From Phycisphaera sp. (lineage in GTDB: Bacteria; Planctomycetota; Phycisphaerae; Phycisphaerales; Zrk34), in the NCBI GenBank assembly GCA_016125285.1, contig WGMA01000062.1, forward strand, positions 1 to 64,000: a DNA stretch of 64,000 nucleotides. The letters run 5' to 3'. The notes under the pieces were generated by a model, which saw only the letters and a list, made by a program, of their open reading frames with translations, was not told where the DNA came from and ran no database searches. This document shows positions 1 to 64,000 of the stretch, piece after piece (the stretch's first letter is position 1; the number at the start of each line of letters is the position of its first letter). A program made the translations under genes and the position numbers.

Positions 1-141
1 AACGACATGCCGCGCATCTTCCTGTCGGGTGAAGACCTGACCGAAGCGATGCTGGACCAGCCGGTCTGGGGCGTGTTCGGCTACGGCTCGAACTCGGCGC
101 ACAAGATCATGAGCAACCTCGTGCTCTACTCGCAGAACTGA
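1..141 (+). CDS. 3' end of a DUF4159-type protein (partial)
   Basis: Only the last 46 codons are in the window; the frame is open from base 1 to the TGA at 139-141. The peptide (motifs IFLSGEDLTEAM and PVWGVFGYGSNSAHK) is almost identical to the C-terminus of the complete protein at 392-2596, differing at only a few of about 42 compared positions. It is therefore the end of a tandem paralogue of that DUF4159 protein. A strong terminator follows directly, so the two copies are probably separate transcription units. The function of the family is not established. Confidence 0.8.
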   Translation, partial: NDMPRIFLSGEDLTEAMLDQPVWGVFGYGSNSAHKIMSNLVLYSQN

Positions 142-170
142 TTTCGATCGCACAAGCCGTCAACCCCGCG

Positions 171-207
171 CCGCGTCGCTCATCACCGAGCGACGCGGCT
201 TTCTTTT
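171..207 (+). terminator. Rho-independent terminator after the first DUF4159 gene
   Basis: A perfect 10-bp stem (171-180 CCGCGTCGCT paired with 189-198 AGCGACGCGG) with an 8-nt loop is followed by the T-rich run CTTTCTTTT. It lies 30 bp after the stop codon of the partial gene. Confidence 0.85.
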
Positions 208-391
208 GGTCGCCGTTCGGCGGTCGTGGGTCGGCCCGCTCGCCTATCCGGTGATCACCAACGAACTTTTGATTGCGAAGCCCGTCTAACCAAATGCGGA
301 AAACTCGTGACTTGGCGAGGCGGAAACGTATACTGAAAAGTACCACCCGCAACAGAACACACACGGATGGTTCTGCAATCGGAGGTTCAAT

Positions 392-2596
392 ATGCAACGG
401 CACGGGCGAGTAATCGGTATCGCGTTGGCGATGGTCCTGGCGGTTTTTCTTGGCGCGCCGCGTCCCGCACAGGCGGTAACAGACGACGAGGTTGAGGCTG
501 GCATCAAGAAGCTGGTCGCGTATCTGTTCAGCCAGCAGAACCCCAACGGGCACTGGGACCTTGATCAGCCCGAGAACGACGTGGCTCACCAGGGCATGCA
601 ATGGGGCGGCAAGACGGCGCTGGTGACGTACGCGCTGCTCAAGGCGGGCGTCAGCTATCAGGACCCGCGCCTCGAGCGGGCGCTGGAGTTCCTCAAGACT
701 GCCGAACTGAAAGGCACCTACGCCGTGGCGCTGCGCTCGCACGTGTGGGGCCGCGTGCCCGACTCGTTCAAGCCTTACCAGCAGAAAGACCTGTACTGGC
801 TGATCGAGGCGTCGCACAAGGTCAGCAGCGGCGGGCTTGGCTGGCGGTACGTGCAGGACGCCAAGGACTTCGACAACTCCGTGTCGCAGTACGGTCTGCT
901 CGGCGTCTGGGAGGCGGCGAAGCGCGGCCTGCCGGTGGGCCAGGGATTGTGGAAAGGCGTCGAGGATCACTTCCTCGCCGAGCAGAACGACGAAGGCGGC
1001 TGGGGTTACGGCGGCAACCACGGTGACGGCTCACGCGGCTCGATGGTCGCCGCGGGCGTCACGTGCCTGTTCGTCACGCAGAACTACCTGCACTCGATGG
1101 AATACAAGACCTGCGGCGTGACCCGCAACTCCGAACTGCAGAAGCGCATCGACAAGGGCCTGGCGTGGTTCGGCAAGAACTTCTCGCCGACGCAGAACCC
1201 CAACGGCGGTCACTACCACTACTACATGGTCGGCGTCGAGCGTGTCGGCCTGGCGTCGGGCATCCGGTACTTCAACGGCAAGGACTGGTACGCCGAGGGC
1301 GCCAAAAACATCCTCAGCGATCCCGGCAACAACCCCGTCGATCGCGCCTTCTCGCTGATCTTCCTCGTCGCCGGTCGATACCCGCTGCTGGTCAACAAGC
1401 TGTCGATCCCGGACAAGGACTGGAACAACCGTCCGCGTGACGTGGCCAACGCGACGCAGTGGGTGTCCGACGAGGTCGAGCGTGAGATGAACTGGCAGGT
1501 CGTGGACATCAACACGCCCGCCGAGGACTGGCTCACCGCCCCGCTGCTCTACATCGCCAGTCACGAGGCGCTGGAGTTGACCGACGAGCAGGAGCAGAAG
1601 ATCAAGCGTTACATCGACCTGGGCGGCACGCTGATCACGGTCGCGGACTGCAACAGCATCAAGTTCACCAAGTCCATCAACGATCTGATGGCGAAGCTGT
1701 ACCCGCAGTACAAGCTGCAGACGCTGAGCCCGGACGACGAGCTGATGAACATGGTGTTCAAGATCCGCCAGAACCGCATGGGCGTTCAGACGCTGAACAA
1801 CGGCATCCGCCACATCGTGCTGCACGTGCCGCGCAGCGACCTGTCGTGGGTGCTGCACTCGCAGAACCAGTCGGACCCCACGGCGTGGCAGTTCTTCGCC
1901 AACGCGTACTACTACGCCACGGAGAAGGGCCGCATGCGTCCGCGCCTGGATCAGCACTTCATCGCCCGCTCCGGCAACGGCGGTCGCGAGATCACCGTCG
2001 GTCGCGTCAAGTACCAGGGCAACTGGGACCCCGAGCCGCTGAGCTGGGAGATCCAGTCGAACTTCATGTTCAACGAGGGCAAGGCGTCGATCGTCCGCAA
2101 GGTGGTCGACCTCGACAAGCTCAACGAATCCGGTGTCAAGTTCGCACACCTCGTGGGCACAGGCCGGGTGCAGTTCTCCGACGCGCAGATCCACGCGCTG
2201 CAGCAGTACGCACAGAACGGCGGCACGATCCTGCTCGAGAACGCGGGCGGCCAGGGCACCGACTTCGTCGAGTCGGTCATGGAGATGGTGATGAAGGCGT
2301 TCCCGAACGACCGCCTGCGGCCGGTGGGTCCGGCGACGCCGGTGATCAGCGGCAACGGCATCGGTGGCTACGATGTCTCGCAGGTGGTTTACCGCGCCTA
2401 CGCGCTGCTGAAGATGGGTCGCATGGACGCCCCGCGTCTGCTGGCGGTGAGCGTCAATGGCGAGCCGCGGATATTTCTATCGGGCGAGGACCTGACCGAA
2501 GCGATGCTCGATCAACCGGTCTGGGGCGTATTCGGCTACGCGTCGGAATCGGCACACCGATTGATGAGCAATCTGGTGCTTTACGGTAGTCAATGA
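392..2596 (+). CDS. Exported DUF4159 protein with terpene-cyclase-like N-terminal repeats
   Basis: A 734-residue protein with a signal peptide (charged start, hydrophobic stretch about residues 8-22, likely cut after PAQA). Residues about 30-350 contain repeats of the alpha/alpha-barrel prenyltransferase/squalene-cyclase type, for example QNPNGHWD and GLGWRYVQD. The middle (about 380-520) and C-terminal (about 570-734) parts look like DUF4159 Rossmann-like segments, with LLYIASHEALELTDEQ followed by a glycine-rich strand. GGAGG at 381-385 is placed correctly for the ATG at 392, and a TATACT -10 candidate lies at 329-334. It is a tandem paralogue of the gene ending at 141. A periplasmic location is inferred; the biochemical role is unknown. 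I see no clear terminator after it. Confidence 0.75.
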   Translation: MQRHGRVIGIALAMVLAVFLGAPRPAQAVTDDEVEAGIKKLVAYLFSQQNPNGHWDLDQPENDVAHQGMQWGGKTALVTYALLKAGVSYQDPRLERALEFLKTAELKGTYAVALRSHVWGRVPDSFKPYQQKDLYWLIEASHKVSSGGLGWRYVQDAKDFDNSVSQYGLLGVWEAAKRGLPVGQGLWKGVEDHFLAEQNDEGGWGYGGNHGDGSRGSMVAAGVTCLFVTQNYLHSMEYKTCGVTRNSELQKRIDKGLAWFGKNFSPTQNPNGGHYHYYMVGVERVGLASGIRYFNGKDWYAEGAKNILSDPGNNPVDRAFSLIFLVAGRYPLLVNKLSIPDKDWNNRPRDVANATQWVSDEVEREMNWQVVDINTPAEDWLTAPLLYIASHEALELTDEQEQKIKRYIDLGGTLITVADCNSIKFTKSINDLMAKLYPQYKLQTLSPDDELMNMVFKIRQNRMGVQTLNNGIRHIVLHVPRSDLSWVLHSQNQSDPTAWQFFANAYYYATEKGRMRPRLDQHFIARSGNGGREITVGRVKYQGNWDPEPLSWEIQSNFMFNEGKASIVRKVVDLDKLNESGVKFAHLVGTGRVQFSDAQIHALQQYAQNGGTILLENAGGQGTDFVESVMEMVMKAFPNDRLRPVGPATPVISGNGIGGYDVSQVVYRAYALLKMGRMDAPRLLAVSVNGEPRIFLSGEDLTEAMLDQPVWGVFGYASESAHRLMSNLVLYGSQ

Positions 2597-2869
2597 TACG
2601 ATACGGGCGGCGTGCGATCGGGGTGTGCGCCGTCATGTATGTGGCCGATACGAGGTGGTGAGGATAACAGCCATCGCGATCGACCCGGCATGTCAAAGTT
2701 GTAAAATGATCTGTTCAAGGGTGCGCCGATATTCTCTGAACACATCCGCGGTGCAGGCACGTGGCTAGACGCTCCAAGATGATTATACTATTGGGGCGAT
2801 TAACGATGTGACGCTGGCGGGTGACGCGTCTGGCATCGGGCGGCAAGTTGTCGAGGCTACGTCCAGTAG

Positions 2870-4150
2870 ATGAAGTTGAGCATGAATCCCAAACAACGCA
2901 CGCAATCCGTTGATCTCATTATCAACCGCGCGTTGGCTCAGGACGATGAATTCCGGCGCTATTCGTACAGCACGTCGGAGAATATCGACCAGGGCATCCT
3001 CGACTTCGTTTTTGCCGCGCCGGGCGAGCCGCACATGCCCGAGGACGTGTTCGATCGGCTCCGCTGGGGCGGGCAGCTGATCTACTTCTCCGACAACGAA
3101 GCCGACGTAAAGCAGGCCGCCGACGTGTTCTCCAAGCGTCGCGAGTTCGTCGTCGAGCGGGTGGACATGGTCGAGAAGCGCAGCTTCTTCAGCAAGTTGC
3201 GCGTCTACTTCATGATGGCCCGCAAGGTGCGCATCGTGCCCCCCGGCGATTACTCCGAGCGGTTCACCTACCACGTCGAGCTCCAGCGGCACCCCAAGGC
3301 CAACAACGACTACGTCGTGATGAAGCGTCTGCCGGACATCGAGGTCGTCGCCAAGCGACTCAACCTCCGCCACCCCGACCTCTCCGCCGAAGACGTGCAC
3401 AAGCGGGCCAGCACCTTCGTCAACACCATCTTTCCGATCTTCCTGACGCGCGAGGCGGGCATCCTCAAGGTGCTCGAGAAGTACATGCCCGCGCAGTACC
3501 ACGGGCGCTTCCCGAAGGTGATCGACGTCGAGAAGAACGAGCGCGGCCACATCACCAAGCTGTGGATGTCGATGCTCCGCAACACGATGCCCGACAACCG
3601 CCCGCTCAACCAGCTCGAGTTCGCGCTGCAGGCCGTGGACCTCATGCGGGCGCTGCACGATCAGGCGCACGTCATCCACCTCGATCTCCGCCTCGACAAC
3701 TTCATCATCGGCGAGAAGGGCGTGGGCTTCATCGACTTCGGCTCCGCGGTCCGCATCGGCGAGGACCTCAGCAAGTCCGAGCTGCTGATGCAGATGTTCG
3801 AGCAGGTCATGACGACGTCGCAGATCCAGAAGACGCTCGGCAAGATGAGCCAGAACGGGCAGGTTACGTCGAAGGTGTTGCAGAGCGGCTACCGCCGCGT
3901 CGACAAGGCCGTCGACCTGTTCTTCGTCGCGCTGCAGATCAACACGCCGCTGAAGAACCCCGACTTCCGCTTCCTGGTCGACATGGAGCAGAGCAAAGAG
4001 ATGACCGGTCTGATCAGCGAGCTGACCGGCGAGATCTTCCGCCCGAAGGACCCGCACAACCCCCCGTTCAAGACCGCGTCGGACATCTTCAAGGGGCTGA
4101 AGATGATCGAAGACCACCTGTCGAAGAACGGCGCCGTCATCCGCGGCTGA
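2870..4150 (+). CDS. Protein-kinase-like protein with extra N-terminal domain
   Basis: A 426-residue protein. The kinase-fold signature is in the C-terminal half: H270-L-D-L-R-L-D-N277 matches the HxDxxxxN catalytic loop and D289-F-G the metal-binding DFG. A possible ATP-anchoring lysine lies in VVMKRL near residue 147. The N-terminal 130 residues end in RWGGQLIYF, which recalls the end of a class I methyltransferase fold, but I see no clear SAM motif. Two ATGs are possible (2870 and 2882), neither with a strong ribosome site. A TATACT -10 candidate is at 2784-2789. It could phosphorylate a protein, lipid or sugar; the substrate cannot be read from sequence. The 273 bases before it hold nothing else obvious. 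Confidence 0.65.
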   Translation: MKLSMNPKQRTQSVDLIINRALAQDDEFRRYSYSTSENIDQGILDFVFAAPGEPHMPEDVFDRLRWGGQLIYFSDNEADVKQAADVFSKRREFVVERVDMVEKRSFFSKLRVYFMMARKVRIVPPGDYSERFTYHVELQRHPKANNDYVVMKRLPDIEVVAKRLNLRHPDLSAEDVHKRASTFVNTIFPIFLTREAGILKVLEKYMPAQYHGRFPKVIDVEKNERGHITKLWMSMLRNTMPDNRPLNQLEFALQAVDLMRALHDQAHVIHLDLRLDNFIIGEKGVGFIDFGSAVRIGEDLSKSELLMQMFEQVMTTSQIQKTLGKMSQNGQVTSKVLQSGYRRVDKAVDLFFVALQINTPLKNPDFRFLVDMEQSKEMTGLISELTGEIFRPKDPHNPPFKTASDIFKGLKMIEDHLSKNGAVIRG

Positions 4151-4216
4151 GCGCGTTCGGCGTCTCGCGCGGGGTATAATCCGACAATCGAATCCGCCAC
4201 TCCCCCGAGGCATGCC

Positions 4217-4753
4217 ATGCGAACGATCCGTACGCGCCGCGCCGCCGTTGTCGCCCTGCTCACGCTGACCTGCTCGATCCCGCTCGCCGCCCGCGCGGCC
4301 GACGACACTCCGGCAAAGCCCGGTCCCGCGCTGAACGACCGCGAGCGCGCGATGATCGACATGCTCACCGGCGCCGAACTCGTCGGCTCGTTCAGCGTGG
4401 TCGGCGGGGAGCAGTCGGACAAGCTGCACAAGGAAAGCTACACGATCGTCGACGTAACGAAGCTGCAGGACAACCTGTTCCTGTTCCGCGCCCGTATCCG
4501 CTACGGCGACCGTGACGTGACCATGCCCATGCCGCTGCCGGTGATCTGGTCCGGCGACACGCCCGTGATCACGCTGACCAACGCGCCGATCCCGGGCCTC
4601 GGCACGTTCAGCGCACGCGTGCTGTTTGCGGACGGTATGTACGCCGGGACATGGCGGCACGGCGAGCACGCCGGGCACCTGTTCGGCGAGATCAAGCGAG
4701 CGAAGCCCGCGGACGCGGGCGACGGCGCGGCGACAGACGGTGCGGCGAAGTAG
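4217..4753 (+). CDS. Small secreted hypothetical protein
   Basis: 178 residues. An N-terminal signal peptide (RTIRTRR, hydrophobic AAVVALLTLTCSIPLA, cut probably after AARA) is followed by one beta-rich domain of about 130 residues with strands such as LVGSFSVV and YTIVDVTKLQ, and a low-complexity Ala/Gly/Asp tail. I recognise no named domain. GAGG sits 6 bases before the ATG and TATAAT is at 4175-4180. It converges with the next gene, leaving only 24 bp between the two stop codons. Confidence 0.65.
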   Translation: MRTIRTRRAAVVALLTLTCSIPLAARAADDTPAKPGPALNDRERAMIDMLTGAELVGSFSVVGGEQSDKLHKESYTIVDVTKLQDNLFLFRARIRYGDRDVTMPMPLPVIWSGDTPVITLTNAPIPGLGTFSARVLFADGMYAGTWRHGEHAGHLFGEIKRAKPADAGDGAATDGAAK

Positions 4754-4777
4754 CGATGCGCCGCGCGGTGGTACGCG

Positions 4778-5197
4778 TCATTTCGATTCCCATTTCGGCG
4801 CGTGATTGTCGTCCCAGACGATCACGGACCCGTACCCGTCGCGGTCGCCGACGAGCAGCAGGCCGGTCTTCGCCTCGCCGCCCTTCGACATCGCGATCGA
4901 TCCGCCCCACTTGCCCGGGAAGCAGCTGACGATGGCCTTGTTGTCCTGGATGAGCTGCCACGTGCCCTTGCCGGACTCCTTGTCGGTGCCGACGAGGAAC
5001 ACGGGCTCGTTCTTGTCGTTGTAGACCATCAGCTTCTTCGTGCGGACGACCGACAGGATGCCGCCCGCCGACTGCCCGCCGACGAACACGCCGACGATCA
5101 CCATCGCCATCGCCATCATGACCCACCGCTGTCGGCGCAGGGCGCGTTCGAGGCGATCGATGCGGTCCTTCACTTCGTCGTTGTCTGCCTGGTGCAT
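4778..5197 (-). CDS. Single-pass membrane protein, hypothetical
   Basis: 139 residues. An N-terminal charged helix (EVKDRIDRLERALRRQRW) of coiled-coil type leads into one membrane helix (MMAMAMVIVGVFVGG, about residues 26-42). The rest is a beta-rich outer domain with repeated motifs of the type LMVYNDKNEPVFLVG and GLLLVGDRDGYGSVIVW, which look like two related strand-turn-strand units. No enzyme motif is visible. The short coil plus single helix suggests a membrane-anchored protein with its larger domain outside the cytoplasm. I do not recognise the family. Confidence 0.6.
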   Translation of the reverse strand: MHQADNDEVKDRIDRLERALRRQRWVMMAMAMVIVGVFVGGQSAGGILSVVRTKKLMVYNDKNEPVFLVGTDKESGKGTWQLIQDNKAIVSCFPGKWGGSIAMSKGGEAKTGLLLVGDRDGYGSVIVWDDNHAPKWESK

Positions 5198-5256
5198 GTC
5201 GGAGCCCTCGGTAGCGTCGCGGTTCTGCGACGGCGTGTGTGGCGTTCGCGGCGTGT

Positions 5257-5538
5257 TCAGCTGTCGCTGGCGAGCATGTCGTTGAGCATGTTCTCTTTCA
5301 GCGCGGCGTAGTGCTCGAAGAGGTTGGCCTTGTGCTCGGCCGGGGCGTCCCAGCTCTCGATGACCTCGGCGGCGATAAAGTTGGCCTTGGCCGTGATCGC
5401 CGCGAGCACCTCGATCATCGCCTTGGGGTCCTCGCCTGAAGCGAAGGCGTCGGAGGGGACCGCGTCGATGCCGACCGCCTCGTGCTGCTGGTCGTAGATC
5501 GCGCGGATGTGCAAGCCGACGGAGGTGTCCATGTCCAT
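5257..5538 (-). CDS. Small hypothetical protein, helical
   Basis: 93 residues from the ATG at 5538. The acidic, helical sequence (HIRAIYDQQHEAVGID, then EVIESWDAPAEHKANLF) has no signal peptide and no membrane segment. An upstream ATG at 5591 would add 18 residues, but it overlaps a TATAAT hexamer (minus strand, about 5589-5595) that fits better as the -10 box of this gene, so I prefer the shorter form. I do not recognise the family. Confidence 0.55.
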   Translation of the reverse strand: MDMDTSVGLHIRAIYDQQHEAVGIDAVPSDAFASGEDPKAMIEVLAAITAKANFIAAEVIESWDAPAEHKANLFEHYAALKENMLNDMLASDS

Positions 5539-5673
5539 GAGTGAGTCGCCTGTCTTTGAAGCCCTTGTCGAACGTTGTGTGGAGTCAGGCATTATAAGGG
5601 GGAGCGGGATCGGCGCGTCGGTCCGTTGTGCGGGGTGTCTACCCCACTGTCGACACAATACGTATTTGTTTGG

Positions 5674-5702
5674 TTGAAACGTGCAATTCAGCCGCTTAGA
5701 CT
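5674..5702 (+). promoter_or_regulatory. Candidate sigma-70 promoter for the RRM gene
   Basis: TTGAAA (5674-5679), a 17-bp spacer, then TAGACT (5697-5702). It implies a leader of about 110 nt before the ATG at 5817. The hairpin GGGGTGTCTACCCC lies just upstream, at about 5635-5648. Confidence 0.45.
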
Positions 5703-5816
5703 GTCCGTGTCGGAACACTGTCGGGGCGAATGAGCCGGTAGAAAGATCCCCGCACATACATTGATGAACAGCATGAGTCGTTTAAAGGTTCATGCGTTGG
5801 CGCAGGAGTGTAGTAC

Positions 5817-6284
5817 ATGTCAACCATGTTCAAGATGTTCGTCGGTAACGTTGCGTTCACGGTAACCGAAGATCAGCTGCGCAAGCTGTTCGAACCGCAT
5901 CTGCCGATCGAAGACGTCATCATCGCACGCGACGGCGAGGGCAAGTCGCGTGGCTTCGGCTTCGTGCTGACCCGCGATCACGAGGCCGGAAAGAAGGCCA
6001 TCATACGTCTCGGCAAGATCGAGATGGACGGTCGGCGGATGTATCTCAAGGAAGCGGGCGACAAGACCCCGCCGCGCGGCGGTCGACGCGGAGGCGGTGG
6101 GCGACCGCAGCGTGGTGGCCGACGCCCGTTCCGCTCGCGTCCGCCGCGTCGCGACGTCGCGCGCCAGCCCTCTGAGGCGTCGACCGCATCCAAGCCGTTG
6201 TCGAATCCGACGTCCGCGCCCCCCACGCCGGCGTCGCCTCCCCCGCAGATCGGCGGCGGTTACGAGGGCATGAACAGCGACTGA
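5817..6284 (+). CDS. RNA-binding protein with one RRM domain and an Arg/Gly/Pro tail
   Basis: 155 residues. Residues about 6-80 form a single RNA-recognition motif: RNP2 is MFVGNV and RNP1 is KSRGFGFV, with the usual beta-alpha-beta-beta-alpha-beta order. A basic GGRRGGGG / RPPRRD region follows, then a Ser/Thr/Pro linker and the C-terminal end GGGYEGMNSD. Proteins of this kind occur in cyanobacteria and planctomycetes and are often cold-responsive RNA chaperones; that role is inferred here. GGAG lies 7-10 bases before the ATG. The GGYEG tail recurs at the end of the cold-shock protein at 40791-41096. Confidence 0.85.
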   Translation: MSTMFKMFVGNVAFTVTEDQLRKLFEPHLPIEDVIIARDGEGKSRGFGFVLTRDHEAGKKAIIRLGKIEMDGRRMYLKEAGDKTPPRGGRRGGGGRPQRGGRRPFRSRPPRRDVARQPSEASTASKPLSNPTSAPPTPASPPPQIGGGYEGMNSD

Positions 6285-6353
6285 CGCCTTCCGTCGCGAC
6301 GCCCCGTCACATATTCAAGCCACAGTGGCCGTTCATCCGATAACAGCGTTATC

Positions 6354-6956
6354 ATGCGCGTGTTTCGATTCTTCGGCTATGTCCTCGACCGCCTCGATGT
6401 AGGCGGCTGGCTGCTGCTGCTCAGCGGCGTGGCGATCGTCGCGGCAACCGTGCTCGTGCCGACGTGGCGCAGCGTTCTGGAGATGCAGGCGCAGGTCGAC
6501 CAGCTTCAGGTCCGCTGCGACCTCCTGCACCGCCAGCTCGAAAACTACAACGCCTTCAAGCGGGAATACGAAGCCGGTAATCCACTGCTTATGCAGCGCC
6601 TGGCCTGGCAGCAACTCCGGCTCAAGCCACCTGGTGCCGAGATGCTGGACTCGGTGCAGCTCTCGGCCGAGTTGAAGCCCGAGCCGGTCAACGTCGAGCA
6701 GTGGGTGCAGCCGATGGACGTCATCGAGACGCCCTACGTGCACGGCAACGATCCGCTGCGCGACGCCCCGTTCATCCACAGCCGCCTCGCCGCGCTGATC
6801 ACCGGCCCCCATCGCCCCTACGTGCTGGCGCTCGGCGGGTTCCTCATCCTGCTCAGCCTCGTGCTCAATCCGACCCCGTGCGTCGACCGGGACGACGACA
6901 CGGAACTGGACGCAGACGAGTTCGACGACGACGAACTCGACGAGTCTGACGAGTAG
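6354..6956 (+). CDS. Two-helix membrane protein with a coiled coil and acidic tail
   Basis: 200 residues. One membrane helix near residues 17-37 (WLLLLSGVAIVAATVLV) is followed by a coiled coil (EMQAQVDQLQVRCDLLHRQL), a soluble region, a second membrane helix near 158-172 (YVLALGGFLILLSLVL) and an acidic tail rich in Asp/Glu. The helix-plus-coil start resembles FtsB/FtsL-type division proteins, but the second helix and acidic tail do not, so I leave it unnamed. It ends 24 bp before the dprA start. Confidence 0.65.
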   Translation: MRVFRFFGYVLDRLDVGGWLLLLSGVAIVAATVLVPTWRSVLEMQAQVDQLQVRCDLLHRQLENYNAFKREYEAGNPLLMQRLAWQQLRLKPPGAEMLDSVQLSAELKPEPVNVEQWVQPMDVIETPYVHGNDPLRDAPFIHSRLAALITGPHRPYVLALGGFLILLSLVLNPTPCVDRDDDTELDADEFDDDELDESDE

Positions 6957-6980
6957 GCCACATTCGACTACAATGTGGCG

Positions 6981-8120
6981 ATGCGTACGGAACTGCTCGA
7001 CGCCCGCCTGCGACTCGCCATGACGCCCGGTCTCGGGCCCATACTCACACGCCGACTTGAAGACGCGTTCGGCGGCCCCGTCGGGGTCTGCGGCGCGACC
7101 GGTACGCAGATGCGCGGCGTCGAGGGCATCGGACCGAAACGCGCCGACGCGATCCGCCGGGCGATCGACGAAGCGGACATCGACGCGGAATGGGCCCTCG
7201 TCGAACAGCACGGCGCGACGTTGCTCGCGATCGACGATCCGGCGTATCCGACACTGTTGCGACACATTATCGATCCCCCGCCGGTGCTATACGTGCGCGG
7301 CGCGCTGCGACGTGAGGACGCCCTGTCGCTCGGCGTGGTCGGGTCACGCAAGTGCACCGCCTACGGTCGTGAGCAGGCGGACCGGCTGTCGGCGTTGTGC
7401 TCGCAGGCGGGTCTGACGATCGTCAGCGGCGGCGCACGCGGGATCGACGGCGCGGCGCACCGAGCGACCCTGCGGCTCAACGGACGCACGATCGCCGTGT
7501 TGGGCAGCGGCCTCGCCCGACCCTACCCCGCCGAGCACGTCGGACTGTTCGACGAGATCGCCGACGGACACGGCGCGGTAATCACCGAGTGTCCGATGAC
7601 CGCCCCGCCGGTGGCCGACAACTTTCCGCGGCGCAACCGCATCATCAGCGGTCTGTCGCTCGGCGTGCTCGTCGTCGAGGCCGACCAGCGCAGCGGAGCG
7701 TTGATCACCGCGCGGCTCGCCGCGGAGGAACACCACCGCGAGGTCATGGCGCTGCCCGGCCGCGTCGACTCGCGCACGAGCAGCGGCTGCCACAAGATCA
7801 TCCGCGAGGGATGGGCGACACTGGTGACCAGCCCCGGCGAAATACTCGATTGTCTGGGCGACGCGGGGCAGACACTCAAGGTCGCGCTCGCCGACGAAGC
7901 GGTCGATGTAGCCACGCCGACCTCGCCCGTCGATCAACCGAACCTCAAGCCCGAACAGCGTCAGGTCTACGACGCGATCACCGTCGAGACCGCGAGCATC
8001 GACGACATCTGCCGCCGCTCCGGTCTGCCCACGCATCAGATCATTACGTCTTTGACGCACCTGCAGATCGTCGGGTTGGTTGAGCGTCTGCCGGGCAACC
8101 GTGTCAAACGGAAGATGTAA
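6981..8120 (+). CDS. dprA: DNA-processing protein DprA (Smf family)
   Basis: 379 residues from the ATG at 6981 (a GTG two codons earlier at 6975 is possible). An N-terminal helix-hairpin-helix region (about 1-60, GVEGIGPKRADAI) is followed by the SLOG/Rossmann domain with the family signatures GVVGSRKCTAYG, IVSGGARGIDGAAH and PRRNRIISGLS, and a C-terminal winged-helix module (about 315-379). DprA loads RecA on incoming single-stranded DNA during transformation. A TACAAT hexamer (6969-6974) ends only 6 bases before the ATG, with CTGACG 17 bp further up, so the mRNA may be leaderless. Confidence 0.92.
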   Translation: MRTELLDARLRLAMTPGLGPILTRRLEDAFGGPVGVCGATGTQMRGVEGIGPKRADAIRRAIDEADIDAEWALVEQHGATLLAIDDPAYPTLLRHIIDPPPVLYVRGALRREDALSLGVVGSRKCTAYGREQADRLSALCSQAGLTIVSGGARGIDGAAHRATLRLNGRTIAVLGSGLARPYPAEHVGLFDEIADGHGAVITECPMTAPPVADNFPRRNRIISGLSLGVLVVEADQRSGALITARLAAEEHHREVMALPGRVDSRTSSGCHKIIREGWATLVTSPGEILDCLGDAGQTLKVALADEAVDVATPTSPVDQPNLKPEQRQVYDAITVETASIDDICRRSGLPTHQIITSLTHLQIVGLVERLPGNRVKRKM

Positions 8121-8219
8121 GTCTCAAGTCTCAAGTTTCAGGCTTGAAGTGTCGCGGATATACCGCGGCTTGTGAGGCGGCGTGTTCTTGAGACGAGAAG
8201 CCTGAGACTTGAAACTTAC
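8121..8219. repeat. Inverted pair of heptamer-period repeats between dprA and upp
   Basis: The left arm reads as 7-nt units GTCTCAA, GTCTCAA, GTTTCAG, GCTTGAA (8121-8148). The right arm reads TTCTTGA, GACGAGA, AGCCTGA, GACTTGA (8185-8212). The arms 8126-8145 and 8198-8217 pair at 19 of 20 positions, counting one G-T pair. A smaller perfect hairpin CGCGG-ATATA-CCGCG (8153-8167) sits in the loop. It fills the whole gap between two convergent genes and may serve as a bidirectional terminator. Confidence 0.8.
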
Positions 8220-8221
8220 CC

Positions 8222-8854
8222 TCACAGCGCCCGCGTGTTGAAGATGCGGTCGCCCGCATCGCCGAGGCCCGGCACGATGTAGCCGTGCTGATTGAGATGT
8301 TTGTCGATCGCGCAGACGAACAGGTCGACGTCACCGTGCTCGTTGACGACGGCTTCGACACCGGGCGGCGCCGCGAGAATGCACAGCAGCTTGATCCGCT
8401 GCACACCCCACGCCTTGAGCTCGCCGATCGCCGCGGTCGCCGATCCGCCCGTCGCCAGCATCGGGTCCAGCACCATCGCCACGTCCGGCGGGTCCTTCTC
8501 CGGCAGCTTGTTGTAATACGACACCGGCTCGAGCGTCGACTCGTCGCGATACAGACCCAGGTGCCACACCTCCGCCTCCGGCAGCATTTCGAGCACCGGC
8601 TCCACCATCCCCAGCCCCGCACGCAGGATCGGCACGACCGCGACCCGATCGCTCAGCCGCTGGCCCTCGACCTCCGTTAGCGGCGTTGTCACCGTGATCG
8701 CCTCCGTCCGCAGGTCACGCGTCGCCTCCGTCACCAGCGGATACGTCAGCTGCCGCACGAGCGGGCGGAACATGGACGACGGCGTCGTCTGATCGCGCAG
8801 CATCGTCAGGTGGGTCGTGATCAGCGGGTGCTTCATTTCATGCACAGTGCCCAT
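8222..8854 (-). CDS. upp: Uracil phosphoribosyltransferase
   Basis: 210 residues. It makes UMP from uracil and PRPP. The PRPP-binding loop is VLDPMLATGGSATAAI and the uracil-binding end is HGYIVPGLGDAGDRIF; VVPILRAGLGMVEPVLEM is also typical of the family. I chose the ATG at 8854 because GGAG lies 6 bases before it and the protein then begins MGTVHEMKHPL, matching the usual N-terminus. A longer frame reaching 8893 would run into the end of the oxoprolinase gene. Pyrimidine salvage, cytoplasmic. Confidence 0.95.
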   Translation of the reverse strand: MGTVHEMKHPLITTHLTMLRDQTTPSSMFRPLVRQLTYPLVTEATRDLRTEAITVTTPLTEVEGQRLSDRVAVVPILRAGLGMVEPVLEMLPEAEVWHLGLYRDESTLEPVSYYNKLPEKDPPDVAMVLDPMLATGGSATAAIGELKAWGVQRIKLLCILAAPPGVEAVVNEHGDVDLFVCAIDKHLNQHGYIVPGLGDAGDRIFNTRAL

Positions 8855-8889
8855 GGCTATCTCCGCAGGGGTTGGACCGAGTGATTGTA

Positions 8890-12491
<3,602 letters not shown>

Positions 12492-12495
<4 letters not shown>

Positions 12496-13007
12496 GCGTC
12501 ACCGACCAGCGCGGCGAAGGCCATGTCGACCGCCTGCTCGGCCGACTCAGCAACGGGGAGTTTGTCCACCTCGGTCGGCGCTTCAAGCCGCCAGGAGTGC
12601 AGCAGGATCACGGTCTTGCCGATCTTGCGAGCGAGGGCGATCTCGCTGAGCGTGCCCCAGCCACCGGAGATCGCGATTAGCGCGTCGGCGGCGCACACGT
12701 TGATCCAGTTGCGTGCGTCGGCCAGCCCCGTGCGGATCGCGATGTCGATATACGGATTCGCCTTTGAGTCGGCGCGTGACATGCCCTTGAGGATCCCGAT
12801 CGTCAAGCCGCCCGCGTCACGCGCCCCGTGCGCCGACGCCTCCATCACCCCGCCGCGCCCACCGTTGAGCAGCACGCCGCCTCGCCGCGCGATGAGTCGG
12901 CCGACGTCGTACGCCAGTCGCCGCACGGCTTCGTCGCACTCAAACGCGCCCATCACGCCGATGATCGGCCGGTCGCTCGGCGGTGTGCTGTCCGTGGGGT
13001 CGCTCAT
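12492..13007 (-). CDS. SLOG-fold (LOG/TIGR00725-like) protein
   Basis: 171 residues. A Rossmann-like nucleotide-binding fold with GVMGAFECDEAVR at the start, GGVLLNGGRGGVMEASAHG in the middle and ALIAISGGWGTLSEIALA near residue 120. This is the pattern of TIGR00725-type proteins, relatives of DprA and cytokinin-activating LOG. The canonical LOG motif PGGxGTxxE is here SGGWGTLSE. Its last codon overlaps the start of the 5-oxoprolinase gene by ATGA, so the two are probably expressed together. The true substrate is unknown. Confidence 0.8.
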
Positions 13008-13110
13008 GACGCGCCCACATTACCGGTGCTGCGAAAGTCACACAAGATGCGTTAAAGTGACGGCTGTCTCGCGGCGCCAGACGCATCACCCAAGCACCAG
13101 AGGCCTGACG

Positions 13111-13644
13111 ATGAAGCACGATCCCGAGCATTACGGTTCCGCGTTCGCCCCGCTCATCACCGACCCGGCGCCGATGCCGCTCGGGCCCGGCAAGCCGAAC
13201 GGGGCGCTGCGCGATCGACTGGCGGCGCTCGACGTTGACGCCGCGTTCGCGGGGCACGTCGTCGCCGACCGCGTCATGGCCGACGCCGCGATCTCCGGTG
13301 TGTGGCTGCTGCACAATTTCCTCGATGAGTCGCACACCATCAGCCAGGACATCCACACGCCCACCGGCAGCTACTGGCACGGCATCATGCACCGCCGCGA
13401 GCCGGACTATTCCAACGCGGGCTACTGGTTTCACAAGGTCGGCCAGCACCCCGTGTTCGGCCAACTCGGTGTGCAGACCGCGGACCTCACGGGCCGTGCG
13501 AAGTGGGAACCCTTCAGATTCATCGACGAGTGTGAGCAGGCGGCCCGAGCGGGCGGCGTGTCGGCGCAGCGTTGCATCGATGCGCAGATGATCGAGTGGT
13601 GGGTGCTGTTCGATTACTGCTATCGCAAGGCCATCGGCGCGTGA
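13111..13644 (+). CDS. Conserved hypothetical protein
   Basis: 177 residues from the ATG at 13111, which has AGAGG about 7 bases upstream; the open frame extends further up, but without a better start. The sequence is rich in His, Trp and Tyr, with a dense central segment (HNFLDESHTISQDIHTP, then SYWHGIMHRREPDYSNAGYW). No signal peptide or membrane segment. The clustered His/Asp/Glu could bind a metal, but I know no enzyme with this pattern. It converges with moaE with a 4-bp gap. Confidence 0.7.
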   Translation: MKHDPEHYGSAFAPLITDPAPMPLGPGKPNGALRDRLAALDVDAAFAGHVVADRVMADAAISGVWLLHNFLDESHTISQDIHTPTGSYWHGIMHRREPDYSNAGYWFHKVGQHPVFGQLGVQTADLTGRAKWEPFRFIDECEQAARAGGVSAQRCIDAQMIEWWVLFDYCYRKAIGA

Positions 13645-13648
13645 CCGG

Positions 13649-14044
13649 TCAGGCCTTCACCGCCGTCTTCCACAGCGGCACGTCGCGCTTGAGTCGATCG
13701 ATGAACTCGTCCATCGCGGCGAGGCCTTCCTTGCGGTGATAGGACGCGAGCCGCAACCGGAACGAACATGCGCCGACGCCGACGCGGCCGGTGCTGTGCT
13801 CGACACACAACGCGATCAGCCCGTGCTTGGCCACGATGTCATCGCCGAGCAATTGCAGTTGCCGCGAGCACATCGGCTCGTACGCCTCATAGTCCAACGC
13901 GAGGATCGGTTCGCCGTCCTCGCTCGGCCGCGCGATACCTTCGAATAGGATCAGCGCGCCGTTGCCCGGTGCGTGCGTCCACGGCGTCGGCTCGGCGGGC
14001 AGCGGGCCCTCGATGATGTGTACGTCTGCGCTCATACGTGTCAT
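13649..14044 (-). CDS. moaE: Molybdopterin synthase catalytic subunit MoaE
   Basis: 131 residues. MoaE moves sulfur from MoaD thiocarboxylate to cyclic pyranopterin monophosphate. Family features visible: GALILFEGIAR, LDYEAYEPMCSRQL, VEHSTGRVGVGACSF, and the C-terminal RLASYHRKEG ... PLWKT, which carries the active-site basic residues. The start overlaps the moaD stop by ATGA (14041-14044), so moaD and moaE are coupled. Confidence 0.92.
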   Translation of the reverse strand: MTRMSADVHIIEGPLPAEPTPWTHAPGNGALILFEGIARPSEDGEPILALDYEAYEPMCSRQLQLLGDDIVAKHGLIALCVEHSTGRVGVGACSFRLRLASYHRKEGLAAMDEFIDRLKRDVPLWKTAVKA

Positions 14045-14292
14045 CCCCCGCTGACCTGCCCGATCAGCGCCAACTCGTCGGATGCTCGCACCGGCGTGTC
14101 GGCGTCGGCGAACTCGTGATTCACCGCCAGGCGCGCGGCGTCGACGAGCGAGGCAATCGACGTGTGTTGATCACGCAACGCCCGGAGCACGTCCGCGGCG
14201 ATGGTCGCATCGCCGTCGATCTGGACGCTCAATTCGGAGGTCGCCGCCGCACGTGCAGCCGGGCCGAACAGCTTGACGGTCAGTTCGATCAT
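14041..14292 (-). CDS. moaD: Molybdopterin synthase sulfur-carrier subunit MoaD
   Basis: 83 residues of ubiquitin-like fold: MIELTVKLFGPAARAA forms the first strands, VNHEFADADTPVRASDELAL the last, and the chain ends in Gly-Gly (IGQVSGG), the site that becomes a thiocarboxylate. First gene of the moaD-moaE pair, divergent from moeA across 70 bp. Confidence 0.9.
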   Translation of the reverse strand: MIELTVKLFGPAARAAATSELSVQIDGDATIAADVLRALRDQHTSIASLVDAARLAVNHEFADADTPVRASDELALIGQVSGG

Positions 14293-14348
14293 GCGGGGAT
14301 TCTACGCGACGCGGCGGCGTGGGTTAACTCACGCCCGGGCGCATCCGC

Positions 14349-14354
14349 TATATT
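14349..14354 (+). promoter_or_regulatory. -10 box abutting the moeA start
   Basis: TATATT ends 8 bases before the moeA ATG (14363). Transcription starting about 7 bases after a -10 box would begin at or next to the ATG, leaving no room for a ribosome-binding site. A weak -35 (TTAACT, 14324-14329) lies 19 bp upstream. Confidence 0.4.
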
Positions 14355-14362
14355 GACGGCGG

Positions 14363-15583
14363 ATGAGCACACCGCAGACACAGCCCGACCGCTCCGCGTT
14401 CGCCTTCGAATCGCCCGCCGCGGCGCTCGATGCGTTGCTGCAGCGCATCGAACCGGTGGCAGCTGAGACGGTGCCGTGGCAGGATGCGCGAGGGCGTGTC
14501 CTCGCCGAGCCGATCGTCGCGGACCGCCCGTCGCCCGCCGCCGATGTCAGCAGCATGGACGGCTACGCCGTGCGCGTCTCGGAGGCGAAGCCCGGACAAC
14601 TCGACTTCGATCACACCAGCCTGCCCGGTCGACCCGCGCCGCCGCTGCCCGTCGGCAAGGCGATGCGGATCATGACCGGCGCGGTCGTGCCCGACGGCGC
14701 CGACTGCGTGATTCGTCGCGAGGACGTCGGCGAACACGACGATCACATCACGATCACCGCCGATACGCGTTTGGCGACGGGACAGAACATCCGTCGGCGC
14801 GGCGAGAACATCGCGGCGGGTGATGCGGTCGTGCCCGCGGGCGTGCGCGTCACCGCCGCGGTCACCGCCGCGCTCGCGACCTTTGGCGTAACCGAACTGC
14901 GCGTCCGCCGCGCCTTGCGCGTGGCCATGATGATCACGGGCGACGAGGTGCTCGACATCACCGACGCCTGCGAGCCGTGGCAGATCCGCGATTCGAACGG
15001 CCCGACGCTCGACCACCTGCTCGCGTCGCACCTGCCGATCAGCTGGACAACGCTCGACCGAGCCGTCGACGAGTACGACAAGCTGCGTGACCAGGTCCGC
15101 GAGCGCCTCGCCGCGTGCGACGCGTTGCTGGTCACCGGTGGTGTGTCGATGGGCACGCACGATTTCGTGCCGGACGTGCTGCGTGAATTGGGATGTGAGG
15201 TGGTGTTCCACAAGCTACCGATCCGCCCCGGCAAGCCCGTGCTCGGCGCCGTCGGGCCGCGTGGACAACTCGTGATGGGGCTGCCCGGTAATCCGATGTC
15301 GGTGCTGTGCACGGCCCGGCGACTGGCGCTGCCCGCCCTGTGGCAGCGCGCCGGGCTCGCCGCGCCGACGCCGCGACCGGCGACCGTCACGCTCGACAAC
15401 GCCGATGACAAATCGCTGAACCTGTGGTGGCACCGCATTGTCCGTACTACCGGTCCCGGCCGTGCCGAACTCGTGGCGACGAAGGGCTCGGGCGACGTGG
15501 CGTCGATGTCGCGCAGCGATGGAATTGTTGAGGTCCCGCCGGATGAATCCGGCGCAGGCCCCTGGCCGTACTACGCGTGGTGA
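14363..15583 (+). CDS. moeA: Molybdopterin molybdotransferase MoeA
   Basis: 406 residues. MoeA inserts molybdate into adenylylated molybdopterin. Visible signatures in order: SSMDGYAVRV (about 58-67), IMTGAVVPDGADCVIRRED (about 103-121), MITGDEVLD followed by QIRDSNGPTL, VTGGVSMGTHDFVPDVL, and LPIRPGKPVLGAVG with GLPGNPMSVL near residue 310. Start of a moeA-moaC-mogA run; moaC begins 5 bases after the stop if its ATG is used. Confidence 0.94.
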   Translation: MSTPQTQPDRSAFAFESPAAALDALLQRIEPVAAETVPWQDARGRVLAEPIVADRPSPAADVSSMDGYAVRVSEAKPGQLDFDHTSLPGRPAPPLPVGKAMRIMTGAVVPDGADCVIRREDVGEHDDHITITADTRLATGQNIRRRGENIAAGDAVVPAGVRVTAAVTAALATFGVTELRVRRALRVAMMITGDEVLDITDACEPWQIRDSNGPTLDHLLASHLPISWTTLDRAVDEYDKLRDQVRERLAACDALLVTGGVSMGTHDFVPDVLRELGCEVVFHKLPIRPGKPVLGAVGPRGQLVMGLPGNPMSVLCTARRLALPALWQRAGLAAPTPRPATVTLDNADDKSLNLWWHRIVRTTGPGRAELVATKGSGDVASMSRSDGIVEVPPDESGAGPWPYYAW

Positions 15584-15588
15584 TTGCG

Positions 15589-16092
15589 ATGAACGAATCC
15601 AACGACGACAAGCTGACGCACATGGACGACGCGGGTCGCGCGCGCATGGTCGACGTCGTCGACAAGCAGCCGACCGCCCGCCGCGCCGTCGCCGAGGGGC
15701 GCGTCCGTATCAACGATGCACTCGCAGCGGCGATCGCGTCGAACACTGTCGCCAAGGGCAACCTGCTCGACGTCGCCCGACTCGCCGGGATCGCCGCCGC
15801 GAAGCGTACGGACGAGCTGATCCCGCTGTGTCACACGCTGCCGCTCGAACACGTCGACGTCGAGGCGAAGGTACGCGACGGCTGCGTCTACCTCCGCGCC
15901 GAGGCGCGCACGACGTCGAAGACCGGTGTCGAGATGGAGGCGCTGACAGCCGTGAGCGTCGCCGCGCTGACCGTCATTGACATGGGCAAGGCGATCGATC
16001 CCGGCATGGTCATCGAGCACGTTCGCGTCGTTGAGAAGTCCGGCGGACGTCGCGGCGATGTGCGCCCGCACGCCAGTGAGTTCCCGGAGTGA
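15589..16092 (+). CDS. moaC: Cyclic pyranopterin monophosphate synthase MoaC
   Basis: 167 residues from the ATG at 15589; a GTG at 15577 overlapping the moeA stop is an alternative. MoaC converts the MoaA product to cyclic pyranopterin monophosphate. Typical segments: LTHMDDAGRARMVDVVDKQ at the N-terminus, LDVARLAGIAAAKRTDELIP, CHTLPLEHVDV, and ARTTSKTGVEMEALTAVSVA. No moaA is seen in the window. Confidence 0.93.
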   Translation: MNESNDDKLTHMDDAGRARMVDVVDKQPTARRAVAEGRVRINDALAAAIASNTVAKGNLLDVARLAGIAAAKRTDELIPLCHTLPLEHVDVEAKVRDGCVYLRAEARTTSKTGVEMEALTAVSVAALTVIDMGKAIDPGMVIEHVRVVEKSGGRRGDVRPHASEFPE

Positions 16093-16098
16093 ACGGAA

Positions 16099-16234
16099 CC
16101 CCCTCTCACTCAAGTGGGCGAGAGGTTGGGTGAGGGGGATGGATCTGGAACGATGCGCATGCTGATGCAAACAGGCCACGTCTTCGAGCGATTGACCCTC
16201 ACCCCGGCCCTCTCCCTGAGAGGGAGAGGGAGCG
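16099..16234. repeat. Facing pair of GGGTGAGGGG-type palindromic repeats
   Basis: Copy 1 (16099-16139) is a hairpin with CCTCTC / GAGAGG arms followed by TTGGGTGAGGGGG. Copy 2 (16195-16234) is ACCCTCACCCC followed by the hairpin TCTCCCT-GAG-AGGGAGA. The tails TGGGTGAGGGG and CCCTCACCCC face each other and can pair across the about 55 bases between them. From memory, this type of palindrome is a common intergenic repeat in many bacteria. The second copy provides the AGGGAG ribosome site of mogA. Confidence 0.7.
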
Positions 16235-16238
16235 TGTG

Positions 16239-16742
16239 ATGAACCGACCGCCCACCGTCGCCGTGCTCACCGTGTCCGACCGCTGCTTCAACGGCGAGGC
16301 GACCGATACGTCCGGCCCGGCGCTCTGCGATATCGTCCGCGTCGAACTCAACGCCGACGTCATCAAGACGCACTGCGTGCCCGACGAGCAGGAGCACATC
16401 GCCGACGAGCTGCTGCACTGGGCCACCGTCGAGCCGCGCCCCGACCTGATCCTCACCACCGGCGGCACCGGCCTCGCCCCGCGCGACGTCACCCCCGAAG
16501 CGACCAAGCAGGTCATCCAGCGTGATCACCCCGGCCTGATCCAACTCATGCAGTTGCGCTGCTACGAGAAGACCCCGCGCACTTTCCTCAGCCGCGGCGT
16601 CGCGGGCGCGATCGATCGCACGCTCATCATCAACCTCCCCGGCTCCAAACGCGGCGCCGTCGAGTCGCTCGAAGCGATCCTCGATATCCTGCCGCACGCG
16701 ATCGACATCCTGCGGGGTGACCCGGGGGATCACGCGAGGTGA
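16239..16742 (+). CDS. mogA: Molybdopterin adenylyltransferase, MogA/MoaB type
   Basis: 167 residues. It adenylylates molybdopterin before metal insertion by MoeA. Typical elements: VLTVSDRCFNGEATDTSGP at the start, LILTTGGTGLAPRDVTPEAT (nucleotide and pterin site) and RTLIINLPGSKRGAVESL. MogA and MoaB are close relatives and I cannot separate them by eye. The ATG at 16239 follows an AGGGAG ribosome site that belongs to a palindromic repeat. Confidence 0.88.
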   Translation: MNRPPTVAVLTVSDRCFNGEATDTSGPALCDIVRVELNADVIKTHCVPDEQEHIADELLHWATVEPRPDLILTTGGTGLAPRDVTPEATKQVIQRDHPGLIQLMQLRCYEKTPRTFLSRGVAGAIDRTLIINLPGSKRGAVESLEAILDILPHAIDILRGDPGDHAR

Positions 16743-16745
16743 AAC

Positions 16746-17105
16746 ATGGCTGACGATGTCAGACTATATCTCGTGGTGATCCGCTCGCCCGATATCGACC
16801 GCGCGGTGAAGTTCTATGAAGCCATCGGTCTGACGTTCACCAAGCACGCCCACGGCTCAGGTCCCGAACACTACGCGTGCGACATGTCGAACGGCGTTGT
16901 CTTTGAGATATATCCACTCCGCGACGGCGACACGCCTACTGTTTCAACGCGTATCGGATTCGCGGTCGCCGACGTCGATTCGGCAGTAGCGAGCGTGACA
17001 GGTGCAGGCGGAATAATTGTGAGTGCTCCGGCCGACTCGCCATGGGGCCGTCGCGCCGTCGTCGCTGACGCGGACGGACATCGCGTTGAACTCATCAACG
17101 GGTGA
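16746..17105 (+). CDS. VOC-superfamily (glyoxalase-like) protein
   Basis: 119 residues, two beta-alpha-beta-beta-beta modules of the vicinal-oxygen-chelate fold: LYLVVIRSPDIDRAVKFYEA at the start, then VVFEIYPLRD, then IGFAVADVDSAVASV and AVVADADGHRVELING at the end. Possible metal ligands are few (His after TKHA, Glu in FEIYP, Glu in VELI), so catalysis is not certain. It starts 3 bp after mogA, so it is probably cotranscribed with the cofactor genes, but no link in function is evident. Confidence 0.85.
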   Translation: MADDVRLYLVVIRSPDIDRAVKFYEAIGLTFTKHAHGSGPEHYACDMSNGVVFEIYPLRDGDTPTVSTRIGFAVADVDSAVASVTGAGGIIVSAPADSPWGRRAVVADADGHRVELING

Positions 17106-17108
17106 GGC

Positions 17109-18548
17109 CTACTTCTTCGGCGTCCGCAACACCATCAACCTGACCTCGGTCATGTCCTCGATCGCCCAGCGGATGCCTTCGCGGCCGATGCCGGAATCCT
17201 TCACGCCGCCGTAGGGCATGTGGTCGACGCGCCAGGACGGGACCTCGTTGATCATCACGCCGCCGACGTCGAGTTCGTCCCACGCCTTGTGGGCCTTGTA
17301 GATGTCTCGCGTGAACACGCCCGCCTGGAGGCCGAAGTCGGAGTTGTTGACGCGTTCGAGCGCCTGGTCGAAGTCGGTGTAGCGGTCGAGGATGGCGACC
17401 GGGCCGAACGCTTCCATGCAGTTGAGCTCGGCGTCGGCGGGCACGTTCTCCATCAGCGTTGCTTCGATCGTGTTGCCGCTGCGCGTGCCGCCGCACAGGA
17501 CGTCGGCGCCGCGGTCCTTCGCGTTCTTGATCCAGCCTTCGAGGCGGTCGCACTCGCGCGCGGAGATCATCGGGCCGATGAACGTTGACTCGTCCTTCGG
17601 GTCGCCGCTCTTGAGTTCCTTCGCCTTCGCGACGAGCTTCATCTTCAGCGCCTCGTAGACGGCTTCGTGCACGAGGATTCGCTGGACGGACACGCAGGAC
17701 TGGCCGGACTGGTAGAACGCGCCGAAGATGATGCGGCCCACGGCGTCGTCGAGGTCGGCGTCGGCGTCGACGATGCAGCCCGCGTTGCCGCCCAGTTCCA
17801 GCACGCACTTCTTCTTGCGGCTCTTTTCCTTGAGCATCCAGCCGACCTTCACCGAGCCGGTGAACGACAGCAACTTGAGCCGGTCGTCATCGACGAGCGG
17901 CCCGGCGTCCTCGTTCGCGCAGGTCACGACGCTGAACGCGCCCTCCGGCAGGTCGGTCTCCGCGAGGATCTCGCCGATGATGATCGCGCCGATGGGCGTG
18001 TTCGCCGCGGGCTTGAGCACGAACGGGCAGCCGCACGCCAGCGCGGGCGCGACCTTGTGCGCCACGAGGTTCAGCGGGAAGTTGAACGGCGTGATGAACG
18101 AGCACGCGCCGATCGGGATCCGCTTCCACATGCCCGTATATCCCTCCGCTCGGGCGCTGATGTCCATCGGCATCACCTCGCCGTAGATGCGCACGGACTC
18201 CTCGGCGGCGATGCGGAACGTGTCGATCAGCCGCGTGACCTCGCCCTTCGCGTCCTTGATCGGCTTGCCCGCCTCGACACACAGCGAGTACGCCAGTTCG
18301 TCGAAGCGATCCTTGAAGCGTGTGACGCAGTGGTTGAGCACTTCCTGCCGCTTGTACGCGGGCAGCTTCCTCATCGGCTCCGCGGCCTTGTCGGCGGCGT
18401 CGATCGCGCGGATCAGGTCGTCCTTACCGCACATCGCGACGCGCGTCGCGACCTCGCCGGTGTACTTGTCGGTCACCTCGAGGTCGGCGTTCGGCGCGTA
18501 CGCCTTGTTGGCGATGTAGTTAGGGTAGGTGTCTTGCAGTTGGGGCAT
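17109..18548 (-). CDS. NAD(P)-dependent aldehyde dehydrogenase
   Basis: 479 residues. Aldehyde dehydrogenase superfamily: SFITPFNFPLNLVAHKVAPA is the cofactor-binding segment, SFTGSVKVG the Rossmann turn, VLELGGNAG carries the general-base Glu near residue 250 and YQSGQSCVSVQRI the catalytic Cys near residue 284. The pattern is closest to lactaldehyde / succinate-semialdehyde / phosphonoacetaldehyde dehydrogenases; the substrate is not certain. It lies 44 bp after the acetolactate-synthase-like gene on the same strand, with a short palindrome between them. Confidence 0.85.
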   Translation of the reverse strand: MPQLQDTYPNYIANKAYAPNADLEVTDKYTGEVATRVAMCGKDDLIRAIDAADKAAEPMRKLPAYKRQEVLNHCVTRFKDRFDELAYSLCVEAGKPIKDAKGEVTRLIDTFRIAAEESVRIYGEVMPMDISARAEGYTGMWKRIPIGACSFITPFNFPLNLVAHKVAPALACGCPFVLKPAANTPIGAIIIGEILAETDLPEGAFSVVTCANEDAGPLVDDDRLKLLSFTGSVKVGWMLKEKSRKKKCVLELGGNAGCIVDADADLDDAVGRIIFGAFYQSGQSCVSVQRILVHEAVYEALKMKLVAKAKELKSGDPKDESTFIGPMISARECDRLEGWIKNAKDRGADVLCGGTRSGNTIEATLMENVPADAELNCMEAFGPVAILDRYTDFDQALERVNNSDFGLQAGVFTRDIYKAHKAWDELDVGGVMINEVPSWRVDHMPYGGVKDSGIGREGIRWAIEDMTEVRLMVLRTPKK

Positions 18549-18568
18549 CGGATAACGCTCCTTGCGAT

Positions 18569-18587
18569 GCTAAGCCGCAAGCGGCTT
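18569..18587. repeat. Short palindromic repeat, copy 1
   Basis: GCTAAGCCGCAAGCGGCTT, an 8+2+8 type palindrome core. The same 19 bases recur at 24821-24839. Here it sits between the acetolactate-synthase-like gene and the aldehyde dehydrogenase gene. Confidence 0.7.
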
Positions 18588-18592
18588 CGGGA

Positions 18593-20248
18593 TCAGATCG
18601 AGCAGGTGACTTCGCCGAGGCGCTGGGTCAGCAGGTTGTTCTCGCGGTAGTCGATCGGGATCGACACGAGCGACGGGCCTTCCTCGTTGAGCGCGGTGTC
18701 GAGCGTCGCCTTGAGGTCCGCGGCGTTGTTGACGCGGTGGCCGTTCCAACCGAACGCGTGGGCGAGTTCGGTGAAGTCGGGGTTGCCGAACGCCAGATCG
18801 GTGTGCTTGCCGAAACTGTTGGTCTGCTTCCACGCGATCAGGCCGTACGCGTTGTCCTGCCAGACCATCACGGTGATGTTGGCGTTGAGGCGTTTGGCGG
18901 TTTCCATCTCCTGGACGTTCATCATGAAGCCCGCGTCGCCGCAGATCGCCATGACCTTGCGGTCGGGGTGCACGAGGTGGGCCGCGATGGCGCCCGGCAG
19001 CGCGAAGCCCATCGAGCAGAACCCGTTGGGGATCAGGCACGTGTTGGGTTCGTGGCAGTGGTAGTAGCGGGCGATCCACATCTTGTGCGCCCCGACGTCG
19101 GACAGCAGGATGTCGTCCGGGCCCATCGCCTGGCGCGCGTCCCAGATCGCCTTCTGCGGGCGGATCGTGCCTTCGGTCGTGTCGTCCTTGTGCTCGGCAA
19201 AATCCTCGGCCATCTTTTCGCGGACCTTCTGCTGGAACGAGAAGTCGTAGTCGGGCATCTTGTCGAGCTTGTTGAAACGCTCGTTGAGCATCCACAGCGC
19301 GTGGGCGATGTCGCCGACGACCTCGCAGGAGTGCGGGTAATACTCGTCGACCTCTGCGGGCAGGAAGTCGATGTGGACGATCTTGTTGTCCTGCTTCGGG
19401 TTCCACAGCCGCGGGTGATATTCGACCATGTCGTACCCGATGGTGATCACGACGTCGGCGTGTTCGACGGCGACGGCGGGCAGGTCCTTCGAGCCGAGGC
19501 CGATGGTGTAGAGGCAGTGCTCGTCGTCCATATCGACGCAGCCCTTGGCCATGAAGGTGCTGAGCACGCCGATGCCCGTTTTCGCGCAGAGCTTACGTAG
19601 CTGCGCCGAGGCCCGACGACGGATGCAGCCGTTGCCCGCGATGATGATCGGCTGTTTGGCGTTGCGGATGATCTCGAACGCGCGGTCGACGATCTTGTCG
19701 TCGGGCACCGGGCGACGGAATCGTTCCCACTTCAGCGGCGACGTCTTGGCCTCCTGTTCGGCGATGTCTTCAGGCAGCTCGATGTGCGTCGCGCCGGGCT
19801 TCTCGGTCTTGGCGACGCGGAACGCCTTGCGGATGACCTCCGGCGTGTTGTCCGGGTGAAGGATGGCGTGGTTCCACTTCGTGACGGGCTTGAACATCGC
19901 CACGACGTCCATCGCCTGGTGCGACTCTTTGTGCAGGCGTTCGGTGTCGGCCTGACCGGTGAGTGCGACGAGCGGCGCGCGGTCCATGTTGGCGTCGGCG
20001 ACGCCGGTGATCAGGTTGGTCGCGCCGGGGCCGAGCGTGCCGAGGCAGATGCCGGGCTGGCCGGTGAGTCGGCCGTGCACCTCCGCCATGAACGCCGCGC
20101 CCTGCTCGTGACGGGTCAAGATGAACTTGATCGTTTCCGACGTCTCGAGCGACATCATAAAGTCGGCGTTCTCCTCGCCGGGCACGCCGAAGATGAACTT
20201 CACGCCCTCGTTCTCGAGACACCGAACGAACAGATCGGACGCTTTCAT
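18593..20248 (-). CDS. Thiamine-diphosphate enzyme, acetolactate synthase type
   Basis: 551 residues from the ATG at 20248, chosen because GGAAGGGG lies upstream and the chain then begins MKASDLFVRCLENEGV, as in the family; the frame itself extends further. FIFGVPGEEN and RHEQGAAFMAEVHGRL (catalytic Glu near 47) are the N-terminal ThDP-enzyme motifs, ICLGTLGPGATNL follows, and ICGDAGFMMNVQEMETA is the C-terminal ThDP-Mg motif. It resembles single-subunit (catabolic-type) acetolactate synthases; no small regulatory subunit is adjacent. Related ThDP enzymes cannot be ruled out. Confidence 0.82.
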   Translation of the reverse strand: MKASDLFVRCLENEGVKFIFGVPGEENADFMMSLETSETIKFILTRHEQGAAFMAEVHGRLTGQPGICLGTLGPGATNLITGVADANMDRAPLVALTGQADTERLHKESHQAMDVVAMFKPVTKWNHAILHPDNTPEVIRKAFRVAKTEKPGATHIELPEDIAEQEAKTSPLKWERFRRPVPDDKIVDRAFEIIRNAKQPIIIAGNGCIRRRASAQLRKLCAKTGIGVLSTFMAKGCVDMDDEHCLYTIGLGSKDLPAVAVEHADVVITIGYDMVEYHPRLWNPKQDNKIVHIDFLPAEVDEYYPHSCEVVGDIAHALWMLNERFNKLDKMPDYDFSFQQKVREKMAEDFAEHKDDTTEGTIRPQKAIWDARQAMGPDDILLSDVGAHKMWIARYYHCHEPNTCLIPNGFCSMGFALPGAIAAHLVHPDRKVMAICGDAGFMMNVQEMETAKRLNANITVMVWQDNAYGLIAWKQTNSFGKHTDLAFGNPDFTELAHAFGWNGHRVNNAADLKATLDTALNEEGPSLVSIPIDYRENNLLTQRLGEVTCSI

Positions 20249-20304
20249 GTGATACCCCTTCCCGAGTATGACTTTCTTGTATGCGTGACTGGCCGACGCC
20301 GGTG

Positions 20305-21645
20305 TCAGTCGCGGCGGTCGGCGAAATAGCTCTTCGTGCCTTGCGCCTCGATCGCCTTGCCGAGTCGTGTCAGCGCGTGGGCATACGCGGCGGTGCGCAT
20401 GTCGATCTGGTTTTCGAGCATCAGCTCGTACACCGCGTTGAACTCCCTCGCCATGATCGTCTGCAGACGCTGGTGCACCGTCTCCAGATCCCAGTAGAAG
20501 CCCTGTTTGTTCTGCGTCCACTCGAAGTAACTGACCGTCACACCACCGGCGTTTGCGAGGATGTCGGGCATCACGAGCGTGCCCTTACCCTGCAGGATCT
20601 TGTCGGCCTCGCTGGTCGTCGGGCCGTTGGCGACCTCGACGATCGTCGGCGCCTTCACCCGCTCGGCGTTCTCCGCGGTGATCTGATTTTCCATCGCCGC
20701 GGGGATCAGCAGGTCGACGTCGAGTTCGAGCAGCTCTTCGTTGGTGATGTTGTCTGCCTCGACCTCTTCGCACAACGCGCCGTGGCAATACACGGCTCGC
20801 AGCTCGCGGGCCTCCTGCTTGGTGTGGATCAGGCTGGGCACGTCGAAGCCCATCTCGCGGTAGATGCCGCCACGTGAGTCGCTGACGGCGACGATGTTGT
20901 ACCCATCGTTGTGCAGCAGGTGCGCCACGGCCTGACCGGCGTTGCCGAACCCCTGCACGGCCACGCGGATTTCGCCCGGGTTCCAGTTGCGGTGCCGCTC
21001 GAGTTCCTTGATGCAGTAATATGCACCGCGACCGGTCGCGTCGTCGCGTCCGAGCGACCCGCCGAGCTCGATGGGCTTGCCGGTAATCACTGCCGGTTCG
21101 TGACGGCGGACGATCTTGCTGTACTCGTCGCACATCCAGCCCATGATCATCTGGTTCGTGTACATGTCCGGCGCGGGGATGTCGGTCTCCGGGCCGATGA
21201 AATCCGCGATCTGATCGATGAAACCACGGCTGAGGCGTTCGAGTTCCATGCGGCTGAGCTGCTTGGCGTCGACACAGATGCCGCCCTTCGCCCCGCCGTA
21301 CGGAATGCCGACCACGGCGCACTTGCACGTCATCCAGAACGCCAGCGCCTTGACTTCGTTGAGGTGTACGGACGGGTGATACCGGAGGCCGCCCTTGGTG
21401 GGGCCGCGCGTGTCGTCGTGACGGACGCGGTAGCCGGTGAACACGCGCTGCGAGCCGTCGTCCATGCGAACGGGGATCGACACTTCGAGCGCGGCCTTGG
21501 GGTGCTTGAGCTTCTCGATGGCTTCGGGGTCGATGCGGGCGTACCTGATCGCCGCGTCGAGGCGAAGGATGGCGTCTTCGAACACGTTGCGAGCTGCGCC
21601 CGATCCGGCGCCGGTCGATGCGGAGTGCGTCGGCTTCATGTGCAT
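20305..21645 (-). CDS. Glutamate dehydrogenase, NAD-type (Glu/Leu/Phe/Val dehydrogenase family)
   Basis: 446 residues; an ATG at 21639 is an alternative start. It interconverts glutamate with 2-oxoglutarate and ammonium. Features: GPTKGGLRYHPSVHLNEVKA, IPYGGAKGGICVDAKQLSR with the catalytic Lys, TDIPAPDMYTN, and the Rossmann turn VAVQGFGNAGQAV. The sequence pattern is that of the shorter NAD-linked catabolic enzymes (GudB/RocG type), unlike the neighbour at 21702-23078. Coenzyme choice is inferred from family resemblance. Confidence 0.85.
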   Translation of the reverse strand: MHMKPTHSASTGAGSGAARNVFEDAILRLDAAIRYARIDPEAIEKLKHPKAALEVSIPVRMDDGSQRVFTGYRVRHDDTRGPTKGGLRYHPSVHLNEVKALAFWMTCKCAVVGIPYGGAKGGICVDAKQLSRMELERLSRGFIDQIADFIGPETDIPAPDMYTNQMIMGWMCDEYSKIVRRHEPAVITGKPIELGGSLGRDDATGRGAYYCIKELERHRNWNPGEIRVAVQGFGNAGQAVAHLLHNDGYNIVAVSDSRGGIYREMGFDVPSLIHTKQEARELRAVYCHGALCEEVEADNITNEELLELDVDLLIPAAMENQITAENAERVKAPTIVEVANGPTTSEADKILQGKGTLVMPDILANAGGVTVSYFEWTQNKQGFYWDLETVHQRLQTIMAREFNAVYELMLENQIDMRTAAYAHALTRLGKAIEAQGTKSYFADRRD

Positions 21646-21701
21646 CCATCCCTTCCCGCGCGCCGTTGCGGCGCGCGCACGTCAGCGTTTCTCCGCCCGC
21701 A

Positions 21702-23078
21702 TCATACCACGCCGTAGGCGAGCATCGCGTTGGCCACCTTCACGAATCCCGCCATGTTCGCGCCCTTGACGTAGTTGATCCAGCCGTCGTTCGCGTGCCC
21801 GCCGTACTTCACGCACTGCTCGTGGATCGACTTCATGATGCCGTGCAGCCGCTGGTCGACCTCCTCGCGGGTCCAGCTGATACGCAGCGCGTTCTGCGAC
21901 TGTTCAAGGCCGGACACCGCCACGCCGCCCGCGTTCGCGGCCTTCGCCGGGGCGAACAGGATCTTCGCCGCGAGGAACTTCCGCACGGCGTCGAGTTCGC
22001 TGGGCATGTTCGCGCCCTCGGCCACGATCTTGCAGCCGTTCTTCAGCAGCGCGTCGGCGTCGGCGCTGAGCAGTTCGTTCTGCGTCGCGCACGGGAACGC
22101 CGCGTCGCACGGCACGCTCCAAGGCGTCTTGCCCTCCATGTACTCGCAGCCGAACTTCTCGGCGTACTCGCTGATCCGCCCGCGACGCACCTCCTTGAGC
22201 TCCTTCACGAACGCCAGCTTGTCGGCGGTGATGCCGTCCTTGTCGTAGATCGATCCGCCGGAGTCCGACATCGTCACGGGCTTGGCGCCGAGCTGGATCA
22301 GCTTCTCCACCGCGTAGGTCGCGACGTTGCCCGATCCCGACACGACGCAGGTCTTGCCCTCGACCGAATCGCCGAGGTGGTTGAGCATGTTCTCGGTGAA
22401 GTAGACGGTGCCGTAGCCGGTCGCTTCGGTGCGGACGAGCGAGCCGCCGAACGCCAGGCCCTTGCCGGTGAGCGTGCCGACGAAGCGGTTTTCCAGACGC
22501 TTGTACTGGCCGAACATGTAGCTGATCTCGCGGCCGCCCACGCCGATGTCGCCCGCGGGGATGTCGGTATCCTCACCGATGTGGCGGTGCAGCTCGATCA
22601 TCATGGACTGGCAGAACCGCATGATCTCACGTGACGACTTGCCCTTGGGGTTGAAGTTCGAGCCGCCCTTGCCGCCGCCCATCGGCAGGCCGGTCAAAGC
22701 GTTCTTGAAGCACTGCTCGAAGCCGAGGAACTTGAGCACGGATTGCGTCACCGTCGGGTGAAAGCGCAGGCCGCCCTTGTACGGTCCGATCGAGTTGTTG
22801 AACTGCACACGCCAGGCGCGGTTCGTGCGGATGTTGCCCGAGTCGTCCTCCCAGCACACACGGAAGATGATGATGCGGTCCGGCTCGGTCATGCGTTCGA
22901 GGATCTGCGCTTCCTTGTACTCCGGGTGCTCCAGCACGTAAGGCATCACCGTCTCGACGAACTCTTCGACGGCCTGGTGAAACTCCTTCTCGTGCGGATT
23001 CCGCTTGCGCAGGCCCTTCATGAACGTGGCGACCTCGTCGCGAACCATCTTCTCTTCCGGCGTGTGCTGTTTGCTCAT
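21702..23078 (-). CDS. gdhA: NADP-specific glutamate dehydrogenase
   Basis: 458 residues. The biosynthetic, E. coli GdhA-like type: FHQAVEEFVETVMPYVLEHP at the N-terminus, GPYKGGLRFHPTV, LPMGGGKGGSNFNPKGKS with catalytic Lys, DIPAGDIGVGGREISYMFGQY, and KTCVVSGSGNVATYA as Rossmann turn. AAGGGG lies 9 bases upstream of the ATG. It stands directly upstream of the second, NAD-type glutamate dehydrogenase on the same strand; having both side by side would favour opposite directions of ammonium flow. Confidence 0.9.
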   Translation of the reverse strand: MSKQHTPEEKMVRDEVATFMKGLRKRNPHEKEFHQAVEEFVETVMPYVLEHPEYKEAQILERMTEPDRIIIFRVCWEDDSGNIRTNRAWRVQFNNSIGPYKGGLRFHPTVTQSVLKFLGFEQCFKNALTGLPMGGGKGGSNFNPKGKSSREIMRFCQSMMIELHRHIGEDTDIPAGDIGVGGREISYMFGQYKRLENRFVGTLTGKGLAFGGSLVRTEATGYGTVYFTENMLNHLGDSVEGKTCVVSGSGNVATYAVEKLIQLGAKPVTMSDSGGSIYDKDGITADKLAFVKELKEVRRGRISEYAEKFGCEYMEGKTPWSVPCDAAFPCATQNELLSADADALLKNGCKIVAEGANMPSELDAVRKFLAAKILFAPAKAANAGGVAVSGLEQSQNALRISWTREEVDQRLHGIMKSIHEQCVKYGGHANDGWINYVKGANMAGFVKVANAMLAYGVV

Positions 23079-23227
23079 CTACGAAACCCCTTGATGTGTG
23101 ACGACCCGAACGACCGGCGGTGCGCCCCTGCCGCGCCGATGTGACACCGTCATCATATCGCCGGAACTGTCAGGCCACCAATGCGCGGTGAACGATTGAA
23201 GTGTATGAAGTGAACGCGAGGTCGCGG

Positions 23228-24763
23228 TCAGGCGTCGTCGGCAAACGCGGACTCGGCGACGTCGATCGCCTTCGCCAGCGCCGCGGCCTTGTTGACCGTC
23301 TCGGCGTACTCGCTCGCGGGCACGCTGTCGGCGACGATGCCCGCGCCCGCCTGGACGTGATACTTCCACGACCACACGTCGTGCGGCATCGCGACCATCG
23401 TCCGCAGCGCGATCGCCATGTCCATGTTGCCGTCGAAGTCCGCGTAGCCGACCGCCCCGGCGTAAGGCCCGCGACGCGTCGGCTCGAGCTCGTCGATGAT
23501 CTGCATCGCCCGGACCTTCGGCGCCCCGCTGACCGTGCCCACCGGCAACGCCGCACGCAGCGCGTCCCAGCAGTTCAGCCCGTCGCGCAGCTCGCCGGTG
23601 ACCGTCGAGCTGATGTGCATCACGTGGCTGTAGCGTTCGACGACCATCATCGCGGGCAGCTCGATCGAGCCGGGCCGTGCGACGCGCCCGACGTCGTTGC
23701 GGCCGAGGTCGACGAGCATGATGTGCTCGGCGCGTTCCTTCGGGTCGGCCAGCAGCTCGGCTTCGAGCGCCTTGTCCTGCTCGTCGGTCTCGCCGCGCTT
23801 GCGCGTCCCGGCGAGCGGGCGATTGGTCACCACATCACGCTGCACGCGGCAGAGGATCTCGGGGCTCGAGCCCACGAGGATGCAGCCCTCGGCCTGCAGG
23901 TAGAACATGTACGGCGACGGGTTGACCACACGCAGGGCGCGGTACACGTCGAACGGGTCCGCCGTGCTGACTCGCTCGAATCGCTGCGACAGCACGACCT
24001 GAAAGATGTCGCCCGCGCCGATGTATTGCTTCGACGCCTCGACCATCGACTCGAACTGCGGCTTCGTCATGTTCGAGTGCTCGATCGGCGTCGCGGGCAG
24101 ATCGATCTCGACGTCGCCGGTATTGAGTTCGACGTGCTCGCGCTCGAGGCGTTTGACCAGTTCGTCGAGCTCGGCGCACCCGGCGTCGTATGCCGCGTCG
24201 ACGTCTTCGTGCTCGTCGAGCAGCACGTGGTTGATCGCCAGCACGGTCTTGTGCACGTGATCGAACGCGACGACCTGGCGATACAGCCCGACGTGCATGT
24301 CGGGCAGCTTGCGGTCGTCGTCCGGCGGCGTGTCGAGCTTCTCACCCTCGACGTAGCGCACCGTGTCGTAGCCCGCGTAGCCGACCCACCCGCCGGTGAA
24401 GTCCGGCAGGCCCTCGGCGCGGGCGAGCTTCCAGTCGGCGGTGATGCGCGCGGGCTCGGCGAGCGGGTCGGCGCACTGGTGCTCGACGACCTCGTTGCCG
24501 CGGCGATCCCTGACCTTGTCGCCGTACGCGATGATCTCGCGCAGCGGCTGCGCGCCCATGAAGCTGTAGCGAGCCTGACGCTCACCGCCGACGACGGACT
24601 CAAGCAGGAAGCTCGGCGCGTGGCGGTCGTCCGGCTTGACCAAACGGCGGTACGCGATCACCGGCGTCAGCTGGTCGCTGAACACCTGCCGGTAGATCGG
24701 CACGAGATTGCCCGACTCGGCAAGCGTGCGGAAGGTCTCGATGTCCGGTCGGTAGTGCTTCAT
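23228..24763 (-). CDS. trpE: Anthranilate synthase component I
   Basis: 511 residues. It converts chorismate to anthranilate together with the glutaminase TrpG. The C-terminal chorismate-binding domain shows AGDIFQVVLSQRF, PSPYMFYLQAEG, GSSPEILCRV, LAGTRKRGETDEQD, MLVDLGRNDVGRVA and GTVSGAPKVRAMQIID; the N-terminal region (about 1-180) is the TrpE-type regulatory domain. No trpG or other trp gene is adjacent. A TAAACT hexamer (minus strand, 24773-24778) ends 9 bases before the ATG, so the mRNA may have almost no leader. Confidence 0.92.
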   Translation of the reverse strand: MKHYRPDIETFRTLAESGNLVPIYRQVFSDQLTPVIAYRRLVKPDDRHAPSFLLESVVGGERQARYSFMGAQPLREIIAYGDKVRDRRGNEVVEHQCADPLAEPARITADWKLARAEGLPDFTGGWVGYAGYDTVRYVEGEKLDTPPDDDRKLPDMHVGLYRQVVAFDHVHKTVLAINHVLLDEHEDVDAAYDAGCAELDELVKRLEREHVELNTGDVEIDLPATPIEHSNMTKPQFESMVEASKQYIGAGDIFQVVLSQRFERVSTADPFDVYRALRVVNPSPYMFYLQAEGCILVGSSPEILCRVQRDVVTNRPLAGTRKRGETDEQDKALEAELLADPKERAEHIMLVDLGRNDVGRVARPGSIELPAMMVVERYSHVMHISSTVTGELRDGLNCWDALRAALPVGTVSGAPKVRAMQIIDELEPTRRGPYAGAVGYADFDGNMDMAIALRTMVAMPHDVWSWKYHVQAGAGIVADSVPASEYAETVNKAAALAKAIDVAESAFADDA

Positions 24764-24820
24764 CGCGGGTGAAGTTTACCGAGTGAACACGGCGGATGCA
24801 CATGCAGTCGGGCGATTGTT

Positions 24821-24840
24821 GCTAAGCCGCAAGCGGCTTA
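24821..24840. repeat. Short palindromic repeat, copy 2
   Basis: TAAGCCGC-AA-GCGGCTTA preceded by GC; 19 bases are identical to 18569-18587. It lies between trpE and the divergent fumarylacetoacetase-family gene, just upstream of that gene's ribosome site. Confidence 0.7.
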
Positions 24841-24863
24841 CACTCACGGCGGAGGTACACGCC

Positions 24864-25679
24864 ATGCGGATCATCCGATTTATCGACGAGCACGACCTGA
24901 CGCGCTACGGCCACGCGTACGACGCCGAGGCGGGCACGGCGCTGGGCATCACGGGCAACGTGCTGTGCGGCTTCGAGGCCACGGACCAGCAGTTCAGCGT
25001 CAGACGGCTGCTCTGCCCGGTCGACCCGCGTGCGATCCTATGCATCGGGCTCAACTATCGCGCGCACGCCGAGGAGACCGGCGCGGCGATCCCCGAGCGG
25101 CCCGTGCTGTTCATGAAGAATCCCGCGGCGGCGAACCATCCCGGCGCGCCGATCGTGATGCCGCCGTCGTGCATGGACCCGATGCAGGTCGACTGGGAAG
25201 TCGAACTCGCCGTGATCATCGGGCCCGAGCCGATCAAGGACGTGTCGGTCGACGCGGCGCTGGACGGCGTGCTCGGATACACGGTGGCCAACGACGTGTC
25301 GGCCCGCTGGTGGCAGAAGAAGGGCAGCGGCGGACAGTGGATCCGCGGCAAGAGCTTTGATGGCTTCTGCCCGATGGGACCGGTGATGGTGACGCCAGAC
25401 GAACTGGGTGACCCACAGACGCTGCGACTCACGACGTACGTCAACGGCGAACTGATGCAGGACTCGACCACGGCGGACCAGATCTTCAGCGTCGCGGAAT
25501 TGATCTCGTTCCTGTCGCAGGACACGACGCTGCTGCCAGGCACGGTGCTGTGCACGGGCACGCCGAGCGGCGTCGGCGCGGGACGCGATCCACAGGTGTT
25601 CCTCAAACCGGGCGATACGGTCACGGTCGCGATCGACCGGATCGGGGCTATCACCAACGAGATCGTCGCCAAGCAGTAG
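24864..25679 (+). CDS. Fumarylacetoacetate hydrolase family protein
   Basis: 271 residues from the ATG at 24864, which follows GGAGG (24851-24855) by 8 bases. The C-terminal FAH domain begins near residue 60: ILCIGLNYRAHAEETG, DWEVELAVIIG (metal-binding Asp/Glu), GYTVANDVSARWWQ, KSFDGFCPMGPVMVTP and GTVLCTGTPSGVGAG. Members hydrolyse or decarboxylate 1,3-diketone-like acids; the substrate is not readable here. The gene is monocistronic, converging on the membrane-protein gene with a 17-bp gap. Confidence 0.88.
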   Translation: MRIIRFIDEHDLTRYGHAYDAEAGTALGITGNVLCGFEATDQQFSVRRLLCPVDPRAILCIGLNYRAHAEETGAAIPERPVLFMKNPAAANHPGAPIVMPPSCMDPMQVDWEVELAVIIGPEPIKDVSVDAALDGVLGYTVANDVSARWWQKKGSGGQWIRGKSFDGFCPMGPVMVTPDELGDPQTLRLTTYVNGELMQDSTTADQIFSVAELISFLSQDTTLLPGTVLCTGTPSGVGAGRDPQVFLKPGDTVTVAIDRIGAITNEIVAKQ

Positions 25680-25696
25680 CTCGACAAGCGACGCGG

Positions 25697-26404
25697 CTAC
25701 GGCGCAGACGGCGCAGCGGGTGGAGTGACGCCGGGCGCTGGCGCAGGTGTCGGCGGCGTCGGTGGAGACGCGGCCGCGGGCAGCGGCGTGGCTGTGGCGC
25801 GGAGCAGGTCATCGATCGGGTCGGGGTTGCCCGTGATACTGCTCAAAATGAGTGGTATGTGAGACGGGTCCTGGTTGGTCGCCAGGAACTCGAAGAAGCT
25901 CTTGATGTCGGCGGCGGGCGTCGAACTCTTATATTCGACCAGACCGGCGGGTGTCACGACGCGGATGTCGGTCAGTGCGGCGCCGCCGGGGGGCATCTTG
26001 TCGATTTCAACCGTGGCGCCGGAGCCATCATCGATGATCAGCGTTGCGGCTCCCACGTTGTTGTCCGAGACGTTGGTATCGATACCGAAAATGACGTGCG
26101 GCGCCCCCGTCGTGTCGGTCAGCACGTAGGCCCACACCTGGTGCATGCCGTCGTCTTGCCCCATCACGACGTTTTCGCCCAGTGAGTCGCTATAGTCGGT
26201 GCTCGTAACGGAAACCGGGGTGGGCATCGCGATGCTGGTCCTGGCAGTGGTATAGGACCGCGTGATGCTGAACATCCCGGCGACGAGGAAAACCGCGGCG
26301 CCGAGGACCACAAGCGTCACGGCGATCGCGGCGAGCATCGGGCCCGACTTTTCCCGCATCTCGTGCCGTCGAATCTGTTCATCGGTGTAGTCGTTCGACG
26401 TCAT
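25697..26404 (-). CDS. Membrane-anchored hypothetical protein
   Basis: 235 residues. A short cytoplasmic start (TDEQIRRHEMREKSGP) precedes one membrane helix near residues 27-47 (MLAAIAVTLVVLGAAVFLVA). The rest should be outside: a beta-rich domain with VWAYVLTDTTGAPHVIFG and GATLIIDDGSGATVEID, then a Pro/Ala-rich tail of about 35 residues. No family recognised. Confidence 0.6.
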   Translation of the reverse strand: MTSNDYTDEQIRRHEMREKSGPMLAAIAVTLVVLGAAVFLVAGMFSITRSYTTARTSIAMPTPVSVTSTDYSDSLGENVVMGQDDGMHQVWAYVLTDTTGAPHVIFGIDTNVSDNNVGAATLIIDDGSGATVEIDKMPPGGAALTDIRVVTPAGLVEYKSSTPAADIKSFFEFLATNQDPSHIPLILSSITGNPDPIDDLLRATATPLPAAASPPTPPTPAPAPGVTPPAAPSAP

Positions 26405-26461
26405 GTGATTCAGTATACCCTCGGGCGGAAACCGGCGTCGGGTAATACGGTTAGGAAAACC

Positions 26462-26490
26462 TTGACACGCCGGGAGATCGGGTATACTTT
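26462..26490 (+). promoter_or_regulatory. Promoter of the rpmF-plsX-fab operon
   Basis: A consensus TTGACA (26462-26467) is followed at 17 bp by TACTTT (26485-26490), or at 15 bp by TATACT (26483-26488). It lies about 90 bp before rpmF and nothing else is transcribed from here. Confidence 0.6.
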
Positions 26491-26577
26491 ACCTCGCTCG
26501 TTTGACCACAGCCCTTACTGCGCGATAAGAGCCCCAACGGATGGGGCGAAGAAGTGACGAGGATTGCGAGGTAACTG

Positions 26578-26760
26578 ATGCTCCCACCCACAAGAACACC
26601 CAAGGCCCGGAAGCGCAAGCGGCGGAGCCACCACGCGTTGCGTGCCGCTCACACGACGATGTGCCCCAACTGCGGCTCGGACAAGCTGCCCCACGCGGCG
26701 TGCTCCAACTGCGGTTACGTGCGTCCCGGTCTGACGATCAAGCTCTCCAAGGAAGACTGA
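26578..26760 (+). CDS. rpmF: 50S ribosomal protein L32
   Basis: 60 residues. A basic N-terminus (TPKARKRKRRSHHAL) and a four-cysteine zinc ribbon (C29xxC32 ... C42xxC45, MCPNCG and ACSNCG) identify L32. GAGG is close upstream of the ATG. As in many bacteria it leads the plsX-fab cluster, only 3 bp before plsX. Confidence 0.95.
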   Translation: MLPPTRTPKARKRKRRSHHALRAAHTTMCPNCGSDKLPHAACSNCGYVRPGLTIKLSKED

Positions 26761-26763
26761 TCG

Positions 26764-27816
26764 ATGCGCATCGCCCTGGACGTCATGGGAGGCGATAACG
26801 CCCCCGACGCGATCCTGGATGGCGCTGTCGCTGCGCTCGACCTGCTCGGCGCCGACGATCGCATCGTCCTGGTTGGCGACGAAGGATCCATTGTCGAAGG
26901 CCTCCGCGAGAGCGGCGTGGCCGGGGATGTCCATTTCGAGATCGAGCCCACCACGCAGATCATCGGCATGAGCGAAACGCCGACGGTCGCGTTGCGCGAG
27001 AAGCCCGACAGCTCGATCGCTAAATGGGGCTGGCTCGGCTCCCGCAAGGCGCCCGACGACAAGCGATGCGACGTGATCATCTCCGCCGGGAACACCGGCG
27101 CGTGCGTCGCCGCGGCGCAGATGCGCATGCGACGGCTGCCCGGCGTGCACCGTCCCGGTATCGCGGTCACCCTGCCTACGTTCTTCGGCCCGGTGGTCGT
27201 CTGCGACGTCGGCGCCAACATCGCCCCCAAGCCGATGCACCTGCACCAGTACGGCCACATGGCCGGCATCTACGCCAACAAGGTGCTCGGCGTCGACAAC
27301 CCGCGCATCGCCCTGCTGTCGGTCGGCTCGGAGGAAGGCAAGGGCACGAGCATGGTCAAGGACACGGCCAAGCTGATGAAGGCCGACCCCGAGATCAACT
27401 ACGTCGGCTACGTCGAGGGTCGCGAGCTGTTCGACAACAAGTGCGACGTGTGCATCACCGAGGGCTTCACCGGCAACGTCGTGCTGAAGCTGGCCGAGGG
27501 CATGGCGTCGGGTGTGTTCAAGACGATCGCCCGCGAGCTGTTCGAGTACGACCCCGAGATCGCGATGAAGTTCGAGCCGGTCGTCAAGAGCATCTACAAG
27601 AAGCACGACTATCACGAGTACGGCGGCGCCCCGCTGCTGGGCGCGAACGGCACGTGCCTGATCGCGCACGGCTCGAGCGAGGCCCGCACGATCCGCGCCG
27701 CGGTCCGGGCCGCGTTCACCTTCCAGCGACTCGGCGTCAACGACGCCATCATCAAAGCCCTGGCCAAGAGCGACTCGACAAGCGCCTCCGCCGACACCGA
27801 AGACGTTGCTCCATGA
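26764..27816 (+). CDS. plsX: Phosphate acyltransferase PlsX
   Basis: 350 residues. PlsX makes acyl-phosphate from acyl-ACP for phospholipid synthesis. Seen: RIALDVMGGDNAPDAILDGA at the start, ISAGNTGACVAAAQM, RPGIAVTLPTFFGPVVVCDVG, GYVEGRELFDNKCDVCITEG and GGAPLLGANGTCLIAHGSS near the end. Its stop overlaps the fabH ATG by 4 bases. Confidence 0.95.
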   Translation: MRIALDVMGGDNAPDAILDGAVAALDLLGADDRIVLVGDEGSIVEGLRESGVAGDVHFEIEPTTQIIGMSETPTVALREKPDSSIAKWGWLGSRKAPDDKRCDVIISAGNTGACVAAAQMRMRRLPGVHRPGIAVTLPTFFGPVVVCDVGANIAPKPMHLHQYGHMAGIYANKVLGVDNPRIALLSVGSEEGKGTSMVKDTAKLMKADPEINYVGYVEGRELFDNKCDVCITEGFTGNVVLKLAEGMASGVFKTIARELFEYDPEIAMKFEPVVKSIYKKHDYHEYGGAPLLGANGTCLIAHGSSEARTIRAAVRAAFTFQRLGVNDAIIKALAKSDSTSASADTEDVAP

Positions 27817-28841
27817 CCTCCGCGCAATCCAATACATCCAGCGGCGGTCGCACCCGCCCCGTGCTCGGCGCGACGATCGTCGGCACCGGTCTGGCTGTGC
27901 CGTCCAGGGTGTTGAGCAACGCCGACCTCGAAAAGCTGGTCGACACGTCCGACGAGTGGATCGTACAGCGCACCGGCATCCGCGAGCGTCACATCTCCGA
28001 GAACGGTGAGACGACGATGAGCCTCGGCGTCAAGGCGGTCCGCCAGGCGCTGGACAACGCGAAGCTCGATCCGAGCGACCTGGACCTGCTGATCTGCGCC
28101 ACGCTGACGCAGGACATGATCTGCCCCGCCACCGCGTGCAGGATCGTCGCTGAACTCGGGGCGGTCCCCTGCGGCGCGATGGACATCTCGGTCGCGTGCA
28201 CGGGGTTCGTCGCGGGCATGAACATCGCCGCGAACTTTGTCGCGTCGGGGCAGTTCCGCAACGTGGCGGTGGTCGGCGCAGAGCAGCTCAGCCGCATCGT
28301 CAACTATGAAGACCGCAACACGTGTGTCCTGTTCGGCGACGGCGCGGGCGCGGCGATCGTCAGCGCGACGGACAACGCCGACCAGGGCTGCCTCTATCAG
28401 TCGCTGCACTCCGACGGCACCGGCTGGATGCAGCTGTACTGCCCCCGCAGCGAGGCGGAAGTGCCGGAGGGCGGCGTGTTCAACGGGCAGGTCGACACGC
28501 TGCAGATGAACGGCCGCGAGGTGTACAAGTTCGCGGTCAACACGCTGCAGAGCACGATCCTCGACGCGATCGAGGGCAGCGGCCTGAGCGTCGACGACAT
28601 CGCGATGGTCATCCCGCACCAGTCCAACACGCGCATCCTCGACAGCGCCCGGGTCAAGCTGGGCCTGCCGGAGGAAAAGATGTACGTAAACCTGCCGCGC
28701 TACGGCAATACCTCCGCGGCGAGTGTCGGCCTGTGCCTGCACGAGCTGATGAACGAAGGCAAACTCAAAACCGGAGACGTCGTCCTGCTGGTCGCCCTCG
28801 GCGGCGGACTGACGTGGGGCGCGAGCGTCTGGCGACTTTGA
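27813..28841 (+). CDS. fabH: 3-oxoacyl-ACP synthase III
   Basis: 342 residues. FabH condenses acetyl-CoA with malonyl-ACP to start fatty-acid chains. The catalytic triad is visible: Cys129 in ISVACTGFVAG, His269 in IPHQSNTRI and Asn299 in YGNTSAAS. EWIVQRTGIRERHI is the typical N-terminal signature. The ATG at 27813 overlaps the plsX stop (ATGA), which fixes the start and indicates coupling. Confidence 0.95.
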   Translation: MTSAQSNTSSGGRTRPVLGATIVGTGLAVPSRVLSNADLEKLVDTSDEWIVQRTGIRERHISENGETTMSLGVKAVRQALDNAKLDPSDLDLLICATLTQDMICPATACRIVAELGAVPCGAMDISVACTGFVAGMNIAANFVASGQFRNVAVVGAEQLSRIVNYEDRNTCVLFGDGAGAAIVSATDNADQGCLYQSLHSDGTGWMQLYCPRSEAEVPEGGVFNGQVDTLQMNGREVYKFAVNTLQSTILDAIEGSGLSVDDIAMVIPHQSNTRILDSARVKLGLPEEKMYVNLPRYGNTSAASVGLCLHELMNEGKLKTGDVVLLVALGGGLTWGASVWRL

Positions 28842-28856
28842 AAAGATCGGTTAGGA

Positions 28857-28968
28857 ATTGCAAATTGAACATTGAGCATTGCACATTGGGAATTGATCCT
28901 TCGCGGGGGCCGAATCGAGGCTTGTTTATTGGTCAATCTGCAATGTCCAATTTGCAATTTGCAAGTTC
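28857..28968. repeat. Inverted pair of heptamer-period repeats between fabH and fabD
   Basis: The left arm is six 7-nt units of the form ATTGNNN (28857-28898). The right arm is five units of the form CAANNNN, mostly CAATTTG (28934-28968). The arms 28856-28874 and 28941-28959 are complementary at 18 of 19 positions. The segment is far richer in A+T than the flanking genes. It interrupts an otherwise tight operon. Confidence 0.8.
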
Positions 28969-28986
28969 GAATGAGACGACCGCCTG

Positions 28987-29904
28987 ATGACTGAACCAAC
29001 GATCATTTTGTGCCCCGGACAGGGCGCCCAGCACACCGGCATGGGCAAGGCGTGGGCCGAGGCCTCCAGCGTCGCGGCCGACACGTTCAAGCTCGCCGAC
29101 GAGATGCTCGGCACCGATCTGTCCGTCGCCTGCTTCGAGGGGCCCGACGAGCGGATCAACCGCACGGACCTGGCGCAGGCGGCGATCTACGTCAGCAGCA
29201 TCGCGTGCTGCCGGGCGATGGCGGACCGCGGTGAGCTTGATATGGCGGCTGTGGTCGCGACGGCGGGCCTGAGCCTCGGCGAGTACACCGCCCTGCACCT
29301 CGCGGGCGTGTTCAGCTTCGAGGACGGCCTGAGCCTCGTGTGGCAGCGCGGGCGGTTCATGCAGGACGCGGCCGAGGCTTCGGACGGCGGCATGGTTGCT
29401 CTCATCGGCGCCGACGAAGATCAGGCCGACGCGCTGTGCGACGCGGCCCGCGGCGACGACGTGCTCGTCCCGGCGAACTTCAACTGCCCCGGACAGATCG
29501 TCATCAGCGGGTCGAGCGAGGCATGCGACCGCGCGGTCGCCGAGGCGGACAAGCAAGGCCTGCGTGCGACGAAGCTGACGGTGGCGGGCGCGTTCCACTC
29601 TCCGCTGATGGACCCGGCCGCGGAGAAGATGGCCGAGGCGCTGGCGCAGGTCAACTTCCAGCCGCCGCGCATCCCCGTCCTGAGCAACGTGACCGGCGGG
29701 CCGCACGACGACCTGACCGAAAACATCAAGAACCTGCTCGTCGAGCAGATCACCAGCCCGGTGCGCTGGGAGCAGAACGTCCGCTGGCTGCTGGAGAGCG
29801 TCAACGGCAACTACATCGAGCCCGCGCCCGGTAAGGTGCTCAGCGGCCTGATGCGTCGCATCGATCGCGGCACGAAGGTGCAGAACCACGCGGAACCGAG
29901 CTGA
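28987..29904 (+). CDS. fabD: Malonyl-CoA:ACP transacylase
   Basis: 305 residues. It loads malonyl groups on ACP. LCPGQGAQHTGMG opens the protein, the nucleophile is Ser96 in GLSLGEYTAL, and AFHSPLMDPAAEKM carries the partner His near residue 203. FNCPGQIVISGSSEA is also typical. It follows the heptamer repeat element, 145 bp after fabH. Confidence 0.95.
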   Translation: MTEPTIILCPGQGAQHTGMGKAWAEASSVAADTFKLADEMLGTDLSVACFEGPDERINRTDLAQAAIYVSSIACCRAMADRGELDMAAVVATAGLSLGEYTALHLAGVFSFEDGLSLVWQRGRFMQDAAEASDGGMVALIGADEDQADALCDAARGDDVLVPANFNCPGQIVISGSSEACDRAVAEADKQGLRATKLTVAGAFHSPLMDPAAEKMAEALAQVNFQPPRIPVLSNVTGGPHDDLTENIKNLLVEQITSPVRWEQNVRWLLESVNGNYIEPAPGKVLSGLMRRIDRGTKVQNHAEPS

Positions 29905-29929
29905 TCGGAACACGGAAGGGATCGGATTC

Positions 29930-30679
29930 ATGGCTGAGAAGACAGAAAAACGAGTCGCCGTGGTGACCGGCGCCAGCCGCGGGATCGGCGCAGAGATCGC
30001 CAAGTCGCTGGCGGCGCAGGGTCGGCACGTGGTGCTGGTCGCCCGCAACCTCGAGAAGCTCGACGCGGTGAAGGCCGAGATCGAGGCCGACGGCGGCAGC
30101 GCCGAGAGCCGCACGTGCGACATCGCCGACGGCGCGGCGGTCGCGGCAATGATCGACGGCGTGTTCGACGATCACGGCCGACTCGACATTCTCGTCAACA
30201 ACGCCGGGATCACCCGTGACAACCTGTCGATGCGGATGAGCGACGAGGAATTCGACGACGTGATCAACACGAACCTGCGCAGCGCGTTCGTGGCGTGTCG
30301 GGCCGCGGCCCGACCGATGATGCGCGGCAAGTGGGGTCGGATCATCAATATTTCCAGCGTCGCGGGCCTCGTGGGCAACCCGGGCCAGGTGAACTACGCG
30401 GCGTCGAAGGCCGGTCTGGTCGGCATGACCAAGTCGCTGGCTAAAGAGTTGGCGGGCAAGAACATCACGGCGAACGTGGTGGCGCCCGGCTTCATCGAAA
30501 CGGACATGACGGACGTGCTGCCGGACGCGATCAAGGAAGGCGTCAAGACGTTCACGCCGCTCAAGCGGATGGGCCAGGCGGTGGAGATCGCGTCGGCGGT
30601 GGCGTACTTCGCATCGGAGGGATCGTCGTACACCACGGGGCAGGTGCTGGCGGTGGACGGCGGAATGACGATGTGTTGA
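29930..30679 (+). CDS. fabG: 3-oxoacyl-ACP reductase
   Basis: 249 residues. Short-chain dehydrogenase with TGASRGIGAEIAKSL (NADPH loop), NNAGITRD, the active Ser in INISSVAG, the YxxxK pair in NYAASKAG and a C-terminal TTGQVLAVDGGMTM. Position between fabD and acpP supports the FabG assignment over other SDRs. Confidence 0.95.
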   Translation: MAEKTEKRVAVVTGASRGIGAEIAKSLAAQGRHVVLVARNLEKLDAVKAEIEADGGSAESRTCDIADGAAVAAMIDGVFDDHGRLDILVNNAGITRDNLSMRMSDEEFDDVINTNLRSAFVACRAAARPMMRGKWGRIINISSVAGLVGNPGQVNYAASKAGLVGMTKSLAKELAGKNITANVVAPGFIETDMTDVLPDAIKEGVKTFTPLKRMGQAVEIASAVAYFASEGSSYTTGQVLAVDGGMTMC

Positions 30680-30739
30680 CCCGGAAATTCCGCGTCGTGC
30701 ACCCCGTCGACAGCGTGTCGGTGGGGCCGACACGACGCC

Positions 30740-30768
30740 TTGTTAGGGGGCTTGACTGCCTGTATATT
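30740..30768 (+). promoter_or_regulatory. Candidate internal promoter for acpP
   Basis: TTGTTA (30740-30745), 17-bp spacer, TATATT (30763-30768), in the 148-bp gap between fabG and acpP. It would allow acyl carrier protein to be made in excess of the enzymes. Confidence 0.5.
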
Positions 30769-30827
30769 GCCGCCGAGCATCGCTCGCGGGTTCGGCGTGA
30801 GCCACGAAACTGAAGGAGACATTGGTT

Positions 30828-31082
30828 ATGGATGAACAAGAAATCCAGCAGAAGGTCGTCGACATCGTCGCCGAGCACATGGGCGTGGATAAGGCCGAGA
30901 TCAGCCGCGACACGCACTTCATCAACGATCTCAACGCCGACAGCCTCGATACGGTCGAGCTTGTCATGGAGTTCGAGGACGAGTTCGAGACGTCGATCCC
31001 TGACGAAGAGACGGAGAAGATCCAGACCGTCGGTCAGGTCATCGACTACATCAAGGAACAGATCGAGAAGGCGGGCGGCTGA
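30828..31082 (+). CDS. acpP: Acyl carrier protein
   Basis: 84 residues from the ATG at 30828, preceded by GAAGGAGA; an in-frame TTG at 30822 is less likely. The phosphopantetheine site is Ser39 in [13 protein letters not shown]. The protein is acidic and helical, with [13 protein letters not shown] as helix III region. It carries the growing acyl chain between the Fab enzymes encoded around it. Confidence 0.95.
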
Positions 31083-31184
31083 TCGTGTACGGCGGGCATA
31101 GGGCGTCGACGCGGGCGTGAGCCCCGTTGTCGCGTCCGGTCACACGACCGCCCCGCCGCCACGCGCCTCCCACCAGGTATTCCC

Positions 31185-32423
31185 ATGGAAAATCGTCGCG
31201 TAGTCATCACCGGTCTGGGCTGGGTGACCAGCTTGGGCAACGATGTGGACCAGGTATGGTCTGACCTGCTTGCCGGCAAGAGCGGCATCGGTCCGATCGA
31301 GCGGTTCGACGTCAGCAGGTACAACGTTCGCTTCGGCGGCCAGATCGTCAACTGGGACGGCGGTGGCCACCTGCAGGGGCGTGAACTCAAGCGGATCGAT
31401 CGCTTCAGCCAGTTCGCGGTCTCCGCGGCGTGCGACGCGGTCGCCGATGCGGGCCTCGACTTCTCGAAGGAAGACCTCGACATGTGCGGGGCGATCGTCG
31501 GCACGGGCATCGGCGGCATCGAGGAGTTCGAACAGGGACACCTCAAGCTCGTCGAGAAAGGCCCCGACCGCGTCAGCCCCTTCATGATCCCCAAGCTGAT
31601 GGGCAACGCGGCATCGGCCAACGTGTCGATGCACTTCGGGCTCAAGGGCCCGAACTACACCGCGGTCTCCGCCTGCGCCTCGGCCGGTCACGCCATCACC
31701 GACGCGATCAAGTGCATCAAGATGGAAGAGGCCGACGTCATCATCACCGGCGGCTCCGAGGCGGCGCTCACCCCGCTCGGCCTGGCCTGCTTCATGACGA
31801 TGCGCGCCCTGTCGACCCGCAACGACGACCCGCAGCGAGCGTCGCGTCCGTTCGACAAGGACCGCGACGGGTTCGTCCTCTCCGAGGGCGCCGGCGTGTT
31901 CGTCATCGAAGAGCTCGAGCACGCCAAGGCGCGCGGCGCGAAGATCTATGCTGAGTTGCTCGGCTGGGGCATGACCGCCGACGCCGGACACATCACCCAG
32001 CCCGACGAGCAAGGCTCCGGCGCGCAGAAGGCCATGGCCCGCGCCCTCAAGACCGCCGGTCTGTCCACCGGTGATATCGACTACATCAACGCCCACGGCA
32101 CCTCCACCCCGCTCGGCGACCTCGCCGAGAATAACGCGGTCAAGGCGTTGTTCGGCGAAGACGCCTACAAGCTCGCCGTCAGCTCGACGAAGTCGATGCT
32201 CGGCCACCTGCTCGGCGCGTCCGGCGGCGTTGAGACCATCATCACCGCCAAGGCCCTGCAGACCGGCGACATGCCGCCGACGATCAACCTCGAAAACCCC
32301 GACGAGGGCTGCGACCTGAACTACATCGCCAACGAGGCCCAGCACGGCGACCTGAAATACGCGATGACCAACAGCTTCGGCTTCGGCGGTCACAACAGCT
32401 CGCTGGTGCTCGGCAAGTATTGA
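31185..32423 (+). CDS. fabF: 3-oxoacyl-ACP synthase II
   Basis: 412 residues. Condensing enzyme of chain elongation. Cys164 in VSACASAGHAI, His in NAHGTSTPLGD near 304 and His in MLGHLLGASGG near 341 form the Cys-His-His triad. The start VVITGLGWVTSLGNDV is typical. Last gene of the cluster, followed by a strong terminator. Confidence 0.95.
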   Translation: MENRRVVITGLGWVTSLGNDVDQVWSDLLAGKSGIGPIERFDVSRYNVRFGGQIVNWDGGGHLQGRELKRIDRFSQFAVSAACDAVADAGLDFSKEDLDMCGAIVGTGIGGIEEFEQGHLKLVEKGPDRVSPFMIPKLMGNAASANVSMHFGLKGPNYTAVSACASAGHAITDAIKCIKMEEADVIITGGSEAALTPLGLACFMTMRALSTRNDDPQRASRPFDKDRDGFVLSEGAGVFVIEELEHAKARGAKIYAELLGWGMTADAGHITQPDEQGSGAQKAMARALKTAGLSTGDIDYINAHGTSTPLGDLAENNAVKALFGEDAYKLAVSSTKSMLGHLLGASGGVETIITAKALQTGDMPPTINLENPDEGCDLNYIANEAQHGDLKYAMTNSFGFGGHNSSLVLGKY

Positions 32424-32453
32424 TCGCAGTCGCTCTGCACAAGTTGACCCTAC

Positions 32454-32484
32454 AAACCCACGGGTTCCGTCCCGTGGGTTTTTC
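32454..32484 (+). terminator. Terminator of the fab operon
   Basis: AAACCCACGGG (32454-32464) pairs perfectly with CCCGTGGGTTT (32471-32481), with loop TTCCGT and a T run. It lies 31 bp after the fabF stop and may also serve the convergent priA transcript. Confidence 0.9.
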
Positions 32485-32513
32485 ATTGCGCAGTTGTTCG
32501 ATCGAAAACACGA

Positions 32514-34835
32514 TCAGAGCAGGCTCACCGGATCGACGTCCACCGCGGTCGTGGCGTCGCTGATCAGCAGCCCGGCGTCGCGCACGGCGCTGATCAGCTT
32601 CTGCACCTTCACCGCGTCCTCGGCGATGAGTTCGATCTGCTGGCGATGGAATCCACCGATGCGCGCGATCGGCGCGGGCATCGGGCCGTGGAGGATCGCG
32701 GCAAGCCCGAGTCGTTCGTTGGTCTCGCGCAGCACGTCGCCGAGTTGTCTCGCCTGCTGCTCCGCGGCGTCGAGCTTCTGGTTGCGCACCACGATCCGCG
32801 CCATGCGTGTCACCGGCGGCAGGTTCATCTGCCCGCGTAGCTTCAGCTCGTCACGCGCAAAAGACACGTAGTCGTGCTTCGCGGCGAGCTGGATCGCGGG
32901 ATGCTGCGGGTCGAACGACTGCACGACCACGAGCCCCCCGCCCGCGCTGCGTCCGCTGCGTCCCGCGACCTGGCACACGAGCTGAAACGTCCGTTCGGCG
33001 GCGCGGAAGTCCGGCAGGTTCAGCGCCGTGTCCGCGCTGATCACGCCGACGAGCCGTACGTTGGGGAAGTCCAGACCCTTGGCGATCATCTGCGTGCCGA
33101 CGAGCAGTTGAATCTCGCCCTGCCGGAACCGGTCGAGCGTCTTCTCGTAGTCCTGCGCCGTGCGCATCGCGTCACTGTCCATCCGCTGCATGCGCACGCC
33201 GGGGAACTTGCGCATGATCTCGTCTTCGACGCGCTGCGTGCCGAGGCCGAACACGGTGACCTTCTTGCCGCACGCGGGGCAGTGCGTGGGCAGCAGGTTC
33301 TCGAACGAGCAGTAATGGCATCGCACGAGTCCGCCGCCGGGCAGCCCCGCCGCGACGTGATACACCATGTTCACGTCGCAGTGCTCGCAGGTCTTGACCC
33401 AGCCGCAGCGGTGGTCCGGGCACGCGATGTAGTTCGCGTAGCCGCGCCGGTTCAGCAGCAGCATCGCCTGCCCTTCGTCCTTGAACACGCGGCGGAGCTG
33501 GCTTTCCAGTTCAACGCTCAGCAGGTGCACGCCGCCCTTGCCGCTCGTTTCGTACCGCTTACGCCGCTCGTCGAGCAGATCCACGAGGCGCACAGTCGGC
33601 AGCTTCAGGCCCGCCACGCGGTTCGGCATCGATAACAGTCGGTAGCTGTCGCGGATCGTTGCGTTGTAGTAGCTCTCCAGTGACGGCGTCGCGGATCCGA
33701 GCAGCACCGACGCTCCGCGCATCTGCGCCCGCTTGATCGCCACGTCGCGCGCGTGGTACCGCGGCAACTGGTCCTGCTTGTACGACCCGTCGTGTTCCTC
33801 ATCGACGATGATCAGGCCGAGGTCCTCCATCGGCGCGAACACCGCGGACCGCGCCCCGACGACGACGTCCGCCCAGCCCTCGCGTATGAGCGTCCACTGC
33901 TGGTGCCGCTGCGCCGCGGTCAGGCCGCTGTGCAGCACCGCCACGCGGTCGAACCGACCGAGGAACCGCCCCACCGTCTGCGGCGTCAGCGCGATCTCCG
34001 GCACCAGCACGATCGCGCGTCGCCCTGCCGCCACGACGCGTTCGATGATGCGGATGTACACCTCGGTCTTGCCGCTGCCGGTCACGCCGTGCAGCAGGTT
34101 CACGCCGAACCCGTTGTCCAGCCCCTTGACCACCGCATCGTGCACACGCTGCTGCTCGTCGTTCAGCACGATCGGCGTGGCGTGCTCGACCTTGTGCTCG
34201 GCCCAGATCGCGCTGACCTCCGTCTTCGTGAACTGCGTCAGCAGCCCCTTCTCGATCAGCGCCTTCACCGGCGCGTCCGACTTCGCCCCGCTCAACTCCG
34301 CCAACTCACGCAGCGCTACCGGCATCTTACCCGCGTCCGCCAGGTCCTTCGCCGTGCGCAGCGCCGCGGCCTGCTTCGCACGTAGCTTGTGCTGCTCGAT
34401 CACCGAGTCGACCGACACCGCCGCCACCGGGTCGTGCAGGTCGACGTACTGCTTGCGCACCACACCCGTGCCGTGCTTGACCGCCGCGGGCAGCATCGTG
34501 CCAAACACCATCCCCAGCGGGCAGCAGTAGTACCGGCTGATCCACTTCGCCAGCTCGATCAGGTCGTCCGGCAGGTTCACCGCCTGCGGATCACGCGACA
34601 GCAGCGCCTTGAGCTTCAACGGATCGACGTCCGAGGCGTTACGCACGTCCAGCACGTACCCGCTGACCGGCCGATCGTTGCGCCCCAGCGGGACGATCAC
34701 GCGGTCGCCGACACGCAGGTCCGCCACGTCCGCGGGCACGATGTACGTCAACCCGTCGGGCTTTTCGAGCCCCTGCTCCAACGCGACCCGCGCGTATCGT
34801 TGCCCCTCGACGGGTTGTTCAAACAGACCGGCCAT
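32514..34835 (-). CDS. priA: Primosomal protein N' (replication restart helicase PriA)
   Basis: 773 residues. The N-terminal 3'-DNA-binding domain (about 1-110) is followed by the helicase core: Walker A GVTGSGKTEVYIR near 245, DEEH box in IIVDEEHDGSYKQDQLPRYH, and ATPSLESYYNA. A zinc-binding insertion has eight cysteines (CPDHRCGWVKTCEHC, then CHYC and CPAC). Motifs V-VI appear as GTQMIAKGLDFPNV and QVAGRSGRS. It restarts stalled replication forks. Last gene of a minus-strand run with the asparaginase-like gene and serA. Confidence 0.94.
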   Translation of the reverse strand: MAGLFEQPVEGQRYARVALEQGLEKPDGLTYIVPADVADLRVGDRVIVPLGRNDRPVSGYVLDVRNASDVDPLKLKALLSRDPQAVNLPDDLIELAKWISRYYCCPLGMVFGTMLPAAVKHGTGVVRKQYVDLHDPVAAVSVDSVIEQHKLRAKQAAALRTAKDLADAGKMPVALRELAELSGAKSDAPVKALIEKGLLTQFTKTEVSAIWAEHKVEHATPIVLNDEQQRVHDAVVKGLDNGFGVNLLHGVTGSGKTEVYIRIIERVVAAGRRAIVLVPEIALTPQTVGRFLGRFDRVAVLHSGLTAAQRHQQWTLIREGWADVVVGARSAVFAPMEDLGLIIVDEEHDGSYKQDQLPRYHARDVAIKRAQMRGASVLLGSATPSLESYYNATIRDSYRLLSMPNRVAGLKLPTVRLVDLLDERRKRYETSGKGGVHLLSVELESQLRRVFKDEGQAMLLLNRRGYANYIACPDHRCGWVKTCEHCDVNMVYHVAAGLPGGGLVRCHYCSFENLLPTHCPACGKKVTVFGLGTQRVEDEIMRKFPGVRMQRMDSDAMRTAQDYEKTLDRFRQGEIQLLVGTQMIAKGLDFPNVRLVGVISADTALNLPDFRAAERTFQLVCQVAGRSGRSAGGGLVVVQSFDPQHPAIQLAAKHDYVSFARDELKLRGQMNLPPVTRMARIVVRNQKLDAAEQQARQLGDVLRETNERLGLAAILHGPMPAPIARIGGFHRQQIELIAEDAVKVQKLISAVRDAGLLISDATTAVDVDPVSLL

Positions 34836-34855
34836 TCAGGAAGTGTAACGAGCCT

Positions 34856-35800
34856 TCACGCAAGCAACACCGTTGTCGGGTCGGTCTGTTCATTCCGGTC
34901 CGGCGTCGTCACCGCGACGCTGAACCCCGGACGCAGGCACGCGGTGGACCATTCACCGGTCTTCGTCAGCGTGATGACTGCGAGCTGGTGCTGCGGTTTG
35001 AGATCGTAGTTGTCGACCATCTGTTGCAGCACCTCGATTGCGGCATCCGCCGGTGATGCGCCGCGTCGCATCAGGTCGACGGCGTGGAACGTGCTGCACA
35101 GCCCCATCACCAACTCGCCGCTGCCCGTCGCCACCGCCGCGCCGACCTTCGGGTGGACATACAGGCCGTGGCCGATCGTCGGCGAGTCGCCCACGCGCCC
35201 GGGCAGCTTGTAGGGCCAGCCGCTCGTCGAGCATGCGCCTGCCATCACGCCTCGGTGATCGATCGCCAGCACACCTACCGTATCGTCGGGTTGATCGTGT
35301 ACCGCGGCTGCGCGACCACCCGGCGTGCGCTCTTCGCGGTTGGCCTTCGGGCGGTATGCGTAGCCGGGGTCGTTGATCGCTTCGGGGTGAGCGGTGCGCC
35401 AAGCCTCGTACTTCCGCCGCATGTCGTCGCCAAGCATGTCGGCTACCGGCGTCATCCCCTGCGACTCGGCGAACGCGTCCGCGCCCTCCCCGGCAAGCAT
35501 GACGTGCGGTGTCCGCTCCATCACCATCCGCGCGATCGAGATCACATGCACATGCCGCCTCACGGCCGCGACCGCGCCGCACTGTGACGGCGACTGCATG
35601 ATCGAGGCGTCAAGGCTGAGCCGCCCGCTGCGGTCGGGCGTCGAGGCGTAGCCGACGCTGTTCACCGTCGGGTCCGCCTCGACCGCGCGGGCGCCCGCCT
35701 CCACCGCATCAAGGCTGCTGCCCTGCTCGCGCAGCACCGACCACGCCGCGTTGTTGGCGATCGAGCCGAACGACCACGTCGATAGCACGATGGGTGTCAT
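34856..35800 (-). CDS. Ntn hydrolase, glycosylasparaginase / isoaspartyl peptidase type
   Basis: 314 residues. The autocatalytic nucleophile is Thr174 in DDTVGVLAID, preceded by the cleavage-site Asp. GACSTSGWPYKLPGRVGDSP, the following GLYV, and ATGSGELVMG are family substrate-site motifs, closest to N4-(beta-N-acetylglucosaminyl)-L-asparaginase. There is no clear signal peptide. It sits between serA and priA on one strand with gaps of 20-30 bp, so is likely cotranscribed. Confidence 0.87.
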   Translation of the reverse strand: MTPIVLSTWSFGSIANNAAWSVLREQGSSLDAVEAGARAVEADPTVNSVGYASTPDRSGRLSLDASIMQSPSQCGAVAAVRRHVHVISIARMVMERTPHVMLAGEGADAFAESQGMTPVADMLGDDMRRKYEAWRTAHPEAINDPGYAYRPKANREERTPGGRAAAVHDQPDDTVGVLAIDHRGVMAGACSTSGWPYKLPGRVGDSPTIGHGLYVHPKVGAAVATGSGELVMGLCSTFHAVDLMRRGASPADAAIEVLQQMVDNYDLKPQHQLAVITLTKTGEWSTACLRPGFSVAVTTPDRNEQTDPTTVLLA

Positions 35801-35826
35801 GCCGCGGAGTTTAACACAGGCCGCGA

Positions 35827-37470
35827 TCAGTCGAGCGTCGGCATCTTCACGACGACGATCTTGAGGATGCCCGGCCGGGCCGACAGACGATTCAGCAGCG
35901 ACGCGTCGGGCTCGACGTCGAGCTTGAGGACCATCATCGCCGTGTCGCCCTTACGGGACAGGGCCATGTCGGCGATGTTCGCGTTGGCGCTGCCGAACTC
36001 GGTGCCGACCATGCCGATCATGCCGGGCTTGTCCTCGTTGAGGAGGATCGCGATCGGGCCGACGGGCACCATGTCCATGTGGTAACCGTTGATCTCAAGG
36101 ATCCGCGGCATGCCGTCGTTGAACACGGAGCCGACGATGCGACGCTTCGTGTCGCCGCTGGTCAGTTCGATGGTGACACGCGGCGTCGTGCGGGCCTTGT
36201 CTTCGTTGACCGTGCGGATCGTGATGCCGCGAGCCTCGGCGAGCAGGTTCGCGTTGACCACGTTCACGGGCGTGTCCAGGCGGGCGCTGAGCAGTTCGAC
36301 CAGCGTCATCCGCTCGATCGTGTCCGACGCGCCGGTCAGCAGGTCGCCGTTGCAGGTGATCGTCACGTCGCTGATGCCGGCCTCGCACATCGGGGCGATC
36401 AGTCGACCCATACGGCGGGCGAGGTCGACGAACTTGAGCTGCGCTGGGTCGAGGTCGAGGCGGACGCCCGGGGCGTTGACCGCGCCGCGGATGTTCTCAC
36501 CGCGGAGGTACTCGACGATCTGCAGGCACGCCGCGGTGGACACGCCTTCCTGCGCCTCGGTCGTCGATGCGCCGAGGTGAGGTGTGCACAGCACCTTGGG
36601 GTGCGTGCGTAGCGGGTCGTCCTCGGCGGGCGGTTCGGTCTCGTAGACGTCGATCGCCGCCCCGCCGCACTTGCCGCTGTCCAGCGCCTCGATGAGGGCC
36701 GGGATGTCGATCACGCCGCCGCGCGCCGCGTTGATTACCATCATGCCGTCCTTCGCCTTGGCGAAGCGCTCGGCGTTGAGCATGTTGCGTGTGTGCTCGT
36801 TGAGCGGCACGTGGAAGCTGACGAAGTCGCACTCGGGCACGAGGTCGTCGAAGGATTTGACGAGGCGCACCTTGCCGTCGAGGGCGGTGTCGGCGTTGAA
36901 CACCGGGTCGAACGCCAGCACGGTCATGCCGAACGCCAGGGCGCGCTCGGCGACGGTGCGACCGATGCGGCCGAAGCCGACGAGACCGAGTGTCTTGCCG
37001 TAGAGCTCGCGGCCGACGAACTTGTTGCGGTCCCACCCGCCGTTGGACATCGTCTTGTAGGCCGGGCCGACGTTGCGTGCCAGGGCCATCATGAGCGTAA
37101 AGGCGTGCTCGGCGGTGGTGATGGTGGAGGCCTCGGCGGAGTTCATGACGAGGACGCCGGCGTTGGTCGCGGCGTCGAGGTCGATGTTGTCGACGCCGAC
37201 ACCGGCACGGGCGATCGCCTTGAGGCGTCCGGGATTGGCCAGCACCTTGGCGGTCACCTTGGGGTTTGAGCGGAGCAGGAAGCCGTCGTGCTCACGGAGG
37301 AGTTCGATCAGCTTGTCCTCCTGCTTCAGCTCGGGCACGGGCACGACGTCGACCTTGATATCGCTCTGCGACTCGAGGTACTCGATGCCGGCCGGGGCGA
37401 TGTCACCGGCGACGAGGATGCGGAGGGTATTGACGGCGGTAGCGTTCGGGGCCGTGGTGGTTGTGGTCAT
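35827..37470 (-). CDS. serA: D-3-phosphoglycerate dehydrogenase
   Basis: 547 residues, the long SerA form. NAD-binding turn GLVGFGRIGRTVAERA near 155; substrate Arg/Glu/His in NAARGGVIDIPALIEAL, YETEPPAEDDPL and CTPHLGASTTEAQ. An intervening domain (about 320-455) and a C-terminal ACT domain (about 470-547, ILLNEDKPGMIGMVG) follow. First step of serine synthesis. ACT domains commonly bind serine for feedback; whether this one does is not known. Confidence 0.94.
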   Translation of the reverse strand: MTTTTTAPNATAVNTLRILVAGDIAPAGIEYLESQSDIKVDVVPVPELKQEDKLIELLREHDGFLLRSNPKVTAKVLANPGRLKAIARAGVGVDNIDLDAATNAGVLVMNSAEASTITTAEHAFTLMMALARNVGPAYKTMSNGGWDRNKFVGRELYGKTLGLVGFGRIGRTVAERALAFGMTVLAFDPVFNADTALDGKVRLVKSFDDLVPECDFVSFHVPLNEHTRNMLNAERFAKAKDGMMVINAARGGVIDIPALIEALDSGKCGGAAIDVYETEPPAEDDPLRTHPKVLCTPHLGASTTEAQEGVSTAACLQIVEYLRGENIRGAVNAPGVRLDLDPAQLKFVDLARRMGRLIAPMCEAGISDVTITCNGDLLTGASDTIERMTLVELLSARLDTPVNVVNANLLAEARGITIRTVNEDKARTTPRVTIELTSGDTKRRIVGSVFNDGMPRILEINGYHMDMVPVGPIAILLNEDKPGMIGMVGTEFGSANANIADMALSRKGDTAMMVLKLDVEPDASLLNRLSARPGILKIVVVKMPTLD

Positions 37471-37604
37471 GGCGTAGTCGTCTCTCTCGTATAATCCGGC
37501 GGTTGCGAGCCGCGGAAGGTACTGCCCGGCCGGTGCACTTCGGCCGATGGTGAGGTAAAGTCGAACATCGTAATGACCGGGCGGCGTGTTGTCGATGCGG
37601 GCCG

Positions 37605-37633
37605 TTGCCTTGTCGGGACAAATCCTCTATACT
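37605..37633 (+). promoter_or_regulatory. Candidate rpsO promoter
   Basis: TTGCCT (37605-37610), 17-bp spacer, TATACT (37628-37633). It gives a leader of about 55 nt before rpsO. Confidence 0.5.
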
Positions 37634-37695
37634 TCCGGACTTCACTGAGGACGCTATGGCCGCGCCCCGTAAGGCGGGCCTATGGAGTACACGAA

Positions 37696-37965
37696 ATGGC
37701 CCTGACGGTTGAACAGAAGCAGAGTATTCTCAACGACTACCAGACCGCCGAAGGCGACACCGGTTCGCCCGAGGTTCAGGTCGCGATGCTGACGCAGCGC
37801 ATCAACGATTTGACGGACCACGTCCGCCAGCACAAGCACGACTATCACTCGCGTCGCGGGCTGATCGTGCTCGTCGGTCAGCGGAACCGTCTGCTGCGTT
37901 ACCTGCAGCGCAGGGACCGCAATCGCTACCTCGAGCTGATCGCTCGCCTGGGTCTGCGTAAGTAA
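37696..37965 (+). CDS. rpsO: 30S ribosomal protein S15
   Basis: 89 residues from the ATG at 37696, which has GGAG at 37684-37687. The open frame extends upstream, but S15 normally begins as here ([16 protein letters not shown]). [36 protein letters not shown] and LRYLQRRD are S15 signatures. Followed by pnp, the classic rpsO-pnp order. Confidence 0.96.
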
Positions 37966-37975
37966 TACGGATAAT

Positions 37976-38015
37976 CGCGGCGTGCGGACCCAACGGTCGG
38001 CACGCCGCGTGTGTT
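37976..38015 (+). terminator. Terminator or attenuator between rpsO and pnp
   Basis: CGCGGCGTGC (37976-37985) pairs perfectly with GCACGCCGCG (38000-38009), followed by TGTGTTTTG. As in E. coli, where a partial terminator separates rpsO and pnp, some read-through into pnp is plausible. The rest of the 245-bp gap shows no obvious second promoter. Confidence 0.75.
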
Positions 38016-38210
38016 TTGTGATGGACTCTCAGGGGTACACAAGACAGGCTTACACGTACGGGCGGCGTCGAGACAGACGGAACCTGGCGGCAGTAGGCGA
38101 GTATCAGTTCGATGACTGGCCCTCGCCGACTGCCACCTGCAACCGCAGGTTCCTCAGACACCTCCCGTTGATTCAATCAAGACCTGGCAGTCGTGTAAGG
38201 ACGACAAGTT

Positions 38211-40355
38211 ATGTCTCATGTTGTAGTCGAGCGTGAAATCGGCGGGCGCACCCTCCGTCTCGAAACCGGCAAGTACGCCAAGCTGGCCGATGGCGCCGTG
38301 CTGGCGACCTACGCCGAAACCACCGTGCTGGCCGCGATCGTGCGTGGCGAGCCCCGCCCCGGCATCGATTTCTTCCCGCTGCAGGTCGACTACCGCGAGC
38401 GCACCAGCGCCGCGGGCAAGTTCCCCGGCGGCTTCCGCAAGCGTGAGGGCGCTCCGAACTCCAAGGAAGTGCTCACCATGCGGATGATCGACCGTCCGCT
38501 GCGTCCGCTGTTCCCCAAGGGCCTGCTCGACGAGGTCGTGATCCAGTGCTGGGTCGAGTCCGCTGACGGGCAGAACGATCCGGACGTGCTCGCCGGCGTC
38601 GCCGCCGCGGCCGCCGTCGCGATCAGCTCCATCCCGCACAACGGCCCCATCGCCACCGTGCGTGTCGGCCACATCGACGGCCAGTTCGCGATCAACCCCA
38701 CCGTCGCCCAGCTCGAATACTCCGACATGGAGCTCGTCCTCTCGGGTCACAAGGACGGCGTGAACATGATCGAGGTCGGCGCCCAGGAGGTGCCCGAGGA
38801 CGTCGTGCTCGAGGCCATCAAGTTCGGCCATCAGCACATCCTCGACATCGTCGGTGCGATCAACGAACTGACCGAAAAGGCCGGCAAGGAGAAGACCGCT
38901 GATCTGCACAATCCTTCCGACGAACTCATCGCCGAGGTGCGTGCCGCGATCGCCGACAAGCTGACCGAGGCGAACAAGATCACGGGCAAGACCGAGCGTG
39001 GCGACGCCGTCAAGGCGGTGTTCAAGAACTACCTGAACACCGCGTGCCCCGAGCCGACGGCCGATGACGACGTGAGCTACACGAAGTACCTCGCGATCCA
39101 GGACAAGCGCAAGGAAATCAAGACCTGCTTCGAGATCATCCACGAAGAGGTGATCCGCAAGCTGATCCTCGCGGGCAGCCGTCCCGATGGTCGCGCCGCC
39201 AACGAACTGCGTCAGCTGACGTGCGAGACAGGTATCCTGGCCCGCACGCACGGCTCGGCGACCTTCACCCGTGGCGAGACGCAGGCGATGGTGACCTGCA
39301 CGCTCGGCACCGGTCGCGACGAGCAGATCGTCGACGGCCTCGGTGAGGAGTACAGCGAGAAGTTCATGCTTCACTACAACTTCCCGCCATTCTGCGTCGG
39401 TGAGGCCCGCCGCATCACCGGCCCGTCCCGCCGCGAGATCGGACACGGCGCTCTCGCCGAGCGTTCCCTCAAGGGCGTGCTGCCGAGCCCCGAAGACTTC
39501 CCCTACACCATCCGTCTCGTCAGCGAGATCCTCGAGTCGAACGGCTCGTCCTCGATGGCGTCGATCTGCGGCGGCTGCCTGGCGCTCATGGACGCCGGCG
39601 TGCCGATCGTCAACACCTGTGCCGGCATCTCCATCGGCCTCGTTGAGGAGAACGGCGAGAAGGTGCTGCTGACGGACATCATCGGCAAGGAAGATCACTT
39701 CGGCGACATGGACTTCAAGGTCGCCGGCACGCGTGAGGGCATCACGGGCATCCAGCTCGACCTCAAGACGTACGGCCTGACGCCGGACTTCATCGCCGAG
39801 GTCTTCGCCCGCGCGAAGGAAGTCCGCATCAAGATCATCGAGGCGATCGAGGCGGAGATCCCCGAGCCGCGCAAGACGCTGTCGGACCACGCCCCTCGCA
39901 TGCTCCGCACGAAGATCAATCCCGAGAAGATCGGCGCCCTCATCGGCCCCGGCGGCAAGAACATCCGCGGCATCCAGGAGCGCACTGGCGCCAACATCGA
40001 CGTGGAAGAGGACGGAACGGTCTTCATTTCCGCGGTCGGCGGCGGCAAGGCCGAGGCGGCCCTCGAAGAGGTCGAGGCCCTGTGTCAGGAGGTCAAGGTC
40101 GGCAAGATCTACAACGGCAAGGTCAGCACGATCAAAGACTTCGGTGCTTTCGTCGAAGTGATCCCCGGTCAGGACGGCCTGTGCCACATTTCCGAGCTCG
40201 ACAACGGTTACGTCGAGAAGGTCAGCGACTTCCTGAAGGTGGGCGACCGCGTCCGCGTCAAGGTGCTGAGCATCGATGAGCAGGGTCGGCTCCGCCTGAG
40301 CCGCAAGGCCGTGCTCCTGGAAGAGCAAGAGCAGGGTGCCGGCGAATCGGCCTAA
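38211..40355 (+). CDS. pnp: Polyribonucleotide nucleotidyltransferase (PNPase)
   Basis: 714 residues. Two RNase PH domains (about 1-220 and 320-550), with an all-helical linker; FFPLQVDYRERTSAAGKFPGG and MLHYNFPPFCVGEARRI / GPSRREIGHGALAERSL are typical. A KH domain (about 560-620, GALIGPGGKNIRGI) and an S1 domain (about 630-700, DFGAFVEVIPGQDGLCHISE) bind RNA. Phosphorolytic 3'-5' RNA decay. AAGGA lies 10 bases before the ATG. Confidence 0.96.
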   Translation: MSHVVVEREIGGRTLRLETGKYAKLADGAVLATYAETTVLAAIVRGEPRPGIDFFPLQVDYRERTSAAGKFPGGFRKREGAPNSKEVLTMRMIDRPLRPLFPKGLLDEVVIQCWVESADGQNDPDVLAGVAAAAAVAISSIPHNGPIATVRVGHIDGQFAINPTVAQLEYSDMELVLSGHKDGVNMIEVGAQEVPEDVVLEAIKFGHQHILDIVGAINELTEKAGKEKTADLHNPSDELIAEVRAAIADKLTEANKITGKTERGDAVKAVFKNYLNTACPEPTADDDVSYTKYLAIQDKRKEIKTCFEIIHEEVIRKLILAGSRPDGRAANELRQLTCETGILARTHGSATFTRGETQAMVTCTLGTGRDEQIVDGLGEEYSEKFMLHYNFPPFCVGEARRITGPSRREIGHGALAERSLKGVLPSPEDFPYTIRLVSEILESNGSSSMASICGGCLALMDAGVPIVNTCAGISIGLVEENGEKVLLTDIIGKEDHFGDMDFKVAGTREGITGIQLDLKTYGLTPDFIAEVFARAKEVRIKIIEAIEAEIPEPRKTLSDHAPRMLRTKINPEKIGALIGPGGKNIRGIQERTGANIDVEEDGTVFISAVGGGKAEAALEEVEALCQEVKVGKIYNGKVSTIKDFGAFVEVIPGQDGLCHISELDNGYVEKVSDFLKVGDRVRVKVLSIDEQGRLRLSRKAVLLEEQEQGAGESA

Positions 40356-40790
40356 TCGCTCCCTCGGACACGAAGATTTTTGTGGTTCAACCCCGGCTTT
40401 TTCGCTTCCATATGGATGCGGCTACGGTTATACTGCACGCTGATCGTTCCGGACACATCTCACTCGGGAAACACGGTGTAAGACGTGTCGTTGCAGGAAC
40501 CTGTTCGGAAGAAAGATGCCTCGGATGGGAGAAGGAAGATTGAAGGTGAGGACCTTCAATTCGTTGACCGGTTTGATCGCGCCTGAGGCGCGGTCAGTGA
40601 TACGAGGCGTTAGTCATGTACGTCGAGGGTTCGAACAACATCAGCTGTTTCATGGTCAATCTGTTTCGTGAGGGCAATCCAACCGCTGCGGTGCCGCCAT
40701 CGGCATCATCCACATCTATTTTCCACCGCAGCAACCCGTGCAATCCAATCAAGAAGTTCGCTTGTATAGACGCACGGGAGGAGGTGTCCC
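40356..40790 (+). promoter_or_regulatory. Long leader region of the cold-shock gene
   Basis: 435 bases without a convincing gene. TATACT at 40429-40434 is a -10 candidate with a weak -35, giving a leader of about 350 nt. Two hairpins are clear: ATTGAAGGT-GAGG-ACCTTCAAT (40539-40560) and CGCGCC-TGA-GGCGCG (40578-40592). GGGAGGAGG just before 40791 is the cold-shock gene's ribosome site. Long structured leaders controlling translation by temperature are known for cspA-type genes; here it is an inference. Confidence 0.5.
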
Positions 40791-41096
40791 ATGACTAAGG
40801 GCCAGGTGAAGTGGTTCGACCCCAAGAAGGGGTACGGGTTCATCGTCGGACCCGAAGGGCAGGACGTATTCGTCCACTATTCACACATCGTCGCCGACGG
40901 ATTCAAGTCGCTGAAGGATGGTGAGTGGGTCGAGTACGAGCTGGTGCAGGGCGAGAAAGGCTGGCAGGCGCGCAGCGTGAAGGCAGACAACGGCGGCGAG
41001 TCCGTCGCGTCGACGCCGAGCGTCAAGGCGCAGAAGCCACCGGTCGATGTGCCTGTGTCGGGCGGCTACGAGGGCGCCCCGCAGCACGACGACTGA
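40791..41096 (+). CDS. Cold-shock-domain protein with C-terminal extension
   Basis: 101 residues. Residues 1-66 are a cold-shock domain: GQVKWFDPKKGYGFI holds RNP1 and DVFVHYSHI holds RNP2. The domain is followed by a 35-residue Ser/Pro-rich tail that ends GGYEGAPQHDD. The usual CspA length is about 70, so the tail is extra. The ending GGYEG also closes the RRM protein at 5817-6284. A strong ribosome site and a long leader precede it. Confidence 0.92.
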   Translation: MTKGQVKWFDPKKGYGFIVGPEGQDVFVHYSHIVADGFKSLKDGEWVEYELVQGEKGWQARSVKADNGGESVASTPSVKAQKPPVDVPVSGGYEGAPQHDD

Positions 41097-41327
41097 ACCG
41101 GTGTGACCTGATGCAAGTCACGCGGTTCGTAGTACGCATTTCCGCCGTTGTGCCGGGGTAAAGGCGTTGTTGGGTTGTGTCGCGACTCTTGTGCCACATC
41201 CGCGCGCCGGGGTACTCACTATCGGTTCCCGCCTGAGCGACTAGAATGGCGGCCGAATGTCATCGGTCGCGGGGTGTTTGTGCGCGTGTCGAGACACCCG
41301 GATCGCTCAACGGATCGGTAGCCACCC

Positions 41328-42182
41328 ATGGGCTGGTTCATCGCGGGTATCGTGTTTGGCGTGCTGATCGCCGCCCCGGTGGCGCTGTACCTGATGCGGC
41401 GCACCGAGGCACGCGTCAAGACGCTCGAGCGCCGCGCCCAGTCCGCCGAACGTCTCGCGGAGCTCGGCACGCTCACCGGCGGGCTTGCGCACGAGATCAA
41501 GAACCCGCTGTCGACCATCGGGCTGAACCTGCAGCTGTTGCGTGAGAGCATCGGCGACCTCGATCTGCCGGACCACCACGCGTCCCGGCTGCTCAATCGC
41601 CTCGACGCGGTCACGGGGGAGTCCGACCGTTTGCGAGAGATCCTCGAGGATTTTCTCAGCTTCGCCGGTCGCGTGCGGCTCGACCCGCAGCCACACGACG
41701 TGAACGAGTTGATCATGCAACTGGTCGATTTCTACAACCCGCAGGCCGACGCGTCGGGCGTTCAGCTCCGCACGAAACTTTCGCCCGCCACGGGCGCTGC
41801 TCGGGTCGATCGCACGCTGCTCAAACAGGCGCTGCTCAACCTGCTGATTAACGCCACGCAGGCGATGGTCGAGGCGCGTTACGCCGACAAACCGCACGGC
41901 GGGTCCACCGACCTGATCATCCGCTCGGAGCCCGTCGACGAAGATTCCATCGCCCTGCACGTGATCGATACGGGGCCCGGCATCGACCCCGATGTCCAGG
42001 CCAAGATCTTCCGCCCGTACTTCACGACAAAGAAAGGCGGCACGGGTCTCGGGCTCGCCACGACCCGTCGCATCATTGAGGAGCACGGCGGGTCGGTCAC
42101 GGTCCACTCCGAGGCCGGTCGGGGCAGCGACTTTCAGATCAACCTGCCGCGCCAGGGGCCGCGCGCGGCGGACGAGTCCTAG
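41328..42182 (+). CDS. Sensor histidine kinase with one membrane helix, no sensor domain
   Basis: 284 residues. A single N-terminal membrane helix (WFIAGIVFGVLIAAPVALYL) leads straight into a HisKA domain with phospho-acceptor His55 in GLAHEIKNPLS, then a HATPase domain: N box NLLINATQAM, G1 DTGPGIDPD, G2 GGTGLGLATTRRIIEEHGG. No periplasmic sensing domain is present and no response regulator is adjacent, so its partner lies elsewhere. A TAGAAT hexamer at 41242-41247 may be the -10 box. The ECF cassette starts 86 bp downstream, on the same strand. Confidence 0.9.
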   Translation: MGWFIAGIVFGVLIAAPVALYLMRRTEARVKTLERRAQSAERLAELGTLTGGLAHEIKNPLSTIGLNLQLLRESIGDLDLPDHHASRLLNRLDAVTGESDRLREILEDFLSFAGRVRLDPQPHDVNELIMQLVDFYNPQADASGVQLRTKLSPATGAARVDRTLLKQALLNLLINATQAMVEARYADKPHGGSTDLIIRSEPVDEDSIALHVIDTGPGIDPDVQAKIFRPYFTTKKGGTGLGLATTRRIIEEHGGSVTVHSEAGRGSDFQINLPRQGPRAADES

Positions 42183-42200
42183 ACGAGAACCCGGGGCATA

Positions 42201-42236
42201 TTTGTAAAAAAACTTTGTGAAGCTGCGTTAGATCGC
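42201..42236 (+). promoter_or_regulatory. Promoter-like element upstream of first ECF sigma gene
   Basis: An A-tract, ACTTTGTG, then GCGTTAGATCGC. The same order (A-tract, TTT, TGT, about 7 nt, GTT, GATCG) appears at 45931-45966 before the second sigma gene. It has no sigma-70 consensus, so it may be an ECF-dependent, self-regulated promoter. Confidence 0.4.
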
Positions 42237-42268
42237 CCCACTCCGCGGAGACTATCTGTAGAGACGCT

Positions 42269-42796
42269 ATGAGCTTCACCCCGAACCAGCAGGATTTCGC
42301 CGCCAGGCTCACAGCCTGTCAGAGCCGCCTGTTCGCCTACATCACGGCGATGGTTCCGGACCGCAATCAGGCCCACGACATCCTCCAGCAGGCCAATCTC
42401 GCGATGCTCCGCAAGGCCGACGAGTACGACTCGTCGCGCGACTTCGTAGGGTGGGCGTGCAAGGTGGCGTATTTCGAGGTGCTGGCGTACCGGCGTGGCC
42501 GCGCCCGCGATCGTCACCGCTTCGACGAGCGATTCCTCGAGGTGATCTCGCGGGACGCCGAGAGCCGCGTCGCGAGCCACGATCGCCGCGGCGCCGCGCT
42601 GGCCGACTGCATGGGCAAGCTCAACGCCGGGCAGCGCGACCTGATCGATCAGCGTTACACGTCCGGTCGGTCGGTCGACGATCTGGCCAGCCACTTCAGC
42701 CGCACAACCGCCGCGATCTCGCAGATGCTCTACCGCATCCGTGCCGCGCTTGCCGAGTGTGTCCGCTCCACCCTGGCCGCGGAGGAACAGGCGTGA
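42269..42796 (+). CDS. ECF sigma factor (planctomycete/Verrucomicrobia FecR-linked type), copy 1
   Basis: 175 residues. Region 2 (about 10-85): FAYITAMVPDRNQAHDILQQ and FVGWACKVAYFEVLAYRRG, the latter the -10-reading part. Region 4 (about 115-170): LNAGQRDLIDQRYTSGRSVDDLA and a helix-turn-helix RTTAAISQMLYRIRAAL. About half the residues match the sigma factor at 46015-46530. The stop overlaps the FecR start (GTGA), so both are translated together and FecR is probably its regulator. Confidence 0.88.
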   Translation: MSFTPNQQDFAARLTACQSRLFAYITAMVPDRNQAHDILQQANLAMLRKADEYDSSRDFVGWACKVAYFEVLAYRRGRARDRHRFDERFLEVISRDAESRVASHDRRGAALADCMGKLNAGQRDLIDQRYTSGRSVDDLASHFSRTTAAISQMLYRIRAALAECVRSTLAAEEQA

Positions 42797-44241
42797 GCAA
42801 CGCATCGCGTCAACCCGATGACCTCGAGCTGCTGCTGAGCGGTCTGCTCGACGGCAGCCTCAGCGACGCCGACGAACGGCGGCTCATGGACCTCGTGATC
42901 GTCGACGCCGACGTCCGCGCCCGCTACCTCGACATCATGGACGTGCACGCGATGCTGACGTGGGAGCGGTCGTCGCAGTCGCAGGGCGACCTGCCGACGC
43001 CCGAAACGGACGTGATCGAAGCCGAGTCGATCCCCGTCGCCAAGCTTGCGCCCGCGTCGCCTCCCGGGTCGCTCGACCGCAACGCCGATCGTTATGTTCG
43101 TCCGTTGCGAATCCCCGGCTTCCGGCGTTACGCCGTGGCCGCTTCGCTGCTGCTGGCGATGGGCGTAACTTTCGCACTCGTCCGGCAGTCGCATCGCGAC
43201 ATGAAGAGCCGCGATGCTTCGCCCGCCGCGTATGACCCCGCCGTCGCCACGATCACGAACGTACACGGCGCCGAGTGGGACGCCGAGAACACGCTGACGG
43301 ACCTGGGCTCGACGCTGCCGACCGGTCGCCTCCGCCTCAGGTCCGGCTCGGCGGAACTGGTCATGCGGTCCACCGCCGCGATGACGCTGCTCGGACCGGC
43401 CGATGTCGAACTGATCGGCCCCAACCGTTGCCGCCTGACGAAGGGCCGCATCGTCGCCCAGGTGCCCGAGATGGCGCACGGGTTCACGGTGGAGACGCCC
43501 ACGTCGATCGTCACCGACCTCGGCACGCACTTCGGCGTCGAGGTCGACGAGACCGGCGCCGTCGAGGTGCACGTGTTTCGTGGCCTGGTGGTCGCTCGGG
43601 CGAACGGCGAGACGATGGCCAACGGCGTGCAGCTCGAAGAAGGCGACGCGTGGCGGCTGAGCCCCACCGCGAAGAGCGCCACGGCGGCTCGCACGGTGCC
43701 GGTCGATTACCGCCGATTCGGACTGGGCGTCCCGCGTGACCTGGTGACGTTCAACACCGGACGCCGAATCGCCGAGGGACAGGTCGACGCGAATTGGATG
43801 GTGCGTGAGCCGGGCGGTGTGGACGCCTCGCCGATCGTCGTCAGCCACACGGAGTGGATGCCGAACGATCCGGCGGCATCGCAGTGGCTCGCCGCCCGTG
43901 TCGCGCCGGGCGCCTCGCCCAGCATGCGGCTCATCTACACCACGCGATTCAATCTGTCGGGTCTCGATCCGTCGACGGGTCGACTGAAGATCCGCTTCGC
44001 GGTCGACAACCGCGTCGAGAGCGTCCGCCTCAACGGGCACACATTCACCCCGCCGTCGCATCCGCTGGAGTATCGCGAGCTGACGGCGTTCGAGATCGAT
44101 GAGGGATTCGTCGAGGGCGAAAACGTTCTGGAGTTCGAGGTCCTCAACGGCGAGGTGCAGGCGCCGGAGAACCCGATCGCCCTACGCGTGGAGTTGTCGG
44201 GCACCGCTCAGACGCTGGAAACGCAGGAGCAGAAGCAATGA
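42793..44241 (+). CDS. FecR-domain membrane protein, likely anti-sigma or signal partner, copy 1
   Basis: 482 residues starting at a GTG that overlaps the sigma stop. N-terminal cytoplasmic part (about 1-110) with LLLSGLLDGSLSDADERRLM, a pattern common in planctomycete FecR proteins; one membrane helix near 113-134 (YAVAASLLLAMGVTFALV); an outer FecR domain near 185-290 (LTKGRIVAQVPEMAHGFTVE, SIVTDLGTHFGVEVDE); and a C-terminal region of about 170 residues ending in a beta-rich carbohydrate-binding-like fold. It could carry an outside signal to the sigma factor. The next gene begins within its stop codon (ATGA). Confidence 0.82.
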   Translation: MSNASRQPDDLELLLSGLLDGSLSDADERRLMDLVIVDADVRARYLDIMDVHAMLTWERSSQSQGDLPTPETDVIEAESIPVAKLAPASPPGSLDRNADRYVRPLRIPGFRRYAVAASLLLAMGVTFALVRQSHRDMKSRDASPAAYDPAVATITNVHGAEWDAENTLTDLGSTLPTGRLRLRSGSAELVMRSTAAMTLLGPADVELIGPNRCRLTKGRIVAQVPEMAHGFTVETPTSIVTDLGTHFGVEVDETGAVEVHVFRGLVVARANGETMANGVQLEEGDAWRLSPTAKSATAARTVPVDYRRFGLGVPRDLVTFNTGRRIAEGQVDANWMVREPGGVDASPIVVSHTEWMPNDPAASQWLAARVAPGASPSMRLIYTTRFNLSGLDPSTGRLKIRFAVDNRVESVRLNGHTFTPPSHPLEYRELTAFEIDEGFVEGENVLEFEVLNGEVQAPENPIALRVELSGTAQTLETQEQKQ

Positions 44242-45062
44242 GTCACTCCGTCGGGGTCAATCGTATTCGGGGTTTCACGCGCGGATTCACGATCGTCGAA
44301 CTGATCGTGGTCATGACGATCATCGTGCTGATGATCGCGATCGTCATGCCCTCGATCAAGCAGGCGCACGACTCGGCCCAACGCGTCGTGTGCTCCGCCA
44401 AGCAGCACAACTGGGGCGTGGCGATCCTGGCCTACGCGTCGGACAACTACATGGCGTTCCCCGACAATTCGTCGCACCCCAGCGGCGCGTCGGTGCACGG
44501 CTACGGGTTCCACGTGAGCTGGAATTCGCGCCACGTGCAGGATTTCTGGCGGGACTACCTCTTTCCGCTGACGGTCGAGTCCAAGAAGACCGGCCAGCGC
44601 GACATGCTGTTCTGCCCCACCCAGCTCTATCACAACAAGCTCGACGACAACCTCGTCATCGGCACCGACGGCGATCTGTCCGGCGGCCTCGTCGGCTACT
44701 TCTACCTGCCGGGACGCACCTACAACGCCGACACCGACTACAGCGTCGCCGGGGACGGATGGGCGTTCCGCCAGAAGATCGGCACGGAGTTCTCGCAGGC
44801 GCCGATCCTGACCGACATGATGCAGTACCGCAACACGACGCAGTCCTGGTGGATGATCAATCAGCAGATCCCGTTCTCGAGCCACGTCGTGGACCGCTCC
44901 GGCATCCCCGCGGGCAGCAACATGCTGTTCGAAGACGGGCACACGGCCTGGGTGCAGAATACCAACGACGAGACCAACAAATCGCCCAACAGCATCGGCC
45001 TCGCCGGGCACGTCGGTGTAGAATGGAACTACTATTATAAGATCCCGCTGGGCGTGTACTGA
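44238..45062 (+). CDS. Prepilin-type protein with DG-type C-terminal motif, copy 1a
   Basis: 274 residues. A class III signal (R15-G16|F17-T-I-V-E21, Glu at +5) and hydrophobic helix IVVMTIIVLMIAIVMPS mark a type II secretion pseudopilin-like protein. The C-terminal NMLFEDGHTAW matches the H-X9-DG family motif end, though the His (SSH) lies 16 residues before DG rather than 9. Start overlaps the FecR stop by 4 bases. Confidence 0.85.
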   Translation: MSHSVGVNRIRGFTRGFTIVELIVVMTIIVLMIAIVMPSIKQAHDSAQRVVCSAKQHNWGVAILAYASDNYMAFPDNSSHPSGASVHGYGFHVSWNSRHVQDFWRDYLFPLTVESKKTGQRDMLFCPTQLYHNKLDDNLVIGTDGDLSGGLVGYFYLPGRTYNADTDYSVAGDGWAFRQKIGTEFSQAPILTDMMQYRNTTQSWWMINQQIPFSSHVVDRSGIPAGSNMLFEDGHTAWVQNTNDETNKSPNSIGLAGHVGVEWNYYYKIPLGVY

Positions 45063-45075
45063 TCGGAGCCTCGCC

Positions 45076-45867
45076 ATGCACACACAACCGTTGCTGCGCT
45101 TCCGCCGCGGGATCTCGCTGATCGAAATCCTGGTTGTCGTGTCGATCATCGCCGTGCTGTTGGCCATCCTGCTGCCGTCGCTGCAGAAGGCCAGCGAGGC
45201 GCAGGAGCGGACGCTCTGCGCCACCAACCTGCATCAGTGGGGCATCGGCGTGCGCGCCTACACGATCGATAACAGCAAGTTCTTCCCCTACAACGGCAAC
45301 GCCGTGACCATCAACAACTTCTGCCCCGTCGGCGGTGACGACACCAGTTGGTGCAGCACCGTCGTCCAGAAGTTCTGGGAGAACTACCTGAAGGTCAAGC
45401 TCGACGCGAACCTGATCAACTCGAACGCCAACAACGTGCTGTTCTGCCCCACCAACGAGTGGCACCCCTTCGCGATCAAGTCGTGGAACATCGCCTACAA
45501 CCGCGGCCTGATCGGGTACTGCTACCTGCCGTCGCGGAACACCGGATCGATGAACTACACGCTCGCCGGAGGCGACATCGACGGCGACGGCAGCCCCGAC
45601 GGTAACGGCTGGGTGGGCAAGCTCAAGATCGACGGCTTCAACTCCCGCGCCCCGATCATGATGGACCTCATCCAGGCCGACAGCGGCAACTGGTTCTACA
45701 ACCAGACCGTGCCCTACGCGAACCACCGTCGCGATACGGGCGAACCCTGGGGCGGCAATTTTCTCTTCGAGGACGGCCACACGTCGTGGTACGACTGGGC
45801 GGACATCGGCATCGGCGGCACCAACGGCGGCTGGGCTGTGTATTACGACGTCGCCATCAACCGCTGA
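45076..45867 (+). CDS. Prepilin-type protein, copy 1b
   Basis: 263 residues. Class III signal R11-G12|I13 with Glu17 at +5 (GISLIEILVV), then helix VVSIIAVLLAILLPSL. The C-terminal NFLFEDGHTSWYD resembles the previous protein's, again with a longer His-to-DG gap (NHRRDTGEPW precedes). GGAG lies 7 bases before the ATG. Last gene of the first cassette; a 147-bp gap with the second promoter-like element follows. Confidence 0.85.
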   Translation: MHTQPLLRFRRGISLIEILVVVSIIAVLLAILLPSLQKASEAQERTLCATNLHQWGIGVRAYTIDNSKFFPYNGNAVTINNFCPVGGDDTSWCSTVVQKFWENYLKVKLDANLINSNANNVLFCPTNEWHPFAIKSWNIAYNRGLIGYCYLPSRNTGSMNYTLAGGDIDGDGSPDGNGWVGKLKIDGFNSRAPIMMDLIQADSGNWFYNQTVPYANHRRDTGEPWGGNFLFEDGHTSWYDWADIGIGGTNGGWAVYYDVAINR

Positions 45868-45930
45868 CCAGCCGCTAATCCACCAACGCAACCCGCTCCA
45901 ACTCCCCGCTGCGCCACGGCATACGCCATT

Positions 45931-45966
45931 CGTACGAAAATTTTCTGTACGTCGTGTTGAGGATCG
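45931..45966 (+). promoter_or_regulatory. Promoter-like element upstream of second ECF sigma gene
   Basis: GAAAATTTTCTGTACGTCG followed by TGTTGAGGATCGG. It parallels the element at 42201-42236 in both order and spacing, and sits at a similar distance from the next sigma gene. Confidence 0.4.
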
Positions 45967-46014
45967 GTGCGATACTGGTATGAGCCTTTAGAGCCCATAT
46001 CGGGTGCCGCACGC

Positions 46015-46530
46015 ATGATCGAGCAGACCGACCAACAATTCGTCGCCGACCTGATCCAGGTGCAGCCGCGCCTGGTCGGCTACGTGCTGGCGATCGTGCC
46101 CGACCGCAACGCCGCGGCCGACATCGTGCAGGAAGCCAGCATGGTGATGTGGCAGAAGCGCGGCGAGTTCACGCCGGGCAGCAACTTCGGGGCGTGGGCC
46201 TGCACGGTCGCCCGCTACCAGGCCCTGGCGTACCGCCGCAACCGCATGCGTGACCGTCACCAGTTCAGCGACACGTTCGCCGAGAGCCTGGCCGACGAGG
46301 GCGTGTCCGCGGGCGACCAGATCCACGATCGCCGCCGCGCCCTGCGCGACTGCATGGCCAAGCTCCCCGCCGGTCAGCGCGACCTGCTCGACCGCCGCTA
46401 CAGCGACAACCAGTCCGTGACGGACATCGCCGAGACGCTCGGCCGCCCCGTCAGCTCGCTCTACCAGACGCTGCACCGCATCCGCGCCGTGCTGATGACG
46501 TGTGTCCGCCAGACCCTCGCCGAAGCATGA
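46015..46530 (+). CDS. ECF sigma factor, copy 2
   Basis: 171 residues from the ATG at 46015 (a GTG at 45967 is possible but adds a segment the paralogue lacks). Region 2: VGYVLAIVPDRNAAADIVQEA and FGAWACTVARYQALAYRRN; region 4: LPAGQRDLLDRRYSDNQSVTDIA and a helix-turn-helix RPVSSLYQTLHRIRAV. Clear paralogue of copy 1. The stop overlaps the FecR ATG (ATGA). Confidence 0.88.
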   Translation: MIEQTDQQFVADLIQVQPRLVGYVLAIVPDRNAAADIVQEASMVMWQKRGEFTPGSNFGAWACTVARYQALAYRRNRMRDRHQFSDTFAESLADEGVSAGDQIHDRRRALRDCMAKLPAGQRDLLDRRYSDNQSVTDIAETLGRPVSSLYQTLHRIRAVLMTCVRQTLAEA

Positions 46531-47957
46531 ACACGCCGCCCGACCAACCCGATCACCCCGAGCTCATCGAACTGCTCACGCGGCTCGTCGACGGCGAGTT
46601 CAGCGACGGCGATGCGCAACGTCTCGAAGGGATCCTGCAAGACCGCCCCGACCTGCGGGCGTACTACATCGAATACATCAACACCTGGGCGATGCTCGAC
46701 GCCGAACTCGCGCCCAAGCCCGTGGCGCTGACGCCGCCAACCGCGATCGAGATGACGGACGAGGCGTCGCCCGCGCACGAATCACACGCTACACCGCGGC
46801 GGACCTTTTCCGTCTGGTCGCGTCGTGTGGCCATCGCCGCCGCCCTGCTCATCGTCGCGTCCATCGGGATCACGCTCCTTGTGCGTCACAGCGCCCGGCA
46901 GGTCGACGCGCCGTCCGTCGACGTTGCCACGCCCAACCGCCCCGCCGCGATGCTCGCCTATGCGGAAGACGCCCGGTGGGCGCCGGACGCCGCACCGGAA
47001 GAGACCGGAGAGTTTCAGAGCAACGATCTCCACCTGCGCTCCGGCTCGGCGCAGATCATGACCGGCAGCGGAGCGGTCGTCACGCTGCAGGGCGAGACCG
47101 ACTACCACGTCACCGACGAGATGCACGGTCGGCTGGATCGCGGACGCGTGACCGTCTACGTCCCGCCGCGAGCGCACGGGTTCACCGTGGACGCCGGGTC
47201 GGCGCGGATCGTCGACCTCGGGACCGAGTTCGCCGTCGAGCTCGATGCGAACGGCGACACGCAGGTGCACGTGATGCGCGGACACGTGGAGGTGCGGACA
47301 CCCAACGCGTCCAGGCCGGTCACGCTGGAAGCTCAGCAGGCGATCCGCGTGGTCGGCGTCGGCAACGGATCAACCACGATTCCCTTTGCGCCGCAGCAGT
47401 ACACCGGCTGGACGAGCAAGGACGAGACGGTCGCAGCGACCGACGGCGCCGTCGAACTGTTGCCCTACTCGCCCAGAACCGGCCGACAAGTCGGCATGGT
47501 GACCGGTAGCCACATCTACCTTGTGCCGGAAGCGGTGGACCCGAAAGCTACGCTGGGCCAGATCGCGGCGCTGCGGGCGCCGGGCGCCTATGCACGATTC
47601 GACAACATGAAGACGCGAGGCTTGGGCAACGCGAGCGGCCTGCGTTCGTACCTGCTGCACTTTCAGCCCGGCGACGGCGCCGACCGGCTCACGCCGGCGA
47701 ACGGATCGGTCACATTCGATCGCCCGATCCTCGCGGTGATTGTCGACGGCGCCTCGCTCGACGCGACGGACGCGGCGATCTCGCAGACGCCGATCGCGGT
47801 ACGAGCCAACTTCCCCGGGCGCGGCCTCGAGTCGCCGCCGGACGGAAACGCCGACCGTGTCACGATCAGCAACGACCGCCGCACGCTCACCGTCTCGCTC
47901 CGCGCAAACGGCATGGACCAGCTGCGCGTGATCCTCGCCGATCAGCCGGAAAACTGA
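46527..47957 (+). CDS. FecR-domain membrane protein, copy 2
   Basis: 476 residues. Start: PDHPELIELLTRLVDGEFSDG, same N-terminal pattern as copy 1; membrane helix near 101-122 (VAIAAALLIVASIGITLLV); FecR domain near 170-275 (LDRGRVTVYVPPRAHGFTVD, RIVDLGTEFAVELDANG); and a C-terminal beta-rich part of about 190 residues with LPYSPRTGRQVGM. Overlaps the sigma gene by 4 bases. It is probably the partner of sigma copy 2. The C-terminal domain differs from copy 1, so the two may sense different things. Confidence 0.82.
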   Translation: MNTPPDQPDHPELIELLTRLVDGEFSDGDAQRLEGILQDRPDLRAYYIEYINTWAMLDAELAPKPVALTPPTAIEMTDEASPAHESHATPRRTFSVWSRRVAIAAALLIVASIGITLLVRHSARQVDAPSVDVATPNRPAAMLAYAEDARWAPDAAPEETGEFQSNDLHLRSGSAQIMTGSGAVVTLQGETDYHVTDEMHGRLDRGRVTVYVPPRAHGFTVDAGSARIVDLGTEFAVELDANGDTQVHVMRGHVEVRTPNASRPVTLEAQQAIRVVGVGNGSTTIPFAPQQYTGWTSKDETVAATDGAVELLPYSPRTGRQVGMVTGSHIYLVPEAVDPKATLGQIAALRAPGAYARFDNMKTRGLGNASGLRSYLLHFQPGDGADRLTPANGSVTFDRPILAVIVDGASLDATDAAISQTPIAVRANFPGRGLESPPDGNADRVTISNDRRTLTVSLRANGMDQLRVILADQPEN

Positions 47958-47979
47958 CTCATCCATCGGGAGCCTCCGC

Positions 47980-48828
47980 ATGCCTCAGCCACGTCACAAC
48001 ACGCGTGCATTCACCATCGTCGAACTGCTCGTCGTGATGTCCATCATCGTGCTGCTGCTGGCGCTGCTGCTTCCCTCCGCCCGGCGGGCACGCTACGTCG
48101 CGAAGTTCGCCACCTGCGCCAGCCAGCAGCGACAGATCGGTGTCGGCGTGATGATCTACACCAACGACTACATGACGCAGTACCCGTACCGCAAGGTCGC
48201 GTTCGGATCCAACCCGCGGCACAGCAAGCTGGCGTTCAACGCCAAGAGCGGCGGCCCCGACGATCGACCGATGCTCCGCAGGTACCTCGACATCAACTTC
48301 ATGGTCTGCCCGTTCAGCCCGCTCGAAGGCGTGCAGAGCCTCGACGACTCCGACCACATCGACATCCACTCCAGCTACGAGATGTACTTCGGCGGTCCGA
48401 TCGTGCGCGGCGACGCCGAGACGTGGAACATGAAGATCTCTGACCACCCGCTCCTGCCCGACCTCGATACGTCCGGCGGCTACTGGCAGAAGCAGCGCTA
48501 CGAGCACAAGATCCTCCTCGCGGACATGGACTGGGCCTACTTCGCCATCCACCAGCAGCAGACGTCGCACCCGGACTTCTACACCGGCCTGCTTCAGTTC
48601 GAGCACCGCGATCACCACCTGGCGTCGCAGGTCACCACGCACCACACGATGACCATGTGGTGGAATCCGGTCTACGAGCGCGGGGCGATCGACCGCAACT
48701 TTCTCTACAAGGACGGCTCCGTGCAGCCGATCTACAACCTCGATATGAACGACGCACGCCTCGTGCGCATCCCCGCCATGAACAACAACTGGACCTCCGC
48801 ACAGTATCACTTCCTGCCGCGAGGCTGA
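47980..48828 (+). CDS. Prepilin-type protein, copy 2
   Basis: 282 residues. Class III signal RA10|F11-T-I-V-E15, helix LLVVMSIIVLLLALLLPS. The residue before the cut is Ala instead of the usual Gly. The C-terminal part has NFLYKDGSVQPIYN, a variant of the DG motif. GGGAG is 8 bases upstream of the ATG. Only one prepilin-like gene is present in this second cassette; a strong terminator follows. Confidence 0.85.
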   Translation: MPQPRHNTRAFTIVELLVVMSIIVLLLALLLPSARRARYVAKFATCASQQRQIGVGVMIYTNDYMTQYPYRKVAFGSNPRHSKLAFNAKSGGPDDRPMLRRYLDINFMVCPFSPLEGVQSLDDSDHIDIHSSYEMYFGGPIVRGDAETWNMKISDHPLLPDLDTSGGYWQKQRYEHKILLADMDWAYFAIHQQQTSHPDFYTGLLQFEHRDHHLASQVTTHHTMTMWWNPVYERGAIDRNFLYKDGSVQPIYNLDMNDARLVRIPAMNNNWTSAQYHFLPRG

Positions 48829-48854
48829 TCACGCCCTTAACTTGAACGTGCCCG

Positions 48855-48894
48855 ACCGGTGGCCGCCTCGTGTTGCGGTCACCGGTTTTTCTTT
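48855..48894 (+). terminator. Terminator of the second sigma-FecR-prepilin cassette
   Basis: ACCGGTGGCCGC (48855-48866) pairs with GCGGTCACCGGT (48875-48886) with one G-T pair, followed by TTTTCTTT. Confidence 0.85.
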
Positions 48895-48924
48895 GACACA
48901 CCGCATATCATTGTTCGGGTTTTG

Positions 48925-48953
48925 TTGCTATCTTGTTTGGCCTCGCGTATAAT
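48925..48953 (+). promoter_or_regulatory. Sigma-70 promoter, product uncertain
   Basis: TTGCTA (48925-48930), 17-bp spacer, perfect TATAAT (48948-48953). The nearest accepted gene, leuC, is 430 bases downstream. Confidence 0.55.
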
Positions 48954-49188
48954 CCATTCCTACTGAATCTGCGAGGGGAGAACCACACATGTTTCGCAGA
49001 TCGTGCTGTCGCGCGCGATGCCCGCGCCGGAACTCTCACCGCGTACCGACCGATCACGCGGCAAGGCATCTCCGCGCCGCCACTACGCTCACGCCTCGCC
49101 AAAAAAGCACCGGGCGCACCCCCTCCCCCCCAACGCGAAGCCGCGCACACCCGCACGCCGCAGCACGCCACCCTCCCCCCCCACTCCC

Positions 49189-49230
49189 AGTTGGAAAGTG
49201 GCAAATGAAAACTGAAAAATGGAAAATGAA
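49189..49230. repeat. Heptamer-period tandem repeat upstream of leuC
   Basis: Six 7-nt units: AGTTGGA, AAGTGGC, AAATGAA, AACTGAA, AAATGGA, AAATGAA. Same period as the elements at 8121 and 28857, but with no inverted partner. Confidence 0.75.
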
Positions 49231-49381
49231 CACCCCCTCCCCCCCTGCAGCATCAAAGGCAGGCAAGCGGCGGCGCACCACAACCGGCATGTTGCTGCTA
49301 CAATGCGACGTTTCCACGGTCGGCGATGCGTGCCGACCGCAGCATGGCCCATTGAACGTTTGAGAATCGAAGGAGTTACGC

Positions 49382-50797
49382 ATGGCCCGGCCCATGACCA
49401 TCACCGAAAAGATCCTCGCCAAGCACGCCGGCAAGGCCGACGTCAAGCCCGGCGACAACGTCTGGATCGATGTCGACGTCCTGATGACCCACGACGTGTG
49501 CGGCCCCGGCACGATCGGCATCTTCAAACGCGAGTTCGGCGAGGACGCCAAGGTCTGGGACCCGGATCGCGTCGTGATCATCCCCGATCACTACATCTTT
49601 ACGGCCGACGACAAGTGCCACCGCAACATCCAGATCCTGCGTGACTTTGTCACCAGGCAGGGCATCCGCTATTACTACGACCCCGATTTCGTCAACGCGA
49701 ACGAGGGCTCGGGCATGCCCAGCCCCTACCGCGACCCGACGAAGACCAACTACAAGGGCGTCTGTCATAAGGCGCTGCCCGAGGAAGGCCACTTGCGCCC
49801 CGGCGAGGTCCTGCTCGGCACCGACAGCCACACCTGCACCGCCGGCGCGTTCGGCCAGTTCGCCACCGGCGTGGGCAACACCGACGCCGCGTTCACGCTC
49901 GGCACCGGCAAGACGTGGGTGAAGGTCCCGCCGACGATGAAGTTCGTGTTCCACGGCGAGATCCCGCCGTACCTCACCGCCAAGGACCTGATCCTCGCGG
50001 TGATCGGCCAGATCAGCGTGTCCGGCGCGACGTACAAGTCGATGTACTTCACCGGCGAGGGCATCGCGTCGCTGACCCTTGAAGACCGCATGACGCTGAC
50101 CAATATGGCGATCGAGGCCGGCGGCAAGAACGGCGTGTGCGACGTCGACGACAAGACGCTCAACTACGTCAAGGCTCGCTCGACGCGGCCCGAGTGGGAG
50201 GTGTTCACCGACGATGCCGGCGCGGCGTACGACTACGAGTTCGAATGGGACCTGGGCGTGATGGAGCCGATGGTCGCCAAGCCGCACAGCCCCGACAACA
50301 AGGCCACCGCACGCGCGTGCGAAGACACGAAGCTCGACCGCGCGTACGTCGGGTCGTGCACAGGCGGCAAGATCACCGACATGATCATGGTCGCCGCGCT
50401 GCTCGACGGACAGCAGGTCAAGATCCCGACGTTCGTTGTGCCCGGCTCGACCGAGGTGCACGCCGACATGCTGCGGATGAACATCCGTGGCGAAGACAAG
50501 AAGCTCGGCGAGAAGAGCATCTACGAGACGCTCGAAGCCGCGGGCTGCAACATCGGCCCGTCGAGCTGCGCCGCGTGTCTCGGCGGACCGAAGGACACTT
50601 TCGGCCGACTCAACGAGGCGATCAACTGCATCTCCACGACGAACCGCAACTTCCCCGGGCGCATGGGCGACAAGAACGCCGGCGTGTTCCTCGCGTCGCC
50701 GCTGACGGTCGCCGCGTCCGCGCTGACCGGTCACGTGACCGACCCCCGCGAGTTCGTCAGCGAGCCGATCGTCACGGGCTCGGCGGGACTGGTCTAA
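49382..50797 (+). CDS. leuC: 3-isopropylmalate dehydratase large subunit (aconitase family)
   Basis: 471 residues. An aconitase-family enzyme that isomerises isopropylmalate in leucine synthesis. TDSHTCTAGAFGQFATGVGNTD, GSCTGGKITD (one cluster cysteine) and SSCAACLGG (the CxxC pair) bind the 4Fe-4S cluster. Homoaconitase and 2-methylmalate dehydratase subunits look alike, so the exact substrate is inferred. No leuD follows; the small subunit must be encoded elsewhere. Confidence 0.85.
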   Translation: MARPMTITEKILAKHAGKADVKPGDNVWIDVDVLMTHDVCGPGTIGIFKREFGEDAKVWDPDRVVIIPDHYIFTADDKCHRNIQILRDFVTRQGIRYYYDPDFVNANEGSGMPSPYRDPTKTNYKGVCHKALPEEGHLRPGEVLLGTDSHTCTAGAFGQFATGVGNTDAAFTLGTGKTWVKVPPTMKFVFHGEIPPYLTAKDLILAVIGQISVSGATYKSMYFTGEGIASLTLEDRMTLTNMAIEAGGKNGVCDVDDKTLNYVKARSTRPEWEVFTDDAGAAYDYEFEWDLGVMEPMVAKPHSPDNKATARACEDTKLDRAYVGSCTGGKITDMIMVAALLDGQQVKIPTFVVPGSTEVHADMLRMNIRGEDKKLGEKSIYETLEAAGCNIGPSSCAACLGGPKDTFGRLNEAINCISTTNRNFPGRMGDKNAGVFLASPLTVAASALTGHVTDPREFVSEPIVTGSAGLV

Positions 50798-50799
50798 CA

Positions 50800-51141
50800 G
50801 TGTCCCTCAACGGCAAACAACGCGGCCAACTCAAGTCCATCGCGCAGACGATGGGCGACTCGCTGCACCTCGGACACGACGGCATGACCGACGCGTTCAA
50901 CGCCCGGCTCAACCGCATGCTCGACGAGCGCGAGCTCGTGAAGCTGCGTTTCGTCGAGGTCACCGGGGCGATGCGCAAGGAACTGGCGACGATGGTCTGC
51001 GCGGTGTCCGGCGCCGAGTGCATCCAGATCGTCGGCCGCACCATGCTGCTGTACCGCGCCAATCCGTCGCTCGACGCCGAGAAGCGGGCGCTGCCGATGG
51101 CGGTGGTCACGGATGAGTCCGCCGACGAGCCGAGCGTCTGA
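50800..51141 (+). CDS. YhbY/CRS1-type RNA-binding protein
   Basis: 113 residues from the GTG at 50800, 2 bp after the leuC stop. CRM-fold: LKSIAQTMGDSLHLGHDGMT at the N-terminus and ECIQIVGRTMLLYRAN at the end. The canonical GxxG loop (usually GKNG/GQNG) is here GHDG. YhbY binds pre-50S ribosomes. Cotranscription with leuC is likely because of the spacing. Confidence 0.85.
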   Translation: MSLNGKQRGQLKSIAQTMGDSLHLGHDGMTDAFNARLNRMLDERELVKLRFVEVTGAMRKELATMVCAVSGAECIQIVGRTMLLYRANPSLDAEKRALPMAVVTDESADEPSV

Positions 51142-51163
51142 GTACGGCCGGTATAATCCGCCG

Positions 51164-52729
51164 ATGCGCCATGCCGCCGACGAACCCCGCGCCATGCTGA
51201 AAACGATCCACAAACGACTGATCGGCCTGTGCGTCGTGACCGCGCTGGTCGTGATCATCGGCCGCGCGACCGGGCCGTCGGACATCACCGATCACGACCA
51301 GCCGCGCACCGTGGCGTATACCGCGGACATGGTGATCAATCATCGTTACGCGTTGCCCGCCGACGTGCGGATGCTGCCGGCGACCAAGCCGCCAATGTAC
51401 AACTGGATCGCCGCGCCGCTGGTGAGCCTCGGCGTGTGGGATGAGTGGGCGCTGAAACTACCATCGATGCTCTCGGCGATCGTCACGACCGTGCTGACCG
51501 TTCTCATCGCCATGCACCTGGCGCGGCGCGCCCGCGGTGCAGCGGGGGACGATGACGAACTGACCCGCGCGGGCGTCGATCCGCTGACGTTCGGACTGGT
51601 GGCCGGGGCGATCTATCTCGCGTCATACCCCGCGATCAAGCTCGCGTACCTCGCGCGGCCCGACCCGGTGCTCGTGATGTTTCTCGTCGCCGGCTGGCTG
51701 TGCTCGACGCTGCTGCTCGACCGGCTGTCGCGCCGCGCCCAGGACGATCCCAGTGGTCTTTCGTCGTGGAACGGAGCGGCGGTGATGCTCCAACTCGGCT
51801 TGTGGCTGAGCGTCGCGGGCGCCGCGCTGAGCAAGGGCCCGCCCGCCGCGATGCTGCTGATCTATGTCGTGCTCGCCCCGGGCATCGTCTACGGACGATG
51901 GTCCCTGTCGCTGCGAAGCGGCTGGTGGTGGGGACTGCCGCTCTCGCTGGGCCTGACGGGTCTGTGGCTCTGGTTCGCGTACAACGCCGACCCGCAGCAC
52001 GTGACCGAGAAGCTCATCGGTCACGAGATGGTCGACCGTGTTGGTGGATACGAAGGCTCAAACTGGCGGTGGCTGACGACGCTGTGGGAACTGCCCGCGT
52101 GGTTCCTGCAGCGGAATCTGCCGTGGTCGATCTTTATGGTGCTCGCGATGATTCACGTGTCGCCGCGGCGATGGTTCCGCGGTGCATTCGGGCCCGCGAC
52201 GATATGGATCTTCATCGTCATCGGCTTCTTCTCGCTCAGCGTATTCAAGCGTGACGACTATCCGACGCCGGCCTATGCGGCGGCGGCCGCTCTGGCTGCA
52301 TACTGGCTGCTGGGTGTCGCGGCGAAGTATCGACTGACGCCCCACCGCGTAGCGATTGCCGCGTTGCTCGTCGCGTCGCTGTTCATCGTCCATCAGCACG
52401 TCACCGAAGCCGCGGCGATCCACCTGCGCGGCGTCCGTCTGCACGCGTTCGCCGATAAGGTTCGGCCGATCATCGGCAACGACGAGGTGATCTTCATCGA
52501 TCAGGGCCGCAACGCGTTTCCCGTGCTGCTGGCGCGTCATCCGCGCGGCCACACATCGCTCGATGAGTGCCCCACCGCGAAGTGGCTTGTCCAGCCGCTG
52601 CCCGACGATACCGATCCCGACGCCTACGCCGCCGCGCATTCCAACGTCGTGCTCGTCTCCGACACGCTGTTCGAGGTCAACTACGACAAGCCCGGCCGAT
52701 ACGCGCTCTGTCGCGTGGAGCAGAAGTAA
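51164..52729 (+). CDS. GT39/ArnT-like membrane glycosyltransferase
   Basis: 521 residues with about 10-12 hydrophobic segments. The N-terminal loop holds DHDQPRTVAYTADM (Asp pair after helix 1) and later KPPMYNWIAAPL, the pattern of lipid-linked-sugar transferases (GT39/GT83). YLARPDPVLVM and ALSKGPPAAMLL are further typical loops. The C-terminal part (about 400-521) is probably outside. Perfect TATAAT (51152-51157) lies 6 bases before the ATG, with no ribosome site, so it may be leaderless. Acceptor unknown. Confidence 0.8.
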   Translation: MRHAADEPRAMLKTIHKRLIGLCVVTALVVIIGRATGPSDITDHDQPRTVAYTADMVINHRYALPADVRMLPATKPPMYNWIAAPLVSLGVWDEWALKLPSMLSAIVTTVLTVLIAMHLARRARGAAGDDDELTRAGVDPLTFGLVAGAIYLASYPAIKLAYLARPDPVLVMFLVAGWLCSTLLLDRLSRRAQDDPSGLSSWNGAAVMLQLGLWLSVAGAALSKGPPAAMLLIYVVLAPGIVYGRWSLSLRSGWWWGLPLSLGLTGLWLWFAYNADPQHVTEKLIGHEMVDRVGGYEGSNWRWLTTLWELPAWFLQRNLPWSIFMVLAMIHVSPRRWFRGAFGPATIWIFIVIGFFSLSVFKRDDYPTPAYAAAAALAAYWLLGVAAKYRLTPHRVAIAALLVASLFIVHQHVTEAAAIHLRGVRLHAFADKVRPIIGNDEVIFIDQGRNAFPVLLARHPRGHTSLDECPTAKWLVQPLPDDTDPDAYAAAHSNVVLVSDTLFEVNYDKPGRYALCRVEQK

Positions 52730-52755
52730 CCGTTGCGGCTTGCGGTCGCGCGTGA

Positions 52756-54183
52756 TTAAAGGTCCGGGTACGCCTTCTTGAGGTCGAGATTGTCGCCGGT
52801 CTGCTGCTGAAGCTTGAGCAACTCGGCGAACAGTTCGCGGATGGTCGACGCGAACTTCGGATCTTTGGCGAGGTCGTTCATCTCGTACGGATCGTCCTTG
52901 AGGTTGTACAGGCGGGCGACCGGTCCGTTGGGGTAGAGGATGAGCTTGTAGTCGCCGAGCGTGACCATGCGCTGCGCGTCGAGGTACGCGCCGTAGATCG
53001 CGTCGTACTGCGTCTTGCGCTGGCCCTTGATCACGGGCAGCACGCTGTTGAACTGGACCCAGTCGGGCTTGTCGACGCCGGCGATCTCGAGCGTCGTGGC
53101 CATCGCGTCCTGCAGGTAGATACGCGTGTCGAACCTCTTGCCCGCGGGGACGCCGGGCCCGACGATCGTGAACGGCACGCGGACCGAATCGTCGTACATG
53201 TTCTGCTTGCCGAGCAGGCCGTGGTGACCGACAGCGAGGCCGTGGTCGGCGGTGAAGATGATCCACGTGTTGTCGGCCTTGCCGGACTTCTCGAGCGCGT
53301 CGAGGATGCGGCCGATCTGGTTGTCCATGTGGCTGATCAGCGCGAAGTACTCGTGACGGTGGACCTGGATCTCACGCTCGGTGCGCGGGAACGGCGCGAG
53401 CTTCTCGTCACGCAGGCCGTGGCCGGTCTTGGCGACCTCGCAGTACGGGTACTCCGGCAGGAAGTTGACGGGGACCTTGATCTTGTCGACGGGGTACATG
53501 TCGAGGTACGAGCCGGGCGACTGCCGCGGGTCGTGCGCGGCGTTGAAGGCGATGTACATGAAGAACGGTTTGTCGGCCTTCTTGGCGTTGTCGAGGAAGT
53601 CGAGTGTCTCGTCGCCGACCACCTCCGACCAGTGCTTGCCGCCTTCCCAGTAGCCGCCGAACTTCGGGTCGGACGGGTCCCACGGGTCGGTGCCGTCGGC
53701 GAGCGGGCGGTTGTAGCCGGTGGGCGTCTGCTTGGGCATGCCGCCGCGGACGTGACCGGTGTGGTCGAACGCTTTGTCGGCGGCGGTGCTCACGTGCCAC
53801 TTGCCGGTCATGTAGGTGTCGTAACCGGCCTTCTTCATCTGCTCGGACCAGAGCTGGCCGCTCTGCCGCTCGGCGTCGGGCTTGAGCTTGTGGGCGTGCC
53901 AGAGGAAGCGACCGGTGTTGAGCATCGTGCGGCTCGACACGCAGACCGCGCCGGTCCACGCGCCCATGTTGTAGGCGTGGGTGAACGTCGTGCCGCGCTG
54001 CACGAGCTTGTCGATGTTGGGCGTCTTGACGTCTTCCATCCCGTACGCGCCGACCGTTTCGTAGCACAGGTCGTCCGCGAAGATGAACAGGATGTTGGGC
54101 TTGTCGGCGGCGACCGCGGGACGAGCCACAGCGGCGCAGAACAACGTCATGACACAGAGTGTGATCCAGGCGAAACGCGACAT
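52756..54183 (-). CDS. Secreted S1-type sulfatase
   Basis: 475 residues from the ATG at 54183, 5 bases after GGAGG (a GTG at 54189 would be in frame). Signal peptide to about residue 26 (PAVAA). NILFIFADDLCYET gives the metal-binding Asp pair; the nucleophile is Cys81 in C-V-S-S-R85, the C-x-S-x-R formylglycine site, followed by MLNTGRF. WIIFTADHGLAVGHHGLLGKQ carries the second metal site. It cleaves sulfate esters once Cys81 is converted to formylglycine. The substrate is inferred to be a polysaccharide, given the GH88-like neighbour. Confidence 0.92.
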   Translation of the reverse strand: MSRFAWITLCVMTLFCAAVARPAVAADKPNILFIFADDLCYETVGAYGMEDVKTPNIDKLVQRGTTFTHAYNMGAWTGAVCVSSRTMLNTGRFLWHAHKLKPDAERQSGQLWSEQMKKAGYDTYMTGKWHVSTAADKAFDHTGHVRGGMPKQTPTGYNRPLADGTDPWDPSDPKFGGYWEGGKHWSEVVGDETLDFLDNAKKADKPFFMYIAFNAAHDPRQSPGSYLDMYPVDKIKVPVNFLPEYPYCEVAKTGHGLRDEKLAPFPRTEREIQVHRHEYFALISHMDNQIGRILDALEKSGKADNTWIIFTADHGLAVGHHGLLGKQNMYDDSVRVPFTIVGPGVPAGKRFDTRIYLQDAMATTLEIAGVDKPDWVQFNSVLPVIKGQRKTQYDAIYGAYLDAQRMVTLGDYKLILYPNGPVARLYNLKDDPYEMNDLAKDPKFASTIRELFAELLKLQQQTGDNLDLKKAYPDL

Positions 54184-54359
54184 GAACACCTCCAGCGGTG
54201 CGGGGGTTGGGTAGACGTGCCCGAATTCGCCGCATGGTAGCAGCGCATCCTACGCCCGACCATTGCGTGGCTATCGGAAATTTCACCGTCGCAACATCAT
54301 CGCCACACATTTCCAAGCCACACTCCCGCCGCCTGCACACCCACCCAAAGGAAACACTC

Positions 54360-55082
54360 ATGATCTCCCGAAAAGCACTCGTGTTCGCTGTGACGCTGCT
54401 CAGCTCCGCCACCCTGTTTGCCGCGGTCGTCGCCACGGAACTCGCCACCTCGCCCGACGCGATCCTCGCGACGGGTCCGGCCGCCTGTGCCCAGGGCCTC
54501 AAGCAGGTCGACGCCGTGACGATCAGCGCCGGCCACAACCTCAACACCGAGATCCCCGCCGAGAACGAAGACGGCACCGTGAACGTCGTCGTCGAGATCC
54601 CTGCGGGCACGCTCGCGAAGTGGGAGGTCAACAAGGAAGGCGTGCTCGAGTGGGAGGTCAAGAAGGACAAGCTGCGCATCGTGCAGTATCTGCCGTACCC
54701 CGGCAACTACGGCATGGTGCCCAGCACCGTGTTGCCGAAGGAACTCGGCGGCGACGGCGACCCGCTCGACGTGCTGATCCTCGGCCCGACGCTGCCGCGC
54801 GGCACGGTCGCCCGCGTCCGCTTGATCGGCGTGATGAAGTACCTCGACCGCGGCGAGCAGGACGACAAGATCCTCGCCGTGATGGAGAACACGCCGCTGG
54901 GCAAGGTCACTTCGATGGAGGAGCTCGACGAGAAGTTCAAGGGCGTCAGCCTGATCGCGCACACGTGGTTCGACAACTACAAGGGACCCGGCAAGATGGA
55001 GTTCAGGGGCTGGGGCAGCGCGTCCGACGCCCGTGACACGCTGACCGCCGCGAAGAAGGCGTTCGAGTCCGGCGCGAAGTAG
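54360..55082 (+). CDS. Exported family I inorganic pyrophosphatase
   Basis: 240 residues. A signal peptide (MISRKALVFAVTLLSSATLF, cut somewhere near residues 22-48) precedes a full family I PPase: VEIPAGTLAKWEV, YPGNYGMVPS, the metal-binding GGDGDPLDVLIL near 128-139 and VIGVMKYLD-like GVMKYLDRGEQDDKI. The usual enzyme is cytoplasmic, about 170-180 residues. AAGGAA precedes the ATG by 7 bases. Divergent from the sulfatase gene over 176 bp. Confidence 0.87.
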   Translation: MISRKALVFAVTLLSSATLFAAVVATELATSPDAILATGPAACAQGLKQVDAVTISAGHNLNTEIPAENEDGTVNVVVEIPAGTLAKWEVNKEGVLEWEVKKDKLRIVQYLPYPGNYGMVPSTVLPKELGGDGDPLDVLILGPTLPRGTVARVRLIGVMKYLDRGEQDDKILAVMENTPLGKVTSMEELDEKFKGVSLIAHTWFDNYKGPGKMEFRGWGSASDARDTLTAAKKAFESGAK

Positions 55083-55204
55083 TCACGCAGGGAAGGCGCA
55101 TCGCAGAGGGGAATCACGACGGCCGTCGGCGCAGGTCGGCGGCTGTTTCTGTGCGCCTGCCGCGTTTGAAGAGCTGGTAGAATCATCCGCGGAGGCACAC
55201 GCTA

Positions 55205-55882
55205 ATGCGACGTACGATTGTCATCACGGGTGTCACGCGCGGGCTCGGTCGGGCGTTGGCGCATCGCTTCGCCGAGGCGGGTCACACGGTGATCGGCTGC
55301 GGTCGGTCGGCCGAGCACGTCGCGGCGTTGCGCGAGGTGTACGGCGCACCGCACCGGCTCGACGTGGTCGACGTCGCGGACGATCGCGCGGTGGCGCAAT
55401 GGGCGTCGGACGTGATCGACACCCACGGTGCGCCCGACCTGCTGATCAACAACGCGGCGCTGATCAACCGAAACAATGACCTGTGGGACGTCCCCGCCGC
55501 GGAGTTCGACGCGGTGATCGACGTCAATCTCAAAGGGGTCGCCAACGTGATCCGCCATTTCGTCCCGGCGATGATTGATGCCAGGCGCGGCGTGATCGTC
55601 AACCTGTCGTCGGGCTGGGGTCGGTCGACGTCGCCGCAGGTGGCGCCCTACTGCTGCACGAAGTGGGGCATCGAGGGGCTGACGCAGGCGATGGCGCAGG
55701 AACTGCCGCGCGGGCTGGCGGCGGTGGCGGTGAACCCCGGCGTCATCGACACCGACATGCTCCGCACGTGCTGGGCCGACGGCGCGGCTTCGTTCCCGGA
55801 CGCCGACACGTGGTCGCAACGCGCCGCGCCGTTCATGCTGAACCTCACCGCGTCGGACAACGGCGCGTCGCTGAGCGTTTGA
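55205..55882 (+). CDS. Short-chain dehydrogenase/reductase
   Basis: 225 residues. TGVTRGLGRALAHRF is the cofactor loop, NNAALINR replaces NNAG, and Ser (NLSSGWG) plus the Tyr/Cys-xxx-Lys region (YCCTKWGIEGL) form the active site: Tyr is followed two residues later by Cys and Lys sits at +4. A TAGAAT hexamer and GGAGG precede it. Likely in the same transcript as the next two genes; oxidises or reduces a sugar or polyol by inference. Confidence 0.85.
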   Translation: MRRTIVITGVTRGLGRALAHRFAEAGHTVIGCGRSAEHVAALREVYGAPHRLDVVDVADDRAVAQWASDVIDTHGAPDLLINNAALINRNNDLWDVPAAEFDAVIDVNLKGVANVIRHFVPAMIDARRGVIVNLSSGWGRSTSPQVAPYCCTKWGIEGLTQAMAQELPRGLAAVAVNPGVIDTDMLRTCWADGAASFPDADTWSQRAAPFMLNLTASDNGASLSV

Positions 55883-55915
55883 GCCACACCCCGCGATCGG
55901 ATACAACCACGCCCG

Positions 55916-57316
55916 ATGATTGATATCGATTCCACACTGACGCCCAGGAGTCTGTTGAGCAAGATCGATCGCCTGTGGCGGTTGTCCGGTGAGCGCATCC
56001 GCGCGATCGCCGCGGCGTCGAAGCCCGGCGATCCGTCGCCCGTCTTTACCGTCAAGGGACGCTACACCGCCAAGGGCTGGACGGAGTGGACGCAGGGCTT
56101 CGAGTACGGCTCGGCCCTGCTTCAGTTCGACGCGACCGGCGACGCCGAGATGCTCGACTTCGGCCGACGCATGACCCTCGAGCGCATGGCGCCGCACGTG
56201 ACGCATTTCGGTGTGCACGATCACGGTTTCAACAACGTCAGCACCTACGGCACGCTGTGGCGGCTCGCCCGCGAGGGGCGCACCGACGACGCGGCCGAGG
56301 GCACGCTGTCCGTCTGCGAGATGGCGCTGCGTGCGAGCGCGGCGGTGCAGGCGTCGCGGTGGTCGAAGACGCACGAAGGCGGCGGCTACGTGTATTCGTT
56401 CAACGGCCCGCAGTCGCTGTTCATCGACACCGTGCGCTCGATGCGCGTGCTGGCGATCGGGCATCAGCTGGGCCACCGCGTGCTGGGCGAGGCGGATGAG
56501 CCGATCGACCTGCTGCGGCGGCTGATCGAGCACGCGCGGACCACGGCGACGTACAACGTGTTCTACGGCGAGGGCCGTGACGCGTACGACGTGTGGGGCC
56601 GTGTCGCGCACGAGTCGATCTTCAACCCCAACGACGGGCGATTCCGCTGCCCGTCGAGCCAGCAGGGCTACTCGCCGTTCACGACGTGGACGCGCGGGCT
56701 GGCGTGGGCCATGCTCGGGTTCGCCGAGCTGCTGGAATTCGTTGCGACGGTCGAGGATGACACGCTTGCCGCACACGGCGGGCGCACGGAGATCGAGACG
56801 ATGATGCAGCGCGCCGCGCGGGCGACGTGCGACTTCTACATCAACCACAGCCCCGTCGACGGCGTCCCGTACTGGGACGCGGGCGCGCCGGGGCTGGTGT
56901 TCCTCGGCGAGTACCTCGATCAGCCCGCCGACCCGTTCAACGATTTTGAGCCCGTCGATTCGTCCGCGGCGGCGATCGCGGCGCAGGGACTCGTGCGGCT
57001 CGGCCACTATCTCGAAGCGCACGGCGCGGGCGAAGCCGACGCCGACGCGGCGCGACGTTACACCGCCGCGGGCCTGACCGTACTCAACAACCTCTTCGAG
57101 GAGCCCTACCTCGTCGACGATGACGACCACCAGGGACTGATCTGGCACAGCGTGTATCATCGGCCGAACGGCTGGGACTACATCCCCGACGGGCAGAAGG
57201 CGCCGTGCGGTGAGTCGAGCATGTGGGGCGACTACCACGCCCGCGAGGTCGCCCTGCTCGTGCAACGCATGGCGAAGGGCGAGCCGTACTACACGTTCTT
57301 CGGTCCGGTGAGGTGA
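55916..57316 (+). CDS. Glycoside hydrolase family 88-like unsaturated glucuronyl hydrolase
   Basis: 466 residues, no signal peptide. The (alpha/alpha)6 barrel pattern of GH88: WTEWTQGFEYGSALLQFDAT, FGVHDHGFNN with the first catalytic-type Asp, and SLFIDTVRSMRVL with the second; SPFTTWTRGLAWAMLGFAEL and NHSPVDGVPYWDAGAPG follow. Such enzymes act on unsaturated uronates released by polysaccharide lyases, in the cytoplasm. The two SDR genes flank it with gaps of 33 and 4 bp. Confidence 0.82.
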   Translation: MIDIDSTLTPRSLLSKIDRLWRLSGERIRAIAAASKPGDPSPVFTVKGRYTAKGWTEWTQGFEYGSALLQFDATGDAEMLDFGRRMTLERMAPHVTHFGVHDHGFNNVSTYGTLWRLAREGRTDDAAEGTLSVCEMALRASAAVQASRWSKTHEGGGYVYSFNGPQSLFIDTVRSMRVLAIGHQLGHRVLGEADEPIDLLRRLIEHARTTATYNVFYGEGRDAYDVWGRVAHESIFNPNDGRFRCPSSQQGYSPFTTWTRGLAWAMLGFAELLEFVATVEDDTLAAHGGRTEIETMMQRAARATCDFYINHSPVDGVPYWDAGAPGLVFLGEYLDQPADPFNDFEPVDSSAAAIAAQGLVRLGHYLEAHGAGEADADAARRYTAAGLTVLNNLFEEPYLVDDDDHQGLIWHSVYHRPNGWDYIPDGQKAPCGESSMWGDYHAREVALLVQRMAKGEPYYTFFGPVR

Positions 57317-57320
57317 AGCG

Positions 57321-58097
57321 ATGAGCCATCAACCCGTAGCACTGGTCACCGGCGGCGGCCGCGGCATCGGCCTGGGCATCTGCGAGGCGCTGGCCGCCGA
57401 GGGGTGGTGCGTCGCGTTCAGCGGGCTGCGTGACGCGAGCGACGTGACCGAGGCGCTGGAACGTATCGAACAACACGGCGGCGAGGCGAAGTACATCCGG
57501 GCCGATGTGTCTGTTGCGGACGACCGCCAGCGCGCGATCGACGAGATCAGGTCCGCGTTCGGCCGCCTTGACATGCTGGTCAACAACGCGGGCATCACGT
57601 CGCAGGGCCGCGACGACATCCTCGCGGCGGGCGAGGCGAGCTACGACAAGGTGATGGACGTCAACCTCAAGGGGCCTTTCTTTCTGACGCAACTCGCGGC
57701 GAACTACATGGTCGAGCAGATGGAGACGGGCGTGGATCTGCGTGCCTGCGTGATCAACATCTCCTCGATCTCGGCGCAGTTCATATCGACCAACCGCGGC
57801 GACTACTGCCTGACCAAGGCGGCGATGGGCATGCTGACGCAACTCTGGGCGTCGCGGCTCGGCGAGTACGGCATTCCGGTCTACGAGATCCAGCCGGGCC
57901 TGATCCGCACGGACATGACCGCGGCGGTCACCGAAAAGTACGACCGCATGATCGCCGACGGCCTGCTGGTCACGCCGCGTTGGGGCGAGCCGGGCGACGT
58001 CGGCAAGGCCGTGGCGATGCTCGCCCGGGGTGACCTGGCGTACTCCACCGGCCAGACCCTTACGATCGACGGCGGCATGCACATCCGTCGCCTTTAA
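57321..58097 (+). CDS. Short-chain dehydrogenase (3-ketoacyl-ACP-reductase-like)
   Basis: 258 residues. TGGGRGIGLGICEAL (cofactor), NNAGITSQ, INISSISA (Ser), YCLTKAAMG (Tyr-x3-Lys) and TGQTLTIDGGMHI at the end. The sequence resembles proteins annotated as 3-ketoacyl-ACP reductases, but in this setting, 4 bp after the GH88-like gene, a role in uronate or ketouronate metabolism is more likely. Confidence 0.88.
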   Translation: MSHQPVALVTGGGRGIGLGICEALAAEGWCVAFSGLRDASDVTEALERIEQHGGEAKYIRADVSVADDRQRAIDEIRSAFGRLDMLVNNAGITSQGRDDILAAGEASYDKVMDVNLKGPFFLTQLAANYMVEQMETGVDLRACVINISSISAQFISTNRGDYCLTKAAMGMLTQLWASRLGEYGIPVYEIQPGLIRTDMTAAVTEKYDRMIADGLLVTPRWGEPGDVGKAVAMLARGDLAYSTGQTLTIDGGMHIRRL

Positions 58098-58226
58098 TAC
58101 GACACACTTCCGCGTGAAAAATGGTCGGCCTGACCTCCGTGCGATAAGATGCTGTACCGCAAGCGGTGACGCGGGCACGTCTGCCCGATCGTCGGGGCTG
58201 AAATCGATCTCCCGGAGGCGCCCATC

Positions 58227-58499
58227 ATGGCCAAGGCCGTTGTCGAACCCGAAGAACTCCGTCGATTCGCGCGCGACCTGAGCCGGTTCAATTCCGAGAT
58301 TCAGAACCTCACATCCGCGATGACCCGCCGCCTCAACGACCTCGAGAAGTCCTGGCGTGACCAGGAACAGAAGAAGTTCGCCGAGGAGTTCAAGCAGACC
58401 GCCCGCGTGCTCTCGAAGTTCACCGAGGCGTCGAATCAGCACATCCAGTTCCTCGGCCGCAAGGCGTCGCACATCGAGGAGTACCTGCGGCAGCGCTGA
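58227..58499 (+). CDS. WXG100-like small helical protein A
   Basis: 90 residues, almost entirely helical, no signal peptide. Two helices are joined near the middle by S42-W43-R-D45, with Trp at the position it has in WXG100 (ESAT-6-like) proteins; the WXG turn is here WRD. Downstream follow F51-A-E53-E-F55, a pattern repeated in the 72-residue protein at 59174. GGAGG is 8 bases before the ATG. First gene of the locus leading to the FtsK/SpoIIIE ATPase; such ATPases export WXG100 proteins in type VII systems. Confidence 0.75.
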   Translation: MAKAVVEPEELRRFARDLSRFNSEIQNLTSAMTRRLNDLEKSWRDQEQKKFAEEFKQTARVLSKFTEASNQHIQFLGRKASHIEEYLRQR

Positions 58500-58535
58500 G
58501 CCCGACACCCGCCCCACCGTCAACCGAGACCACCG

Positions 58536-59177
58536 ATGGCCGACCCCGCCCGAGTCCATTCGATCGACGCCCTCCGCGACTTCAAGGTCGCGTTGATCAA
58601 GTTCGCCGAAGAGGTGCGCGAGGCGCTGGTCGACGCGGACGCCGACATGCTCAAGGCCAAGCAGTGGATCGACGGCGAGGTGAAGTCCGGGTGGTCGCGG
58701 AACCTCCAGAAGTCGAAGGAGCAGGTCACCGCGGCAAAGGCGGCGGTGCAACGCAAGCAGGTGTATGCCGCGTCGAAGGAAACCGCGCCGTCCTGCGTCG
58801 ACGAGCAGAAGGCGCTGGCGATGGCGAAGAAGCGCGTCGAGAAGTCCGAGGAGAAGCTGCGGAACGTCAGCCGCTGGTCGCGCGGGCTGGAGAAGGAAGT
58901 GCAGATGTGCCGCAGCCAGAGCCAGACGCTGGCGCAGACGGTCGACGTGGAGATCCCCAAGGCGGTGGCGCTGCTCGATCGGCTGATGGAGCGTCTGCAG
59001 GAATACCTCGACGAAGCCGCGGTCGAGACGCGTGCATCCAAGATGGCGCAGTACTGGCGGAACACGGTCCTCGATCCCGACGAGTTCGATCCCGAGACCG
59101 ACACGCCGTTCAAGGACCGCGAAGACGAGTCCGCAAAGGGCGCGGCGGGCGACGACGACAAGGGGGCGGACCGATGA
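58536..59177 (+). CDS. Coiled-coil protein of the WXG/FtsK-like locus
   Basis: 213 residues, no signal peptide or membrane helix. Helices 1-70 include LKAKQWIDGEVKSGWSRNLQ with two Trp; a long charged coiled coil runs from about 70 to 160 (AMAKKRVEKSEEKLRNVSRW, LMERLQEYLDEAAVE), and an acidic tail (DPDEFDPETDTPFKDREDE) closes it. The stop overlaps the next ATG (ATGA). I know no named family; by position it could be a longer substrate, chaperone or adaptor for the ATPase. Confidence 0.7.
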   Translation: MADPARVHSIDALRDFKVALIKFAEEVREALVDADADMLKAKQWIDGEVKSGWSRNLQKSKEQVTAAKAAVQRKQVYAASKETAPSCVDEQKALAMAKKRVEKSEEKLRNVSRWSRGLEKEVQMCRSQSQTLAQTVDVEIPKAVALLDRLMERLQEYLDEAAVETRASKMAQYWRNTVLDPDEFDPETDTPFKDREDESAKGAAGDDDKGADR

Positions 59178-59392
59178 GCATGAGCACGAGCAAGGCGCGG
59201 ATCATGCACGCGTTCAAGGAGCTGACCGTGGCGTGGGCCGAGACGAAGGAGCAGTGGAACGACTCGGCCTCGGCGCGTTTCCAGGAGCGGTTTCTCGATC
59301 CCATCGAGACGCGCGTCCGCTCGACGGTGGGCGCGATGGAGCTGATGGAAGAGGTGTTCTCGAAGGTCAAACGCGACTGCGGGCCGGAGTAG
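59174..59392 (+). CDS. WXG100-like small helical protein B
   Basis: 72 residues; the ATG overlaps the stop of the coiled-coil gene. Helix 1 (SKARIMHAFKELTVAWAETK), then W28-N-D30 and F36-Q-E38-R-F40, then helix 2 (ETRVRSTVGAMELMEEVF). The Trp, Asp, Phe, Glu and Phe have exactly the spacing found in protein A (W43, D45, F51, E53, F55). Ends 36 bp before the ATPase gene. Confidence 0.7.
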   Translation: MSMSTSKARIMHAFKELTVAWAETKEQWNDSASARFQERFLDPIETRVRSTVGAMELMEEVFSKVKRDCGPE

Positions 59393-59428
59393 GGCCCGTC
59401 GCGGATTCACAGGCAGCAGGCGACACGC

Positions 59429-62400
59429 GTGACTGAACCCCAGCGACTCCAATCCGATCGACACTTCCAGGCGCTCGAGCAGCTCGTGCGTCTGGCGGGT
59501 CGCTGCGCCGAGGCCGAGCGTCAGGTCGAGGCATGGCGGAACCAGGCCGAGGTGCACGTCGAGCACCACTTCGAGAAGGCCGAGCTGGAGCTGATGTCGC
59601 GGCACGCGCAGGCTCGGGCGGTGGTGGATCGCGAACTCGCGGTCCAGACCGAGAAGGCGCAGCAGGATTACGAAGCGGCGGTCGAGGCGGCGCAGGATCG
59701 GCTCGAGCGTCAGCTCTCGGCCAACGAGCAACGTACGGAGCAGGCGCAGCGGTCGGCGAAGGAGGAACTCGACGAGATCCTCTGGGAGGCCGACAGCATC
59801 TACGAAGGCGCCAAGGAGCGTCTGCGTCGGTTCCTCGACGACCTGCAACGCGGGCACACGACGCAATTCAAGGCGCTGGAACAGCTGAAGGACGATGCGC
59901 GTTCGACGATCATGCGCTACAAGGTGTCGCCTCCGGCGCCCGCGGCCGAAGCGGAGATGCTGGCCCGGTTCCCCGCGCCAGCGCCGCCGGAGCCGGGCGT
60001 CGACGCCGCGACGTTGCTGCAACGCTACGCCGACGAGATGCAGTACCACCTCGGGCGGCTGCGCAACCTGTCGCTGCCCGCGCTGTTCGTCGGGCCGAAC
60101 CCGTGGCTGACGGTGTCGTTCGTCGTGGGTGTCTCGCTGGTGGCCACGGGACTGACGAAGGGCTGGACGCCCAGCGCTTGGCTCGTCGGCGTCCCGGCCG
60201 GGGCGTGCGCGGCGACGCTGCTGTTCGGGTGGATCCTCAAGGGCATCTCGCGACGGGGCATCTACAAGGCGTACCTGCCGATCTGCGCCGCGCTCGAAGC
60301 GGCGCGGTCCACCGTGCGGATCGGGCCGGAGCAGGCCGAGCGAGCGTGGAACGAACGCGTGGCGTTGATCCAGCGGCAGCGTGACGCATCGGTCGCGGCG
60401 GCGCATGAGAAGTACGACCCGCTGATCCGTGAGGCCGAGGCTAACAAGTCCGATCGTTACACGCAGATGCGTGATCAGCACACCAACCGCCTGTCGAGCG
60501 AGGAGCAGAAGCGAGAGGATGTGCTCGCGGAGATCAAGGCCGAGCGGCTCAAACGTTACGACGAGCTGAAGGCGACGCATGACGCCCAGCTCGCCGAGCT
60601 CAAGGCCGAACACGATCGCCAGACGAGCGACGTCAAGCAGCAGTACGCGCAGCGATGGGAGGAACTCGAGGCGGAGTGGAAGGAAGGCGTCGCCGAGCAC
60701 TACAGCGTGATCCGCGCCGCGTCGCAGCGGGCCGACGAGCTGTTCCCCGCGTGGAGCGATCCGCGGTGGAACGCGTGGGAGCCGCCGAGCGACGCCGCGG
60801 AACTTGTGAGCGTCGGGCGGCTCGACGTCGACCTCACGCAGACGTCCGGCGGCGTGCCGACCAGCGAGCGCCTGCACGTCGACATGCCCACCGCGTTCAC
60901 CGTTCCCGTGACGCTCTCGCTGCCCGAACGCTGCAGCCTCACGCTCCGCGCCGGGCGCGAGGGACGCGACATCGCCAACGACATGCTCGCCACCGCGATG
61001 ACACGCCTGCTCACCGCCCTGCCGCCCGGTCAGGCGCACTTCACGATCATCGACCCCGTCGGCCTCGGCCAGAACTTCGCGGGGTTCATGCACCTGGCGG
61101 ACTACGAAGAGGCGCTCGTCGGCCCGCGCATCTGGACCGAGACGTCGCACATCGAGACGCGCCTGACCGACCTGACCGAGCACATGGAAAACGTGATCCA
61201 GAAGTACCTGCGCAACGAGTTCAACACGATCGACGAGTACAACGCGCAGGCGGGCGAGCTGGCCGAGCCGTACCGCTACCTGGTGATCGCGGACTTCCCG
61301 GTGAACTTCAACGACGAAGCGGTGCGCCGCCTGGCGAGCATCGTGCAGTCCGGCCCGCGCTGCGGCGTCTACACCCTCATGGCGATGGACACGCGGCAGC
61401 GCCTCGCGGGCGAGTTCGACGTGTCCGACTTCGTGGGCAAGGGCCTCGACCTGGTCTACGACGGCGGGCGGTTCGCGTGGAACCACGACGTGTTCTCGCA
61501 GTTCCCGCTGAGCCTCGACGGTTCGCCGCCCGACGAGCTGCTGTCGAAGCTGCTCAAGAAGGTCGGTGACGGCGCCCGGCATTCGCGTGTCGTGGAAGTG
61601 CCGTTCGAACGCATCGCGCCCGACGATGAGCACATGTGGACCGGCGACTGCTCGAAGGAACTCCGCGTGCCCATCGGCCGCAGCGGCGCGACGCGCACGC
61701 AGGAACTGTCGTTCGGCAAGGGCGTCGCGCAGCACGCGCTGGTCGGCGGCAAGACCGGTTCGGGCAAGTCGACGCTGCTGCACGCCCTGGTGACCAACCT
61801 CGCGCTGTGGTACAGCCCGGATCAGGTCGAGTTCTACCTCGTCGACTTCAAGAAGGGCGTCGAGTTCAAGACGTACGCCATGCACGACATCCCGCACGCG
61901 CGGGCCGTGGCGATCGAGTCCGATCGCGAGTTCGGCCTGTCCGTCCTGCACCGCATCGATGCGGAGATGAACCGCCGCGGCGACCTGTTCCGCAAGCTCG
62001 GCGTGCAGGACATCAACGGCTACCGCCACGCCGCACCGGACAAGCCGCTGCCGCGCACGCTGCTGATCATCGACGAGTTCCAGGAGTTCTTCAGCGAGGA
62101 CGACAAGCTCGCGCAGGACTCGATGCTGCTGCTCGACCGCCTCGTGCGACAGGGCCGTGCGTTCGGCATCCACGTGCTGCTCGGCTCGCAGACCCTGGCC
62201 GGGACGTACTCGCTGTCGCGGTCGACGCTCGGGCAGATGGCGGTGCGCATCGCGCTGCAGTGCAGCGAGGCCGACGCCGAGCTGATCATGTCAGACGGCA
62301 ACTCCGCGGCGCGATTGCTCAACCGTCCCGGCGAGGCGATCTACAACGACTCCGGCGGCCTGGTCGAGGGCAACAGCCCGTTCCAGATCGCGTGGCTCCC

Positions 62401-63391
62401 CGACGAGCAGCGGACGAAGCTGCTGGAGAAGATCACCGACCGCGCCCGCGAGGAAGGCTACGTGCGGGTCGAGCCGCTGATCGTGTTCGAGGGCAACGTC
62501 CCGGCGGACATCACGAAGAACCGCCCGCTCAACGCGCTGCTCGACGGCGGGCAGCCCGCGTCGATCCCCGCGGCGCCGCAGGCGTGGCTCGGCGAGCCGA
62601 TCGCGATCAAGGCGCCGACCGGCGGCGTGCTGCGTCGACACGCGGCGGCCAACATGATGATCATCGGGCAACGCGACGAGGCTGCCCTCGCGATGACGGC
62701 CACCTCCATCGTCGGCCTCGCCGCGCAGCATCCCACGGACGGCGCGACGTTCTACATCCTCGACGGCTCGTCCGCGGACGCGCCCCACGCCGGTTACCTG
62801 CAGCACCTCGCCGACGCCCTGCCGCATCAGGCGCACGTCGTGCCGTACCGGCAGGTCGGCGAGGCGCTGGTGAACATCGCCGCCGCCATGCAGGACCGAC
62901 ACGACCGCGACGTGACCAACGCCCCGGCGATCTACCTGATCGTGTTCGGCCTGCAGCGCTACCGCGACCTGCGGCCCAGCGAGGACGATTTCGGCATGTC
63001 CACGTCGTTCAGCTCGTTCGACGACGACAAGGAAGCCGCCCCGCCGCCGCCGAAGGCCGACAAGCTGTTCGCCGAGATCCTCCGCGACGGCCCGCCGGTC
63101 GGCGTGCACACCATCGCGTGGTGCGACTCACCCACAACGCTCGAGCGCACCGTCAACCGCCAGGCGATGCGCGAATTCGACATGCGTGTGCTGTTCCAGA
63201 TGTCCGGCACCGACTCGGCCAACCTCGTCGACTCCCCCGTCGCCAGCAACCTCGGCATGCACCGCGCGATCTACTACAGCGAAGAAAAGGGCATCCTCGA
63301 GAAGTTCCGCCCGTACGCCCTGCCGCCGCAGTCGTGGATCGACCACGTGGGCAAGGTGCTGACGAACCGGCCGACGATGAAACCGGCGTAG
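59429..63391 (+). CDS. FtsK/SpoIIIE-type ATPase with coiled coils and two membrane helices
   Basis: 1320 residues from a GTG. Order: coiled coil about 10-165 (EKAQQDYEAAVEAAQDRLER); two membrane helices about 228-271 (WLTVSFVVGVSLVATGL, WLVGVPAGACAATLLFGWIL); second coiled coil about 290-435; then three ATPase-like modules. Module 1 (about 490-700) has no Walker A (LRAGREGRDIAND in its place). Module 2 (about 740-1010) has Walker A G773-G-K-T-G-S-G-K-S781, YLVDFKKGVEFKTYA and Walker B LLIID882-E883. Module 3 (about 1040-1290) is degenerate (IIGQRDEAALA). The three-module plan recalls EccC/EssC of type VII secretion. The C-terminus ends in an Asp/Pro-rich insert and a final domain. Confidence 0.85.
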   Translation: MTEPQRLQSDRHFQALEQLVRLAGRCAEAERQVEAWRNQAEVHVEHHFEKAELELMSRHAQARAVVDRELAVQTEKAQQDYEAAVEAAQDRLERQLSANEQRTEQAQRSAKEELDEILWEADSIYEGAKERLRRFLDDLQRGHTTQFKALEQLKDDARSTIMRYKVSPPAPAAEAEMLARFPAPAPPEPGVDAATLLQRYADEMQYHLGRLRNLSLPALFVGPNPWLTVSFVVGVSLVATGLTKGWTPSAWLVGVPAGACAATLLFGWILKGISRRGIYKAYLPICAALEAARSTVRIGPEQAERAWNERVALIQRQRDASVAAAHEKYDPLIREAEANKSDRYTQMRDQHTNRLSSEEQKREDVLAEIKAERLKRYDELKATHDAQLAELKAEHDRQTSDVKQQYAQRWEELEAEWKEGVAEHYSVIRAASQRADELFPAWSDPRWNAWEPPSDAAELVSVGRLDVDLTQTSGGVPTSERLHVDMPTAFTVPVTLSLPERCSLTLRAGREGRDIANDMLATAMTRLLTALPPGQAHFTIIDPVGLGQNFAGFMHLADYEEALVGPRIWTETSHIETRLTDLTEHMENVIQKYLRNEFNTIDEYNAQAGELAEPYRYLVIADFPVNFNDEAVRRLASIVQSGPRCGVYTLMAMDTRQRLAGEFDVSDFVGKGLDLVYDGGRFAWNHDVFSQFPLSLDGSPPDELLSKLLKKVGDGARHSRVVEVPFERIAPDDEHMWTGDCSKELRVPIGRSGATRTQELSFGKGVAQHALVGGKTGSGKSTLLHALVTNLALWYSPDQVEFYLVDFKKGVEFKTYAMHDIPHARAVAIESDREFGLSVLHRIDAEMNRRGDLFRKLGVQDINGYRHAAPDKPLPRTLLIIDEFQEFFSEDDKLAQDSMLLLDRLVRQGRAFGIHVLLGSQTLAGTYSLSRSTLGQMAVRIALQCSEADAELIMSDGNSAARLLNRPGEAIYNDSGGLVEGNSPFQIAWLPDEQRTKLLEKITDRAREEGYVRVEPLIVFEGNVPADITKNRPLNALLDGGQPASIPAAPQAWLGEPIAIKAPTGGVLRRHAAANMMIIGQRDEAALAMTATSIVGLAAQHPTDGATFYILDGSSADAPHAGYLQHLADALPHQAHVVPYRQVGEALVNIAAAMQDRHDRDVTNAPAIYLIVFGLQRYRDLRPSEDDFGMSTSFSSFDDDKEAAPPPPKADKLFAEILRDGPPVGVHTIAWCDSPTTLERTVNRQAMREFDMRVLFQMSGTDSANLVDSPVASNLGMHRAIYYSEEKGILEKFRPYALPPQSWIDHVGKVLTNRPTMKPA

Positions 63392-63415
63392 CCAGTGGTC
63401 AGGTCCCGGCTTCAT

Positions 63416-64000
63416 TCAACTGACGTATTCAAACCCCACACTGCGCGCCAGGCGAAATCCGAAATCGGTAAAGCGCTTGTCCGGCGCGAGGCTGCTGCGT
63501 GCGGCGTTGCGGCAGTATTTGATGTCGTGTCGCCACGATCCGCCACGGGCGGCGCGGCGGTCGGTCGGCGTGAGTGGCCCGCGCGGGTTGTCGCGGGGAC
63601 TGACGGCGTAGTAGCCGCGGTCGTACCAGTCGGCGCACCACTCGTGAACATTGTCGGCGATGTGCCACAGGCCGAACGCATTTCGACCCGCCCCGCCGTC
63701 GCTGCACACGGGCATCGGCCGCCCGGTGATCGGTCCGCTCAGTCCACGCTCATAGACACCCTCCAGCGGCAGCGGTTCGTCGCCCCACGGATACGCCTGC
63801 CCCGCCGCGCCGCCCCGCGCCGCGTATTCCCGCTGCGCCTCGGTCGGCAGGTGATACACGCGCTCATCGCCCGACTCGCGGTGCGCGTTGAGCCAAGCCG
63901 CGTACGCCACCGCGTCGTGCCAACTCGGCCCGCACACCGGGCAGTCGTCGACCATGAACAACGCATCGCCCCAGCCGCTCGGCGTCGGATGATTCGTCGC
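63416..64000 (-). CDS. SUMF1-fold protein (partial, 5' end outside window)
   Basis: The frame is open to the window edge; 194 codons are visible plus stop. Typical of the formylglycine-generating-enzyme/SUMF1 fold: VCGPSWHDAVAYAAWL, YHLPTEAQREYAARGG, AYPWGDE, NAFGLWHIADNVHEWCADWYD, RAARGGSW and the end FGFRLARSVGFEY. The paired Cys of true formylglycine-generating enzymes (pattern C-H-x3-Y-C) are not present after GGSW; only Y-C-R-N-A-A-R. It is likely not a sulfatase activator but another member of this large family. It faces the ATPase gene across 24 bp. Confidence 0.82.
   Translation of the reverse strand, partial: ATNHPTPSGWGDALFMVDDCPVCGPSWHDAVAYAAWLNAHRESGDERVYHLPTEAQREYAARGGAAGQAYPWGDEPLPLEGVYERGLSGPITGRPMPVCSDGGAGRNAFGLWHIADNVHEWCADWYDRGYYAVSPRDNPRGPLTPTDRRAARGGSWRHDIKYCRNAARSSLAPDKRFTDFGFRLARSVGFEYVS

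Follow-up and report, generated by a model that had tools for sequence, protein, structure and literature searches.

A planctomycete contig carries a compact cassette of four genes, for two WXG100-family proteins, a long helical hairpin protein and a membrane-anchored ATPase of the FtsK superfamily. On balance we read it as probably a stand-alone, four-part protein export module of the type VII kind. We infer the export itself from the anatomy of the gene products, set out below, and from what related proteins do elsewhere. The window, that is, the whole stretch of DNA analysed, comprises bases 1-64,000 of a 104,952-base contig, in an assembly of 6.09 Mb that is 97% complete. All four genes lie on the forward strand. 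Gene 1 (58227-58499) encodes protein 1, a WXG100-family helical hairpin of 90 residues with W43-R-D45 at its turn. Gene 2 (58536-59177) encodes protein 2, whose 213 residues form a predicted long helical hairpin with a disordered acidic tail. Gene 3 (59174-59392) encodes protein 3, a probable short WXG100-family paralogue (72 residues, W28-N-D30), and gene 4 (59429-63391), which starts with GTG, encodes protein 4, an EccC/EssC-like, membrane-anchored ATPase of 1320 residues. The intergenic gaps are 36, -4 and 36 bases, the stop of gene 2 and the start of gene 3 overlapping as ATGA. Exactly these four genes were chosen by a codon-usage gene finder applied to the whole window, and in other planctomycetes the orthologues keep the order 1-2-3-4 on a single strand in every complete locus (76 of 76); these two results rule out chance or mis-called open reading frames. 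The initial annotation had therefore given the four same-strand reading frames, their lengths and positions and the ATGA overlap correctly, and the conservation of gene order across Planctomycetota, which it had suggested looking into, is complete among these loci. The flanks of the cassette vary between genomes, and no conserved flanking genes were evident among the neighbourhoods listed, beyond partial sharing of gene order between near relatives. Elsewhere in the window, a tandem pair of similar modules (42269-45867 and 46015-48828) each combines a sigma-factor-like gene with prepilin-like genes and one gene of about 480 residues.

Judged by its profile, protein 1 is a member of the WXG100 family despite the W-x-D at its turn. 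It scored 41.9 bits against the WXG100 family in Pfam (PF06013, cut-off 27.3), which bears out its earlier description as WXG100-like. W-x-D replaces W-x-G in all 77 members of the protein 1 family and likewise in all 87 members of the protein 3 family. The top solved match of a profile built from 44 protein 1 orthologues was H. pylori HP0062 (3fx7, 3e-12), followed by structures of EsxB and EsxA. The crystal structure of HP0062 is a helical hairpin with W-R-D at the turn, and an FtsK/SpoIIIE gene lies in the same cluster as the HP0062 gene (PMC3397514). Protein 3 alone gave no match in Pfam. When an HMM was built from protein 3 sequences only, all 77 protein 1 orthologues scored against it with a median of 17.7 and a minimum of 8.8 bits, the maximum for shuffled protein 1 sequences being 8.7. 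Alignment of the two families with hhalign superposed their W-x-D turns (probability 82%), and the plausible matches of the protein 3 profile in the PDB were WXG100 proteins (4lws and EsxA 2vs0, E 0.01-0.02). With moderate to good confidence, these comparisons suggest that protein 3 is a second, shortened WXG100 protein. As such a relative it would complete a WXG100 pair within the cassette, and the initial annotation, which had listed EsxAB pairs as absent, was in substance wrong on this point.

The AF2 model of protein 2 is a single long helical hairpin (helices 10-78 and 88-178, pLDDT 87). Conserved tryptophans lie in the hairpin; the tail varies and is modelled with low confidence. In the window copy no Pfam family exceeded its cut-off and no toxin domain was recognised. 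Foldseek returned generic coiled coils only, with nothing below 1e-3, and assignment to a known fold was dropped for that reason. Among 84 orthologues, 19 are longer than 300 residues. Eight of these long forms were scanned, and the C-terminus of all eight matched an Imm33-like domain (PF24719), in seven cases over cut-off; the domain thus occurs in a cassette that has no toxin. A tail motif, [SGT][MV]xR (SM[AR]R-like), follows the hairpin, mostly at residues 173-198, in 29 of the 84 orthologues, compared to a mean of 5.6 in shuffled tails; it is missing from the window copy and was not used as a feature. The protein 2 profile scored the middle proteins of Rhodococcus, Caballeronia and Deinococcus modules above all heptad-preserving shuffles. 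Kinship with the N-terminus of a Helicobacter nuclease was rejected, the profile score being no better than that of shuffles.

Protein 4 begins with a coiled-coil region (residues ~1-200, 59429-60028) whose approximate boundaries were read from sequence and alignment. Hydropathy predicts a transmembrane hairpin at residues ~222-275 (60092-60253); in 93 of 95 orthologues this hairpin contains 35 or more hydrophobic residues. A second coiled coil lies between the membrane hairpin and three modules of FtsK fold. Module 1 (60965-61423), delimited by orthologue alignment, gives a weak FtsK-profile match without the P-loop motif GxxxxGK[ST] and is among the best-conserved parts of the protein (DPVGLGQ-FAGFMHL-D, VIQKYLRN, AEP-R). 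Module 2 (61631-62383; PF01580 and orthologue alignment) is the catalytic one, with a Walker A motif (GKTGSGKST; its lysine is Lys780 of the window copy) and a Walker B motif (LLIIDEFQE) that are invariant or nearly so among 23 orthologues, and its closest counterpart is the first ATPase module of EccC. Module 3 (62516-63358) scored 92 bits with the FtsK profile and also has no GxxxxGK[ST], a motif confined to module 2 in all 14 planctomycete ATPases examined. The three-module plan proposed earlier thus holds as regards the three FtsK folds, but needs correcting in that only the middle module has a P-loop.

The ATPase had also been described as EccC/EssC-like, and in both sequence and fold its nearest solved relatives are indeed of this kind: the top match in the PDB was EccC (4nh0, 2.5e-37), and Foldseek ranked EccC (6.5e-29) before EssC (1.7e-17) and FtsK (1.4e-11). 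However, its scores against the equivalog models for EccCa, EccCb and EssC (101-127 bits) were far under their cut-offs (347-778); for EccCa (TIGR03924) the values were 126.9 bits and 509. The motor domain also fell outside the EccC/EssC clade. The motor-domain tree, which is unrooted, contains several long branches and does not say which two groups are sisters, has three supported groups: the first modules of EccC and EssC (98/96); FtsK with TcpA-like and Dnd-linked ATPases (96/91); and 14 planctomycete together with five plasmid ATPases (97/98), the latter from WXG100 modules on Caballeronia, Helicobacter, Rhodococcus and Deinococcus plasmids. The cassette ATPase therefore does not group with DNA-translocating FtsK or TcpA-like proteins, and the tree and fold together rule out a plain FtsK or conjugation ATPase. 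The genome encodes an ordinary FtsK in addition. These results support the view that the cassette ATPase is a relative of EccC/EssC, as far as sequence and predicted fold can tell, and not itself an EccC or EssC. Matches of the ATPase in a defence library (SspH, mad8) were read as reflecting the common superfamily only.

A long orthologue is carried by 25 of 60 relatives. A scan of GTDB genomes yielded at least 564 relatives, and the best 80 of these came nearly all from Planctomycetota (Phycisphaerae to Pirellulales, Gemmatales and Isosphaeraceae), with a single Lentisphaerae record besides; culturable carriers include Singulisphaera acidiphila, Limnoglobus roseus and Planctomycetales bacterium 10988. 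The Lentisphaerae record (Lentisphaerae bacterium RIFOXYA12_64_32) has a complete cassette with an ATPase that groups inside the planctomycetes, and either transfer or mislabelling is possible. In a survey of 394 Planctomycetota genomes, which covered proteins 1 and 2 and the ATPase (protein 3 was traced in fetched loci only), the genes for all three occurred together in 114 genomes (~29%) and none of them in 278. Protein 1 and the ATPase were each found in 115 genomes, and both in 114; protein 2 was found in 116, the union of the protein 1 and ATPase carriers. There was one copy of protein 2 in 115 genomes and two in a single genome, which likewise has two ATPases. Gene 1 and the ATPase gene adjoin in 81 of the 114 genomes, are distant on one contig in 10 and lie on different contigs in 23; in one single-contig genome of 6.8 Mb the WXG100, hairpin and ATPase genes occupy three distant sites. 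Since the genes co-occur even when scattered, their co-occurrence is not due to linkage alone. In three genomes of one family in which gene 1 is parted from the ATPase gene, a gene of unknown kind (290-313 residues) lies upstream of gene 1 each time. The cassette is nearly always present as a single copy, and its distribution is patchy. Families cluster in the ATPase tree (7 changes vs. 15.9 in shuffles), which argues against free mobility, and losses or some transfer would have to account for the patchiness.

Cassettes of this kind are already known for the phylum, though they have hardly been studied. Planctomycetes are named by Zhang et al. (2012; PMC3482391, Table 1 footnote) among the lineages with a solo WXG protein and a YueA-like ATPase of which the middle domain alone is active, and WXG100/ATPase modules associated with TerY-P were described by Anantharaman et al. 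(2012), as cited in PMC4978471. A nuclease-bearing relative followed in 2024 (eLife; PMC11090510): the extension module of CoCoNuT type III-A combines a coiled-coil nuclease with two WXG100 proteins and with an ATPase that has no membrane helices, and the authors predict secretion by a mechanism that appears likely to differ from that of EssC. Our literature search, which left out many subscription papers, found no paper on the planctomycete cassette itself. New here are its anatomy, its strict co-conservation, the second WXG100 protein and a fixed hairpin protein where a mobile relative has a toxin.

The plasmid relatives share recognizable parts with the cassette. The protein 1 profile scored 47-81 bits against the WXG100 proteins of Caballeronia, Helicobacter and Rhodococcus, and the ATPase profile scored 260-605 bits against the five plasmid ATPases. 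On the Caballeronia plasmid the order is a WXG100 gene (89 residues), a 436-residue coiled coil with a further C-terminal domain, proteins of 113 and 76 residues and the ATPase, and the set adjoins a TerY-P triad of VWA, PP2C and kinase genes. A Rhodococcus plasmid has the same set in a different order, adjoining TerD. On a plasmid of a Helicobacter from a cat (9408-13810 of locus L153), a WXG100 gene is followed by genes for a 340-residue helical protein with a WHH/colicin-DNase domain, a SUKH-family protein, a 77-residue protein and the ATPase, so that the middle slot is a toxin slot at least in this case. This is a compact row of toxin, immunity and export-motor genes on a Gram-negative plasmid. 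On the plasmids of Deinococcus (11519-11947 of locus L154) and Rhodococcus pseudokoreensis (14178-14789 of locus L155), a small helical protein that has a membrane helix at its C-terminus is encoded beside the ATPase, as though a gene of its own supplied the membrane anchor there.

EccC and EssC form hexamers that recognise WXG100 pairs and pull them across the membrane. In the mechanism that we propose, the cassette ATPase would form a hexamer at the inner membrane by way of its membrane hairpin. A four-helix bundle like those of Esx proteins and HP0062 would arise from the pairing of proteins 1 and 3, and this pair would be recognised by the degenerate C-terminal module of the ATPase. As a carrier or adaptor, protein 2 may attach either to this pair or to the coiled coils in the ATPase; it would occupy the slot that in a mobile relative belongs to a helical protein with a nuclease-type toxin fused to it. 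Module 2 would then hydrolyse ATP to move the hairpin complex over the inner membrane. Such an export function would be in keeping with an ATPase that has one active module and a membrane hairpin, and with the two W-x-D proteins. Because the WXG100 proteins and protein 2 are strictly co-conserved, we lean towards regarding them as parts of the machine rather than as its cargo. Several observations count against export. No outer-membrane partner is known, and the ATPase lies outside the EccC/EssC clade. A search of the whole assembly for EccB, EssB/YukC and YukD/EccD-like proteins, which belong to proven type VII systems, gave no match over cut-off. The initial annotation had noted the absence of usual type VII parts from the visible part; for EccB, EssB and YukD this absence extends to the whole genome, but the WXG100 pair that it also counted as missing is present. 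Further WXG100 proteins over cut-off and hairpin-fused effectors were both sought in this genome and neither was found, and obvious cargo is therefore lacking. Membership of T7SSa or T7SSb was rejected on the sub-cut-off equivalog scores, the missing EccB, EssB and YukD and the position of the motor.

An export module is not the only machine that these parts could build. The lack of a known outer-membrane part would suit a non-secretory conflict or stress machine, membrane-bound or cytoplasmic, in which the ATPase would rearrange or place the coiled-coil and WXG100 proteins within the cell, in defence or under stress, and export none of them. Close relatives do reside in TerY-P and CoCoNuT stress or defence clusters, and the authors of the 2024 study consider that the CoCoNuT ATPases, with no membrane helices, are likely to work unlike EssC. 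However, the planctomycete ATPase has a membrane hairpin in nearly all orthologues (93/95), the flanks of the cassette vary among genomes, and the cassette, almost always in one copy, follows family lines in the ATPase tree; we consider this explanation unlikely, though the strongest of the alternatives. Protein 2 might instead be an effector, delivered to rivals and acting on them through its variable C-terminal part, be it the acidic tail or the Imm33-like domain. Like type VII substrates, protein 2 combines a conserved hairpin with a variable C-terminus, its counterpart gene on the Helicobacter plasmid has a WHH nuclease, and the Rhodococcus and Caballeronia middle proteins match the protein 2 profile above all heptad-preserving shuffles. 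The Helicobacter middle protein, however, fails to match that profile, and protein 2 itself has no recognised toxin domain, one type of extra domain only, almost no extra copies and no immunity gene beside it in the cassette. Toxin delivery thus appears distinctly improbable. We give slightly less credence still to a housekeeping translocator of the planctomycetes, linked to the envelope or to DNA, that merely borrowed WXG100 folds. Such a role would agree with an FtsK-superfamily ATPase of broad, mostly single-copy distribution, but a cassette present in only 29% of the sampled genomes is not essential for the phylum, and the genome's separate FtsK and a cassette motor outside the FtsK clade also speak against it.

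Returning to the export module, the cassette of planctomycetes has the look of a descendant or cousin of the mobile toxin-export modules, resident and without a toxin. A more specific version, in which it is a resident, vertically inherited, toxin-free exporter made of only four gene products in diderm bacteria, using the membrane hairpin of the ATPase and the W-x-D hairpins for passage and serving the cell's own physiology rather than warfare, is one that we put forward only tentatively and regard as rather doubtful in its full form. In teaching, type VII secretion figures as a system of Gram-positive bacteria and mycobacteria, built of many membrane parts. With a strictly co-conserved set of four genes, found in about 29% of the sampled Planctomycetota, one can ask in a small system which minimal parts WXG100 export may need, and see how a mobile toxin-export module might turn resident.

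Compared to T7SSa (EccBCDE, EsxAB) and T7SSb (EssC, EsxA, EssB, YukD), the cassette shares WXG100 proteins and a multi-module FtsK-superfamily ATPase with the fold of EccC/EssC. It differs in having one active module, W-x-D in place of W-x-G and a motor outside their clade, in a genome without EccB, EssB or YukD. With the FtsK/SpoIIIE DNA translocases it has in common the motor fold of the superfamily; unlike them, its ATPase forms part of a separate clade, has three modules and has WXG100 partners, and the genome keeps an FtsK of its own. The H. pylori HP0062 system is similar in that HP0062 is the top solved match of protein 1, has the same W-R-D turn and is encoded near an FtsK/SpoIIIE gene, whereas the Helicobacter plasmid ATPase (823 residues) does not have the coiled-coil and membrane part of the planctomycete protein. 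The mobile WXG100/YueA-like modules are alike in their motor clade (97/98) and in having only the middle of three FtsK domains active. In contrast to these modules, and to their solo WXG protein, the planctomycete cassette has a membrane hairpin in its ATPase and two WXG100-family genes, of which the second keeps W-x-D. It lacks an immunity gene and has no TerY-P or CoCoNuT neighbours in the window. Its hairpin protein is fixed and bears no nuclease or toxin domain, and the cassette looks resident rather than mobile.
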